A program made the translations under genes and the position numbers. Positions 1-64,000 of a DNA stretch of 64,000 nucleotides are shown piece by piece. The stretch is taken from contig JAEUJY010000039.1 of assembly GCA_016794525.1 (NCBI GenBank), positions 1 to 64,000 on the forward strand, given 5' to 3'. Within the stretch, counting starts at the first letter, position 1, and each line of letters starts with the position of its first letter. Below the pieces are notes generated by a model. It ran no database searches. It saw only the letters and a list, made by a program, of their open reading frames with translations, and had not been told where the DNA came from. This DNA comes from Myxococcales bacterium. GTDB taxonomy: Bacteria > Myxococcota_A > Polyangia > Haliangiales > Haliangiaceae.

Positions 1-522
1 ACCGGGCGACGTCCCACGTGGGAGAGCCGGGCGACGTCCCACGTGGGAGCGCCGGGCGACGTCCTACGTGGAGCGCCGGGCGACGTCCCACGTGGGAGCG
101 CCGGGCGACGTCCCACGTGGGAGCGCCGGGCGACGTCCCACGTGGGAGCGCCGGGCGACGTCCCACGTGGAGCGCCGGGTGACGTCCCAAGGGGGAGCAC
201 CGGGCGGCGTCCCACGTGGAGCGCCGGGCGACCACGTGGAGCACCCGGCGACGCCCCACCTGGGAGCACCGGGCGACGTCCCACGTGGGAGAATCGGGCG
301 ACGTCCCAAGGGGGAGCACCGGGCGAACCGGGCGACGTCCCACGTGGGAGCACCGGGCGATGTCCCACGTGGAGCACCGGGCGACGTCCCACGTGGAGCG
401 CCGGGCGACGTCCCACGTGGAGCGCTGGCGACGTCCCACGTGGGCGAACCGGGCGACGTCCCACGTGGAAGCAACGGGCGACGTCCCACGTGGGAGCAAC
501 GGGCGACGTCCCACGTGGGAGC
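1..522. repeat. Tandem array of 24-25 bp units with palindromic core
   Basis: About 21 head-to-tail copies of a 24-25 bp unit, with consensus roughly RCCGGGCGACG followed by the palindrome TCCCACGTGGGA and GC. There are no unique spacers: units abut directly. Several units are degenerate, with CCCAAGGGGG replacing the palindrome near 187 and 308, one-base-shorter cores such as TCCCACGTGGAG, and a truncated copy near 225-240. The array begins before the window, so its true length is unknown. It ends 16 bp from the stop codon of the minus-strand 5'-nucleotidase gene, so it lies in that gene's 3' flank. All six frames stay open because of the GC content and the unit sequence, and this should not be read as coding. 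The same palindrome recurs inside the HNH nuclease gene at 53.7-54.0 kb. Confidence 0.95.
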
Positions 523-538
523 CGGCCGCCCCGCACGG

Positions 539-2287
539 CTACTGGTCGTGGGGCATCGTGCGGCGCGGCGCGCGGAAGTAGCGCAGCGGCGAGTACGACA
601 GGAAGTTCGAGACCCGCGAGGTGTAGAGGTCGGCGTAGTCGCCGACCTGCTCGCCGAACCGCGAGCCCTCGTTGCCCTCGCGCAGCACCGAGCCCCAGTA
701 CGCGTTGTACGCGCGCTCGGTGGCGTCCTCGAGCGACTCGACCTCCTCGGCCATCAGCCGGGCGCGATCGCGCAGGCGGTCGAGGCTGTCCTTGATCTGC
801 GCCTTGACCTCCTCGAGGCGCGCCACCAGGTCGGGCGCCAGCGTCGGGAGCTCGGCGACCTTGCCGTTGTCGCCCGCCATGCCCGGCGCCGGGCCGGGCA
901 GCCCGAAGGCGCCGGGCGACGCGACGGCGGCGCGCTCGGCGGCGGTGTGGCTGGCGGCGAGCGCGGCGGCGGCGACGCCGGCCCCGCTGCCGCCGATCGC
1001 CATGGTCGCGGCGGCGGCGACCGCGCCGACCTTGGGCACGCCCGGGCTGATCACCTGCGCGGCGTGCAGCGCGAGCGCCTCGTCGTGGAGGCGCTGCACC
1101 CGCTTGAGCCGCAGCGCCTGGAAGTCGAGCTCGGACTCGAGGTTGCGGCGCCGGCGGTCGAGCAGATCGAGATCGTTGATCTGCGCGCCCAGGCGATCGG
1201 CCACCGCGATCTCGCGGTCGAGCTCCTGGATGATCATCGCGGTGCGCCACATGTGCTGCTTGCGCAGCCGCAGGATGTCGCCGTAGATGTGGTCGCCGAT
1301 GTAGAGCACGTTCTCGCCGCGGATCTTGGTCATCTCCTCGAACGCGACGACGTTGCCGCCCTGGTAGACCTTGTCGCGGCCGAGGTGCTTGACCTCGCCG
1401 CCGGTGGGCTGGCCGCTGTGCGGATCGAGCGCGACGAACGGGCGCTGCTCGTTGAAGAAGGCCGGCTTGGCGCCGCCGACGATGACGACGTCGAAGTAGT
1501 GACGCCAGCTCGGGTACGGCAGCGCGCTGCCCTCGAGGAGGAACCGCATCACCGCGTCGGTGTAGTCGAACAGCGAGTTGGTGAGCAGGAACAGCTTCTT
1601 GCCCGAGCTGCGCAGCTTGTGCAGCGTCTCGGCCAGCTCGGGATCCTTGACGATATAGGCCGGGAGGTCGGCCTTGATCACGCTCTTGAGCGTGTCGTCG
1701 CGGTGGGCCTCGTCGATCGATACCCGGATGTCGCCGAACAGCTTGTCGTAGTCGACCGGCGCGCCGCCGGCGGCCGTGCGCCGATCGAACCAGTCGACCA
1801 GCGTCACGTACATGACCGCCTCGGGCAGGCCGAACAGCGTGTCGATCCACTCGTAGCGCTCGCTCGAGAAGTCGATCTTCGCGTTGCGGTACAGCGCGCG
1901 CCGCTCGTCGGAGCGCAGCATCCGGAAGCCGTGGAAGCACCGCCCGACGTGGCTGTGGCGGTCCATCTTGAAGACGTTGCCCAGCTGGCGATCGACCATC
2001 AGGCCACGGATCGCCCGCTCGGGCTGGTAGGTCAGGCCGCGGATCTCGTCGGGGTAGCCGTGCTTCTCGCACAGCTTGCGCAGCGTCAGCTCGATCGACA
2101 GCTGCTCGAGCTTGTGCTGGTGGTACAGCGCCAGCGTGTAGTCCATGTCGAAGCCGATCAGCTCGACCTGGTCCATGCGCAGGTTGCGGTTGCAGAACAC
2201 CCGCCGGCGGCGCGGGACGTCGATCTCGGTGGGAACCTCGGCGACCACGGCACGCAGCTGGGCCTCGAGATCGTGGGGCGCGGTCAT
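539..2287 (-). CDS. HAD-superfamily purine-type 5'-nucleotidase (HAD-IG family)
   Basis: A 582-residue cytosolic protein. Near residue 50 it carries the HAD motif I variant FDMDYTLA, as in the eukaryotic cN-II / HAD-IG 5'-nucleotidases (Pfam 5_nucleotid), which dephosphorylate IMP/GMP-type nucleotides. The middle contains LFLLTNS (motif II region) and [12 protein letters not shown] (motif IV Asp pair). The last ~200 residues are Ala-rich then helical, with likely coiled coils ([20 protein letters not shown]), and look like a family-specific tail. The ATG at 2287 is chosen because the reading frame upstream is Arg/Ala-rich shadow of the divergent gene. It diverges from the HPRT gene with about 60 bp between starts, pairing purine-nucleotide breakdown with salvage. 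Substrate preference is inferred from the family. Confidence 0.9.
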
Positions 2288-2347
2288 CCGTCTCGATTCT
2301 ACCGTGGATCCCGCGGCGCCGCCGGGCGATGCGCTACCATCGCCGCC

Positions 2348-2917
2348 ATGGCGCCCTCGGCATACCCGGCGTGGAACCGGCCGTCCGATCCGTTCATCGA
2401 GTTGATCTCGGCCGCGACCCTGGCCGACCGCGTCGCCGAGCTCGGCCGCGCGATCACCGCCGACTATGTGGCGGCGGGCGCCACCGAGGACGTGGTCGTG
2501 CTCGGCGTGCTGAAGGGGTCGGTGCTGTTCATGGCCGACCTGGTGCGGCACATCGCGCTGCCGGTGACGCTCGACTTCATCGGCGTCGCGAGCTACGGCG
2601 ACGCGACGGTGTCGTCGGGCGTCGTCCAGATCACCCAGGACCTGACGCGACCGATCGCCGGCAAGCACGTGCTGGTGGTCGAGGACATCGTCGACACCGG
2701 CCACACGCTGAGCTACCTGCTGGCCAACCTGGCCACGCGCGGCCCCGCCAGCCTCAAGCTGTGCTCGCTCTTGCACAAGCCCGAGCGCTCCGAGCGCGAG
2801 GTGCCGATCGACTACCTCGGCTTCACGATCCCCAACAAGTTCGTCGTCGGCTACGGCCTCGACGTATCGCAGCGCTACCGCAACCTGCCGTTCATCGGCT
2901 ACGTCGCCGGCGCATGA
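2348..2917 (+). CDS. hpt: Hypoxanthine(-guanine) phosphoribosyltransferase
   Basis: 189 residues, the normal size for bacterial HPRT, which makes IMP/GMP from hypoxanthine/guanine and PRPP. The PRPP-binding loop [14 protein letters not shown] is near residues 113-126, preceded by the loop-I segment [13 protein letters not shown]. The terminal [19 protein letters not shown] block is typical of the family. The ATG at 2348 gives the usual N-terminus; the frame is open upstream only as high-GC noise. The stop overlaps the start of the next gene in an ATGA arrangement, so the two are co-translated. It is divergent from the 5'-nucleotidase gene. Confidence 0.95.
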
Positions 2918-4023
2918 GCGACCCGGCGGCGCCGCCCGACCCGCCCGCCCCGCCGGTCGACGGCCCGGCGCTGGGCGCGGTCGACGCCGAGGCCCCCCTC
3001 GACGCCGAGCCGGCCCCGGCCCCGCCGGTCGCGGCCGACGACGGCGACCTGCCGCCCCTGCCACCCGCGCCGCACCCGACGTCGGTCGCCGATCTGCGCG
3101 CCGCGGTCGACGACGCGCCGCCGCCGCCCGAGCCCACGCCACCGTCGCCGCCCGCGTCCGCGCCGGCCGCCGCAGCGCCGAGCCCCGCCGCCCCGCCCCG
3201 CCCGGTCGCGCCCCCGCGCGCGGCGCGCCGCGCGTCGACTGCCGAGGACGACGACGCCCCACGCGCGCGCCGCCGCTGGCCGCTGGTGTTGGCCGGCGTC
3301 GGGACGGTCGCGGCGGCGATCGCCGCGCTGGTGGTGCTGGGCCAGGTCCACAGCCAGCGCCACCGGCTGCGCTGCCGGGCCAAGGACATCGTCGCCGAGC
3401 GCGGCCGCAGCTTCCCGCCGTGGGGCTTCGAGCGCCTGGGTGGCCCGGCGTGGAAGCCGATCGCCATCCCGCCCGGCGCCGAGTGCACCGAGCGCGAGAC
3501 CGAGGACGTCGCGCAGCTGGAAGGCTGGTTCCTCGAGCACCTCGCCGAGCAGGCCGGGGCCAAGCTCAGCGGCGAGGCGCCCGGCGACGTCGACCGCGCC
3601 GAGGCCGAGCTCGAGCAGGCGCTGCTGCTGGCCCGCACGCCGGAGCGCCGCGATCTGCGCAAGGAGCTCGAGCGGCTGCGCGGCGACGTGACCTACTGGC
3701 GGGCGGCGGCCAAGGTCAAGGCCGCGGCCGCGACGCTGGCCGACGCCGCCAAGGCCTTCGACGACGCCGCGGCCCAGCGCCCACGCCACGCCAGCGATCC
3801 CGCGCGCTGGGCGACGTTCGTCCGCTCGCTCGAGGCCAGCCTGGCCGCGGGCCCCGACGGCAGCGGCGCACCACCGCCGACGCCGACCGCGCCCGGCCGG
3901 CCGATGGCGCCGCCGGGGATCGCCTTGCCGGTCGAGCCGCCCGCGGTCGAGCTGGGCGCCGACGCTGGCGTCGAACCCGACGCCGCGCGCCGCGATCTCC
4001 CCACCGGCGGCGTGCTGATGTGA
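2914..4023 (+). CDS. Pro/Ala-rich single-pass membrane protein, function unknown
   Basis: 369 residues. The first ~110 residues are almost entirely Pro/Ala/Asp, followed by a basic patch (ARRAST, then RARRRW) and one membrane helix ([21 protein letters not shown]). The cytoplasmic-side proline-rich arm is thus anchored by a single helix. A periplasmic part of about 230 residues contains alpha-helical stretches ([33 protein letters not shown]) that resemble TPR or coiled-coil helices, and ends in a second low-complexity tail. I do not recognise a named family. The ATG overlaps the hpt stop codon (ATGA), so it is cotranscribed with hpt; the functional link is unclear. Confidence 0.7.
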
Positions 4024-4037
4024 GCCGCCGCGGCCGG

Positions 4038-4304
4038 TCAGCGATATCCGGGGCCGCCCGCCTCGGGCGTGACCCGCACCGCGCGGACGTCCAGCAGCTC
4101 GACGCCGTAGACCTCCTTCTTCGCGGTGGTGATGAGCGCGGTGTCGTTGGCGATCGCGATCGACGCGATCCGATCGAGGATCAGCGTCTGCGCGCCGTGG
4201 GCGAGGTAGATCGAGACGATCGAGCCGGCCGGCGAGGTGAACGTGTCGCCGTCCCGGGTCAGGCCCTGGCGGGTCAGGATTTCGACGGCGGTCGCGTGCT
4301 GCAT
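4038..4304 (-). CDS. Small hypothetical protein, 88 aa
   Basis: An 88-residue protein with alternating hydrophobic strands (SIVSIYLAHGAQTLILDRIASIAIANDTALITT) suggesting a small beta-rich fold. It has no signal peptide and no family I recognise. The ATG at 4304 opens the only segment whose composition looks like real protein; the upstream continuation of the frame is Arg/Gly-rich shadow. It converges with the preceding plus-strand gene (15 bp between stops) and diverges from the TPR lipoprotein. It is kept because its amino-acid composition is balanced compared with overlapping shadow frames. Confidence 0.6.
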   Translation of the reverse strand: MQHATAVEILTRQGLTRDGDTFTSPAGSIVSIYLAHGAQTLILDRIASIAIANDTALITTAKKEVYGVELLDVRAVRVTPEAGGPGYR

Positions 4305-4346
4305 GGCGCGACCATAGCACTGCGCGCGGCGCGGGCCTGCCTGGGC

Positions 4347-4379
4347 GTGTGCCTGTGCGTGTGCCTGTGCGTGTGCCTC
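4347..4379 (+). repeat. 12-bp tandem repeat inside a signal-peptide core
   Basis: Almost three copies of GTGTGCCTGTGC encode Val-Cys-Leu-Cys repeats in the lipoprotein signal sequence. The unit is a multiple of three, so slippage would lengthen or shorten the hydrophobic core without a frameshift. Confidence 0.85.
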
Positions 4380-4883
4380 GGATGCGCCCACGCCGCGGCG
4401 CCGGCGGCCACCACCCGGGCCGACGTGCAGCGCGCCGAGGCCGCGCTCGCCGCCAAGGACTACGACGCGGCGGCGGCCGCCTACGACCGGGCGGTCGCCG
4501 GTGCGACCGATCCGGCGAGCCGCCGGCTGGCGCTCACCGAGCGCGCCGACTTCCGGTTGCTGATCGGCGAGCTCGCCGCCGGCGCCGCCGACCTCGCGGC
4601 GGTGACCGAGCTGGCGCCCGGCGACGCGCGGGCCTGGCACGACCTCGGCATCGTCCGCGCCAACCTCGGCGATCGTCCCGGCGCCGCCGCGGCGCTGACC
4701 CGCGCCAAGGCCGCCGCGCCCGACGACCCGCGCCCGCGGCTGGCGCTGGCGGCGCTGCGCTGGGCCGACGGCGACCGCGCCGGCGCGCGCGTCGAGTACC
4801 AGGCGCTGCTCGACCTCGACCTGCCCGATCCGGTGCGGGCCAAGGTGACCTGGGCCATCGCGCAGCTCCAGTCCCACGAGTGA
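4347..4883 (+). CDS. TPR-repeat lipoprotein
   Basis: About 178 residues. A lipobox (LGC, Cys about residue 12 from this GTG) is followed by TPR-like helix pairs: RADVQRAEAALAAKDYDAAAAAYDRAV, then LTERADFRLLIGELAAGAADLAAVTELAPGDARAWHDLGIVRANLGDRPGAAAALTRA. It is probably an outer-membrane-anchored scaffold. The start is uncertain: no ATG exists in frame. GTG 4347 leaves no basic n-region, whereas CTG 4320 would give a better signal peptide (RAARACLGV before the core). The hydrophobic core VCLCVCLCVCL is encoded by a 12-bp tandem repeat (4347-4379). It is divergent from the 88-residue gene. Confidence 0.7.
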   Translation: MCLCVCLCVCLGCAHAAAPAATTRADVQRAEAALAAKDYDAAAAAYDRAVAGATDPASRRLALTERADFRLLIGELAAGAADLAAVTELAPGDARAWHDLGIVRANLGDRPGAAAALTRAKAAAPDDPRPRLALAALRWADGDRAGARVEYQALLDLDLPDPVRAKVTWAIAQLQSHE

Positions 4884-4961
4884 GCCCGATCGACCGCCGG
4901 CCCGCGCGCCGTGGCCGCTGACGGCGGCGCGGGCGCGATCCGCCGCGTATACTCGTCGCGC

Positions 4962-7475
4962 ATGCTCCGGCGCCTCGCGTTCGTCCTCTGCGCCACCACC
5001 GCGGCCGCCGGCGGCTTGCGCGGGCCCGCCCCGGCCGCCGCCGAGCCGTGGGGCTTCGCCTGGGCCGGCCGCATCGAGCGCGACGGCGCGCCGCTGTTCG
5101 ATCCCGACGCCGACCCCGAGACGCGCCGCGCCGCGGTCAGCGCGCTGCGGGCCTACGACCCGGTCCTGACCCGGCGCTTCGTGCTCAAGGCGATCGACGA
5201 CGAGGACGACGACGTCCGGATCGAGGCGGCGCGCGTCGCGGCCCAGGGCCGGCTGGTCGAGGCGGTGCCGCGGCTGATCACCTGGCTGTCGGATCCCGAT
5301 CGCGCGACCCGCAAGGTGGCCGCCGACGCGCTCGGCCAGATCGGCGCGCCCGGCGGCACCGCGGCGCTGGTGCGCACGCTGGGCGATCTCGACGCCGACG
5401 TCCGGCTGGCGGCGGTCAACGCGCTGGCCCGGGTCGGCGCGCGCGGCGATCGCACCGTCGTCGTGCCGCTGATCTCGCGGGTCAGCGACGAGAAGACCGA
5501 GGTCCGCCGGGCCGCGATCGAGGCGCTGCGTGGCATCGGCGATCGCCGCGCCGTCGTCGCGGTGGTGGCGGCGTTCGGCGACGGCAACGTCGAGGTGCGC
5601 AAGGCCGCGGTGGTCACCGCCGGCAAGCTGGGCGATCCCGCCGCGATCACCGCGCTGACCCGGATGCTGCGCGATCCGCAGCCCGACGTGCGCAACCTCG
5701 CCGTGGCCGCGCTCGGCGATCTCGGCGCCGCCGACGCCACCGATGACCTCATCCGCCTGCTGCGCGCCGGCGGCGACACCGCCGCGCCCGCCGGCTACGC
5801 GCTCGGGCAGATCGCCGCCAAGGGCGATCGCGACGCCGCCGATCGCGCGGTCCGCGCGCTGGTCGCGAGCCTGGTCGATCCGTCGGCGCGGCCGGTGGCG
5901 CAGGAGGCGCTGCGCCGCGCCGGCGCCGCGGCGGTGCCGGCGCTGGTCGATCACCTCGACGGCCGCCTGCCCGGCGATCCCGGCACCGCGGTCGATCTGC
6001 TGGCCGAGCTGGGCGACGCGCGCGCGACCGACGCGCTCCTCGCCGAGCTCGATCGCAAGCGGCTGGGCGTCGCGCGGATCGTCCTCGCGCTGGCCCGCAC
6101 CAACGACAGCCGCGCGCTGGTGCCGGTGCTCGACCTGGTGCGCGACGGCGATCCGGCGGTGCGGGTCGTCGCGATGGGGGCGCTCGGGGCGCTGATCGGC
6201 AACGACCGCCGCGCGATCGACGCACTGATCGAGCGGCTCGGCGACGATCAGGAGGACGTGCAGGTGCTCGCGTGCGAGTACCTCGGCCGGCTGCACGCGA
6301 CCCGCGCCGGCGCCGCGCTGGCGGCGTTGACCGCGGCGCCGCGCTCGCCGCGGCTGCGGCGGGCGGCGATCGACGCGCTCGGCGCGGTCGGCGACCCGGC
6401 GCAGAGCCCGGCGCTGATCACCGCGCTGGCCGATCCCGATCCGGTGCTGGCCCGCGCCGCCGCCGACGCGCTGGCCTACGCCGGCGATCCCGCGACGGCG
6501 ACGCGCCTGGCGGCGATCGCCCGCCATCCGGGCCCGGCCCAGGCCGCCGTGCTGCGCGCGTGGGGCGCCGCGCTGCGCGATCAACCCGACCGTCGCGCCC
6601 GCGAGGTGCTCGTCGAGCTGGCGCGCACCGCCCCGCCGCAGCCGGCGCTGGCCGCGATCGCCGCGCTGGCCGCGATGGGCGATCGCGAGGCCCGCGGCCC
6701 GCTGGCCGAGCTGGTGACCACCGGCGTCCCCGAGCGGCAGCGCGCGGCGGCCTGGGCGCTGGGCGAGCTGGCCGACGGCCCGCCGCCGGCCGCGGTCGCG
6801 ACCGCGCTGGTCGGCGCGCTCGACGCCAACGACGATCGCCTGACCGCCGCCGCCGCGTGGGCGCTGGCCGCGCAGCCGACCGAGGCCGCGGCGCCGGCGC
6901 TGCGGCGCGCCGCCCAGCACGGGAGCTGGGGCACGGCGATCAACGCCACCGCGGCGCTGGCCCGCATCGGCGGCGCCGACGCGCTCGCCGAGCTCACCAC
7001 GCTGCTGTCAGCGTCCTCGCCGATGGTCCGCGGCAACGCGGCGTGGGCGCTGGGCGAGCGCGCCCGCACGGCCGAGCTGCCGGCCGCCGCCGTCGGCGCG
7101 TTGACCGCCGCGCTCGCCGGCGATCCCAGCCCGTGGGTCCGCGGCCACGCCGCGCGGGCGCTGGGTCAGCGACCGGGCGGCGCGGCGGTCACCGCCGCGC
7201 TGGCCGCCGCCGCCTCCGGCGACCGCGATCCCGCGGTGCGCGCCGCCGCCGCCGCGCCGCCGACCGCGCCGCCGACCGCCGACGAGTGGCGCATCTTCGA
7301 CGTCGTCGAGCCCGACGACGATCGCCCGGTGCGCGAGGAGCCCTACGTCGTGGTGCTCGGCGCCACCGGCCCGGCGTGGGCGACCTACACCGATCGCCGC
7401 GGCGTCATCGCGGCCGAGCGCGTGCCGGCCGACACCGCGCCGCCGCGGGCGCTGTCGACCCTCGACGACCTGTAG
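4962..7475 (+). CDS. Exported HEAT-repeat protein
   Basis: 837 residues with a Sec signal peptide (MLRRLAFVLCATTAAAGGL, cleavage near AAAAEP at 27). It is followed by some 18-20 HEAT/PBS-lyase-like helical repeats, recognisable by recurring VRxAAxxALGxxGD patterns (VRIEAARVAAQGRL, VRLAAVNALARVGARGD, VRRAAIEALRGIGDRR, VRKAAVVTAGKLGD and so on). Such solenoids are binding platforms; no catalytic domain is seen. A TATACT hexamer lies at 4948-4953, only 9 bp before the ATG. If it is a real -10 box, the mRNA would be nearly leaderless. The C-terminal 70 residues are not repeat-like. The partner is unknown. A second HEAT protein lies at 8398-9702. Confidence 0.88.
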   Translation: MLRRLAFVLCATTAAAGGLRGPAPAAAEPWGFAWAGRIERDGAPLFDPDADPETRRAAVSALRAYDPVLTRRFVLKAIDDEDDDVRIEAARVAAQGRLVEAVPRLITWLSDPDRATRKVAADALGQIGAPGGTAALVRTLGDLDADVRLAAVNALARVGARGDRTVVVPLISRVSDEKTEVRRAAIEALRGIGDRRAVVAVVAAFGDGNVEVRKAAVVTAGKLGDPAAITALTRMLRDPQPDVRNLAVAALGDLGAADATDDLIRLLRAGGDTAAPAGYALGQIAAKGDRDAADRAVRALVASLVDPSARPVAQEALRRAGAAAVPALVDHLDGRLPGDPGTAVDLLAELGDARATDALLAELDRKRLGVARIVLALARTNDSRALVPVLDLVRDGDPAVRVVAMGALGALIGNDRRAIDALIERLGDDQEDVQVLACEYLGRLHATRAGAALAALTAAPRSPRLRRAAIDALGAVGDPAQSPALITALADPDPVLARAAADALAYAGDPATATRLAAIARHPGPAQAAVLRAWGAALRDQPDRRAREVLVELARTAPPQPALAAIAALAAMGDREARGPLAELVTTGVPERQRAAAWALGELADGPPPAAVATALVGALDANDDRLTAAAAWALAAQPTEAAAPALRRAAQHGSWGTAINATAALARIGGADALAELTTLLSASSPMVRGNAAWALGERARTAELPAAAVGALTAALAGDPSPWVRGHAARALGQRPGGAAVTAALAAAASGDRDPAVRAAAAAPPTAPPTADEWRIFDVVEPDDDRPVREEPYVVVLGATGPAWATYTDRRGVIAAERVPADTAPPRALSTLDDL

Positions 7476-7532
7476 CCGGCGACACCGCACCGGCCCTCGC
7501 GCTGGCCCTCGCGCCCGTCGGCGCGCCGGTGG

Positions 7533-8282
<750 letters not shown>

Positions 8283-8342
8283 CGCGCGCGTAGCTCCTGC
8301 GTATCCGGATCGATGACTGCTCGATCGGGTGGCTCCCCGGGA

Positions 8343-8373
8343 GGGCCGAAATGACAATACTACTTGTCGGCCC
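8343..8373 (-). terminator. Compound hairpin between HEAT-lipoprotein and FHA genes
   Basis: An inverted repeat GGGCC-n5-GACAA-n6-TTGTC-GGCCC spans 8343-8373. It forms a 10-bp stem with one five-base bulge; an alternative pairing gives a 7-bp stem GGGCCGA/TCGGCCC. It is 25 bp downstream of the HEAT-lipoprotein stop codon (8398). There is no long U tract, so it may be a weak terminator, a processing site or an operator for the FHA gene. Confidence 0.4.
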
Positions 8374-8397
8374 CGGGCGCGCTATTTCGCCGCCTCT

Positions 8398-9702
8398 TTA
8401 GCGCAGGGTCGCGGCGAGTTCGGTCGCCCGCTGGCCCAGGGTCGGCGTCGGCTTCTGGTCCTTCTTGGGCACCCCCGACTGGTCGCCCCAGTACCCGGCC
8501 AGCTTGGCCTTGTCGCCGGCCATCCCGGCCAGCCGCCCCGCCTCGGCCTTGGCGCCGAGCGCCGCCAGCGCCTCGACGCCGATCCACCGCGCGACCCAGC
8601 TGCGGTCGCCGGTCAGGTCGCGCGCCGCGGCCACCAGCCCGTCGTGATCGGGCAAGGACGCCAGCGGCGCGACGACGGCCCCGATCAGCACCTTCTGCTC
8701 GTAGGGATCGCTCGTCGACAGCGAGGTCGCGACCGCGGTCAGCGCCTTGGCGCCGCCGCAGCGGATCGCGTTGTTGGCGCCGACCCAGCGGAACCGCGGG
8801 TCGTGGTGGGCCTGGTTCACCATCGCCAGCAGCGGGTCGAGGCAGCCCGGCGGCCCGGCGACGCGGATCAGCTCGACCGCGTCGTTGGCGACCCGCGCGG
8901 TCTTGCTGTCGTCGCGGGCGATCGCCCCGAGGCGATCGAGGCTGCCGGCCAGCGCCGCCGGCTCGACCGCCGGGAACAGGCCACCCGGATCGATGAACGC
9001 GGTGTAGAGCTGATCCATCGCGCGCTCGGTCAGCGTGGCGTCGCCGCGATCCATCATCGCGATCTCGATGACCAGCTTGACCGCGTCGGGCGAGCCCGAC
9101 ACCGCGAGGCCGAGCAGCAGCTTGTCGCCGATCTTGCGACGGCGGCCGTCCTTGTCGGGCGACGCGATCAGCCGGTTGGCCTCGGCGATCAGCCGCTCGC
9201 CGGCCTTGGGGCCGAGCGCGCGCATGACCGTGGCCCCCTGGAACCGGCCCACCGCCGCCCGCCCCTCGTAGTAGCCGCCGGTCAGCCAGTCGGTGAGGTA
9301 GCCGTCGATCACCGCCTTGGTCTCGGCGTCGGCGAACTGCCGGATCTCGAACAGCGCGTCCTTGCCGATCTCCTGCAGCGGCGTCGGCTTGGCCATCTCG
9401 CCCTCGATCCGCGCCACCGCCCACAGCCGCGGCGCCAGCTTGGCCAGCACCTTGTCGCGGCGGTTGGGGGCCATCGCCTCGAGCGCCGCCTTGACGTCTT
9501 GATCGTTGCCCCGCTTGTACAGGGTCTCGGCGGCGTGGGCCGACAGGTCCGGGTCGAGCGAGCCGCTCTTGAGCGCCGACTTCAGCTTCGGCAGGCCCTT
9601 CTTCGAGGTCTGCCACTTGTCGATCGAGGCGTGGTTGGTCTTCTCGCAGCCGCCCAGCACCAGGGCCAGCGCAGCGACGATGATCGCGAAGGACTTCGGC
9701 AC
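8398..9702 (-). CDS. HEAT-repeat lipoprotein
   Basis: 434 residues with a signal peptide and lipobox (MPKSFAIIVAALALVLGGC, Cys19). The body is helical, with HEAT-like repeats (LPKLKSALKSGSLDPDLSAHAAETLYKRGNDQDVKAALEAM, and SWVARWIGVEALAALGAKAEAGRLAGMAGDKAK). A serine-threonine-lysine-rich central part (TLTERAMDQLYTAFIDPGGLF) is less repetitive. It is expected to be anchored in the outer membrane facing the periplasm. No enzymatic motif is present. It is upstream of the FHA gene in the same direction and divergent from the porin at 9743, with 40 bp between starts. Confidence 0.85.
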   Translation of the reverse strand: MPKSFAIIVAALALVLGGCEKTNHASIDKWQTSKKGLPKLKSALKSGSLDPDLSAHAAETLYKRGNDQDVKAALEAMAPNRRDKVLAKLAPRLWAVARIEGEMAKPTPLQEIGKDALFEIRQFADAETKAVIDGYLTDWLTGGYYEGRAAVGRFQGATVMRALGPKAGERLIAEANRLIASPDKDGRRRKIGDKLLLGLAVSGSPDAVKLVIEIAMMDRGDATLTERAMDQLYTAFIDPGGLFPAVEPAALAGSLDRLGAIARDDSKTARVANDAVELIRVAGPPGCLDPLLAMVNQAHHDPRFRWVGANNAIRCGGAKALTAVATSLSTSDPYEQKVLIGAVVAPLASLPDHDGLVAAARDLTGDRSWVARWIGVEALAALGAKAEAGRLAGMAGDKAKLAGYWGDQSGVPKKDQKPTPTLGQRATELAATLR

Positions 9703-9742
9703 GCGCGCAGCATACCAGCACGGACGGTGCTACCGTGCCGCG

Positions 9743-11170
9743 GTGCGCCGAATGCCCTGGCCTGCCGCCCTGGCGATCGCCGCCACGGCCACGGTGGTCC
9801 GGGCGTCGCCCGCCGACGATCCGGCGACCGACGGCGCGGTGTTCGCCGGCGTCACCGGCGCCGACCCCGCCAACGCCACCGCCAACCCGGCGGCGCTGTT
9901 GCGGCTGGTGCCGGGCTGGCACGTCTTCGCGATCTCGACGGTCTCGTACGATCGCGTCGGCATCGATCGCCAGGTCGTCGATCCGGCGACCGGCGCGCGC
10001 GGCGCGGGCCCGGCGATCACCGACGCGACGATCGGGGCCGGCGTCACGGCGGGGTTCACCGTCGCGTCGCCGCGGCGGATGGTGGCGCTGCTCGCCTCGC
10101 TGCGCCCGCCCGACGAGACGATCGACGACCCCGCGGTCGCGGATCAGACCCGCGGCAGCCGCACCCGCCGCATCGACTGGGCGACGCTGGCCGGCGGCTT
10201 CAGCATCACCAGCCGGGTGTACCTCGGGCTGTCGGGCACGCTGGCCGGCCGCCGCCAGGTCGTCACCTACGCGCGCGACACCGCGCTGGCCGCCGGCCAC
10301 GATCCGGCCCGCGGCGTCGACAGCGACTGCGGCGGCGCGCCGTGCGGCCTCGAGAACCCGCAGGCCCGCGAGCTGTGGCGCGTCGACGTCGAGCCGTCGT
10401 CGCTGCCGACCACCGACAACCTGCTCTACGCGGTGGGCGTGCTGGCGCGCCTGCCCGGCGGCGTGTGGCTGGGGCTCAGCGTCGAGCGGCCGTGGCAGCT
10501 GGGGCGGTTCACGATGATCGGCGACGCGACGATCGTGCAGGCGCCGCGCGACGGCGGCGCGACGCTGCACGGCCAGGCCGTCGTCTACCAGCGGCTGCCC
10601 CAGGTGATCCGCTTCGGCGGCCGCGCCCCGCTGGCGCGCGCGTGGGAGCTCACCGCCGAGCTGCGCATGCGGCGCCTGTCCCGCACCGAGCCGGTCGACG
10701 TGCGGGTGTTCGGCGCCGAGCTGGCCGGCACCGACGTGCCAGAGATCGACGTGCGGCCCACCGGCGTCACCGACACCATCGCCGTCGAGCTGGGCGCCGA
10801 GCAACCCGACCGCGGCCAGCGCTGGCGCGGCGGCGCGCGCCTCGGCTTCGACACCGGCGCGGTGACCGATCAGCGCATCTCGGCGCGCGCGCCGTGGGGG
10901 CGGCAGCTCACGGCCGCGCTCGGCGCCCAGCTGCGCGTCGATCGCTGGACCTTGCAGCTGGGCTACCGCTTCGACTGGCAGCTGCCGGTGACCGGCGGTG
11001 GCGGCGACTACGATCCGCTGGCGATGATCGCGTGCACCGACGCCGCGTTCGACTACGACCTGCCGGCCTGCGCCGCGGTGCGCGCCGGCTACGGCACCAG
11101 CACGGCGGCCGGCGACTACACCCGCCAGAGCCACACGCTGCGGGTGGCGCTGGGGTTCGTGCTGCCGTGA
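9743..11170 (+). CDS. FadL/OmpP1-like outer-membrane protein
   Basis: 475 residues with a signal peptide (MRRMPWPAALAIAATATVVRA). The body has many amphipathic beta strands, and the last residues (HTLRVALGFVLP) look like a C-terminal barrel strand. The N-terminal region has NATANPAALLRLVPGWHVF, the pattern of OMPP1/FadL/TodX transporters that carry hydrophobic compounds across the outer membrane. The GTG at 9743 gives an Arg-Arg n-region and is preferred; ATG 9752 is the alternative. Its stop overlaps the next gene (GTGA). Its substrate is unknown. The coupling to a saccharopine-dehydrogenase-like reductase suggests lipid-related metabolism, as an inference. Confidence 0.75.
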   Translation: MRRMPWPAALAIAATATVVRASPADDPATDGAVFAGVTGADPANATANPAALLRLVPGWHVFAISTVSYDRVGIDRQVVDPATGARGAGPAITDATIGAGVTAGFTVASPRRMVALLASLRPPDETIDDPAVADQTRGSRTRRIDWATLAGGFSITSRVYLGLSGTLAGRRQVVTYARDTALAAGHDPARGVDSDCGGAPCGLENPQARELWRVDVEPSSLPTTDNLLYAVGVLARLPGGVWLGLSVERPWQLGRFTMIGDATIVQAPRDGGATLHGQAVVYQRLPQVIRFGGRAPLARAWELTAELRMRRLSRTEPVDVRVFGAELAGTDVPEIDVRPTGVTDTIAVELGAEQPDRGQRWRGGARLGFDTGAVTDQRISARAPWGRQLTAALGAQLRVDRWTLQLGYRFDWQLPVTGGGGDYDPLAMIACTDAAFDYDLPACAAVRAGYGTSTAAGDYTRQSHTLRVALGFVLP

Positions 11171-12261
11171 TCGTCGTCTACGGCGCCAGCGGCACGATCG
11201 GCCTGCGCATCGTCGCCGATCTGCTCGAGCACGGGGCCGACGTGCGGCTGGTCGGGCGCGATCGCCCGCAGCTGATCGCCGCCGCCGATCAGGTCGGCCT
11301 CCTGCCCGCCGACGTCGCGGTGGCGCCGGTCCACGACGCCGCGGCGCTGGCCCGCGCGTTCGCCGACGCGACCTGCGTGATCGGCGCGGCCGGGCCCTAC
11401 ACCGCGATCGGCGCGGCGGTCGCGGCCGCGGCGCTGGCCGCCGACGCGCACTACCTCGACCTCGCGGTCGAGCCGGGCTTCGTCCGCGCGCTCTACGAGG
11501 AGCACGAGTCGGCCGCGCGCCGCCGCGGCCGCTGCATGATCAGCGGCGTCGGCGCGCTGGGCGCGCTCGGCGACTGGGCCGCCGACTGGGCCGCCAGCCG
11601 CGTCAGCGACGCGGCCGGGGACGGCGACCACGGGCCGCTGACCGCGATCGAGATCGGCTACGCGTTCGACGGCGCGCGCTTCGCCACCGGCATGGGCCGC
11701 TCGCTGGTCGCGGCGCTGACCGGCCCCGGCCTGGCGTGGCGCCGCGGCCGGTGGGATCCGATCGCCGCCACCGCGCGCGGCCAGACCCTCGACTTCGGCG
11801 AGCTGGGCTGGCGCCGGGCCCGACCGCTGGGCACCGTCGAGGCGGTCACCGTGCCGCGCAAGTGGGCGGTCGATCGCGTCGACACCTTCGTCGCGCCCAC
11901 CGGCGCGCCGTGGCTCGACCGCGCGATCGGCGCCGCGGCGCCGCTGTTGCGCTGGCTGCCGAGCGCCGCCGCCACCGCGCTGGCGCTGGTCGATCCGGGC
12001 CGCGCGCCCGCCGACGCCGAGCACGCCGACGTGCGGTTCGCGGTCACCGCCACCGCGCGCCGCGACGCCGCCACCGCCACGGTCACCGTCACCGGCAGCG
12101 ACGTCTACGCCACCACCGCGGCGCTGGCCAGCCGGCTGGCGCGCGCGCTGGCCACCGGCGCGCTCGACGCCGCCGGCGTGATCACGCCGAGCCAGCTGGT
12201 CGCGGGCGAGCGCGCGCTCGGCGCGACCGCCGAGCTGACCATCACGCACCGCGGCCCGTGA
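11167..12261 (+). CDS. Saccharopine-dehydrogenase-like / trans-acting enoyl-reductase-family NAD(P) protein
   Basis: 364 residues opening with a Rossmann motif VVYGASGTIGLRIVADLL and NAD(P) contact VRLVGRDRPQL. Further on are VIGAAGPYTAIGAAVAAAAL and HYLDLAVEPGFV, the signature of the saccharopine dehydrogenase NADP-binding family (which includes trans-acting enoyl reductases and many uncharacterised oxidoreductases). The C-terminal part (GITPSQLVAGERALG-like VITPSQLVAGERAL) fits. The start is a GTG overlapping the porin stop. The substrate cannot be told; a role in lipid or polyketide reduction is possible only by family analogy. Confidence 0.8.
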   Translation: MIVVYGASGTIGLRIVADLLEHGADVRLVGRDRPQLIAAADQVGLLPADVAVAPVHDAAALARAFADATCVIGAAGPYTAIGAAVAAAALAADAHYLDLAVEPGFVRALYEEHESAARRRGRCMISGVGALGALGDWAADWAASRVSDAAGDGDHGPLTAIEIGYAFDGARFATGMGRSLVAALTGPGLAWRRGRWDPIAATARGQTLDFGELGWRRARPLGTVEAVTVPRKWAVDRVDTFVAPTGAPWLDRAIGAAAPLLRWLPSAAATALALVDPGRAPADAEHADVRFAVTATARRDAATATVTVTGSDVYATTAALASRLARALATGALDAAGVITPSQLVAGERALGATAELTITHRGP

Positions 12262-12325
12262 CGATCGCGCGCGTTTCGCGCAGCCGCGACGATGCGGATC
12301 GCCGCCAGCCTGGTAGAACCGTGCG

Positions 12326-13687
12326 ATGGCAACGGCACCCGCCGGCGTGACGCTCGAGGCCGAAGGGGCGATCGGCAAGCTCGCCGTGCGCCGCTGGCGC
12401 CTCGGCAACGGCCTGGGCGTGGTGTGCGCGATCGATCCCAGCGCGCCGATCGTCTCGTACCAGACGTGGTTCCGCGTCGGCTCGCGCCACGAGGAGCCGG
12501 GCAAGACCGGCCTGGCCCACCTGTTCGAGCACCTGATGTTCAGCCAGACCCAGAGCCTGGCGCCGGGCGAGTTCGATCGCGTCGTCGAGGCCACCGGCGG
12601 CGAGTCCAACGCCGCGACCTGGGTCGACTGGACCCACTACCGGCTGAGCGTGCCGGCCCACGAGCTGCCGCTGGCGATCCGCCTCGAGAGCGAGCGCATG
12701 CACGCGCTGGTGCTCGAGCCGTCGACGGTCGAGCCCGAGCGCGACGTCGTCACCAACGAGCGGCGCGAGCGCGTCGAGGACGACGTCGACGGCTGGCTCG
12801 ACGAGCAGCTGATGGCCACCGCGTTCGACGTCCACCCGTACCGCTGGCCGACGATCGGCTGGATGGCCGACATCCGCGCGGTCGGCCTCGACGACATCCG
12901 CCGCTTCTACCGGACCTGGTACGCGCCCAACAACGCGACGCTGGTCGTCGTCGGGGCGATCGACGAGCACGATCTGCTGACGCGGATCGTCGACGCCTAC
13001 GGCGCGATGGCCCCGGCCGCGCTGCCGCCGCCGGTCGAGGTGATCGAGCCGCCGCAGCGCGCCGCGCGCTACAAGGCGGCGCCGCGGCCGATCGCCAGCG
13101 ATCGCGTGCTGCTGGGCTGGCGCGCGGTCGGCCAGGCCCACCCCGACTGGGCGCCGCTCGAGCTGACGACGACGCTCTTGGCCGGCAGCCCGTCGGCGCG
13201 GCTGCACCGCCGGCTGGTGATCGAGCGCGAGCTGGCCTCGACCGTCGACATCCAGCTCACGCCGTTCCGCGATCCGTCGCTGTACCGGGTCGCGATGACC
13301 TGCACCCGCGGCCACACCGCCGCCGAGGTGATCGCCGAGCTCGATCAGGTGATCGCGGCGGTGGTGGCCGACGGCGTCGGCGACGCCGAGGTGGCCAAGG
13401 CCAAGAACCTCACCGAGACCGACTTCTGGGCGCAGCTGATCGACGCCGACGGCAAGGCCGAGGCGCTCGGCCACCACGAGACCGCGCTCGGCGACTTCCG
13501 CTCGCTGGCCGAGCTCGGCGCGCGGCTGGCCGCGGTCACCCCCGACGACGTCGTCCGGGTGATCCGCACCTACCTGGTGCCCGAGGCCCGGACCGTCATC
13601 GTCGCCGAGCCCGACGGCGACGACGACGGCGACGGCGACGACGGCGAGCACGACGACGGCGAGCACGACGACGGCGGTGACGCGTGA
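12326..13687 (+). CDS. M16 family zinc metallopeptidase, catalytic subunit
   Basis: 453 residues. The inverted zinc motif HLFEHLMF (HxxEH) lies near residues 68-75 within the standard M16 context (VGSRHEEPGKTGLAHLFEHLMF), with the downstream Glu expected in ERDVVTNERRERVEDD. The second M16 domain contains the PxGxR-like binding segments. No signal peptide is visible, so it is probably cytosolic unless exported otherwise. The C-terminal ~20 residues are an extreme Asp/Gly/Glu/His tail coded by GACGACGGC-type repeats (13615-13680). The stop overlaps the next gene in a GTGA junction, so the two M16 halves are translationally coupled and likely form a heterodimer. Confidence 0.92.
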   Translation: MATAPAGVTLEAEGAIGKLAVRRWRLGNGLGVVCAIDPSAPIVSYQTWFRVGSRHEEPGKTGLAHLFEHLMFSQTQSLAPGEFDRVVEATGGESNAATWVDWTHYRLSVPAHELPLAIRLESERMHALVLEPSTVEPERDVVTNERRERVEDDVDGWLDEQLMATAFDVHPYRWPTIGWMADIRAVGLDDIRRFYRTWYAPNNATLVVVGAIDEHDLLTRIVDAYGAMAPAALPPPVEVIEPPQRAARYKAAPRPIASDRVLLGWRAVGQAHPDWAPLELTTTLLAGSPSARLHRRLVIERELASTVDIQLTPFRDPSLYRVAMTCTRGHTAAEVIAELDQVIAAVVADGVGDAEVAKAKNLTETDFWAQLIDADGKAEALGHHETALGDFRSLAELGARLAAVTPDDVVRVIRTYLVPEARTVIVAEPDGDDDGDGDDGEHDDGEHDDGGDA

Positions 13688-14979
13688 TCGGCGATCTCGG
13701 CGGCGCCCGGGTGATCGTCGAGCCGGCCAGCGACGCCCCGCTGGTGTGGATCGACGTCGCCATCCTCGGCGGCGCCGCCGCCGATCCGCTGGGCCGCGAG
13801 GGCCTGCACCGCCACGCCGCGCTGCTGGCGCGCCGCGGCGCCGGCGATCGCGATCGCGCGCGCTTCGACGAGGCGCTCGATGGCCTGGGCGCGGCGATCG
13901 AGGTCACGGTCGGCCGCGACGCGGTGACGCTGTCGGCGCTGTGCCTGACGCGCAACCTGGCGCCGGTGGTCGCGCTCCTGGCCGACGTGCTGGCGGCGCC
14001 GCGCTTCGACGAGGACGAGCACGCGCGCCTGACCCGCGAGACGCCGCAGGTGCTCGACGAGGTCCGCGACGACGACGGCGCGCTGGCCACCCGCTGGTTC
14101 GATCGCGAGGTGTGCCCCGGCCACCCGTACGCCCGGACCGCGCTCGGCACCGAGGCGTCGCTGGCCGCGCTCGACCGCGGCAGCGCCGCGGCGCTGTGGC
14201 GCGCCGAGGTGGTCGCCGGCAACCTGCTGATCGGCATCGCCGGCGACGTCGACGCCGCCACCGCCGAGCGCGTCGCCGCCGACCTGGTGGCGCGGCTGCC
14301 GCGCGACGCCGCGCCGCCGGCGGTCGATCTCAGCGCCCCGCCGCCGCGCCGCGAGCCGCGGCTGGTGGTCGTCGACAAGGCCGAGCGCACCCAGGCGCAG
14401 CTGCGCTTCGGCCACCTCGGCCCGCGGTTCGGCGACGACGACACCGCGGCGATGCTGGCGCTCGAGACCGGCTTCGGCGGGATGTTCTCGGCGCGGCTGA
14501 TGCAAGAGATCCGCGTCAAGCGCGGCTGGAGCTACGGCGCCGGCTGCGCGCTGCGGCGCTCGCGCGGCCGCCACTGGTTCGAGATGTGGATGGCCACCGC
14601 GATCGACGTCGCCGGCGCCGCCAGCCGGCTGACCCACGACCTCTTCGCGGCGCTCGCCGAGGGCGGGCTCTCCGACGAGGAGCTCACGCTCACCCGCTCG
14701 TACCTGGTCGGCTCCCTGCCCTTCCACCTCGCGACCGCGCGCCAGCGGATGCAGCTGGCGATGCGCGACGCGCTGTTCGGGCTGCCGATCGGCTACACCG
14801 CCGCGCTGCCGACCCGGGTCGCGCAGCTGTCGGTCGCCGACGTCCGCGCCGCCGCCCGCCGCCACCTCCGCCCCGACGAGCTGGTGACCGTCGCGGTGAC
14901 CACCGCGGCCACCGCCCGCGCCGACTTCGCGCGCGCCGCCATCGGCACCGCCCGCGAGGTCGCCTTCGACGCGTATTGA
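13684..14979 (+). CDS. M16 family non-catalytic partner subunit
   Basis: 431 residues, homologous in layout to the upstream protein, but the zinc motif is degenerate: the equivalent segment reads GREGLHRHAALLARRG, with no HxxEH. The second domain carries MFSARLMQEIRVKRGWSYGAGC, the R/Y substrate-binding signature of M16 partner chains (as in mitochondrial processing peptidase alpha and PqqF-like pairs). It starts with GTG overlapping the stop of the active subunit. The expected role is to complete the peptide-binding chamber. The stop at 14979 is followed by a small hairpin (14986-15001, GGGCTT/AAGCCC) without a U tract. Confidence 0.9.
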   Translation: MIGDLGGARVIVEPASDAPLVWIDVAILGGAAADPLGREGLHRHAALLARRGAGDRDRARFDEALDGLGAAIEVTVGRDAVTLSALCLTRNLAPVVALLADVLAAPRFDEDEHARLTRETPQVLDEVRDDDGALATRWFDREVCPGHPYARTALGTEASLAALDRGSAAALWRAEVVAGNLLIGIAGDVDAATAERVAADLVARLPRDAAPPAVDLSAPPPRREPRLVVVDKAERTQAQLRFGHLGPRFGDDDTAAMLALETGFGGMFSARLMQEIRVKRGWSYGAGCALRRSRGRHWFEMWMATAIDVAGAASRLTHDLFAALAEGGLSDEELTLTRSYLVGSLPFHLATARQRMQLAMRDALFGLPIGYTAALPTRVAQLSVADVRAAARRHLRPDELVTVAVTTAATARADFARAAIGTAREVAFDAY

Positions 14980-15055
14980 ACGGAGGGGCTTCGCAAAGCC
15001 CAGGTGGCGGCAGGTCGATCGCCGCAGCGCCTGCGAGCTGCGATACCATCGGCAG

Positions 15056-16555
15056 ATGCTGCGTACGTTCGGTCTGGTCTGTACCGTGGTCGCGCTGGTC
15101 GCCACCGGCGCCTGCAAGAAGAACGACAAGCCCAAGGCCAAGGCCGATCCGTGGGCCGCGGGCAGCGGCTCGGCGGCCGGCAGCGGCAGCGCCGATCCCG
15201 CCGCCGGCTCGGGCTCCGCCTCGGCGGCGACCGCGACCAAGCCCAAGGGCGCCGACACCGCGCCGCCGCCGCTGGCGTCGAACTTTGGCGCCGCCGCGGG
15301 CGACGAGCTGGCCAAGCTCGCCGCCGCGCCCGCCCCCGCCGACGGCGCGGCTGGCGCGCCCGGCGCGGCCGCGACGCCGCCGGCCGACGGCGCCAAGGTC
15401 GACCCGGCGTCGATCACCAAGGCCGGCCTGCCGACGATGGCGGTGCGCGGCTTCGCCGGCGTCAAGCAGACCGGCTTCCGCGTCGCCTACGCGCCGTCGA
15501 AGAACCCGATGCACGAGCAGTTCCGCGCCGTGCTCGAGGAGAACCACGTCTTCGAGCTGGTGGCCGAGGGCCTCAACAAGACCGTCCGGCTGCCGCGCAC
15601 GATCGACATCCAGCTGGTCGACTGCGACACCGTCAACGCGTTCTACGACCCCAACAACAACCGCATCATCGTCTGCTACGAGCTGCTCAGCTACTTCGTC
15701 GACGTCTTCAAGCCGACCGCGCAGAACGACGACCAGCTCGGCCAGGCGGTCATCGGCGCGACGATCTTCAGCTTCTACCACGAGAGCGGCCACGCGCTGA
15801 TCCACCAGCTCGACCTGCCGACGGTCGGCCGCGAAGAGGACGCGGTCGATCAGCTGGCGACGCTGATCCTGATGGCGGCCGGCGACGACGGCGTCGGCAT
15901 GGCGCTGTCGGGCGCGTACTGGTTCCAGCTCCAGCAGAAGGCCGGCAACGAGACGCCGTTCTGGGACGAGCACGCCTTCGAGGGCCAGCGCTTCTACAAC
16001 ATCCTGTGCATGATCTACGGCTCGGATCCCGCCAAGTACGCCGGCTTCGTCAGCTCGGGCAACCTGCCCGAGGCCCGCGCCCAGCGCTGCAGCGAGGAGT
16101 ACAGCAAGACCCGCCGCGCGTGGGAGAAGCTGCTCGAGCCGCACCTCACCAACGACGCCGCGTCGGAGATCGACTACCAGGGCTCGGTGCCGGTCGCCGA
16201 GACCAACCCCGACCAGGCGCCGACGATGCCGACCGCCGATCAGCCCGGCGACGACGATCCCGACCCGACCGGCGACGACGAGCCGACCCCGCCGGTCGCG
16301 GCCGCCGGCCACGCGATCACCTGCGAGAAGGTCGCCGAGAAGGCGGTCGAGCTGATCGCCACCGAGGCCGAGAAGCAGCTCGCCAACCTGTCGCCGGACG
16401 AGCAGCAGGCCAAGATCGACGACATCAAGGCCAACCTGCCGGCGTTCCTCGAGCAGTTCCTGGCCCAGTGCGCCAAGGAGGACTGGCCGGACAAGGACCG
16501 GCAGTGCGTCCTCGACGCCGCGACGCTCGACCAGGCCTCCCGCTGCGGCAATTGA
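15056..16555 (+). CDS. DUF4344 putative metallopeptidase lipoprotein
   Basis: 499 residues. The lipoprotein signal (MLRTFGLVCTVVALVATGAC, Cys20) is followed by a Lys/Ala/Gly/Ser-rich linker to ~residue 125. The catalytic-like core contains FYHESGHALIHQLDLP (HExxH zinc motif), EEDAVDQLATLI, and FWDEHAFEGQRFYNILCMIYG, all features of the DUF4344 putative metallopeptidases. The tail beyond residue 390 is acidic, then helical, with a Cys near each end that could pair. It is probably a periplasmic or surface protease. It is preceded by 76 bp of non-coding DNA and followed by the GH15-like gene, both on the plus strand. Confidence 0.85.
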   Translation: MLRTFGLVCTVVALVATGACKKNDKPKAKADPWAAGSGSAAGSGSADPAAGSGSASAATATKPKGADTAPPPLASNFGAAAGDELAKLAAAPAPADGAAGAPGAAATPPADGAKVDPASITKAGLPTMAVRGFAGVKQTGFRVAYAPSKNPMHEQFRAVLEENHVFELVAEGLNKTVRLPRTIDIQLVDCDTVNAFYDPNNNRIIVCYELLSYFVDVFKPTAQNDDQLGQAVIGATIFSFYHESGHALIHQLDLPTVGREEDAVDQLATLILMAAGDDGVGMALSGAYWFQLQQKAGNETPFWDEHAFEGQRFYNILCMIYGSDPAKYAGFVSSGNLPEARAQRCSEEYSKTRRAWEKLLEPHLTNDAASEIDYQGSVPVAETNPDQAPTMPTADQPGDDDPDPTGDDEPTPPVAAAGHAITCEKVAEKAVELIATEAEKQLANLSPDEQQAKIDDIKANLPAFLEQFLAQCAKEDWPDKDRQCVLDAATLDQASRCGN

Positions 16556-16665
16556 GCCCCATGCGCCGCGTTGCCGAAGGCAACACCACCGGCGCTGGGA
16601 CCGCGGCGCGTCGCGTAGTTGGACGCGCCCGTCGCCGGTATGAATCGTGCTCGACGCCGGCGACG

Positions 16666-18873
16666 ATGCGCTGGCTCGGCCTGTTGTTCACGTTCGCAAC
16701 CCTGGCCGCCCCGGCCCCGGCCCGGGCCCAGGTCGCGCCGCACGCCTCGTGGACCGTGCTGCCGTGGACCAACGGCGTCGCGTCGGCCGCCTACGACGTC
16801 AACCGCCGCCGGCTGACCAGCTTCCGCGAGCACGTCTACCAGCGCAAGGACGCCGCCACCGCCACCCGCGAGCTCGCCTACGACGCCTACTTCGGGCTGC
16901 GGTCCGGCGGGCAGAACGTGTGGCTCACCGAGCGCGCGCCCGAGAGCGCCGGCTGGGACGATCGCGCCGGCATCGCCCGCGTCGTGCAGCGCCACGGCGA
17001 CCTGCGCGCGACCCAGTACTTCTTCGCGCCGTTCGCGACCACCGCGCCGGTGGTGGTCGCGGTGATCGAGGTGACCAACGTCGGCGCGACGCCGGCCGCC
17101 GACGCCGCGGTGTTCTGGCTGGCCAACCTGCGCGCCGGCACCGGCGACGGCACGATCGGCGAGCGCATCACCTGGACCAGCGGCGCGTTCGAGGAGCGCG
17201 GCGCGCGCGGCCTGCTCTTGCACGCGCCGCAGCCGGCGCCGACGCACCACGCCGCGTCGCCCGACAACCCGTACCTGCTGGTCAACGCCGGCGGCCACCT
17301 GGTCGACAGCGTCGACAGCGGCGTGCGCGACGACGCCGTGCCCGGCTTCGAGTGGGACGTCTCCGGCCTGGCGCCCGGCGCCAGCCGGCGGTTCGCGGTC
17401 GTGCTCGGCTTCGACGCCGGCGGCGATCGCGCGGCGCTCGACGCCGCGGTGGCCGCCGCCGGGACCACGCCCGACGAGCTGCTCAGCCGCGCCCGCGGCG
17501 ACTGGGCCGGGTTCTTCGCCCGCACCCGCAGCCCGGCCGGGCTCAGCGCCGACGAGCAGCAGGTCTACGATCGCCAGCTGGCGGTGCTGCGGATGGCGCA
17601 GATCCGCGAGCCCGGCCGCGGCCACGGCGCGATCATGGCGTCCCTGCCCCCGGGCATGTGGAACATCGCCTGGGTCCGCGACCAGGCGTTCGCCACCGCC
17701 GCGCTGATCGAGGCCGGCCTCACCGACGAGGCCAAGGCCGGCCTCGCGTTCTGGATGGGCGCGCGGGTCGGCGACTACGTCTGCTGCGATCGCGACGGCG
17801 GGCCGTGGGTCGGCGCGCCCTACGCGCTCAGCGTCGTGCGCTACTTCGGCGACGGCAGCGAGGAGTCCGACAGCGACGGCCGCGGCCCCAACGTCGAGTT
17901 CGACGGCTTCGGCCTAGCGCTGGCCAACGTCGCCGACTACGTCGACGCCACCGGCGACACCGCGTTCGTCACCACTCACGCCGACGCGCTGTTCACCCGC
18001 ACCGCCGACGTGCTGGTCGGGCTGGTCGAGCCCGGCGGCCCCGCCGCCGGCCTGATCCGCGCCGACTCGTCGATCTGGGAGAGCCACTGGTACGACGGCG
18101 GCCGCCAGCACTGGGCGTTCACCCAGGCCACCAGCGTGCTCGGCCTGCGCGCCACCGCGCGGCTGGCCGATCGGATCGGCCGCGGCGCCGACGCCAGCCG
18201 CTACCGCGCCGCCGCCGACGCGCTGACCGCCGCCGCCAACGCCGCGCTGATCACGCCGGGCCGGCTGATCCGCGCCAGCCTCGAGCAGACCAGCGCCAAC
18301 CTCGACGCCGCCGCGGTCGGCTTCCTGCGCTGGGGGCTGGTGCCGCCCGACGGCGACGTCGCGATCGGCACGCTCGAGGCGTGGCGCCAGGGCCTGGCCG
18401 TGCCCAGCGGCCACGGCATCCACCGCAACGACGACGGCGGCGAGTACGACCGGCGCGAGTGGATCGCGGTCGACATGTGGCTGGCCGACGCGTGGCGCGC
18501 CGCCGGCCGCGCCGATCGCGCCGACCCGCTGGTCGCGTGGGTCACCGCCCAGGCCCGCCTCAACTACGACCTCATCCCCGAGAACTACCACCGCGACACC
18601 GGCGACTACCTCGGCGAGGTGCCGATGGCCGGCTTCGGCGCCGGCGCCTACGTCTCGGCGCTGTGGCGCCGCACCGCCCCGCCCGGCCCCGACGGCGGCC
18701 TGCCCGTCGACGCCGGCCTCGACGCCGGCGCCGGCGGCGACGACGGCGGCGGTGGGTGCTGCGACGCCGGCGGCGCGCCCGCGCCGTGGCCGGCGCTGGT
18801 GATCGCGATCGCGCTCGTCCCACGTCGACGCCGCCGCCTCACCCGCACCTCACGCGACGTCCGCCGCGGCTGA
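16666..18873 (+). CDS. Secreted GH15-like (glucoamylase-type) protein with MYXO-CTERM-like sorting tail
   Basis: 735 residues. A signal peptide (MRWLGLLFTFATLAAPAPARA) is followed by a beta-sandwich N-domain (~25-300) and an (alpha/alpha)6 toroid (~320-680). The toroid has landmarks PPGMWNIAWVRDQAFATAAL, IRADSSIWESHWYDGG, FTQATSVLGLRATARLAD and EYDRREWIAVDMWLADAW, which resemble glucoamylase/dextran-glucosidase-type GH15 enzymes. The C-terminus reads Asp/Gly linker, then GGGGCCDAGG, then a hydrophobic helix (WPALVIAIALV) and PRRRRR, matching the tripartite MYXO-CTERM plan: Cys motif, TM helix, Arg cluster. It would be processed and lipid-anchored at the cell surface. The substrate is a guess (alpha-glucan). 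A 6-bp hairpin (16570-16584) lies upstream. Confidence 0.82.
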   Translation: MRWLGLLFTFATLAAPAPARAQVAPHASWTVLPWTNGVASAAYDVNRRRLTSFREHVYQRKDAATATRELAYDAYFGLRSGGQNVWLTERAPESAGWDDRAGIARVVQRHGDLRATQYFFAPFATTAPVVVAVIEVTNVGATPAADAAVFWLANLRAGTGDGTIGERITWTSGAFEERGARGLLLHAPQPAPTHHAASPDNPYLLVNAGGHLVDSVDSGVRDDAVPGFEWDVSGLAPGASRRFAVVLGFDAGGDRAALDAAVAAAGTTPDELLSRARGDWAGFFARTRSPAGLSADEQQVYDRQLAVLRMAQIREPGRGHGAIMASLPPGMWNIAWVRDQAFATAALIEAGLTDEAKAGLAFWMGARVGDYVCCDRDGGPWVGAPYALSVVRYFGDGSEESDSDGRGPNVEFDGFGLALANVADYVDATGDTAFVTTHADALFTRTADVLVGLVEPGGPAAGLIRADSSIWESHWYDGGRQHWAFTQATSVLGLRATARLADRIGRGADASRYRAAADALTAAANAALITPGRLIRASLEQTSANLDAAAVGFLRWGLVPPDGDVAIGTLEAWRQGLAVPSGHGIHRNDDGGEYDRREWIAVDMWLADAWRAAGRADRADPLVAWVTAQARLNYDLIPENYHRDTGDYLGEVPMAGFGAGAYVSALWRRTAPPGPDGGLPVDAGLDAGAGGDDGGGGCCDAGGAPAPWPALVIAIALVPRRRRRLTRTSRDVRRG

Positions 18874-18887
18874 CGCACACTGGAGGG

Positions 18888-19415
18888 ATGACGCCCTCGC
18901 CTCGCCTCCTCGTGGTGCTGTCCCCGCTGCTGCTGCCCGCCTGTGACCTGGCCGCGTTCGACGTCGATCAGCCGATCCGCGAGCAGCAGGTCCAGGGCTC
19001 GGGCATCCCGACGCCGCTGGCCGCGCTGTTCCCGTTGCCGCTCAGCCTCGATCTCGAGGCCGCGATCCGGCAGCACGACACCGGCCCGATCGATCGGATC
19101 GCGCTGGCGTCGCTGACGCTCGACGTCACCGCCACCGCCCGCCCCGCCGGCGACGTCGACGACTGGGCGTTCGTCGATTCGGTCGAGGTGTTCGTGCGCA
19201 GCACCCGGGACGGCTCGACGCTGCCGCGGGTGCGGATCGCCCACGCCGCGGCGCCGGGCGCGGTCACGACGCTGCGCTTCGCGATCGACGACGGCGTCGA
19301 CCTCCAGCCCTACGTCGACCAGGGCGCCGCGGTCGAGACCAGCGCCTCGGGCACCCAGCCCACCGACGACGTCTCGTTCGTCGGCGCCGCGGTCTTCACC
19401 GTCTACCCGCTGTGA
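18888..19415 (+). CDS. Small hypothetical lipoprotein
   Basis: 175 residues with a lipoprotein signal (MTPSPRLLVVLSPLLLPAC, Cys19). The remainder is beta-rich with a motif FVDSVEVFVRSTRDGSTLPRVRIAHA and ends in VSFVGAAVFTVYPL. This resembles small myxobacterial outer-membrane lipoproteins but no family is recognised. A strong Shine-Dalgarno GGAGGG sits directly before the ATG. It lies 14 bp after the GH15-like gene, so it is probably cotranscribed. It converges with the glutaredoxin operon, with stops about 13 bp apart. Confidence 0.75.
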   Translation: MTPSPRLLVVLSPLLLPACDLAAFDVDQPIREQQVQGSGIPTPLAALFPLPLSLDLEAAIRQHDTGPIDRIALASLTLDVTATARPAGDVDDWAFVDSVEVFVRSTRDGSTLPRVRIAHAAAPGAVTTLRFAIDDGVDLQPYVDQGAAVETSASGTQPTDDVSFVGAAVFTVYPL

Positions 19416-19428
19416 GCGACGGCCGCGA

Positions 19429-20079
19429 TCACTCGGCCGGCGTGGGATCGGTCTCGGCCGGCGCCACCTCGTCGGTGTTCGGCCGGGCGACGATCTCGAC
19501 GCCGCGCTGGTGCGCCGGCAGCGCCGCGCGCTCGTCGGCGCTCAGCAGCGCCACCTCGAGCTGCCCCAGCCGCTCGACCTCGGCCAGCGCGTTGTAGCCG
19601 CCGATGAACTGGCCGCGCAGGTAGACGTACGGCACGGTCTGCTGCTTGGTCTCGGTGCTGAGCCGCAGGTGCAGCGCCTCGTGCTCGGGCTGCTCGAGAT
19701 CGACGAAGTCGTAGTCGACCTTGTGCTTCTCGAGCACCGTCATCGCGCGCCCGGTCCACGGGCAGCTGTTCTTGCCGTAGATCTGCGCCTTGATGGCGGG
19801 GTTGCCGAGCGCGTCGGACTTGGCCGGGGGCGGCGTGGTCGCCGCGATCTCGATCGCGTTGGCCACCGCCGCCGGCACCGGCTTGGCGACGGCCGGGGCC
19901 GCGCCGCCGAACCGCGCCTTGAGCTTGGCGATCCGCGGATCGCGCTGCCAGCGCTCCTGCAGGTAGTCGCGCAGATCGCCGCCGAGCTCGTCGGCGCGAT
20001 CGAGGGCGGTCATCACCGAGGTCTTGACCTTGGCGGCCAGGTCCTTGGGCAGCTTCATCGACGAGAGCGGGGTCGGCAT
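19429..20079 (-). CDS. Glutaredoxin-domain protein with N-terminal extension
   Basis: 216 residues. The first ~90 residues are helical (KDLAAKVKTSVMTALDRADELGGDLRDYLQERWQRDPRIAKLKARF) then Pro/Ala-rich. Residues ~95-175 form a glutaredoxin fold (AQIYGKNSCPWTGRAMTVLEKHKVDYDFVDLEQ, TVPYVYLRGQFIGGYNALAEV). The active site is CPWT, a monothiol-type variant with Thr in place of the second Cys. The TVP cis-proline and the GGYNAL glutathione-contact loop are intact. It is the last gene of a four-gene operon with GST, alpha/beta-hydrolase and a second glutaredoxin-like protein. Glutathionylation-type chemistry is inferred. Confidence 0.88.
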   Translation of the reverse strand: MPTPLSSMKLPKDLAAKVKTSVMTALDRADELGGDLRDYLQERWQRDPRIAKLKARFGGAAPAVAKPVPAAVANAIEIAATTPPPAKSDALGNPAIKAQIYGKNSCPWTGRAMTVLEKHKVDYDFVDLEQPEHEALHLRLSTETKQQTVPYVYLRGQFIGGYNALAEVERLGQLEVALLSADERAALPAHQRGVEIVARPNTDEVAPAETDPTPAE

Positions 20080-20128
20080 CGGCCCGCACCATAGTGGCGG
20101 CGACGACCCCCGGCAAGCACCATCGCGA

Positions 20129-20608
20129 TCAGCCGAAGACCTTCTTCTTCAGCTCGCCGGACGCCGCCAGGTTGACCAGCTCGACCCGGCCGCCGACGCA
20201 GTCGCCGGCGATGAACACCACCGGCAGGCGGTAGCCGCCGCTGTCGCGGCGCACCGCGGCCAGCGCGGCGGGATCCTCCTCCAGGCTCATCGTCTTGTAC
20301 GGGATGTGCTGGGTGTCGAGGATCTCGGTCAGCCGCGGCACGTCGCGCTTCTGCTTGTCGAGGAAGTACACGATCACCGGCGCCGCCTCGCGGGCCGCGC
20401 TGGCCGGGGCCGCGGGCGGGCGGCCCGACGGCGCCGCCGCCGAGGTCGTGGTGTAGCCGTCGGCGAAGGCCTTGCGATCGGCCAGCTCCTCCGGCGAGGC
20501 CAGCGGCCGGCCCAGCCGCTCGTTGAGGGCGCGGGCCTTCTCGGCCACCGCGCCGTTGCCGGACAGCGCCCGCCAGCCGGCGGCGCGCACACGATCGAGG
20601 ACGCTCAT
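20129..20608 (-). CDS. Glutaredoxin-fold protein lacking the CxxC motif
   Basis: 159 residues. It has a helical N-terminus (VLDRVRAAGWRALSGNGAVAEKARALNERLG) and a thioredoxin/glutaredoxin fold from ~residue 80 (APVIVYFLDKQKRDVPRLTEILDTQHIPYKTMSLEEDPAALAAV, then YRLPVVFIAGDCVGGRVELVNLAASGELKKKVFG). The active-site position reads DKQKRDVP, with no Cys, so redox catalysis at the usual site is not expected; the only core Cys is in AGDCVGG. The cis-Pro loop is kept. Its start codon overlaps the hydrolase stop (ATGA). It may be a binding or scaffold member of the operon. Confidence 0.85.
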   Translation of the reverse strand: MSVLDRVRAAGWRALSGNGAVAEKARALNERLGRPLASPEELADRKAFADGYTTTSAAAPSGRPPAAPASAAREAAPVIVYFLDKQKRDVPRLTEILDTQHIPYKTMSLEEDPAALAAVRRDSGGYRLPVVFIAGDCVGGRVELVNLAASGELKKKVFG

Positions 20609-21489
20609 GGCGGGGTTGTAGCGCAGGTCGCGAGGAATGGCGCGACCGCCGCCAGCACCGCGGCCGGCGCCTCGAGCTGCGGGTAGTGGCCGACGCCCGG
20701 CAGCTCGACCACGTCGGCGCGCGGCACCACCTCGCGGTAGCGCGCCGCCATGTGCGCCCCCGACACCGGATCGGCGAGGCCATCGACCAGCCGCAGCGGC
20801 ACCGGGCTGTCGACCAGCGCGCCGACCCAGCGGGCGCGGTGGCGGCGGCGCTCGTCGAGGTAGCCGAGCAGGCCGGGCATCGCCCGCAGCCCGCCGGCGC
20901 GCGACGCCAGCTGCCACAGCACGTCGAGCTCGGCGTCGCTGGGCGGGCGGTCGCCGGCGATCGCCCGCATCGAGCGCACGAACGTGCGGTGGCTCGACAG
21001 CCGCGCCACCAGCGGCCCGAGCGGCGACGCCAGCAGCTTCTGGATCGGCCGCGCGCGGTGGGCCTCGGGGAACAGCCCGCCGTTGAGGAACGCCACGCCG
21101 GTCAGCCGCAGCGGGCCGCCCTCGCGCTGGCGCGCCAGCAGCTCCTGGGCGACGGTGTCGCCGTAGTCGTGGGCCAGCACCGCGGCCCGCGTGACGCCGG
21201 CCCACGCCGCCACCGCCTCGACGAGATCGGCCTGGGTCATCACCGAGTACCGGCCGCGCGGCTTGGCCGACAGGCCGAGCCCGAGCAGGTCGCACGCGAC
21301 GACGCGGTAGTCGGCCGCCAGCGCGTCCCACAGCGGCCACCAGTCCCACGACGCGGTCGGGAAGCCGTGGATCAGCACCAGCGGCGGCGCGCCGCGCGGA
21401 CCGTCGACCCGCGCGTAGATCGCGTGCTCGCGCCAGCGCACGTAGGTGCCGGCCGCGCGCCACGCGTCGACCGAAGGCGGCGTCGCCAT
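20605..21489 (-). CDS. Alpha/beta-hydrolase with Asp nucleophile (epoxide hydrolase/haloalkane dehalogenase type)
   Basis: 294 residues. The oxyanion-hole motif HGFPTASWDWWP is near residue 40. The nucleophile elbow is HDYGDTVAQ, with Asp (not Ser) at the nucleophile, as in haloalkane dehalogenases and epoxide hydrolases. The acid region is VDGLADPVSG and the catalytic His is in GVGHYPQLEAP. There is no signal peptide. Coupled starts and stops with the GST (TGATG) and the glutaredoxin-like gene (ATGA) put it in one operon. With GST and glutaredoxins, a role in electrophile or epoxide detoxification is a reasonable inference. Confidence 0.88.
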   Translation of the reverse strand: MATPPSVDAWRAAGTYVRWREHAIYARVDGPRGAPPLVLIHGFPTASWDWWPLWDALAADYRVVACDLLGLGLSAKPRGRYSVMTQADLVEAVAAWAGVTRAAVLAHDYGDTVAQELLARQREGGPLRLTGVAFLNGGLFPEAHRARPIQKLLASPLGPLVARLSSHRTFVRSMRAIAGDRPPSDAELDVLWQLASRAGGLRAMPGLLGYLDERRRHRARWVGALVDSPVPLRLVDGLADPVSGAHMAARYREVVPRADVVELPGVGHYPQLEAPAAVLAAVAPFLATCATTPP

Positions 21490-22196
21490 CACGCGGGCTT
21501 CGGCGCCGGCGGGATCGCCCGCACCGCCGCCGGCCGCGCCAGGAACGCGGCCAGCACCCGCTCGACGTTGGCGAAGCTGGCCAGCCCGACCAGCTCGTCG
21601 GCCTGGTAGCCGGTGCGCAGCGCGCGGACCCACGGCCAGATCGCCAGGTCGGCGATCGTGTAGGCGTCGCCCATCATCCACGCGCGATCGGCGAGGTGGC
21701 GATCCAGCACGCCGAGCAGCCGCTTGCTCTCGTCGACGTAGCGGTCGCGCGGGCGCTTGTCCTCGTAGGCCTTGCCGGCGAACTTCACGAAGAAGCCCAC
21801 CTGCCCGAACATCGGCCCGATGCCGCCCATCTGGAACATCAGCCACTGCAGCGTCTGGTAGCGCGCCGCCGGATCGGCGGGCAGCAGCTGCCCGGTCTTC
21901 TCGGCCAGGTAGATCAAGATCGCGCCCGACTCGAACAGCCCCAGCGGCTTGCCGCCCGGCCCGTCGGGGTCGAGGATCGCCGGGATCTTGTTGTTGGGGT
22001 TGAGCGACAGGAACGCCGGCGAGAACTGATCGCCAGCGTCGAAACTAACGCGGTGCAGCTCGTACGGCAGCCCGATCTCCTCGAGCATGATCGACACCTT
22101 CAACCCGTTGGGCGTCGGCAGCGAGTACAGCTGCAGCCGGTCGGGGTGCTGGGGCGGCCACTTCTGCGTGATCGGAAACTCAGCGAGCGAGCTCAT
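21489..22196 (-). CDS. Glutathione S-transferase, YghU/YfcG (nu-class) type
   Basis: 235 residues. The thioredoxin-fold domain (LQLYSLPTPNGLKVSIMLEEIGLPYELHRVSF, then LSLNPNNKIPAILDPDG and GLFESGAILIYLAEKTG) has the TPNGxKxxI signature and the NNKIPAI / ESGAIL glutathione-binding loops of YghU/YfcG proteins, which act as disulfide-bond reductases with two glutathiones. The C-terminal all-helical domain contains WMMGDAYTIADLAIWPWV. The ATG 22196 is preferred over the GTG at 22205. It is the first gene of the operon. Lower-GC DNA begins immediately upstream. Confidence 0.92.
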   Translation of the reverse strand: MSSLAEFPITQKWPPQHPDRLQLYSLPTPNGLKVSIMLEEIGLPYELHRVSFDAGDQFSPAFLSLNPNNKIPAILDPDGPGGKPLGLFESGAILIYLAEKTGQLLPADPAARYQTLQWLMFQMGGIGPMFGQVGFFVKFAGKAYEDKRPRDRYVDESKRLLGVLDRHLADRAWMMGDAYTIADLAIWPWVRALRTGYQADELVGLASFANVERVLAAFLARPAAVRAIPPAPKPA

Positions 22197-22244
22197 CGCC
22201 GCCACTGTGGCACGACTCCCCCGTTAGCGAAGCGACTTGCAGAA

Positions 22245-22595
22245 TCACGGACGGAACACGCACTTAGCCGCGTCGCGCAGTCGCTTGGCCTGCGTTCGTG
22301 TCGTCTTCCCTGGGATGTGACAATGCGCCGGGTTGGCGGGGAGTCCGTCCTCAGAGTCAACGGGAGAATGGACGACCGAGAGGCCGAGCGAGAACGCCGC
22401 ACCTGCAGCGAACTCCGACTGCCCCCACCCCGGACGGGACGCAGCTATCGATTCGGCCAACGAGCGCAGACGACACAAGTCGACCGACATGTCCGTTGTT
22501 TGAAATGCCTGCGAGCTAATTGTCCCGTCTTCATTGAAGTATTCGGGATTGATGTAGCGACGCAACAGATCATCGTTCCCGATTGCCTCCGCCAT
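22245..22595 (-). CDS. Hypothetical protein of a low-GC cassette (third gene)
   Basis: 116 residues, cytosolic. It begins RRYINPEYFNEDGTISSQAF, followed by MSVDLCRLRSLAES and GLSVVHSPVDSEDGLPANPAHCHIPGKTTRTQAKRLRDAAKCV. The pattern VDL...VVH.P...NPAH..I.G..T is reminiscent of small uncharacterised proteins encoded in accessory regions, but I cannot name the family. Base composition is well below the ~72% GC of the neighbours. It is separated from the second gene by 5 bp, so it is translated from the same mRNA. Function unknown. Confidence 0.75.
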   Translation of the reverse strand: MAEAIGNDDLLRRYINPEYFNEDGTISSQAFQTTDMSVDLCRLRSLAESIAASRPGWGQSEFAAGAAFSLGLSVVHSPVDSEDGLPANPAHCHIPGKTTRTQAKRLRDAAKCVFRP

Positions 22596-22600
22596 GCGCC

Positions 22601-23197
22601 CTAACCCTCAAGCAACCAGCGAATAGCCTCCGTAAGCCGCTCCAAGCCACCAAGAATTTCCTCCTCGCGCCCGGGAGCAACTTCCAGAATCTCCAACGAG
22701 CCCCCGTCATCGAAGCCGACGTGCAGCTCTCGGGTATTGTGGTGCCACTCAAACTGAAACCCGCCAGAGGGACGCGGAACCACCTGGGGCTCGCGATCGA
22801 TCATGAAGCCCGCCGACTCTTGCTCGAACAGCGCCACGATTTCCCGCGCTGCAGCGTGGGACACAGGAGACGGGCCCTCGCTTCCAGCCCCATCCCACCC
22901 GGAGGCGAGACGGGCGACACGTTCGATGCGAGCACGGGCCTTTGAGAAGGTATTGGCGACTCGCTGCGAGTCTTGGCGCGGCGACAACACCACACTAGGC
23001 GTGCTGACAGGATGGGCAACCAACTGCGCAGACCCGCCGGTGCCTTGGATCGTCCGCGTAGGGACAACGTATGCACTTGCGTTAGAAGACAAGGTCGCCA
23101 CGAATACTGTCGTCGCTGTCCCGATACCAGCCTTCCTGGCAATGCGCTTCCCATGCTTGACCGGCAACAGAAATTCGCCCGCGACGTCGATACGCAT
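22601..23197 (-). CDS. Hypothetical protein of a low-GC cassette (second gene)
   Basis: 198 residues. The N-terminal ~45 residues have a basic stretch (KHGKRIARK) and a weak hydrophobic run (GIGTATTVFVATLSSNASA) ending in an AxA-like site, possibly a signal peptide or only a linker. Residues ~95-180 hold the recognisable block LASGWDGAGSEGPSP, PQVVPRPSGGFQFEWHHNTRELHVGFDDGGSLEIL: a WDG motif, then a GGxxxEW beta-sheet, ending in a C-terminal helix (LERLTEAIRWLLEG). I do not know a named family. It lies 2 bp after gene one and 5 bp before gene three. Confidence 0.78.
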   Translation of the reverse strand: MRIDVAGEFLLPVKHGKRIARKAGIGTATTVFVATLSSNASAYVVPTRTIQGTGGSAQLVAHPVSTPSVVLSPRQDSQRVANTFSKARARIERVARLASGWDGAGSEGPSPVSHAAAREIVALFEQESAGFMIDREPQVVPRPSGGFQFEWHHNTRELHVGFDDGGSLEILEVAPGREEEILGGLERLTEAIRWLLEG

Positions 23198-23199
23198 GG

Positions 23200-23751
23200 C
23201 TACGCCTCTGCCAACTTATCGGACTGATTTATGAATGCCACAGCAAGCTGCGGCATTCCGGTGATGCGAATCGCCGCGGTCAGCTCGAAGATTCCCCCGC
23301 GCACTGGGACTAGTTGATAGAAATCGATCACTGTCATGTGATCGTTCACGAGGAGTCCAACCGCCTGCGCGGGATAGGCGAATGCCGTCTTGGCTGCACT
23401 GCTGACTGGCGCAACAGGGGGGTTGGACGCGTCAAGTTGTGCCACACGGTCCCGAAGCGGCGCGAAGCTTTTCACCACCTCCCCCATCGCGAAGACCGGA
23501 ACATCGACTCGCACAATCGCAGAAAGCGGCTGCTCCGACGCGAATTGAGCCATCTGCCCAAAATAGTATGACACCACATGGTCGAACCGCGTGGTCGTGA
23601 GGGCGTTGGCGTAGAAGCTCAGCTCAGGCAAGTCCGCCTGAGCAAGGTCGACGGTCACCAAGGCCCTGCCGTCGCCCTGAACCACGACAGTGGGCTGCAC
23701 ACCGTGCCTACCCGCCGCGCTCGGTTGTCGGTGAGAACGTTTCTTCGCCAT
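23200..23751 (-). CDS. Hypothetical protein of a low-GC cassette (first gene)
   Basis: 183 residues with a basic N-terminus (MAKKRSHRQPS) and an alpha/beta core: ALVTVDLAQADLPELSFYANALTTTRFDHVVSYYFGQM, then LSAIVRVDVPVFAMGEVVKSFAPL. The layout (short strand, YANA, FGQ, then paired strands) recalls DUF3467-like proteins, but the match is by eye only. It ends with GGIFELTAAIRITGMPQLAVAFINQS. The ATG at 23751 is supported by AGGGAA 7 bp upstream; the in-frame ATG at 23772 has no such site. It is the first gene of the cassette; the 75 bp before it contain a TATTTT hexamer but no clear promoter. Confidence 0.78.
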   Translation of the reverse strand: MAKKRSHRQPSAAGRHGVQPTVVVQGDGRALVTVDLAQADLPELSFYANALTTTRFDHVVSYYFGQMAQFASEQPLSAIVRVDVPVFAMGEVVKSFAPLRDRVAQLDASNPPVAPVSSAAKTAFAYPAQAVGLLVNDHMTVIDFYQLVPVRGGIFELTAAIRITGMPQLAVAFINQSDKLAEA

Positions 23752-23826
23752 GGACAGTTCCCTAACTACCACGAGCCTACACCATCGACAGTCCCAGGGC
23801 CGTCACAGCAAGAAAATACGCGCCAA

Positions 23827-25680
<1,854 letters not shown>

Positions 25681-25767
25681 GGTCGAGTTCCTTTGTGAGT
25701 CAGCGATGGGATCGCGAAGGACAGATGTCGGGGAGGTGGTGGCCCACGGGAGCCAGTGGTCTTCAGA

Positions 25768-25868
25768 TCGTCTCGGGTGGGGGCCCCCGGCGGGGCTATC
25801 CCGTCCGATGTTGTTGGTTCATGGGGCGCGGTGTGCCACCAGCCCCACCTGGGTCTGGCGACAGACCC
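25768..25868 (-). repeat. Dispersed ~100-bp element, copy A
   Basis: Read on the minus strand, it starts 11 nt after the activase stop with the hairpin GGGTCT-GTCGCC-AGACCC (25851-25868). The blocks GGGGC, GGCAC, AACATCGG, GGGAT and GCCCCCACCCGAGACGA follow, in the same order as in copy B at 60429-60521. The left 17 bp match copy B at 16 of 17 positions and the hairpin end matches at 19 of 21. Similarity may fade on past both ends. Confidence 0.65.
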
Positions 25869-25878
25869 TCCCGGGAGT

Positions 25879-29442
<3,564 letters not shown>

Positions 29443-29470
29443 CGATGATCCTTCTGGCGAGGGAGACAGG

Positions 29471-29533
29471 ACTGACAGGTCAGTCTAGTCCCTGAACTGA
29501 CGCGTCAGTCTAATCATGGACTGACACGTCAGT
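29471..29533. promoter_or_regulatory. Three evenly spaced TetR-type operators upstream of the activase operon
   Basis: Three 14-bp palindromes of the form ACTGAC-NN-GTCAGT lie at 29471-29484 (NN=AG), 29496-29509 (GC) and 29520-29533 (AC). Their centres are 25 and 24 bp apart, just over two helical turns, and each is followed by CTAGT or CTAAT. All six half-sites are perfect. The design fits cooperative binding of a TetR-family dimer such as the regulator at 30434-31060, although that gene is not adjacent. The block lies between the activase start and any upstream gene, so it would control the 23.8-29.4 kb operon. Confidence 0.85.
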
Positions 29534-29579
29534 CTAGTAAGAATCGCCATGGAGATCATCACGTTCCCATCCGGACCCG

Positions 29580-29599
29580 GTGCCACCCAGCGGTGGCAC
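29580..29599. other. Perfect 8-bp hairpin in the 292-bp gap 29443-29734
   Basis: GTGCCACC, a four-base loop CAGC, and GGTGGCAC. It lies 136 bp past the stop of the AgmX-like gene and 47 bp before the operator block. There is no U tract in either direction, so terminator function is doubtful. The rest of the gap (29600-29734) shows nothing that I can name. Confidence 0.5.
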
Positions 29600-29734
29600 T
29601 GAGGCATGTTCGGGCGCGTACGATTCTACGCAGCTGTCTGGAGGACAACGATCGCCAAGCTAGCGATATCGCCCACATCCGTGGTGCGCGCCGCCGGCGG
29701 GATCCGCGGCCGCGCGCGCCGCGGTCGGCCGCGC

Positions 29735-30394
29735 TCAGCGCGGGCCGGCGTCGGGCGCGTCGGGATCGTCGGCGATCACCATGGACGTGCGGAACGACGC
29801 GGTGGCGCCGTTGACCATGGGCGGCAGCTCGATCGCCAGCATCGTCTCGCGCAGGCAGGTCGCCAGGGTCGGATCGGCGGTGAACGCCGCGTCGCCCGAT
29901 AGCTCGATGTCCGAGATCACCGTCCCGACCTCGGCGTCGCCGACCAGCGTCAGCGCGTAGCGGACCTCGACCTGGGGCGCGGTGCGCGCGGCCCGGGTCT
30001 CGTCGTAGCAGTCCTGGAACGCAGGCAAGAGCGGCATGATGCTGTCGACGACCGCCGTGGCGTCGACGTGCCCCGGCAGCGGCGCCGGCGCCGCGGCGGG
30101 CGGCGCGGGCTGCCCGGCCTTGCGCGCGGCCAGCCGGGCGAGCAGCGCGGCGCGCGCGGCCGGATCGATGCGGCGGAACCGCGGCGCGGCGTCGACGGCG
30201 GCCGGCGCCGGGCCCGGCGCAGGTGCCGGCGGGCTCCCGCCCGGGGGCGGCGCACCGGGCGCCACGCCCGCGTCGATGACCGCCACCCCCGGGTCGGGCG
30301 GCGGCGCGTCGGCCTCGCGGCTGCGGCGCGCGTACCAGTAGATCGCGAACGCGCACAGCACGGCGGCGACGAGGAAGCGGGGCGTGTTGTCCAT
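29735..30394 (-). CDS. AgmX/PglI C-terminal-domain-like membrane protein
   Basis: 219 residues. One N-terminal membrane helix (RFLVAAVLCAFAIYWYARR) is followed by a long Pro/Ala linker and a C-terminal ~100-residue domain. That domain has the pattern of the myxobacterial AgmX/PglI (TonB-like) module: IMPLLPAFQDCYDETR, QVEVRYALTLVGDAEVGTVISDIELSGD, then LATCLRETMLAIELPP, with two Cys that usually pair. It would be anchored in the inner membrane with the domain in the periplasm. The tail is acidic. It is downstream of the TetR gene on the same strand (39 bp gap). Confidence 0.78.
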   Translation of the reverse strand: MDNTPRFLVAAVLCAFAIYWYARRSREADAPPPDPGVAVIDAGVAPGAPPPGGSPPAPAPGPAPAAVDAAPRFRRIDPAARAALLARLAARKAGQPAPPAAAPAPLPGHVDATAVVDSIMPLLPAFQDCYDETRAARTAPQVEVRYALTLVGDAEVGTVISDIELSGDAAFTADPTLATCLRETMLAIELPPMVNGATASFRTSMVIADDPDAPDAGPR

Positions 30395-30433
30395 GGGCTG
30401 GCTCGGGTGCGGCGCGGGCCGCGCGGCGAGATG

Positions 30434-31060
30434 CTACCGCCGCAAGACGCCGCGCAGCGCGACGTCGACCAGCTCGCGGGTGACCTCGCCGATCCGGCCC
30501 TCGACCTCGGCGGCGTGGCTGATGCAGTACTCGACGATGCCGCGCACCAGCCCGAGCAGCGCGGCGGCGGTGCGCTCGGGGTTGGTGACGCGCAGGATGC
30601 CGAGCGCCTCGCCCTTGGCCAGCGAGCGGGCGATCACCGCGCGGATCTCGTCGTAGAAGGACTGCAGCCGGGCCGCGGCCTCGGCGTCGGGGGTCGAGGT
30701 CGAGCCGAGCAGCACCGCCGCCAGCGGTCGGTCGGCGACGATGTACTCGAGCACCCGGGCGATGCCGTCGAGCAGCTGCACCTCGGGCGGCGGCGCGCCG
30801 GCGTCGGTCTCGACGTGGACGATCCGCGCGCGCAGATCGGTCATCGCCCGATCGAGCAGCGCGCCGAACACCGCCTCCTTGCTCTCGAAGTACAGGTAGA
30901 ACGTGCCGCGGGCGATCGCCGCGCGATCGATGATCGCGCCGATCGACGCGCCGTGGTAGCCGCCCTCGGCGAAGACGTGCTTGGCGGCGTCGAGGATCTG
31001 CCGGCGGCGCTCGGCGCGCGCGACCGCGTTGCGATCCTCGTCGAGCGGCGGCCGGGCCAC
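30434..31060 (-). CDS. TetR-family transcriptional regulator
   Basis: 208 residues. The N-terminal DNA-binding domain is clear: ILDAAKHVFAEGGYHGASIGAIIDRAAIARGTFYLYFESKEAVFGALL, with the helix-turn-helix near residues 37-60. The C-terminal ligand domain contains ARVLEYIVADRPLAAVLLGSTSTPDAEAAARLQSFYDEIRAVI, as in regulators of acyl-CoA or efflux genes. The GTG start at 31060 lies just after the phospholipase-D-like gene (2 bp gap), so the two form an operon. It is a candidate ligand for the ACTGAC-NN-GTCAGT sites 1 kb downstream; no such palindrome is seen before its own operon. Confidence 0.92.
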   Translation of the reverse strand: MARPPLDEDRNAVARAERRRQILDAAKHVFAEGGYHGASIGAIIDRAAIARGTFYLYFESKEAVFGALLDRAMTDLRARIVHVETDAGAPPPEVQLLDGIARVLEYIVADRPLAAVLLGSTSTPDAEAAARLQSFYDEIRAVIARSLAKGEALGILRVTNPERTAAALLGLVRGIVEYCISHAAEVEGRIGEVTRELVDVALRGVLRR

Positions 31061-31062
31061 GA

Positions 31063-32319
31063 CTAGCCCCCTCGGCGGGACTGGAACGCCACCACCGCGC
31101 GCTCGATCGAGGTGCGCACCGGCTTGCTGGCCAGCTTGCCGGCGATCAGCTCGCCCTCCTCGGCGTGGCGGGCGATCTCGTCCTCGAGCGCCAGCGCGAA
31201 CGGCGCGTGGTCGGCGTACAGGTTGATCTCGTCGTAGACGCCGTGCGACAGGCGGGTGAAGTTGGCGGAGCCGATGTCGACCCAGCGGTGATCGATGACC
31301 ACCGCCTTGGAGTGGACCATCCGCGGCAGGACGACGATCTGCAGGTGATCGGGCGCGCCCGACTTCTTGCGCAGGAACTCGCAGGTGGCGCGGTTGGAGT
31401 TGCCGAGCACGTCGGCCCGGGCCGCGGTCACCAGCGTCACCGCGACGCCGCGCTCGATCGCGCGCAGGAGCGCCCGGCTGAACCGGACGTCGCCGAGGTA
31501 GGCCATCTCGACGGTGAGCGCCACCTTGGCGCTCTCGATCAGCGCCAGCCGGTGGGTCAGCATCGGGCAGGTCTTGGGCCGGTGGGCCTCGCGGCTGTGG
31601 ACCAGGAAGTCCAGCCCGCGCGACGGATCGAACTCGTCGTCGCCGGCCATCCGCTGGCGCAGCCGGCCGACGTGCTCGGCGCCGTCGAGCTCGACCATCA
31701 GGTCGACCCAGTCGTGGCGGTGGTTGTCGCCGATGCCCATCGACCCCAGGCACATCCACTCGTCGTCGACGACGTAGACCTTCGAGTGATCGAAGCGCTT
31801 GCGCTGGTGCTCGACGGTGATGTTGGGGTGATCGAGCACCGCCGCCGCGAGCGGGTTGGGCTTCTGCTTGAACGAGCCCTTGGCCTTGAACACCGCGCCG
31901 AGGAACCACGCCTGCACGCCGCGGATCGGATCGACGCGCTTGTGGAAGAAGCTCTGCTTGTTGCCGCCGGCGTACTCGTAGACCGCGGCGATGCGATCCT
32001 TGTGGATCGTCACCTTGGCGCCGCGCTCGGCGGCGGCCAGCACCGCCTCGCCCAGCAGGTTGCCGGCGTCGTCGTCGCGCCACAGGAACGCGCGGATGTC
32101 GACCGAGCGGGTCGCCGAGCGGATCCGCTCGACGATGCGCTGGAACGCGACCTCGCCGGTGCCGACCACCCGCGGCCCGGCGTCGTCGGGCATCGGCCGC
32201 GACTGCGCCAGGAGGTCGACCCCGAGCGCCGCCGGCGCCGGCAGGCCGCGCCGGGCGCGACGCCGCGGCCACAGGCGTGGAGGCCGGGCTGCCGGGATGG
32301 GCTTGGTACGACGAGCCAT
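31063..32319 (-). CDS. Phospholipase D-like (cardiolipin-synthase type) protein
   Basis: 418 residues with two HKD motifs: HSKVYVVDDEWMCLGSMGIGDN and HSKAVVIDHRWVDIGSANFTRLSHGVYDEIN. Both are intact, so a catalytic PLD dimer-in-one-chain is expected (phosphatidyl transfer or hydrolysis). A basic Arg/Pro-rich N-terminus (KPIPAARPPRLWPRRRARRGL) could contact membrane; no clear transmembrane segment is seen, unlike typical ClsA. The ATG at 32319 is chosen, with in-frame alternatives at 32334 and 32364. It is immediately upstream of the TetR gene. Confidence 0.87.
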   Translation of the reverse strand: MARRTKPIPAARPPRLWPRRRARRGLPAPAALGVDLLAQSRPMPDDAGPRVVGTGEVAFQRIVERIRSATRSVDIRAFLWRDDDAGNLLGEAVLAAAERGAKVTIHKDRIAAVYEYAGGNKQSFFHKRVDPIRGVQAWFLGAVFKAKGSFKQKPNPLAAAVLDHPNITVEHQRKRFDHSKVYVVDDEWMCLGSMGIGDNHRHDWVDLMVELDGAEHVGRLRQRMAGDDEFDPSRGLDFLVHSREAHRPKTCPMLTHRLALIESAKVALTVEMAYLGDVRFSRALLRAIERGVAVTLVTAARADVLGNSNRATCEFLRKKSGAPDHLQIVVLPRMVHSKAVVIDHRWVDIGSANFTRLSHGVYDEINLYADHAPFALALEDEIARHAEEGELIAGKLASKPVRTSIERAVVAFQSRRGG

Positions 32320-32372
32320 GGCAGCGGAGGGCATACCGGTACCGCGCCGCGCGACGCGGCGCAAGCGCGGCG

Positions 32373-33221
32373 CTACAGGCGGCCCGCGACGCCGAGGAAC
32401 GGCAGCGCCTCGATGTCAGTCGAGCAGTCGTAGCAGGCCGAGCTGTCGACGCCGAACCCGACGCCGCCGTCGATGCTGAACCGCGGCCCCGCGGCGCGCA
32501 GCCCGACGTAGCCCACCGTCAGCGCCTCGTCATCCACGCGGGTCTGGTGCACCTCGCCGATGAACTGCACCGCGCGGCCGACGCTGAGCCCGGCGCCGGC
32601 CAGCACCGGCACGGTCTCCTCGTCGGTGAACCCGAAGAAGTTGAGCGACAGGGTCGCGGCGGCGACGCAGTCGCGGTCGAGGCAGCTGGTGCCCTCGAGG
32701 TGGGCGTCGTAGAGCGTCTCGCCGTCGGCCGAGTAGGTGTTCAGCCCGGCGGCGATCGCGGCGCGGGTGCCGCGCCACAGCTGGCCCTTGATCGAGATCC
32801 CGGCCAGCGACCCTTCATCGGCGACCGTGATGATCGTCCCGCCGATCTCGAGCCGGTCGGTGACACCGACCCGGACGCCGGTGGCGATGACCGGCAACGT
32901 CGGCGCGCGCATCTCGACGGTCACCCGGCCGCGCGGCGCGGTCTGCGCGGTCTCGGCGAAGAACGAGCGACCGGCGGCGGCGTCATCGCGGCGGCGGAGA
33001 TCGAGGCCGGTCGGCGCGGCGGGCTCGGCGGGCGCCTCGGCCCCCGGGGGGCTCGGCATCGTCGCGCCAGGGCCGGCCACCGTGTACGCCGGCACCGACG
33101 GCACCGGCGCCGGCGCGGGGTCGGCGGCGGCGACCTGCACCGGGGGCGCCGCGTCGGGCGCCGGCTCGTCGGCGGCGGCCACGGCGGGAGCGAGGAGGAG
33201 CAGCGGGAGGACGCGGCGCAT
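32373..33221 (-). CDS. Exported beta-rich protein, function unknown
   Basis: 282 residues with a signal peptide (MRRVLPLLLLAPAVAAA) and a Pro/Ala linker to ~70. A beta-rich body follows (GRVTVEMRAPTLPVIATGVRVGVTDRLEIGGTIITVADEGS, AVQFIGEVHQTRVDDEALTVGYVGLRAAGPRFSIDGGVGFGVD) that looks like an outer-membrane beta-barrel or autotransporter-like sheet. Cys pairs (TSCLDRDC, ACYDC) could form disulfides. The ATG at 33221 sits before an obvious signal sequence and is preferred over 33278. It is upstream of the PLD gene and divergent from the ABC transporter (268 bp between starts). Confidence 0.7.
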   Translation of the reverse strand: MRRVLPLLLLAPAVAAADEPAPDAAPPVQVAAADPAPAPVPSVPAYTVAGPGATMPSPPGAEAPAEPAAPTGLDLRRRDDAAAGRSFFAETAQTAPRGRVTVEMRAPTLPVIATGVRVGVTDRLEIGGTIITVADEGSLAGISIKGQLWRGTRAAIAAGLNTYSADGETLYDAHLEGTSCLDRDCVAAATLSLNFFGFTDEETVPVLAGAGLSVGRAVQFIGEVHQTRVDDEALTVGYVGLRAAGPRFSIDGGVGFGVDSSACYDCSTDIEALPFLGVAGRL

Positions 33222-33489
33222 GCGCAACGCCACAGCAACGTTGGTGCCGACCGCGCGCTGCCCTGCCCGCACGCGCAACCTCCCGTAAGTCCACGAACGG
33301 ATGGCGAGCGACGCTGTCCAATGCTCGAAAATCTGTCACCCCCTGCGGCACCGGGGTCGCGCGATTCCGGACACGACGTCGGGGCCGACGCCCGTTGCGA
33401 AAACCAACGGCGGGCCGGCGATCCCCGCGCGATTCCGTGGGGTTTACCCCTGGCGGCGCTGGCCGAAGGGTTGCTACCGAGGCTGGGTC

Positions 33490-34572
33490 ATGTGTGAAGT
33501 CCGGCTGACCGGCATCAGCAAGCGATACGAGGGCGCCAAGGGCGGCCGCGCGACGATCGAGCGCCTCGACCTGACGTTCCCCTCGGGCGAGCTGGTCGTG
33601 ATGATCGGCCCGTCCGGCTGCGGCAAGTCGACGACGCTGCGGATCGTCGCCGGGCTCGAGGAGCCCACCACCGGCTCGGTGTGGATCGACGGCAAGGACG
33701 TCACCGCGCTGCCGCCGGCGCAGCGCGACCTGGCGATGGTGTTCCAGAGCTACGCGCTCTACCCCCACATGACCGTGTTCGAGAACCTCGCGTTCGCGCT
33801 GCGCATCCGCCGCGCGCCCGAGGCCGAGATCACCGAGCGGGTCACGACCGTCGCCGAGGCGCTGGGGCTGTCGGCGCTGCTCGAGCGCCGGCCCAAGGCG
33901 CTGTCCGGCGGCCAGCGCCAGCGCGTCGCGATCGGCCGGGCCGTCGTGCGCAAGCCCAAGGTGTTCCTGTTCGACGAGCCGCTGTCGAACCTCGACGCCA
34001 AGCTGCGCGGCGAGATGCGCCGCGAGATCGCCCGCATCCACAAGGACGCCGGCACCACGTCGCTGTACGTGACCCACGATCAGATCGAGGCGATGACGCT
34101 GGCCGATCGGATCGTCGTGCTGCGCGACGGCGACGTGCAGCAGATCGGCTCGCCGCTCGAGATCTACCAGCGCCCGGCCAACCGCTTCGTCGCCGGGTTC
34201 TTCGGCACGCCGACGATGAACTTCCTGTCGGCGGCGGTCGAGGGCGCGGGCGGCGGGCGCAAGGCCCGCGGCCTGGGCTTCGCGGTGCCGGTGCCGGCGC
34301 CGGCCGAGCTCGGCGGCGAGGTGGTGCTCGGCATCCGCCCCGAGGACGTCAGCCTCGAGCCCGGCGGCGATCGGGTCGCCCTGCCCGGCGCGGTGACGCT
34401 GCGCGAGGTGCTAGGCGCCGAGGTCGTGCTGCACGTGACCTCGCCGGCCGGCGACGTGACCGTGCGGGCGCCGGCCCAGACCCCGGCCCGCGCCGGCGAC
34501 GCGGTCACCGTCTACCTCGATCCGTCGGCGCTCCACTGGTTCGACGCCCAGAGTCAGGTCCGCGCCGCGTGA
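33490..34572 (+). CDS. Sugar ABC transporter ATP-binding protein (MalK/UgpC type)
   Basis: 360 residues. Walker A GPSGCGKSTT (~38-47), Q-loop MVFQSYALYP, ABC signature LSGGQRQRVAIG, Walker B VFLFDEPLSNLDAK and H-loop VTHDQ are all intact. A C-terminal regulatory (TOBE/MalK-like) domain extends from ~240 (GIRPEDVSLEPGG). It powers import with the permeases encoded downstream. GTGA coupling to the binding-protein gene places it first in the operon. A ~268-bp 5' gap separates it from the divergent exported-protein gene, with no promoter that I can pinpoint. Confidence 0.95.
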   Translation: MCEVRLTGISKRYEGAKGGRATIERLDLTFPSGELVVMIGPSGCGKSTTLRIVAGLEEPTTGSVWIDGKDVTALPPAQRDLAMVFQSYALYPHMTVFENLAFALRIRRAPEAEITERVTTVAEALGLSALLERRPKALSGGQRQRVAIGRAVVRKPKVFLFDEPLSNLDAKLRGEMRREIARIHKDAGTTSLYVTHDQIEAMTLADRIVVLRDGDVQQIGSPLEIYQRPANRFVAGFFGTPTMNFLSAAVEGAGGGRKARGLGFAVPVPAPAELGGEVVLGIRPEDVSLEPGGDRVALPGAVTLREVLGAEVVLHVTSPAGDVTVRAPAQTPARAGDAVTVYLDPSALHWFDAQSQVRAA

Positions 34573-35753
34573 TCCGGGGGCTCGCCATCGCGGCGCTGTG
34601 CGCCGCCGCCGCCGCGTGCGGCCGCAGCGACGCGGCCGTGACGGTGTGGCACGCGTACGACAAGGACGAGCGCGTCGCGATCGAGGCGCTGGCCGCCGAC
34701 TGGAACGCCGCCAATCCCGAACGCAAGGTCGAGCTGGTCGCGATGCCGTACGACGGCTTCGGCGACAAGCTGGGCAGCGCGATCCCCAACGGCAACGGCC
34801 CCGACCTGTTCCTGTACTCGCAGGATCGCCTGGGCGACTGGACCGCGGCCGGGGTGCTCGAGCCGATCGAGTTCTGGATCGACGACGCCACCGCGGCCCG
34901 CTACACGCCCGAGGCGCTGGCCAGCCTCGCGTACCACGACGCGCTGTGGGGCCTGCCGGTCGCGGTCAAGTCGCTGGCGCTGTACGTCCGCACCGATCTG
35001 GTGCCGACGCCGCCGCGCACCACCGACGAGCTGCTGGCGATGGCGCCGGCGCTGACCGCGCGCGGCGTCTTCGCGCTGGCCTACCCCGTCGACGATCTCT
35101 ACGCCCACGCGCCGTGGCTGCACGGGTTCGGCGGCCGCGCGATGGACGGCGACACCCCGACGATCGCCACCGCCGAGGCGGTCGCCGCCGCGGGGTTCGC
35201 CCGCGAGCTGGTGCAGCGCAAGGTGGTGCCGGCCGAGGCCGACGCCGCGCTGACCGCGACCTTGTTCGCCGAGGGCAAGGCGGCGATGGCGATCTCGGGG
35301 CCGTGGTTCATCGCCGACATCCCCGCCGGCGTGCCGTACACGATCACGACGCTGCCGACGGTGAGCGCCACCGGGCTGGCCGCCGCGCCGTACCTCGGCA
35401 CCGAGGGCATCCTGATGAGCGCGCGGGCCCGCGACAAGGACGCGGCGATCGCCGTGGCGCTGGCGTTCACCAGCGACGCCGCCGCCGCGCTGCGCGCCGA
35501 GCGCGCCGGCCAGGTCGTCCCCAACCCCGCGGCGTACCGCGGCGCGCTCGCCGACGCCCCGCGCCTCGCCGCGTTCCGGCGCCAGCTGGCCCACACCGTG
35601 CCGATGCCGGTGTCGCCGGCGATGCGCGCGGTGTGGACGCCGTACAAGAACGCGCTGGGCCAGGTGGTCAGCGGCGCCGCCAGCCCGGCCGCCGCGCTCG
35701 AGAAGGCCGCGACCGACATCGCGAACTACGCCCGCACCGAGGGCGCGCGATGA
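34569..35753 (+). CDS. Sugar ABC transporter substrate-binding lipoprotein
   Basis: 394 residues. The lipobox is in GLAIAALCAAAAACGRSD (Cys17). The mature protein has the family-1 binding-protein features VTVWHAYDKDERVAIEALAADWNAANP near the N-terminus, a NGNGPDLFLYSQDRLGDW cleft segment and YHDALWGLPVAVKSLALYVRTDLV. It is anchored to the membrane rather than free in the periplasm. It starts with a GTG overlapping the ATPase stop and ends with ATGA into the permease. The ligand is unknown; maltose/oligosaccharide-type by family. Confidence 0.92.
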   Translation: MIRGLAIAALCAAAAACGRSDAAVTVWHAYDKDERVAIEALAADWNAANPERKVELVAMPYDGFGDKLGSAIPNGNGPDLFLYSQDRLGDWTAAGVLEPIEFWIDDATAARYTPEALASLAYHDALWGLPVAVKSLALYVRTDLVPTPPRTTDELLAMAPALTARGVFALAYPVDDLYAHAPWLHGFGGRAMDGDTPTIATAEAVAAAGFARELVQRKVVPAEADAALTATLFAEGKAAMAISGPWFIADIPAGVPYTITTLPTVSATGLAAAPYLGTEGILMSARARDKDAAIAVALAFTSDAAAALRAERAGQVVPNPAAYRGALADAPRLAAFRRQLAHTVPMPVSPAMRAVWTPYKNALGQVVSGAASPAAALEKAATDIANYARTEGAR

Positions 35754-37330
35754 GGGCCGGCGATCTGCGCCGGGCGCTGCGCGACGCGCTCCTGGTCGGC
35801 GCGCTGCTGTGGATCGCCGTCACCGCGGCGTTCGTGCGCGACCGCAACAAGGACGCGACCCAGCGCGCGCTGCGCCACGCCCAGGCCGCGGCCGAACTGG
35901 TCGCGATCGGCGACACCCCGCCGACGCCGACCGCGGCGGCGGCGATCGTCGGCGCGCCGGTGGCGTCGAAGGAGCACGGCTTCCTGCGCCGGCGGGTCGC
36001 GCACACGCCGACCGGCGAGCGCGCGCTGGGCGGGCCCACCGCGCCCGCGGTCGACAAGCTGCTCTACGACGCGGCCGGCCGCTACGACAAGGACGGCCCG
36101 TTCGTCGCGATGCTGACCGACGGCAGCGAGCGCGCGGTGGCGGCGGTGGCGACCGCCCGCGGCCCGGCGATCGCGATCACCGCCGGCCCCGAGCCGCGCG
36201 CGCCGGTGCCGTGGCTGGCGGTGCTCGGCCACCTCGGCCTGATGCTGGTGCTGGTCGGCGTCGGCGCGGTGCTCGGCGGCCGCGCCCGCGGCGTCGGCGT
36301 CGCGCTGGGCCTGGCGACGTGGGCGTTCCCGGCGTACTTCGCCGGCGGCCCGGGCCTGGCGCTGGCGATGCTCGCGGTGGCCGCCGCCGCCGGCTGGGCC
36401 CACGCCACCGGCGCCACCGATCGCGCGATCGCCAGCGTGCGCGCGCACAAGGTCGCGCTGTCGTTCCTGGCGCCGGCCGGCGTCGCGATGATCGTGCTGG
36501 TGGTGGTGCCGTTCGCGGTCGGCCTCGCGCTCGGCTTCTACGATCACCACCACGGCCGCTGGACCTTCGTCGGGCTGGCCAACTTCAAGCGCATCCTCAC
36601 CGGCGACGGCCACGCGCTGTCCGACCCGCTCAACTTCTGGTTCATCCTCGGCGTCACGCTGGCGTGGACGTTCGTCAACGTCATGCTCCACGTCTTGTTC
36701 GGCACGCTGTTCGCGCTGATCCTGCGCCAGCCGTGGCTCAAGGCCCGCGGGCTGTGGCGGGTGCTGCTGATCGTGCCGTGGGCCGTGCCCAACTACATCA
36801 CCGCGCTGATCTGGAAGGGCATGTTCGCCGGCGAGTACGGCGCGGTGAACTCGATCCTGTCGGGGCTGGGCCTCGATCGGGTGTCGTGGTTCTCGTCGTG
36901 GGCCACCGCGTTCTCGGCCAACGTCGCGACCAACACCTGGCTCGGCTTCCCGTTCATGATGGTGGTCGCGCTGGGCGCGCTCGAGTCGATCCCCAAGGAG
37001 CTCGAGGAGGCGGCCGAGGTCGACGGCGCGTCGAGCTGGCAGCGGTTCAAGGAGATCACCCTGCCCCACCTCAAGCCGGCGCTGGGCCCGGCGATCGTGC
37101 TCGGGTCGATCTGGACCTTCAACATGTTCAACGTCATCGCGCTGGTCTCGGGCGGCAAGCCGGGCGGCTCGACCGACATCCTGGTGACCGACGCCTACCG
37201 CTGGGCGTTCGAGCGCGGCGAGCAGTACGGCATGGCCGCGGCGCTGGGCACGATCATCTTCCTGTTGCTCCTCGGCTGGACGCTGATCGGCCGGGGCCTG
37301 ACCAAGGGCGACGAGGAGGCCCGGCCATGA
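35750..37330 (+). CDS. Sugar ABC transporter permease, MalF-like with an extracytoplasmic N-domain
   Basis: 526 residues. One N-terminal helix (LVGALLWIAVTAAFV), then about 120 residues outside the membrane, and two to three helices around 155-215. The BPD_transp core follows from ~245 with the EAA loop EAAEVDGASSWQRFKEITLPHLKP. The extra N-terminal block resembles the periplasmic P2 part of MalF in position though not clearly in sequence. It pairs with the next permease. Both junctions are ATGA overlaps. Confidence 0.92.
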   Translation: MRAGDLRRALRDALLVGALLWIAVTAAFVRDRNKDATQRALRHAQAAAELVAIGDTPPTPTAAAAIVGAPVASKEHGFLRRRVAHTPTGERALGGPTAPAVDKLLYDAAGRYDKDGPFVAMLTDGSERAVAAVATARGPAIAITAGPEPRAPVPWLAVLGHLGLMLVLVGVGAVLGGRARGVGVALGLATWAFPAYFAGGPGLALAMLAVAAAAGWAHATGATDRAIASVRAHKVALSFLAPAGVAMIVLVVVPFAVGLALGFYDHHHGRWTFVGLANFKRILTGDGHALSDPLNFWFILGVTLAWTFVNVMLHVLFGTLFALILRQPWLKARGLWRVLLIVPWAVPNYITALIWKGMFAGEYGAVNSILSGLGLDRVSWFSSWATAFSANVATNTWLGFPFMMVVALGALESIPKELEEAAEVDGASSWQRFKEITLPHLKPALGPAIVLGSIWTFNMFNVIALVSGGKPGGSTDILVTDAYRWAFERGEQYGMAAALGTIIFLLLLGWTLIGRGLTKGDEEARP

Positions 37331-38181
37331 GCGTGCGCCGTCCCAAGCTGCCGATCGTCGTCGGCGTCCACGCCTTGCTCGCGATCGCGACGATGGCGGT
37401 GCTCTACCCCGTCATGCTGGTGGTCAAGAAGGCGTTCGAGCCCGGCCGGCAGTTCGCGCTGTCGCCGTCGCCGATCCCCAAGCGGGTCACGCTCGAGCAC
37501 TTCCGCGCGCTCCTGTCGGCGCGCGGCAGCCACGGCGAGCTGGCGTTCCTGCAGCACACGATCAGCTCGCTGGCGGTGGCGATCGCCACCACCGTCGTCG
37601 GCATCGCGCTGTCGTGCACCGCCGCCTACGCGCTGTCGCGGTTCCGCTTCCCCGGCCGCAAGGCCGCGCTCACCAGCTTCCTGGTGGTGCAGATGTTCCC
37701 GGCGTCGCTGTTGATGATCCCGCTGTACGTGCTGTTGCACGAGCTGGGCCTGCTCAACTCGCTGTCGGGCCTGGTGCTGGTGTACTCGACCACCGCGATC
37801 CCGTTCTGCGTGTGGACGCTCAAGGGCTACTTCGACAGCCTGCCGCGCGAGCTGTTCGAGGCGGCGCGCGTCGACGGCGCCGGCCCGATCCGGATCTTCT
37901 GGACGATCGTCTTGCCGCTGGCGCGGCCCGGCATCGCGGTGACGGCGCTGTTCTCGTTCATGACCGCGTGGAACGAGTTCATCCTGGCGTCGACGTTCCT
38001 CACCGACGAGGGCAAGTACACGCTGCCGGTGATGCTCAAGTCGTCGGTCGGCCAGTTCTCGGCCGACTGGGGCCAGTTCGCCGCCGGCGCGCTGCTCACC
38101 AGCCTGCCGGTGATGGCGCTGTTCTACGTCGTGCAGAAGTACCTGGTCGGCGGCCTCACCGCCGGCGCGGTCAAGGGCTGA
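37327..38181 (+). CDS. Sugar ABC transporter permease, MalG-like
   Basis: 284 residues with about six membrane helices (HALLAIATMAVLYPVMLVV, AVAIATTVVGIALSCTAAYALS, LTSFLVVQMFPASLLMIPLYVL and so on). The EAA loop reads EAARVDGAGPIRIFWTIVLPLARPG. The C-terminal GGLTAGAVKG is typical of the GGLTxGxVKG ending of MalG proteins. It is the last gene of the ATPase-binding protein-permease-permease operon. It is convergent with recJ, with 15 bp between stops. Confidence 0.94.
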   Translation: MSVRRPKLPIVVGVHALLAIATMAVLYPVMLVVKKAFEPGRQFALSPSPIPKRVTLEHFRALLSARGSHGELAFLQHTISSLAVAIATTVVGIALSCTAAYALSRFRFPGRKAALTSFLVVQMFPASLLMIPLYVLLHELGLLNSLSGLVLVYSTTAIPFCVWTLKGYFDSLPRELFEAARVDGAGPIRIFWTIVLPLARPGIAVTALFSFMTAWNEFILASTFLTDEGKYTLPVMLKSSVGQFSADWGQFAAGALLTSLPVMALFYVVQKYLVGGLTAGAVKG

Positions 38182-38196
38182 CAGCCGCGCGGCGCG

Positions 38197-39903
<1,707 letters not shown>

Positions 39904-39978
39904 GGGCGGCACCCTAGGCCGCGGGTCTGACAGTCCCCGGGGGTGCGTTCCCGACGAGGACTGCACATCTGCGCAGGC

Positions 39979-42099
<2,121 letters not shown>

Positions 42100-42256
42100 G
42101 CACCCACATCGTAGCGTGCGTCACGCCGACGTGCGCGGAGATCGGTCGGGTGCGACGGTTTACCCGCCGCGGGCCCCCGTGCCACGATGCGGCGGATCCG
42201 TGGACCGAGACGCGTGCTGCGCGTCCGCGGACGTCTACTTAGCCCCGAGGTCGCGC

Positions 42257-45200
42257 ATGCAGTTCGTCGGTTCGCGCTCGCTTCGCTTCGCCATCACGCT
42301 CGGGCTCACGCTGGCCTGGCTCGCCGCCTGCTCGGTCGACAGCCCGACCTTCACCGGCATGATCGACGCCGCCGACGGCGACGGCGGCACCACCGACGGC
42401 GGCGGCGACGACGTCACGCTCGCGGTGTCCAAGATCGGCACCGCCGGCGGCACCGTGTCGTCGAACCCCGGCGGCATCGACTGCGGCGCGACCTGCACCG
42501 CCAGCTTCGCGCGCGGCACGATGGTGACGCTGACCGCGATGCCCGACGCCGACGCCGCGTTCGCCGGCTGGACCGGCGCGTGCGTCGGCAGCTCGACCAC
42601 CTGCACCGTCACGCTCGACGCCGCGACCACCGTCACCGCGACCTTCAACGTCGCGCAGTACCTGGTCACCGTCGACCTCACCGGCTCGGGCATCGGCACC
42701 GTCACCGCCGCCGCCGCGGGCATCGGCTGCCCGACCGCGTGCGAGACCCAGGTCGCCCACGGCACCCAGCTGCGCCTCACCGCCGCCGCCGATCCGAGCT
42801 CGGAGTTCGTCGGCTGGACCGTCAGCGGCGGCGGCACGCCGTGCGCCGGCACCGGCGCGTGCGTCACCACCGTGACCGGCTCGACGACGATCGTCGCCAC
42901 CTTCGCGCGCAACCAGTCGCTCGAGGTCACCCGATCGGGCAACGGCAACGGCACCGTGACCTCGGCGCCGACCGGCATCAACTGCGGCGCCGACTGCAGC
43001 GAGCAGTTCCCGCCGGCGTCGAGCGTCACGCTCACCGCGACCCCCGCCGCCGACTCCAACTTCATCGGCTGGACCGGCGGCGGCTGCGCCGGCACCGGCA
43101 CCTGCACCGTCGTCGTCAGCGGCGCGACGCTGGTCACCGCCGAGTTCGCGCTCAAGCAGTACACGCTGACCGTGACCAAGGCCGGCCTCGGCGCCGGCAC
43201 CGTCGCGTCGACGCCGGCCGGCATCAACTGCGGCGCGACCTGTGGCGCGCAGTTCAACGCCGGCACGGTGATCACGCTCACCGCGTCGCCGACCGCCGGG
43301 TCGGTGTTCGCCGGCTGGAGCGGCGGCGGCTGCACCGGCACCGCGTCGTGCATGGTCGCGCTCGCCAGCGCCACCACCGTCACCGCGACGTTCAGCCCGA
43401 TCCTGCACACGCTGACCGTGCTGCGCAGCGGCGCCGGCGCGGGCACCGTCGTGTCGTCGCCGGCCGGCATCAGCTGCGGGGCCGACTGCACCGAGGACTT
43501 CGCCCAGGGCGCGATGGTCACGCTGACCGCGACCCCCAACGCCGGCTCGACGTTCGTCGGCTGGAGCGGCGGCGGCTGCACCGGCACCGGCACCTGCGCG
43601 ATCACGATGACCGCCGCGGCGACCGTCACCGCGATGTTCACCGCCACCCAGGTGACGCTGACGATCGCCAAGGCCGGTACCGGCACCGGCAGCGTCTCGT
43701 CGAGCCCCGCCGGCATCGCCTGCGGCGCCGACTGCAGCGAGCCCTACGCCGTCGGCACCGGCGTGACGCTGTCGGCCGCGGCCGACGCCGGCTCGACGTT
43801 CGCCGGCTGGAGCGGGGGCGGCTGCAGCGGCACCGGCACCTGCACCGTCGCGATGGCGATGGCGACCACCGTCACCGCGACCTTCACCCTCGACACCTTC
43901 CCGGTGTCCGTCAGCAAGGCCGGCACCGGCGCCGGCACCGTCACCTCGGCGCCCGCCGGCATCAGCTGCGGCGCCGACTGCGCCGAGACCTGGGCCTTCG
44001 GCACCGCGGTCACGCTCACCGCGGCCGCGAGCGCCGGCTCGACGTTCACCGGCTGGTCCGGCGGCGGCTGCACCGGCACCGGCACCTGCACGCTGACCGT
44101 CGCCGCGTCGACCGCGGTCACGGCGACCTTCACGATCAACAGCTACACGCTGACCGCGGCCAAGACCGGCGCCGGCGCCGGCACCGTCACCTCGTCGCCG
44201 GCCGGCATCAGCTGCGGCGCCGACTGCACCGAGTCGATCACCCACGGCACGACGGTCACGCTCACCGCGACGCCGGCCGGCGGGTCGATCTTCAACGGCT
44301 GGTCGGGCGGCGGCTGCGGCGGCACCGGCTCGTGCGTCGTCACCGTCACCGCCGCGACCACCGTCACCGCCGACTTCGCGCTGGCGCCGTTCGCGCTCAC
44401 CGTCAGCAAGGCCGGCACCGGCGCCGGCACCGTCACCTCGTCCCCGGCCGGCATCAACTGCGGCGCCGACTGCACCGAGCCCTACACCAACGGCACGTCG
44501 GTCACGCTGACCGCGACCCCGACCGCCGGCTCGACGTTCGGCGGCTGGAGCGGCGGCGGCTGCACCGGCACCGGCACCTGCACCACGACGATCACCTCGG
44601 CCATCACCGTCACCGCCACCTTCACGCTCAACACCTACCCGCTGGCGGTCACCAAGGCGGGCACCGGCGCCGGCACCGTCACGTCGGCGCCCGCCGGCAT
44701 CTCGTGCGGCGGCACCTGCACGGCCAGCTTCGGCCACGGCACCGCGGTCACGCTGACCGCGGCGCCCACCGCGGGCTCGACGTTCGCCGGCTGGAGCGGC
44801 GGCGGCTGCAGCGGCACCGGCACCTGCAGCGTCACCGTGACCGCGTCGACGTCGGTCACCGCGACCTTCACGCTCAACACGTACACGCTGGGCGTCACCA
44901 AGGCCGGCAGCGGCGCCGGCACCGTCACCTCCTCGCCAGCCGGCATCGCGTGCGGCGGTACGTGCTCGGCCAGCTTCGGCCACGGCACGTCGGTCACGCT
45001 GACCGCCGCGGCGGCCGGCGGCTCGACGTTCACTGGCTGGACCGGCGCCGGATGCAGCGGCACCGGCACCTGCACGATCGCGATGACCGCGGCCGCGTCG
45101 GTCACCGCGACCTTCACGATCAACTCGTACCCCCTGAACGTCGTGCTGGCCGGCAGCGGCGGTGGCACGGTCGTCTCGTCGCCGGCCGGCATCAGCTGCG

Positions 45201-45901
45201 GCGCCGACTGCTCCGAGACGGTCGGCCATGGCACCGCGATGACGCTGTCGGCGTCGCCGCTGGCCGGGTCGAGCTTCGCCGGCTGGAGCGGCGGCGGCTG
45301 CACCGGCACCGGCACGTGCACGGTCACGGTGACCGCGGCCACCTCGGTGACCGCCACGTTCACGCTCAACAGCTACACGCTGTCGGTGGTCACCGCCGGC
45401 ACCGGCGGCGGCACCGTCACCTCGACGCCCGCGGGCATCTCCTGCGGCACCGCGTGCGCCGCCGGCTTCACCCACGGCACCAACGTGACGCTCACCGCGG
45501 CGCCCAACGGCGGCTCGACCTTCAGCGGCTGGAGCGGCGGCGGCTGCTCGGGGACCGGCGCCTGCACCGTCAACATGACGTCGGCCACCACGGTCACCGC
45601 CACGTTCACCGCGAACCTGTACACCCTGACCGTCTGGCGCAACGGCAGCGGCACCGTGACGTCGACGCCGGCCGGCATCACCTGCGCCACCGGCTGCACC
45701 TCCACCGCGCCGGTGTCGGCGCAGTACCCCTACGGCACGATCGTGACGCTGGACGCCAACGACAGCGGGCTGTGGTTCTGGAGCGACTGGGGCGGCGCCT
45801 GCGCCGGCCAGTGGCAGTCGTGCACGCTCACGATCGATAGCAACCTGTCGACCAACGCGATCTTCATCCGCGACACCGGCTGCGACCCGATCTGCCCGTG
45901 A
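42257..45901 (+). CDS. Giant surface lipoprotein with ~14 InlB-like repeats (first paralog)
   Basis: 1214 residues. The lipoprotein signal is MQFVGSRSLRFAITLGLTLA then WLAAC (Cys25), followed by CSVDSPTFTGMIDAAD. Then about 14 tandem units of ~81 residues have the consensus (T)xxGxGTVTSxPAGIxCGxxCxxxFxxGTxVTLTAxPxxGSxFxGWSGGGCxGTGxCxVxxxxxxxVTATF. This is the Divergent InlB B-repeat (Flg_new_2) pattern, with four conserved Cys per unit likely forming two disulfides. Units 1, 2 and 14 are divergent. The chain is probably tethered in the outer membrane, exposed as a long fibre. It is followed by a closely related paralog at 46016. Confidence 0.85.
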   Translation: MQFVGSRSLRFAITLGLTLAWLAACSVDSPTFTGMIDAADGDGGTTDGGGDDVTLAVSKIGTAGGTVSSNPGGIDCGATCTASFARGTMVTLTAMPDADAAFAGWTGACVGSSTTCTVTLDAATTVTATFNVAQYLVTVDLTGSGIGTVTAAAAGIGCPTACETQVAHGTQLRLTAAADPSSEFVGWTVSGGGTPCAGTGACVTTVTGSTTIVATFARNQSLEVTRSGNGNGTVTSAPTGINCGADCSEQFPPASSVTLTATPAADSNFIGWTGGGCAGTGTCTVVVSGATLVTAEFALKQYTLTVTKAGLGAGTVASTPAGINCGATCGAQFNAGTVITLTASPTAGSVFAGWSGGGCTGTASCMVALASATTVTATFSPILHTLTVLRSGAGAGTVVSSPAGISCGADCTEDFAQGAMVTLTATPNAGSTFVGWSGGGCTGTGTCAITMTAAATVTAMFTATQVTLTIAKAGTGTGSVSSSPAGIACGADCSEPYAVGTGVTLSAAADAGSTFAGWSGGGCSGTGTCTVAMAMATTVTATFTLDTFPVSVSKAGTGAGTVTSAPAGISCGADCAETWAFGTAVTLTAAASAGSTFTGWSGGGCTGTGTCTLTVAASTAVTATFTINSYTLTAAKTGAGAGTVTSSPAGISCGADCTESITHGTTVTLTATPAGGSIFNGWSGGGCGGTGSCVVTVTAATTVTADFALAPFALTVSKAGTGAGTVTSSPAGINCGADCTEPYTNGTSVTLTATPTAGSTFGGWSGGGCTGTGTCTTTITSAITVTATFTLNTYPLAVTKAGTGAGTVTSAPAGISCGGTCTASFGHGTAVTLTAAPTAGSTFAGWSGGGCSGTGTCSVTVTASTSVTATFTLNTYTLGVTKAGSGAGTVTSSPAGIACGGTCSASFGHGTSVTLTAAAAGGSTFTGWTGAGCSGTGTCTIAMTAAASVTATFTINSYPLNVVLAGSGGGTVVSSPAGISCGADCSETVGHGTAMTLSASPLAGSSFAGWSGGGCTGTGTCTVTVTAATSVTATFTLNSYTLSVVTAGTGGGTVTSTPAGISCGTACAAGFTHGTNVTLTAAPNGGSTFSGWSGGGCSGTGACTVNMTSATTVTATFTANLYTLTVWRNGSGTVTSTPAGITCATGCTSTAPVSAQYPYGTIVTLDANDSGLWFWSDWGGACAGQWQSCTLTIDSNLSTNAIFIRDTGCDPICP

Positions 45902-46015
45902 TCGCGTTGGGCGGTGACGTCGCCCGGCGTTCGTGAGACGATGGTGGTAGTGGATCGTCGGCCGATCAGGGGAACGACCGGCGGTCCTCACCTCGCCTCA
46001 TCCGAAGGACGCGCC

Positions 46016-49000
46016 ATGTCGTCATCGCTCTCTCGCGTCGCGCGCTTTGCGCTGCTGCTCACGCTGGTCGCCGCCGCGGCCTGCTCGGTCGACGATCCGT
46101 CGTTCACCGGCATCATCGACGCCGCCGATCCCGATGGCACCCAGGCCATCGACGCCGACACCACCGACGGGCCGCCCGGCACGGTGAACCTCACGGTCAC
46201 CCGCGACGGCACGTCGACCGGCACCGTGACGTCGAACCCCGGCGGCATCAACTGCGGCACGCAGTGCAGCGCGGCGTTCGCGATCGACAGCATGGTGACC
46301 TTGACCGCCACCCCCGACACCGGCGCCGAGTTCGCCGGGTGGGCCGGCGGCGGCTGCAGCGGGACGTCGACCTGCACGGTCACGCTCAGCGCCGCGACGA
46401 CGGTCACCGCGACCTTCAACACCGCCCAGTACCTGGTGACGATCGATCTCGGCGGCTCGGGCACCGGCATGGTCACCGGCGCCAGCGCCGGCATCGCCTG
46501 CCCCGGCACCTGCACCGCGATGGTCCCCCACGGCAGCCAGCTGTCGCTGACCGCCTCGACCGGCGCCAACTCGCTGTTCGTCGGCTGGACCGTCGCCGGC
46601 GGGGGCACGGCGTGCAGCGGCACCGGCTCGTGCACGACCACGATCACCGCGCCCGCCACGATCACGGCGACCTTCGCGCTCAACCAGTCGCTCGAGGTGA
46701 CCAAGGCCGGCAGCGGCAACGGCACCGTCACGTCGAACCCCACCGGCATCAACTGCGGCGTCGACTGCAACGAGACCTACCCGCCGGCGACGTCGGTCAC
46801 GCTGACCGCCACCCCGGCCGCCGACTCGACGTTCGCCGGCTGGACCGGCGGCGGCTGCTCGGGCACCGGCACCTGCGTCGTCGTCGTCAACGGCGCGACG
46901 CTGGTGACCGCGACGTTCACGCTGCGCCAGTACACGCTGACCGTCAACAAGGCCGGCCTCGGCGCCGGCAGCGTGACCTCGACGCCCACCGGCATCAACT
47001 GCGGCGCGACCTGCGCCGCGCTGTACGACGCCGGCACCACCGTCACGCTCACCGCCTCCCCCACCGCCGGCTCGATCTTCGCCGGCTGGAGCGGCGGCGG
47101 CTGCACCGGCACCAGCACGTGCCAGGTCACGATGGCGGCGGCCACGACGGTCACCGCGACGTTCACGCCGATCCTGCACACGCTGACCGTGATGCGCACC
47201 GGCGCCGGCTCGGGCACCGTCACCTCGGCGCCCGCCGGCATCAACTGCGGCGCCGACTGCGTCGAGGACTACGCCCAGGGCACGATGGTCACCCTCACCG
47301 CCGCGCCGAGCGCCGGCTCGACGTTCATGGGCTGGAGCGGCGCGGGCTGCGCCGGCACCGGCACCTGCGCGGTCACGATGGCGGCCGCGACCACCGTCAC
47401 CGCCACCTTCACCGCGATGACCGTGACCTTGACCGTCGCCAAGGCCGGCACCGGCAGCGGCACCGTCACCTCGGCCCCGGCCGGCGTCGCGTGTGGCGCC
47501 GACTGCAGCGAGGCCTACACCGTCGGCACCGGCGTCACGCTGACCGCCACCGCCGACCCCGGCACCACGTTCGGCGGGTGGAGCGGCGGCGGCTGCGCCG
47601 GCACCGGCACCTGCATGGTGACGATGAGCATGGCCCAGACCGTCACCGCGACGTTCACGCTCAACACCTACCCGGTCACGGTCACCAAGGCCGGCACCGG
47701 CAGCGGCACCGTCACCTCAGCCCCGGCCGGCATCAGCTGCGGCGCCGACTGCGCCGGCGACTTCGGCCACGGCACGATGGTCACGCTCACCGCCGCCCCG
47801 GCGGTCGGCTCGACGTTCACCGGCTGGTCGGGCGGCGGCTGCACCGGCACCAGCACCTGCGTGCTGACCGTGACCGCGGCGGCCGCGACCACCGCGACCT
47901 TCGCCGCCGATCAGGTCACGCTGACCGTGACCAAGACCGGCGCCGGCGCGGGCACCGTCTCGTCGTCGCCGGCCGGCGTCAGCTGCGGCGCCGACTGCAC
48001 CGAGACCGTCAACTACGGCACGATGATCACGCTGTCGGCGACGCCGGCCGGCGGCTCGATCTTCAACGGCTGGTCGGGCGGCGGCTGCACCGGCACCGGC
48101 TCGTGCGTCGTGACGCTGACCGCGGCCACCACCGTCACCGCCGACTTCGCGCTGGCGCCGTTCGCGCTCAGCGTCACCAAGGCCGGCACCGGCAGCGGCA
48201 CCGTCACGTCGGCGCCGGCCGGCATCAACTGCGGCGCCGACTGCACCGAGCCGTACACCAACGGCACCTCGGTCACGCTCACCGCCACCCCGGCCGCCGG
48301 CTCGACGTTCGCCGGCTGGTCCGGCGGCGGCTGCACCGGCACCGGCACCTGCACCGTCTCGATCACCGCGGCGATCAGTGTCACCGCGACCTTCACGCTC
48401 AACACGTACACGCTGACCGTGGCGCTCGCCGGCACCGGCGTCGGCACCGTGACCTCGTCGCCGGCCGGCATCTCGTGCGGCGCCGACTGCACCGAGGTCG
48501 TCGGCCACGGCGCGACGATGACGCTGACCGCGACGCCGGTCGCCGGCACCACGTTCGCCGGCTGGAGCGGCGGCGGCTGCACCGGGACCGGCACCTGCGC
48601 GGTCACCGTCACCGCCGCGACCACCGTCACCGCGACGTTCACGCTCAACACGTACACGCTGGCCGTCACCAAGGCCGGCACCGGCGCCGGCACCGTCAGC
48701 TCGTCGCCGGCCGGCATCAGCTGCGGCGCCACCTGCTCGGCGTCGTTCGGCCACGGCACGTCGGTCGTGCTGACCGCGACGCCCACCGCCGGCTCGACGT
48801 TCTCCGGCTGGACCGGCGGCGGCTGCAGCGGCACCGGCACCTGCACGATCGCGATGACCGCCGCCGCGTCGGTGACCGCGACCTTCGTGCTCAACACGTA
48901 CACGCTGACCGCGGCGCTGGCCGGGACCGGGACCGGCACCGTCACCTCGTCCCCGGCCGGCATCAACTGCGGCGCCGACTGCACCGAGGTCGTCGGCCAC

Positions 49001-51184
49001 GGCACCGTGATGACGCTGACCGCGTCGCCGGGCGTCGGCTCGACGTTCACCGGCTGGAGCGGCGGCGGCTGCACCGGCACCGGCACCTGCGCCGTCACCG
49101 TCACCGCCGCGACCACCGTCACCGCGACGTTCGCGCTCAACAGCTACACGCTGACCGTCGCCAAGGCCGGCACCGGCGCGGGCACCGTCGCGTCGTCGCC
49201 GGTCGGCATCAGCTGCGGCGCCACCTGCGCGGCCAGCTTCAGCCACGGCACCAGCGTCACCCTGACCGCGACGCCGTCGGCCGGCTCGACGTTCAGCGGC
49301 TGGAGCGGCGGCGGCTGCTCGGGCACCGGCACCTGCGTCGTCGCGCTGACCTCCGCCACCACCGTCACCGCCAGCTTCACGATCAACACCTACACGCTGA
49401 GCGTCACGATCGGCGCGTCGTCGGGCACCGGCTCGGTCACGTCGTCGCCCGCCGGCATCAACTGCGGCACCGACTGCTCCGAGGTCTACAACCACGGCAC
49501 CAGCGTGACGCTCACCGCCACGCCCGCCGGCGGCTCGACGTTCTCGGGCTGGAGCGGCGCCTGCACCGGCACCGGCACCTGCACCGTCCCGATGACCGCG
49601 ACCACCGCCGTCACCGCCACGTTCGCGATCGCCCAGTACACGCTCACCGTGAGCAAGCCCGGCACCGGCTCGGGCACCGTCACCTCGTCGCCCGCCGGCA
49701 TCTCCTGCGGCACCGACTGCAGCGAGCTCGTCAACTACAACACCAGCATGACCCTGACCGCCGCCGTCAGCGCCGGCTCGACGTTCACCGGCTGGTCCGG
49801 CGGCGGCTGCACCGGCACCGCCACCACCTGCACCGTCGCGGTGACCGCCAACACCACCGTCACGGCGAACTTCACGCTGAACACGTACACGCTGAGCGTC
49901 GCGACGACCGGGTCGGGCACCGTCACCTCGTCGCCGGCCGGCATCAGCTGCGGCACGACCTGCTCGGCCAGCTTCAACTACGGCACCGCCGTCACGCTGA
50001 CCGCCGCCGCCGGCTCCGGGTACACCTTCACCGGCTGGGGCGGCGCCTGTACCGGCACCGGCACCTGCTCAGTGACGGTGACCGCGGCCGCCAGCGTCTC
50101 GGCCACGTTCACGCTCAACACGTACACGCTGGCGGTCACCAAGTCGGGCACCGGCGCCGGCACCGTGACCTCGTCGCCGGCCGGCATCACCTGTGGCGCC
50201 GACTGCTCTGAGGTCTACAGCCACGGCACCAACGTGGTGCTGACGGCGGCCGCGAGTTCCGGCTCGACGTTCACCGGCTGGTCGGGCGGCGGCTGCACCG
50301 GTACCGCCAGCACGTGCACCGTGTCGATGACCGCGGCGACGACCGTGAGCGCGACCTTCACGCTCAATACGTACACGCTGACGGTCACCAAGTCGGGCAC
50401 CGGCGCGGGAACCGTGACGTCCTCGCCGGCCGGCATCACCTGTGGCGCCGACTGCTCTGAGGTCTACAGCCACGGCACCAACGTGGTGCTGACGGCGGCC
50501 GCGAGTTCCGGCTCGACGTTCGCCGGCTGGAGCGGCGGCGGCTGCACGGGCACTGCGACCACCTGCACGGTGCCGATGACCGCCGCAGCCACTGTCGATG
50601 CTCGCTTCAACCTCAACACCTACACGATTACGATCACCCTGTCAGGCAGCGGCACCGTGACTTCGTCGCCCGCCGGCATCACGTGCGGGACCACATGTAC
50701 TGGCACTTTTACCCAGGGCACCAGCGTCACGCTGACGGCGACCGCGGGTGCTGGCCACAGCTGGAGCGGCTGGGGCGGCAGCGGCCCGTCGGTGGGTTGC
50801 AACGGCCCACCTACCTGTACCTTCACGATTGGTGGCAGCCAGAACATCACCGCGACGTTCACACCGATCAACTACACGGTCTCGGTCACGAAGCTCGGCA
50901 CCGGCACCGTACGCTCCAGCCCTGGGACCATCGTCTGTGGCACGACGTGCAGCAACACGTTCGCGTACGGGACGGTGGTTACCCTCACGGCGACCCCCGG
51001 ATCGGGACAGTTCTTCTCGGACTGGCTCAGCGGCGATTGCGTCGGGCAAGGCGCGACGTGCACGTTCACCGTGACCGGCGACTCAGCCAACCGCGCGTTC
51101 TTCGAGTGCTCGCTTTGCCGGCAAGTCCCTGTCCTGGGGAGGCTCCTGAGTCATCGCGCAGGCATGTCCGTCTCGTCGCCGTGA
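46016..51184 (+). CDS. Giant surface lipoprotein with ~20 InlB-like repeats (second paralog)
   Basis: 1722 residues. Signal and lipobox are MSSSLSRVARFALLLTLVAA then AAC (Cys23). The start CSVDDPSFTGIIDAAD matches the first paralog's CSVDSPTFTGMIDAAD, so the two arose by gene duplication. About 20 units of 81-83 residues follow, with the same Cys pattern. Two of them (near 50174-50272 and 50423-50521) are nearly identical at DNA level. GAAGGA precedes the ATG. After the stop there are ~212 bp before the next gene. The repeat number differs between the pair, suggesting expansion and contraction. Confidence 0.85.
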   Translation: MSSSLSRVARFALLLTLVAAAACSVDDPSFTGIIDAADPDGTQAIDADTTDGPPGTVNLTVTRDGTSTGTVTSNPGGINCGTQCSAAFAIDSMVTLTATPDTGAEFAGWAGGGCSGTSTCTVTLSAATTVTATFNTAQYLVTIDLGGSGTGMVTGASAGIACPGTCTAMVPHGSQLSLTASTGANSLFVGWTVAGGGTACSGTGSCTTTITAPATITATFALNQSLEVTKAGSGNGTVTSNPTGINCGVDCNETYPPATSVTLTATPAADSTFAGWTGGGCSGTGTCVVVVNGATLVTATFTLRQYTLTVNKAGLGAGSVTSTPTGINCGATCAALYDAGTTVTLTASPTAGSIFAGWSGGGCTGTSTCQVTMAAATTVTATFTPILHTLTVMRTGAGSGTVTSAPAGINCGADCVEDYAQGTMVTLTAAPSAGSTFMGWSGAGCAGTGTCAVTMAAATTVTATFTAMTVTLTVAKAGTGSGTVTSAPAGVACGADCSEAYTVGTGVTLTATADPGTTFGGWSGGGCAGTGTCMVTMSMAQTVTATFTLNTYPVTVTKAGTGSGTVTSAPAGISCGADCAGDFGHGTMVTLTAAPAVGSTFTGWSGGGCTGTSTCVLTVTAAAATTATFAADQVTLTVTKTGAGAGTVSSSPAGVSCGADCTETVNYGTMITLSATPAGGSIFNGWSGGGCTGTGSCVVTLTAATTVTADFALAPFALSVTKAGTGSGTVTSAPAGINCGADCTEPYTNGTSVTLTATPAAGSTFAGWSGGGCTGTGTCTVSITAAISVTATFTLNTYTLTVALAGTGVGTVTSSPAGISCGADCTEVVGHGATMTLTATPVAGTTFAGWSGGGCTGTGTCAVTVTAATTVTATFTLNTYTLAVTKAGTGAGTVSSSPAGISCGATCSASFGHGTSVVLTATPTAGSTFSGWTGGGCSGTGTCTIAMTAAASVTATFVLNTYTLTAALAGTGTGTVTSSPAGINCGADCTEVVGHGTVMTLTASPGVGSTFTGWSGGGCTGTGTCAVTVTAATTVTATFALNSYTLTVAKAGTGAGTVASSPVGISCGATCAASFSHGTSVTLTATPSAGSTFSGWSGGGCSGTGTCVVALTSATTVTASFTINTYTLSVTIGASSGTGSVTSSPAGINCGTDCSEVYNHGTSVTLTATPAGGSTFSGWSGACTGTGTCTVPMTATTAVTATFAIAQYTLTVSKPGTGSGTVTSSPAGISCGTDCSELVNYNTSMTLTAAVSAGSTFTGWSGGGCTGTATTCTVAVTANTTVTANFTLNTYTLSVATTGSGTVTSSPAGISCGTTCSASFNYGTAVTLTAAAGSGYTFTGWGGACTGTGTCSVTVTAAASVSATFTLNTYTLAVTKSGTGAGTVTSSPAGITCGADCSEVYSHGTNVVLTAAASSGSTFTGWSGGGCTGTASTCTVSMTAATTVSATFTLNTYTLTVTKSGTGAGTVTSSPAGITCGADCSEVYSHGTNVVLTAAASSGSTFAGWSGGGCTGTATTCTVPMTAAATVDARFNLNTYTITITLSGSGTVTSSPAGITCGTTCTGTFTQGTSVTLTATAGAGHSWSGWGGSGPSVGCNGPPTCTFTIGGSQNITATFTPINYTVSVTKLGTGTVRSSPGTIVCGTTCSNTFAYGTVVTLTATPGSGQFFSDWLSGDCVGQGATCTFTVTGDSANRAFFECSLCRQVPVLGRLLSHRAGMSVSSP

Positions 51185-51396
51185 CGGCGGCGCCTCGGTG
51201 CGGGAGCGGGCGCGACATGCACACGCACCGCCACGAGCCACCGTCCTCCAGATCCGTGCGACGGAGGCGTGCCCCGCCTGTCGGCGAGTGCTGGGAGGGG
51301 TAGAGCCAGACGCGGACCGCGGACGCAACCGTGGGCGCGAGCGGTCGATAGCCACGGCATGCAGATGTCGGGATCGACCCTCGCGGCGGTGGGTCC

Positions 51397-52425
51397 ATGA
51401 GCGGCGCGTTCATGCTCCGCGATCGCGGCGCGCGGCACCAAATGCTGGCGGCGGAGGTGGCAGAGCTGGTGCGTCGGGCGCCCGACGTCGAGACCGGGCT
51501 GCGGATCCTGGCGGGCTACCAGGCGCAGCTGCCGACGCGGGGGGCGTGGGCGACGAAGCTCGCGGCGCCGGTGTTCGACGAGATCCCGCTCGCGGGCGTC
51601 GGGCTGCGTCGACACGAGCTCGACGGCGAAGTGGTCTGGGTCGGCCCCGTCGCGCGGGTCGGGCGGGCGCTGGGGCGGGCCCGCGCGCGCGGCCTGGTGC
51701 AGCAGGTCGACCAGGCCAACGGCGGCGCGCGGGTGTTTCGCGTCGGCAGCGCCGTGCTGGAGCTCGTCGCCACGCTGATCGTCGACGCGGCGGCGGCGGC
51801 ACCGCCGCCGATCGAGCGGCACGCCCCGGCGATCGCGTCCCAAGGACCAAGCGCGCTGATGTTGGCCGTGGGATGCATGGCCTACGGCACGACAGTCGCA
51901 CCGACGCTGGGCCTCGCGCTGTGCGGGCTCGCGCTGCCGCTGTGGATCCTCACCGAGGTGCGCCGGAACGCGCAGCGCCGCACGAGCGCCGCGACGTCCC
52001 CCCGCCGGGCGACGTTGACCTTGGCCGGCGCGACGGCGTCGCCGTACCGCGGCGCCGCGGCCGAGCCGGTGCAGGTCGAACGGTTCTTCGCCTGGTTCCG
52101 CGAGGCCGGTGTGGCGATCGCCGCCCGTCACGGCGACGCGCACGTCACGGCTGACGACGGGACCGAGTGCCGCATCGACGGCGCCGGGTTCGGCGCGGTG
52201 CGGATCGCCGAGCTGGTGGTCGGCTACGACGACGCGGCCGGCCCGGCGACGGTGGCGCGGGTGCTGGCGACGCACGTCGGGCCCGTGCAGGTCGCGCTGG
52301 CACACGGCGGCTTCACGATCGCCGACGTCGCAGGCTTCGAGCGGTGGCGAGCGGAGCATCGGCGGGTCCGCGCCGCACTCGCCGACCTGGCCGATGCCCT
52401 CGAGGTCGAGGTCCGCAACGGGTAA
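51397..52425 (+). CDS. Hypothetical membrane protein
   Basis: 342 residues. Residues ~1-140 are soluble and helical/beta. A hydrophobic stretch at ~151-187 (PSALMLAVGC, YGTTVAPTLGLALCGLALPLWIL) makes one long or two short membrane helices. The C-terminal ~150 residues are a beta-alpha domain (VERFFAWFREAGVAIAARHG, RIAELVVGYDD) that I do not recognise. ATG 51397 and ATG 51412 are both possible. A strong rho-independent terminator at 52482-52513 supports a real transcript ending here. Confidence 0.7.
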   Translation: MSGAFMLRDRGARHQMLAAEVAELVRRAPDVETGLRILAGYQAQLPTRGAWATKLAAPVFDEIPLAGVGLRRHELDGEVVWVGPVARVGRALGRARARGLVQQVDQANGGARVFRVGSAVLELVATLIVDAAAAAPPPIERHAPAIASQGPSALMLAVGCMAYGTTVAPTLGLALCGLALPLWILTEVRRNAQRRTSAATSPRRATLTLAGATASPYRGAAAEPVQVERFFAWFREAGVAIAARHGDAHVTADDGTECRIDGAGFGAVRIAELVVGYDDAAGPATVARVLATHVGPVQVALAHGGFTIADVAGFERWRAEHRRVRAALADLADALEVEVRNG

Positions 52426-52481
52426 GTCGGTGCGCGTCGCCCGTACCGAGTTCGGCGCCGCCGTCCGGGAGTGGACGGGCG

Positions 52482-52513
52482 TGGCCGGATCTCGGACGAA
52501 TCCGGCCATTTTT
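52482..52513 (+). terminator. Rho-independent terminator
   Basis: A 9-bp perfect stem TGGCCGGAT/ATCCGGCCA with a 9-base loop is followed by TTTTT (52509-52513). It lies 57 bp after the stop of the membrane protein and before the HNH gene, so it separates the two transcripts. Confidence 0.88.
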
Positions 52514-52586
52514 GTCCGTGTTTCGGACGCGTTGCGCCAGGCATCGCGGAGTTACGACGGGCACGCGGCTTGCTCAGCACCGCGGC

Positions 52587-54269
52587 ATGGTGGACGGCGT
52601 GGATGGTGGCGCGGGGGAGGCACCCACGAGCGACGGCGCGGCGGCGGCGACGGCGAGCGACTGGCGCGCCCTCGATCAGACGCTGCGCCAGCTGGCGCGG
52701 CGGCGGGCCGCGCTCGACGTCGAGGAAGCGCGGTACCTTCGGCAAGCGCGGGCCGAGGGGCTCCATCGCCGGTTCGGGTACGGGTCGTTCTTCGAGTACG
52801 CCGAGCGCGTGCTCGGGTACGCGCCGGCGGTGACGCGCGAGCGAATGCGGGTGGCCGATGCGCTCGCGACGCTACCGAAGCTGCACGCGGCCATGGCGGC
52901 AGGCGACCTCGCGTACAGCGCCGTACGCGAGCTGACCCGGGTCGCGACCACCGAGAACGAGGCCGAGTGGCTCGACGCCGCGGCCACCCGCACCGTGCGC
53001 GAGATCGAGGACATGGTCAGCGGGCGTCGCCTCGGCGACGCGCCCGACGACGCGCGCGATCCGGCCCTGCTGTTACACGAGCGGCGGTTCTTGCTGAGCG
53101 CCGCGACCCTCGGGGCCTACGTCAAGGTGCGCGACGTCGAGTCGAAGGCGTGCGGGCGCGCGCTCACTGACGACGAGGTCATGGCGCTCCTGTGCGCCGA
53201 ACGGCTCGCCGGCACCACCGCGCCTGATCCCGCCGCGCGGCGACCGCAGTATCAGATCGCGCTCAGCCAGTGCCCAGACTGCGCGAAGGGGTGGATCGAC
53301 GTCGCCGGCCAGGCGATCGAGCTCAGCGCCACCGAAATCGCGCAGGCGTCGTGCGACGCCGAGTTGCTCGGCCGCGTCGATGGCGAGGCGCCGCCGCGCG
53401 TGACCAAGACCATCCCGCCGCGAGTCCGGCGTGCCGCACTGCGGCGCGACCGCGGTCGGTGTCGCGTGCCTGGCTGCCGCAACGCCCGCTTCGTGGACCT
53501 GCACCACGTCGTGCCACGGGCCAAGGGCGGCGATCACCGGCCGACCTGGTTGGCGACGATGTGCTCCGCTCACCACAAGGCCGCGCACGACGGCCGGCTC
53601 CTGGTCACCAAGGACTCGCGCGGCCGGCTCAGGTTCGCGCACGCCGACGGCCGTCCCTACGGCGCCCAGCCGTCCCACGTGGGAGATCCGCCGCCGGCGC
53701 CCCCCGGCCAACAAGCAACGGTCGAGAAGTCCGCAGCCGCGCCGGCACCGGCGCCCGCCGCCGACGCGTCCGCAGAGTCGCCAAGCAGCACTGCCGTGCC
53801 CCAGGGGCCCGCGGCCAAGCCTGGCGACGTCCTCGCCGCGGTCGCAGCCCGCTCGTCGTCGCCGGACGCCCCCGTCATTACCGCGCTGCCCGCGAAGGCG
53901 CACCTGGAACGTTCGAAGGTGGAGGCGGCGTCCCACGTGGGACGCGCGACGCCACGACCAGCGACGCCGCGGACCGCGAAGCCCCGGTCTGCAGAGGCGC
54001 CGGCCATGTCCCACGTGGGACGCGCGATGAGGAAGGTACCGGCCACCGCCCATGCGACACCGGCGAAGGCCCGAACGGCACAGGCGAAGGCCCGAACGGT
54101 GGCAGCGCCGGGGCCGACCGCGCCCCGCGTGAACACCCGAAGGCCGAAACGCGGACGACAGAGCCGACGTGGCACCGCACCAGCCGACGCGAGCGAACAA
54201 CTCGCCCGGCGCCATCGGGCGAGCCGACGCTCGAAGCCTAGAAGCCGACGCGGACGGTCACGCCGGTGA
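52587..54269 (+). CDS. 13E12/DUF222-type HNH endonuclease with palindrome-bearing tail
   Basis: 560 residues. Residues 25-240 are the helical 13E12-repeat (DUF222) region (YLRQARAEGLHRRFGYGSFFEYAERVLG, ERMRVADALATLPKLHAAMAAGDLAYSAVRELTRVAT). Residues ~285-336 are the HNH domain: zinc Cys292/297 (CRVPGC), DLHHVVPRAKGG with the two His, then CSAHHKAAHDGRL. From ~360 on the chain is disordered (Ala/Pro, then Arg/Lys-rich). It contains SHVG at 363, 449 and 475, each encoded by the palindrome TCCCACGTGGGA at 53673, 53931 and 54009. The ATG at 52587 has no clear RBS. Its last 32 bp overlap the stop region of the converging TPR gene. Confidence 0.85.
   Translation: MVDGVDGGAGEAPTSDGAAAATASDWRALDQTLRQLARRRAALDVEEARYLRQARAEGLHRRFGYGSFFEYAERVLGYAPAVTRERMRVADALATLPKLHAAMAAGDLAYSAVRELTRVATTENEAEWLDAAATRTVREIEDMVSGRRLGDAPDDARDPALLLHERRFLLSAATLGAYVKVRDVESKACGRALTDDEVMALLCAERLAGTTAPDPAARRPQYQIALSQCPDCAKGWIDVAGQAIELSATEIAQASCDAELLGRVDGEAPPRVTKTIPPRVRRAALRRDRGRCRVPGCRNARFVDLHHVVPRAKGGDHRPTWLATMCSAHHKAAHDGRLLVTKDSRGRLRFAHADGRPYGAQPSHVGDPPPAPPGQQATVEKSAAAPAPAPAADASAESPSSTAVPQGPAAKPGDVLAAVAARSSSPDAPVITALPAKAHLERSKVEAASHVGRATPRPATPRTAKPRSAEAPAMSHVGRAMRKVPATAHATPAKARTAQAKARTVAAPGPTAPRVNTRRPKRGRQSRRGTAPADASEQLARRHRASRRSKPRSRRGRSRR
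53673..54020. repeat. Three copies of palindrome TCCCACGTGGGA inside the HNH gene
   Basis: Perfect palindromes lie at 53673-53684, 53931-53942 and 54009-54020, all in the same frame (Ser-His-Val-Gly). The second extends to an 18-bp perfect palindrome GCGTCCCACGTGGGACGC. All carry the 13-mer GTCCCACGTGGGA, which is also the core of the tandem array at 1-522. Confidence 0.95.
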
Positions 54270-55228
54270 AACCGGAGCCAAGCCGCGGGGCCACGGCGAC
54301 GCGGTCGCTCTTCGCAGGCGCGCCGGTGAACCACAGCACGGCGGCGCCGACGATGGCCGCACCTCCGACGCCGTACGCGACGTTGGCGAATAGCGCGCGG
54401 GTGCCGGCGCGATCGGTGAGGTCCTGGGCTTCGGCCGCGTCCGCACACGGCACGGCCGGATCGGGGCACAGCGCGAAGGCATCGTCCTCGAGCCCCTTGG
54501 CCGACAGGCCCAGCACGACGCCACCGCCGATCGCCACCAGGCCGACGCCAGCGAGGCCGAGCGCGATCTTGCGCTTGCCGGTGAAGGCCGAGGGCGCCCC
54601 GCCCTCACCGCCGCCCGGCGGCCCGTCGGGCTTGTCACCGATCGGAGGCGTCGTCACGCCACCCCCGTCACCGGTCGGCGGGGTGACCAGCGTCTCGATC
54701 GCCTTGAACCGCGGCACCTCGATGGAGGCCTTCTCCTTGGTCGGCGCGACCTCGATCGTCGTCTGCCACGGCTCCTGGCCTGGCGCGCTGCCGACGATCG
54801 TGTACGAGCCACCGTCGACGGGCACGGCGCGATTCCACAGCACCGGATCGACGGGCTTGCCGTTGCGCGTGACGACCAGGCCGTCGACGCGGACGTCGTC
54901 GGGCACCGACACGGTCAGGTACGACAGCGTCGGCTCGAGCGCCTTGATGCGCTCCTCGGCGAGTTTCTTCTTGGCCGGGTCCTTCACCCGGGTCAGCGCG
55001 TCCTTGTACGCCGACCACGCCGAGACGAACAGCTGCTGCTTCTCGCGGCACTGCCCGAGGCGGATCAGCGTACCCGCGCGCGGCTCGATGCGGTTCGACG
55101 CCTCGAAGGCCTCGCACGCCTTGGGGATGTTGCCCTCGGTCTCGAGCGCGACGGCCTCGTTGAACAGCACCTCGGCGTCGGCGTTCTGCGCCGCCGCCGA
55201 GCCGGCCAGGCCGAGGAGGAGGAGCGCG

Positions 55229-56620
<1,392 letters not shown>

Positions 56621-56680
56621 GGTCGGCCGATCTTGCCAGCCCAAGGGGGCGACTGCAACCCGGCGTCCCCACCCGCCTCG

Positions 56681-56755
56681 TGATCCCTGCAGGGCTCGAA
56701 CCTGCGGCCTGCGGTTTAGGAAACCGCCGCTCTGATCCACCTGAGCTAAGGGACC
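56681..56755 (-). tRNA. tRNA-Arg (anticodon CCT)
   Basis: A 75-nt cloverleaf reading GGTCCCT ... AGGGATC with discriminator A. The acceptor stem has one G-U pair. The anticodon stem-loop is GCGGT-TTCCTAA-ACCGC, and the T arm GCAGG-TTCGAGC-CCTGC is perfect. The anticodon CCU reads AGG. No CCA is encoded. It lies 61 bp upstream of the kinase gene on the same strand. Confidence 0.95.
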
Positions 56756-56801
56756 GACTCGCCGCCAGGGTACGCGACCCGGACGGCGGCGCAAGCGCGC
56801 G

Positions 56802-57938
56802 CTACGGCTTCCAGTCCGCGGGGACCTCGAAGCCGCCGGGGCACGCCAGGCCGTTGCCGACGAAGTCGGTCAGGTCGGCCAGCTCGGCCGGGGTCAGGCC
56901 CTTGTCGTTGAACAGCGGCGACAGGTTGGGGTTCGGGGTCGCCGCGGACGCCATGTACTTCACGGCGTCCTCGAGCTTGGCCACCGAGCCGTCGTGGAAG
57001 TACGGCGCGCTTTGCCCGACGCCGCGCAAGGTCGGCACCTTGAAGGCGCCCATATCGGTGTCCTTGTTGGTGACCTTCTTGCGGCCGATGTCGACGGCGG
57101 CGGGGTCCTTGCCGGCGTAGCCGATGCCGGCGTTCCAGTAGACGCCGCCCTTGGTCATCTGCGACGCGGTGAAGTGCGGCGGGGTGTGGCAGGCGGTGCA
57201 CATGCCCTTGGTCATGAACACGTCGAGGCCGCGCTGCTGCGCCTCGGTGAGCGCGGCCTTGTCGCCGGCGGCGAACTTGTCGTACGGCGTGGCGTTGCAC
57301 ACCAGCGTGCGCTCGTACGCGGCCAGCGCCTCGGTGACCTGCGCGGCGGTGGCGGCGCCGTCGCCGAACGCGGCCTTCCACAGCGGCGCGATGGCCTTGA
57401 GCTTGGCGACCTCGGCGGCCTTGGCCTCGAGCTTGTCGTCACCGACGCCCATGTTGCCGCCAGCCCATGCCGCCTTGGCCTGCGCCTCGAGCGAGTCGGC
57501 GCGGCCGTCCCAGTAGAACGCGCCGTCGGCGTAGCCGATGTTCCACAGCGCGGGCGAGTGACGCGGCAGCTGCTTGCCGCCGGGGCCGATCGCGAGCGGG
57601 TCGGCGCCGCCGGTGCCGTTCTCGTTCAGGTGGCACGAGTAGCAGGCCTTGGTGCCGTCGACCGACAGCTGCTTCTCGAAGAACAGCGCGTGGCCCAGCG
57701 CGACCTTCGCCGCGTTGGCGGGATCGGTGGACGCGGGCAGCGGCGGCAGGGTCGCCAGCGTGCCCTGCGACGGCCGCGCCGCGGGCGGCGGCGGGGTCGG
57801 CGTGGGCGTCGGCGTCGGGGCGGCGGTGCCGGTGCCGGTGCCGGTGCCGGCGCCGCTATCGGCCGCCTTCTTCTTGCAGGCCGCGCCGGAAGCGGCGGCG
57901 ATCGCCAGAGACAGGGCCATCCAGGAGGTGGTGCGCAT
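56802..57938 (-). CDS. Di-haem cytochrome c peroxidase / MauG-family lipoprotein
   Basis: 378 residues. The lipobox is in MALSLAIAAASGAACKKK (Cys21), followed by Gly-Thr and Pro-Thr repeats (21-60). Two c-type haem sites are CYSCH (99-103) and CTACH (247-251), with the peroxidase landmarks LGHALFFEKQLSVDGTKACYSCH, PRHSPALWNIGYADGAFYWDGRADSLEAQA and VPTLRGVGQSAPYFHDGSVAKLEDAV. This is the CcpA/MauG fold. It is tethered at the membrane rather than soluble. It would reduce H2O2 or modify a partner with electrons from small cytochromes. Both haem sites are intact. Confidence 0.93.
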   Translation of the reverse strand: MRTTSWMALSLAIAAASGAACKKKAADSGAGTGTGTGTAAPTPTPTPTPPPPAARPSQGTLATLPPLPASTDPANAAKVALGHALFFEKQLSVDGTKACYSCHLNENGTGGADPLAIGPGGKQLPRHSPALWNIGYADGAFYWDGRADSLEAQAKAAWAGGNMGVGDDKLEAKAAEVAKLKAIAPLWKAAFGDGAATAAQVTEALAAYERTLVCNATPYDKFAAGDKAALTEAQQRGLDVFMTKGMCTACHTPPHFTASQMTKGGVYWNAGIGYAGKDPAAVDIGRKKVTNKDTDMGAFKVPTLRGVGQSAPYFHDGSVAKLEDAVKYMASAATPNPNLSPLFNDKGLTPAELADLTDFVGNGLACPGGFEVPADWKP

Positions 57939-57973
57939 GCCGCGCAGGCTACACCCTCCCGCCGCCGTTGGCG

Positions 57974-58375
57974 CTACTCGGCGGGCGCGGCCGGCGCCTC
58001 GGGCGCGGCGTGGTCGAGGCAGGCGATCAGCGGCTCACACTCGGTCTCCTCGCGCAGGCAGACCTCGTAGACCCGCACCTGCCGCGACGACAGCGCCTGG
58101 GACTGGCACTGCTCGACGAACTTGCGGGTGTGCACCGGCGCGGTCTTCTCGATGTCGAGCTTGGCCAGCTCCTCGGGCGACATCGTCGCGCGGGCGTCGG
58201 CGATCGCGCACTCGGTGAGCCGCGGGCCGAGCGCCTCGCAGGCGGCGTCGCGACGGCGCTCGATCTCGGTGCGGTCGTCGGCGGGCGGATCGGGCAGCGG
58301 ATCGGCCGCGCGGGGCTTGCTGCCACAGGCCGCGAGCCCGGCCACGAGAGCGACGACGATCGACAGGCGGGTCAT
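57974..58375 (-). CDS. Small Cys-rich lipoprotein
   Basis: 133 residues. Lipobox MTRLSIVVALVAGLAAC (Cys17). The body is helical with four regularly spaced Cys (RRRDAACEAL, LTECAIADAR, VEQCQSQAL, YEVCLREETECEPLIACLD), suggesting an alpha-hairpin with disulfides. It has the same plan as the neighbouring 126-residue lipoprotein, with which it is probably paralogous or functionally paired. No family name. Confidence 0.78.
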   Translation of the reverse strand: MTRLSIVVALVAGLAACGSKPRAADPLPDPPADDRTEIERRRDAACEALGPRLTECAIADARATMSPEELAKLDIEKTAPVHTRKFVEQCQSQALSSRQVRVYEVCLREETECEPLIACLDHAAPEAPAAPAE

Positions 58376-58440
58376 GGATCCTCCGGAGACACGGGGCGCG
58401 GCGCGCGGTTGCGAGGGCTGAGCATCACCCGATCGGCGCG

Positions 58441-58821
58441 CTACGGCGTGGCCTTGAAGCGCTCGCCCTCGCTGCCCTCGTCGTCGAGCGCCGGCAGGCA
58501 CTGCGCCTCGAGCTGCGCGACGGCGGTGGCCTTGGTGGCGCAGGCGATCACCCGATCCGGCGCGGCCTTGCACTCGCCGAGCACCATCGCGACGTTGTCG
58601 GCGATCTCGCCGTCGGTCAGCTTGGTGCGCTCGGCGCTGGCGCGGTACAGCTCCTCGACGTGGCCGGCGATGGTCGCGCACCGCGCGGGATCGCCGGCCC
58701 CCTGCCCGCTGCCGGTCCCGCTGCCCGAGCCGGTGCCCGGTCCCGGCCCGGTGGTCGTCGAGCGCCCCTTGCAGCCACAGCCCGCGGCCAGCAGCACGAG
58801 CACGAGGGCGACCTGCTTCAT
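58441..58821 (-). CDS. Small Cys-rich lipoprotein with Gly/Ser/Thr linker
   Basis: 126 residues. Lipobox MKQVALVLVLLAAGC (Cys15), Gly-Ser-Gly-Thr repeats (20-42), then a helical domain with spaced Cys (ARCATIAGHVEELYRASAERTKL, VLGECKAAPDRVIACATKATAVAQLEAQCLPALDDE). It resembles the next gene in layout. It lies downstream of surE (37 bp) on the same strand. Confidence 0.78.
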   Translation of the reverse strand: MKQVALVLVLLAAGCGCKGRSTTTGPGPGTGSGSGTGSGQGAGDPARCATIAGHVEELYRASAERTKLTDGEIADNVAMVLGECKAAPDRVIACATKATAVAQLEAQCLPALDDEGSEGERFKATP

Positions 58822-58858
58822 GCCGGCGAATCTACCGTCTGGCCGCGGGCGGCGCCAT

Positions 58859-59599
58859 TCACGCGGGCGCGTAGCCGTCGATCGCGAAGCCGTCCCGTCG
58901 TGCCGGGTGGTTCCAGTCGATGGCCAGCGCGGTGAGGCTGGCCAGGCCGTCGGCGATGGCGTTGCAGTCCGAGCCGGGCACGTCGTCGTGGCCGATCGAG
59001 CCGCCGCCGATCCAGTAGTACGGGCGTCCGTACGGATCCTGGCGCTCGGTGACGTCGTCCTGGTAGCGGCGCTTGCCCAGCGTGGTCCACGCGTAGCGGG
59101 TCTCGCCGGCGCCCGGCAGGTTGACGTTGACCACCTCGCCCGGCGGCAGCTGGGTCAGCGCCGTCGCGACGATCGCGGTGGCCAGATCGAGCGCGGTCGC
59201 GACGTCCTTGGCCCGCGGCGCGACCGACAGCGCGACGCCACGCAGGCCGCGCAGCGCGCCCTCGACCGCGCCGGCCACGGTGCCCGAGTAGTAGACGTCG
59301 GAGCCGAGGTTGTAGCCGTCGTTGGGCCCTGACACGACGATCGCCGGCGGCCGGGGCGCGAGGCGCAGCACGCCGACGTAGACGCAGTCGGCGGGCGTGC
59401 CCGACAGCGACCAGCGGCCGGGCGCGATCTCCTTCGCCCGCACCGGCTTGTGCAGCGTGATGGCGTGGGACGCGGCGGAGCGCGGCCGCTCCGGCGCGAC
59501 CACCAGCACGTCGCCCAGGGCGGCCAGGCGATCGGCCAGGGCCCCGAGCATGGGGGCGAAGATGCCGTCGTCGTTGGTGAGCAGGAGGAGGGGACGCAC
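58859..59599 (-). CDS. surE: SurE-type 5'/3'-nucleotidase
   Basis: 246 residues, the family's normal size. N-terminal metal site LLLTNDDGIFAPML, then APERPRSAASHAIT, GTPADCVYVG, SGPNDGYNLGSDVYYSGTVAGA (Asn/Asp ligands) and VNVNLPG. SurE proteins hydrolyse nucleoside monophosphates and help stationary-phase survival. The GTG 59599 follows GGAGG at 5-nt spacing; the open frame above runs through a tRNA and is ignored. It sits just after the tRNA-Pro terminator hairpin. Confidence 0.93.
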   Translation of the reverse strand: MRPLLLLTNDDGIFAPMLGALADRLAALGDVLVVAPERPRSAASHAITLHKPVRAKEIAPGRWSLSGTPADCVYVGVLRLAPRPPAIVVSGPNDGYNLGSDVYYSGTVAGAVEGALRGLRGVALSVAPRAKDVATALDLATAIVATALTQLPPGEVVNVNLPGAGETRYAWTTLGKRRYQDDVTERQDPYGRPYYWIGGGSIGHDDVPGSDCNAIADGLASLTALAIDWNHPARRDGFAIDGYAPA

Positions 59600-59614
59600 G
59601 ATGCCTCCAGGCCG

Positions 59615-59649
59615 AAAAAGACTGCGGGACGGTCTTTCGACCGTCCCGC
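59615..59649 (-). terminator. Strong terminator hairpin after tRNA-Pro, ahead of surE
   Basis: An 11-bp perfect stem GCGGGACGGTC/GACCGTCCCGC with loop of four, then (minus strand) AGTC and TTTTT at 59619-59615. It is classic rho-independent. It lies 5 bp beyond the end of tRNA-Pro and only 7-12 bp before the surE ribosome binding site. Confidence 0.93.
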
Positions 59650-59654
59650 CCTCG

Positions 59655-59728
59655 TCGGGGCGACAGGATTTGAACCTGCGACCCCCAGACCCCCAGTCTG
59701 GTGCGCTACCAGGCTGCGCTACGCCCCG
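59655..59728 (-). tRNA. tRNA-Pro (anticodon GGG)
   Basis: 74 nt: CGGGGCG acceptor, D arm GCGC-AGCCTGGTA-GCGC, anticodon arm CCAGA-CTGGGGG-TCTGG (anticodon GGG), T arm GCAGG-TTCAAAT-CCTGT, 3' acceptor CGCCCCG with discriminator A. No CCA is encoded. It precedes a terminator and surE on the same strand. Confidence 0.95.
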
Positions 59729-59795
59729 ATTCGGGAGCGCCTGATTACGACAACCGCGCGGCCCTGGCAAGCCCGTTCGACCGCGAAGTCAGGAA

Positions 59796-60527
59796 TCACG
59801 GCAGCTCGCACACGTAGCGCAGCGACGAGTTGCACGCGCCGTCGATCCACGCCCCGCCGGCGCTCATCGCGCCGCAGTCCTCGTTGCCGCCCTGGTTGTT
59901 CGGCTCGAAGCTGCCCCAGTTGCCGGCGACGAAGCTCGAGCTGCCGCAGGCCCAGCCCCACCCGCCCGCGGGCTCGGCGCCCGACGCGTCTTGCCGCCAC
60001 CCGAACCACACCAGGTTGGGGAACACCGGCAGCGTCGCGTCGTGGATGCACTGGTTCTCGGCGGCGTCGTCGATCGTGGCCAGGCACCCGAGATTGTTGC
60101 TGGCGCAGCGGGCCTCGGCGTTGGTCCACGACGTCGCGTTGCACGCGTAGTAGCAGTGTGACGAGCCGGCGCAGGTGAAGCTCGTGCACCCGGCGGGGGG
60201 CGCCGGGCACACGCGCGCGTCGACGGCCGCGTCGATCGGCGCATCGACCGGCGCGTCCACGGACGCATCGATCGCCGCGTCGATGGACGCCGCGTCCACG
60301 TCGGCGGCGTCATCGACCGCGACGGCGTCGCTGGCGCCGTCGATCAGCGCCGCATCGCCATCACCGCCCGAGGGAACAAACGCACAACCGCCGATGACTG
60401 ATGTCGCGGCCACGAGCCACGCGCTGGGTCGTCTTGGGTGGGGGCGGCTCCCCGACGAGGATCCCGCGATGGCCGATGTTCCGAAGTGCCCCCTGCCCGT
60501 CCTGGGTTTGGCGACAAACCCGCTCAT
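59796..60527 (-). CDS. C-type-lectin-like lipoprotein
   Basis: 243 residues if begun at ATG 60527. The N-terminus is odd: 35 mostly Gly/Ser/Arg/Pro residues encoded by repeat element B precede a hydrophobic stretch and lipobox (AWLVAATSVIGGC). An Asp/Ala linker follows to ~110. Residues ~120-243 have the C-type-lectin / CTL-like pattern HCYYACNATSWTNAEARCASNNLGCLATIDDAAENQ, WFGWRQD, FEPNNQGGNEDCGAMSAGGAWIDGACNSSLRYVCELP (WND-type site GGNEDC, and the terminal Cys pair). It is likely surface-exposed and sugar- or Ca2+-binding. The true start is uncertain, because the only in-frame start codons are in element B or too close to the lipobox. Confidence 0.75.
   Translation of the reverse strand: MSGFVAKPRTGRGHFGTSAIAGSSSGSRPHPRRPSAWLVAATSVIGGCAFVPSGGDGDAALIDGASDAVAVDDAADVDAASIDAAIDASVDAPVDAPIDAAVDARVCPAPPAGCTSFTCAGSSHCYYACNATSWTNAEARCASNNLGCLATIDDAAENQCIHDATLPVFPNLVWFGWRQDASGAEPAGGWGWACGSSSFVAGNWGSFEPNNQGGNEDCGAMSAGGAWIDGACNSSLRYVCELP
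60429..60521 (-). repeat. Dispersed ~95-bp element, copy B
   Basis: Read on the minus strand, it starts 9 nt after the ihfA stop with the hairpin GGGTTT-GTCGCC-AAACCC (60504-60521) and continues with the same ordered blocks as copy A (GGGC, GGGGCAC, AACATCGG, GGGAT, GCCCCCACCCAAGACGA). It spans the start of the lectin lipoprotein reading frame. See 25768-25868. Confidence 0.65.
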
Positions 60528-60529
60528 GA

Positions 60530-60841
60530 TCACTGCTGGGTCGGGCCTCGCGTGCCGCCGTTGAGCGCATCCTTCAACACCTGCGAGGGCTTGAAGGTCA
60601 GCACGCGGCGCGCGGAGATGGTGATCTCCTCGCCGGTCTGCGGGTTGCGACCGATGCGCGCCTTCTTCTCGCGGACGATGAAGTTGCCGAAGCCCGAGAT
60701 CTTGATCTTCTCGCCGTCCTTCAGCGTGTCCTTGATCTGCTTGAACACGCTCTCGACGATCTCGGCGGCCTCTTTCTTGGAGAACCCCCCGACCTTCTCG
60801 TAGACGGCCTCGATGATGTCGGCCTTGGTCATGCGCGCCAT
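60530..60841 (-). CDS. ihfA: Integration host factor, alpha-subunit-like (HU/IHF family)
   Basis: 103 residues, single HU/IHF domain. MTKADIIEAVYEKVGGFSKKEAAEIVESVFKQIKDTLKDGEKIKISGFGNF is followed by RIGRNPQTGEEITISARRVLTFKPSQVLKDAL. The beta-arm with GRNPQTG and the Pro that kinks DNA are intact, and it matches IhfA more than HU (ARRVLTFKPSQ). It bends DNA at specific sites and helps organise transcription and recombination. ATG at 60841 versus 60832 cannot be decided. It is next to pheST, the order seen in many proteobacteria. Confidence 0.92.
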   Translation of the reverse strand: MARMTKADIIEAVYEKVGGFSKKEAAEIVESVFKQIKDTLKDGEKIKISGFGNFIVREKKARIGRNPQTGEEITISARRVLTFKPSQVLKDALNGGTRGPTQQ

Positions 60842-60892
60842 AGGGCAGACATTATCACGACTTGGGCGCGCTGGAAGCCCCCGCCGGGATCA

Positions 60893-63340
60893 TCACCGCC
60901 GGGCGGCCGGCAGGTGCGCCGTCAGCCGGGCGACGATCCCCTCGTGGGCCCGCTCGATCTCGGCGTCGGTGAGCGTGCGGTCGGGCGCCCGGTAGGTGAT
61001 CGACCACAGCTGGCTCTTCTTGTCCGGGCCGAGCTTCTCGGCGTCGCGGTACTCCTCGGCCAGGGCCACCCGCTCGAGCAGCGCCTCGGCGGCGCCGGCG
61101 ATGACCGCCTCGACCTCGGCGGCGGGCACCGCCTCGGGCAGGAGCAGCGAGACGTCGCGCGACGACGCCGGGAACCGCGGCACGGGCCGCATCTGCACGG
61201 GCCCCGGCTCGGCGAACCGGCCGAGGTCGAGCTCGGCCAGGTAGACCGGGCCGTCGATGCCGAACCGCGCGCGCACGTCGGGGTGCACCTCGCCGAGGTG
61301 ACCGACGACCACGCCGCCGACGGTGATCGCCGCGCCGACGCCCGGGTGCAGGTACGGGACGGCGGCCGCCGCGGCCACCGCCACGTCGCCAGCGCCCAGC
61401 GCCCGAGCCAGCGCGAGCGCGAAGCCCTTGGCGTCGAAGGCGTCCCACGGCTCGGCGGCGCCGAACCGCCGCGGCCGCGAGCCGTGCAGCACGATCGCCG
61501 CGTGGGTCGGCTCGTCGGCGAGCGCGGTCGGCTCGCCGGTGGCCGGCTGGCCGTCGGCGCGCAGGAACACCGAGCCGACCTCGAACAGCGCGACGTCGGG
61601 CAACCCGAACGACAGGTTGCGCGCGATCGCCGCGAGCAGGTTGGGCACCAGCGAGGTGCGCATGATCGCCTGGTCGATCGACATCGGGTTGCGCACCGCG
61701 ATCGGCTGCGCGCGGCGATCGTCGACGGGCAAGCCGAGCGCCTCGAGCCGCGCCGGCGCCTGGAAGCCGAACGTGATCGCCTCGGTGAGGCCGGCGGCGG
61801 CCAGCGCGCGCCGCGCGCGATCGGCGATCGTCGAGGTCAGCGGCCGCGGCGCGGCGGTCAGCGGCGGCAGCGTCGCCGGCACCTCGCCGTACCCGACCAC
61901 CCGCAGCACGTCCTCGATGAGATCGACCTCGCGCAGCAGATCGGCGCGGGCGCTCGGCGGGGACACCAGCCAGCGGCCGTCGCCGTCGGCGGTGGCGGTG
62001 CAGCCCAGGCGGGCCAGCGCGTCCTCGCACGACGCGGTGGTGAGCGCGGTGCCGGTCAGCATCTGCGCGCGCGCCAGGCGCAGCGGCACCGGCGGACGCG
62101 CCGGCGGGCGGCGATCGTGATCGGCGAGGCCGACGGCGATCTTGCCACCGCCGAGCCGGGCCAGCAGCACCGCGGCGCGCGCGGCGGCGCGATCGGCCAG
62201 CGCCGGATCGACGCCGCGCTCGAAGCGCTGCGACGCCTCGGACAGGAGGCCCAGCCGCCGCGCGGTGCGGCGGATCGAGCGCGCCTCGAAGCTGGCGCTC
62301 TCGAGCAAGATCCGCGACGTCGCGGCGGTGACCTCGGTAGCCTGCCCACCCATCACGCCGGCCAGCGCGATCGGCCCCGAGCCGTCGGTGATCACCAGAT
62401 CGCCCGGCTCGAGCGCGCGGTCGTTGCCGTCGAGCGTGGTCAGGCGCTCGCCAGCGGTCGCGCGCCGCACGCCGATGCGCGGCGGCGCCGCCAGGCGGTG
62501 CCAGTCGAACGCGTGCAGCGGCTGGCCCAGCTCGAACAGCACGTAGTTGGTGACGTCGACCAGGTTGGAGATCGGGCGCACGCCGACGGCGCGCAGCCGC
62601 TGCGCGAACCGCCGCGGCGACGGCCCAACGGTGACGCCGTCGACGATCCGCCCGACGTAGCGCGGGCACGCCGCGGCGTCGTCGATCGCCAGCTCGACCA
62701 GGTCGGCGGCGCGCAGCTCGCTGGCCAGCTCGACGAGGTCAGCGCTGACGTCGTGCTGCACGAGGCGACCGCCGAGCAGCGCGGCCAGCTCGCGCGCCAG
62801 GCCCTCGTGGCCGAGGCAGTCGCCGCGGTTGGCCGGCACGTTGACGTCGAGCAGCCAGTCGTCGACGCCCAGCGCGCGCTGCGCGGGCGCGCCCAGCGCG
62901 GTCGGATCGTCGGCGTCGAGCACGACGATGCCGGCGTGATCGTCGCCGAGGCCCAGCTCGTCCTCGGCGCACAGCATGCCCGGCGAGTCGATGCCCTTGA
63001 CCGGCTTGGTCGCCAGCGTGATGCCGCCGGGCAAGGTCGCGCCCGGCCGCGCCCACAGCACCTTGCGCCCCGGCTCCGGCACGTTGGGCGCGCCGCACAC
63101 GACCTGGGTCGCCGGCCCGTCCTTCGCGGTGATCACGTCGACCAGCGTCAGCTTGGTCGAGTCGGGGTGCGGCCGCTTCGCCACCACCTGCGCCACCACC
63201 ACGCCGCTGAAGCCCCCGCCGAGGTCGGTCAGGCCCTCGATCTCCAGGCCGCCGCCGGTCAGGGCGCGCACGCCCTCCTCCACCGTCGGCATCGTCGGCA
63301 GATCACACAACTCGAGCAGCCAGGACCAGAGAGCCTTCAT
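60893..63340 (-). CDS. pheT: Phenylalanyl-tRNA synthetase beta subunit
   Basis: 815 residues, the usual beta-subunit length. The N-terminal OB/tRNA-binding domain is VVVAQVVAKRPHPDSTKLTLVDVI. B3/B4 editing segments and B5 follow (ISNLVDVTNYVLFELGQPLHAFDW), with the core at RISNPMSIDQ-like VRNPMSIDQAIMRTSLVPNLL. The C-terminal FDX-ACB domain is VPRFPASSRDVSLLLPEAVPAAEVEAVI. With PheS it charges tRNA-Phe. The ATG 63340 is chosen because upstream residues are repeat-coded and not conserved. It is directly downstream of pheS, with 106 bp that hold a hexamer repeat. Confidence 0.97.
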   Translation of the reverse strand: MKALWSWLLELCDLPTMPTVEEGVRALTGGGLEIEGLTDLGGGFSGVVVAQVVAKRPHPDSTKLTLVDVITAKDGPATQVVCGAPNVPEPGRKVLWARPGATLPGGITLATKPVKGIDSPGMLCAEDELGLGDDHAGIVVLDADDPTALGAPAQRALGVDDWLLDVNVPANRGDCLGHEGLARELAALLGGRLVQHDVSADLVELASELRAADLVELAIDDAAACPRYVGRIVDGVTVGPSPRRFAQRLRAVGVRPISNLVDVTNYVLFELGQPLHAFDWHRLAAPPRIGVRRATAGERLTTLDGNDRALEPGDLVITDGSGPIALAGVMGGQATEVTAATSRILLESASFEARSIRRTARRLGLLSEASQRFERGVDPALADRAAARAAVLLARLGGGKIAVGLADHDRRPPARPPVPLRLARAQMLTGTALTTASCEDALARLGCTATADGDGRWLVSPPSARADLLREVDLIEDVLRVVGYGEVPATLPPLTAAPRPLTSTIADRARRALAAAGLTEAITFGFQAPARLEALGLPVDDRRAQPIAVRNPMSIDQAIMRTSLVPNLLAAIARNLSFGLPDVALFEVGSVFLRADGQPATGEPTALADEPTHAAIVLHGSRPRRFGAAEPWDAFDAKGFALALARALGAGDVAVAAAAAVPYLHPGVGAAITVGGVVVGHLGEVHPDVRARFGIDGPVYLAELDLGRFAEPGPVQMRPVPRFPASSRDVSLLLPEAVPAAEVEAVIAGAAEALLERVALAEEYRDAEKLGPDKKSQLWSITYRAPDRTLTDAEIERAHEGIVARLTAHLPAARR

Positions 63341-63381
63341 GGAGAACCTCGTCGGATGACGTGGAGGACGGAGACGGGGAC

Positions 63382-63444
63382 GGGATCGGGATCGGAATCG
63401 GGATCCGGATCGGAATCGGGCACGGGCACGGGCACGGGCACGGG
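63382..63444. repeat. Hexanucleotide repeat in the pheS-pheT gap
   Basis: About ten tandem hexamers: a run of GGGATC/GGAATC variants (63382-63418), then four near-perfect GGGCAC units (63418-63441). This is almost the whole 106-bp gap between the two subunits. The unit is a multiple of three, so the pheT frame stays open through it on the minus strand. Confidence 0.85.
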
Positions 63445-63446
63445 AT

Positions 63447-64000
63447 TCAGAACTGGCGGAGGAAGCGGAGATCGCCCTCGTAGTACAGCTTGATGTCGCT
63501 GACGTTGTGGCGAAGCATCGCCATGCGCTCGATGCCCATGCCGAACGCGAAGCCGGTGTAGACCTCGCTGTCGATGCCGACGGCGGCGAACACGTCGGGG
63601 TCGACCATGCCGGCGCCACCGATCTCGATCCAGCCGGTGCCCTTGCACAGCCGGCAGCCCTTGCCGCGGCAGAACGCGCAGGTGAAGTCGACCTCGACGC
63701 CGGGCTCGACGAACGGGAAGTAGCTGGGGCGGAACCGCACGTCGAGGCCGCCGCTGCCGCCGAAGAAGCGGTTGGCGAAGTGGGTCAGCACGCCCTTGAG
63801 GTCGCTGAAGCGGATGCCGCGATCGACGACGAGGCCCTCGATCTGGCTGAACATCGGGCTGTGGGTGGCGTCGTCGTCGCGGCGGTAGACGACGCCGGGC
63901 GCGACGATGCGGATCGGCGGCGGGTGCGCCTGCATCGTGCGGATCTGCACCGGCGAGGTGTGCGTGCGCAGGACGATCTCGTCGGCGACGTAGAACGTGT
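63447..64000 (-). CDS. pheS: Phenylalanyl-tRNA synthetase alpha subunit, partial (5' end outside window)
   Basis: The 184 C-terminal residues are present. Class II synthetase motifs: motif 2 region ([30 protein letters not shown]), [14 protein letters not shown], the [20 protein letters not shown] insertion with Cys pairs, and motif 3 ([18 protein letters not shown]). The gene runs off the right edge; the start codon is not in the window. It is upstream of pheT in the same operon. Confidence 0.97.

Follow-up and report, generated by a model that had tools for sequence, protein, structure and literature searches.

Why should one short palindrome recur in frame within a nuclease gene and again in a tandem array at the far end of the same contig? 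The question is raised by a 64-kb stretch of a Myxococcales genome (64,000 nucleotides, here called the window). The reading preferred here, with a rough probability of 0.6, is that a palindrome-reading HNH nuclease with a ParB-type fold and its own sites have diversified and spread together, in the manner of REP elements and RAYT proteins although with an unrelated enzyme.

The palindrome in the window

The gene (52587..54269, + strand) encodes an HNH nuclease of 560 aa and is one of about 26 family loci in the genome. The 12-bp palindrome TCCCACGTGGGA is found at 53673, 53931 and 54009, each time in frame 0 of the ORF, where it reads Ser-His-Val-Gly (SHVG). Palindrome 1 (53673..53684, + strand) comprises the 12 bp only and lies directly after the HNH domain, a position that is kept among paralogs. 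Palindrome 2 (53928..53945, +) is an 18-bp perfect palindrome, GCGTCCCACGTGGGACGC, with TCCCACGTGGGA as its core, and palindrome 3 (54008..54021, +) is the 14-bp GTCCCACGTGGGAC. Three in-frame copies in the nuclease tail, one of them within an 18-bp perfect palindrome, had been reported in the initial annotation, and both the coordinates and the reading frame are confirmed. The intergenic tandem array of the same palindrome (1..522) is truncated by the contig start. It had been put at about 21 copies, a fair figure if decayed units are counted, but only 9 copies are exact; about 10 more carry one or two mismatches, and the period is mostly 25 bp. As had been stated, there is no exact TCCCACGTGGGA between 521 and 53672 of the window. 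The supposition that the palindrome recurs beyond chance also stands, with 12 copies observed in the window versus 0.01 expected, a number reached in 0 of 100 shuffles.

Distribution in the genome

Genome-wide, 348 copies of TCCCACGTGGGA were counted in 9.8 Mb, versus 0 for the reversed control pattern, and so the palindrome is far in excess in the comparison with expectation that had been set beforehand. As six congeners have only 0-1 copies, the exact 12-mer has expanded in one lineage. A tblastn search of the genome with the window HNH protein returned 36 matches, many of them at contig ends. Exact TCCCACGTGGGA is present in 21 of 26 HNH loci that were read, always in frame as Ser-His-Val-Gly; the remaining five are two divergent paralogs with variants and three loci truncated by contig ends before the first site. 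A typical paralog has a site in the linker that precedes the zinc-finger/HNH half and another immediately behind the HNH domain.

Locations were determined for 135 of the 348 copies, in 1.84 Mb consisting of contig starts, HNH loci and known arrays, which is not a random sample. Thirty-six of these copies are in HNH genes, 99 are in 12 arrays, and none is solitary. The arrays are intergenic or nearly so, as judged from ORF-based gene calls. They also lie away from HNH genes. Array periods are frequently 24-26 bp, with others of 36-37 or about 45 bp, and mostly are not multiples of three. Spacers differ from array to array, that is, they are locus-specific; therefore no long unit was pasted, and the arrays look like local tandem duplication. 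A GAT tail is seen on one side of the palindrome in 24/36 gene copies and 7/12 arrays (binomial p 2e-8). Because the site is symmetric yet the tail is one-sided, common descent of the gene and array copies is suggested. Two contig-start arrays (L048 120-170 and L126 100-148) have a common left flank, ACAACTACCTTGATTCCTGCCG, followed by unrelated spacers.

Sites in the HNH genes of relatives

The relatives' loci considered here are 80 named loci from a scan of 84,980 species genomes, all of them titled Myxococcota (Myxococcales, Kofleriaceae, Polyangiaceae, Sandaracinaceae), Deltaproteobacteria or Proteobacteria. The core CCCACGTGGG is present in 61/80, with 107 copies in 568 kb (188 copies/Mb) and up to seven copies per locus. 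In congeners, too, the HNH genes have this core, with different but self-complementary arms (CGCCCACGTGGGCG, CACCCACGTGGGTG, GCGACCCACGTGGGTCGC and CGTGCCCACGTGGGCACG), and in a sister genus several core copies whose arms match flank the HNH genes at distances of up to 1.6 kb. Absence of the palindrome from the HNH genes of relatives would, according to the initial annotation, have refuted the link; instead, the core is there and the arms differ. Some HNH clades have alternative dyads, CCCAGCTGGG and the 22-bp CGATTGTCCACGTGGACAATCG.

Several further loci were noted. An HNH locus of UBA1660 (L262 3806-6069) contains four copies of TGGCTCCGCGGAGCCA, an unrelated-looking dyad. In two others (L154 313-1215, its gene with an internal stop, and L227 2784-3000), TACCCAGCTGGGTA and GTCCCAGCTGGGAC are repeated, with the same outer half-site and a different centre. 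Congener HNH proteins (L073, L078, L100 and others) have a RuvA C-terminal domain as their last part (PF07499, E 3e-7 to 7e-6; the gathering score is exceeded except in L100), and several of the genes concerned have the palindrome in mid-coding sequence. This domain may point to RuvB or to Holliday junctions. Searches of plasmids and phages brought up one full-length DUF222-HNH gene from actinobacteria, which has a single, different palindrome upstream. On a Rhodococcus plasmid, the 16-bp dyad CGTCCCCGCGGGGACG (L321 3690-3706) lies about 100 bp upstream of the DUF222-HNH gene, with a faint likeness to the myxobacterial sites.

Core count per Mb correlates with HNH count over 35 genomes (rho 0.72, versus 0.13 for the reversed control pattern). 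The core numbers 3 and 5 in congeners that lack HNH genes and 33-389 in those that have them. Among 241 genomes of the class, the core is enriched where there are strong HNH relatives (p 1e-7), and this also holds outside the window genome's own family (p 0.003). These p values ignore phylogeny, and the correlation is partly due to copies inside the HNH genes themselves. Genome G009 has many HNH genes and no core enrichment, and carries GCGTCCACGTGGACGC instead. In G002, most of the armed copies seen sit in HNH genes, and dispersal is therefore not general. Two core-rich genomes with weak HNH matches or none (G012 and G026) were also inspected; the copies seen are single with mostly unpaired arms, and are likely background.

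Selection on the DNA and dialects of the arms

In the relatives' loci, the first and second positions on either side of the core can pair with their counterparts in 80% and 75% of copies, versus 41% and 35% expected. Where copies are translated, the synonymous third base of the Gly codon changes with the preceding residue (Ala-GGC 32, Thr-GGT 9), and Ser-GGA is used throughout the coding copies of the window genome. Since a synonymous codon covaries with the arm, selection acts at the level of DNA. It could be supposed that the peptide (SHVG, AHVG or THVG) is selected and that codon bias produces the palindrome, and 61/75 in-ORF copies in the relatives do use the HVG frame. Such an account does not predict a Gly codon that keeps the dyad, the 32/107 copies outside the ORF, or intergenic arrays whose periods are mostly not multiples of three. 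As a sole cause, peptide selection is refuted by the codon covariation and the noncoding copies, and it is scarcely credible overall. Among paralogs of the window genome, synonymous identity beside the mid-gene site is only 0.75, and the 12 palindrome bases are invariant. A gene conversion hotspot centred on the palindrome was considered and rejected, as synonymous identity around this site is not raised.

Arms agree between sites of one locus that have unrelated flanks (0.71, versus 0.16 between loci; 0/2000 permutations). Mapped on the HNH tree, the arm dialect requires 16 changes, versus a mean of 23.7 in 300 shuffles, none of which needed fewer than 19. Within the single genome UBA2376, three HNH clades differ in dialect, and clade-mates elsewhere share theirs. 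The dialect thus tracks the HNH clade and not the genome, from which it is inferred, on sequence comparison, that whatever reads the site was most likely inherited with the HNH gene.

This pattern bears on the idea that the agent of spread is a RAYT-like Y1 tyrosine transposase, the palindrome being a classical REP and the HNH genes mere landing sites. The window genome does have 17 Y1_Tnp matches (L281-L297 in G000), more than any congener, and congeners with fewer palindromes have 0-10. However, CCCACGTGGG is found within about 2 kb of 0/17 of these loci, whereas HNH loci have it; the few hits near Y1 genes of congeners look like conserved coding sequence, in other frames, for the N-terminus of Y1; no REP tetranucleotides were observed; and it is the HNH clade that the dialect tracks. 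RAYT was rejected as the agent, and this origin is very improbable.

The HNH protein and its predicted fold

The AlphaFold model of the window protein (mean pLDDT 86) has two parts. The C-terminal part is the HNH domain (aa 272-349; 53400..53633, +), with a McrA/IscB-like fold, as placed by Pfam, Foldseek and VIA-align; His306-His307 and the Cys/His zinc ligands are invariant in the family alignment. The designation 13E12-type HNH nuclease, given in the initial annotation, is appropriate for the family, in which Pfam finds DUF222 in 13/43 and HNH in 32/43 members, but the window protein itself falls below the cut-offs for both HNH (E 0.028) and DUF222. C-termini across the family are divergent tails or the RuvA_C domain, and homology between paralogs mostly stops 13-40 nt past the HNH domain. 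The possibility that an element ends at the palindrome was discarded: some paralog tails align to +181, and rapid tail divergence explains the pattern.

The N-terminal part (aa 36-160; 52692..53066, +) overlaps the DUF222 of relatives. Its top 12 structural matches are all ParB/Noc/Spo0J (VIA-align Z 8.1-10.3, about 100 residues, rmsd about 2-2.7), Foldseek agrees, and the KorB DNA-binding domain is also among the matches. An hhalign comparison with ParB is collinear (E 0.00078), with a probability of only 25%, and Pfam HTH_ParB gives E 0.29. The domain is therefore only putatively of the ParB/Noc DNA-binding type: sequence support is weak, and the assignment rests on the predicted fold. Pfam scans of the family and the whole window ORF found no ParB_N CTPase domain.

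The palindrome's likeness to parS had been noted ahead of the fold search. The parS consensus TGTTTCAC-GTGAAACA is bound two-fold symmetrically, the palindrome has the centre CACGTG as in parS TGTTTCACGTGAAACA, and residue 173 of the ParB recognition helix reads the outer half-site base of parS (PMC7383237). In the window protein, the predicted recognition helix region is at aa 81-95 (52827..52871, +) of the AlphaFold model, and residue 81 covaries with the arm base in relatives. At the labelled loci outside the window genome, residue 81, at the start of this helix, is His with arm T (8/8), Asn with arm A (2/2) and Lys with arm G (2/2). The window genome is an exception, arm T there pairing with Ala/Gly. 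With about three independent contrasts on the best tree, this apparent covariation is only a lead.

The parS likeness allows another reader, namely that the palindrome is a chromosomal parS or Noc-type site read by ParB, which the HNH genes merely share. In its favour, the 20 kb read around parB showed no canonical parS, and an array (L323 2505-2720, C63) is situated at a distance of about 7 kb from that gene. On the other hand, a PF02195 search found one gene per genome, the chromosomal ParB, and a second ParB/Noc was rejected on that ground; ParB has the same recognition helix, GKDRSTVANAVRLLKLP, in congener G006, a genome with only 5 core copies; several dialects coexist in one genome; and the arrays are scattered. 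This reading is improbable, though not quite as much so as the transposase.

A proposed partnership of a nuclease and its own sites

In the preferred reading, the gene would encode a site-specific HNH nuclease with an N-terminal ParB/Noc-type DNA-binding domain, a homodimer of which would read a parS-like palindrome, NN-CCCACGTGGG-N'N', each HNH clade in its own arm dialect (TCCCACGTGGGA in the window clade). The gene would bear sites in its linkers or flanks, with the same word in intergenic tandem arrays. With the dimer on its sites, the HNH domain would nick or cut there, and repair would multiply sites and genes and extend sites into local tandem arrays, so that the nuclease and its sites are maintained together, in a partnership like that of RAYT and REP.

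These steps are not equally secure. The association, the DNA-level constraint, the arm symmetry and the clade-matched dialect are shown by the comparisons above. Recognition by the HNH protein is well supported by inference, from the predicted fold, the parS likeness and the covariation, in the absence of binding data. That the protein cleaves there, and that repair drives the spread, is conjecture; repeated breakage and repair at the sites would fit local tandem arrays whose spacers are site-specific and which have a one-sided tail in common.

The main rival dispenses with mobility: the HNH protein or a clade-specific regulator would bind the palindrome to control or titrate the nuclease, and the arrays would result from replication slippage. 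A parS-type binding domain can be that of a repressor, as the structural match to KorB also recalls; the sites lie within and near the gene; and the arrays, with their locus-specific spacers, resemble local tandem duplication. Sites inside gene bodies, up to 1.6 kb off and in up to seven copies, are however unlike an operator, about 300 copies are in arrays outside HNH genes, and the GAT tail common to arrays and genes suggests copying. Control or titration without mobility is unlikely, if well ahead of the other alternatives.

The initial annotation had offered two readings, a nuclease and repeat that spread together and a palindrome that is the nuclease's target. Both survive and merge into the nuclease-and-sites reading. 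The second is the better supported, by the predicted parS-type domain and the parS-like palindrome, again without binding or cleavage data. For joint spread there are the correlation of core and HNH numbers and the common GAT tail, but copying itself is not shown.

Significance

To our knowledge, DUF222/13E12-HNH proteins are common repeated genes with no known target, site or function. Should every gene prove to bear its own binding site, targets could be read straight from sequence, and a ParB-type recognition code would be testable on dozens of natural variants. If the reading is true, an enzyme class would be added to the short list of proteins owning a dispersed bacterial repeat, a source of palindrome-specific nucleases would be at hand, and the purpose of a large enzyme family in soil and water Myxococcota may be explained. 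A bolder extension is that the entire DUF222/13E12-HNH superfamily consists of ParB-derived palindrome-reading nucleases with clade dialects, undescribed selfish nuclease-repeat systems that seed tandem arrays; this is tentative, with the odds against it, though somewhat less so than for operator control.

Comparison with known systems

As in REP-RAYT, the gene of a DNA-processing enzyme goes with short palindromes that are found in intergenic clusters as well, and the repeat type is specific to the enzyme clade; here an HNH gene stands in place of RAYT. What differs is the enzyme, an HNH nuclease that has a ParB-like domain and is not a Y1 tyrosine transposase (PF01797), and no Y1 transposase stands beside the repeats at the 17 loci of the window genome. 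The imperfect hairpin with a loop and GTAG-type tetranucleotide is absent; the dyads are perfect, loop-free, 12-22 bp long and found also within coding sequence, and mobility has not been shown.

With ParB-parS and Noc-NBS there is in common a predicted DNA-binding fold (Z 8-10) and a specificity that varies at outer half-site bases; the ParB-type HTH domain is present as a predicted fold only, with weak sequence support, and on binding to a parS/NBS-like palindrome the likeness of the core and the arm-residue covariation speak only indirectly. Here, by contrast, this fold is fused to an HNH nuclease, the window ORF has no ParB_N CTPase domain by Pfam, and sites are in the system's own genes and dispersed arrays, not only around the origin.

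HNH homing endonucleases likewise combine the HNH fold with a cognate site in the DNA close to their gene. The present gene is free-standing, with multiple intact sites in and beside it and a symmetric 14-bp site; interruption by the gene of its own target is not met, although introns and inteins were not specifically searched for.

The 13E12/DUF222 HNH proteins (REP13E12 of Mycobacterium tuberculosis) share the order DUF222 then HNH, a pairing met at family level, and the repeated genes. They differ in that the window protein is under the DUF222 cut-off and that C-termini are divergent tails or a RuvA_C domain. In the open-access literature, which alone was searched, no paper was found that connects DUF222/13E12-HNH proteins with either a palindrome or ParB. 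Apart from this broad protein family, none of the families considered has all of its defining features here. Each part of the system is known and their pairing is not, though the behaviour of the pair may prove to be REP-RAYT-like.
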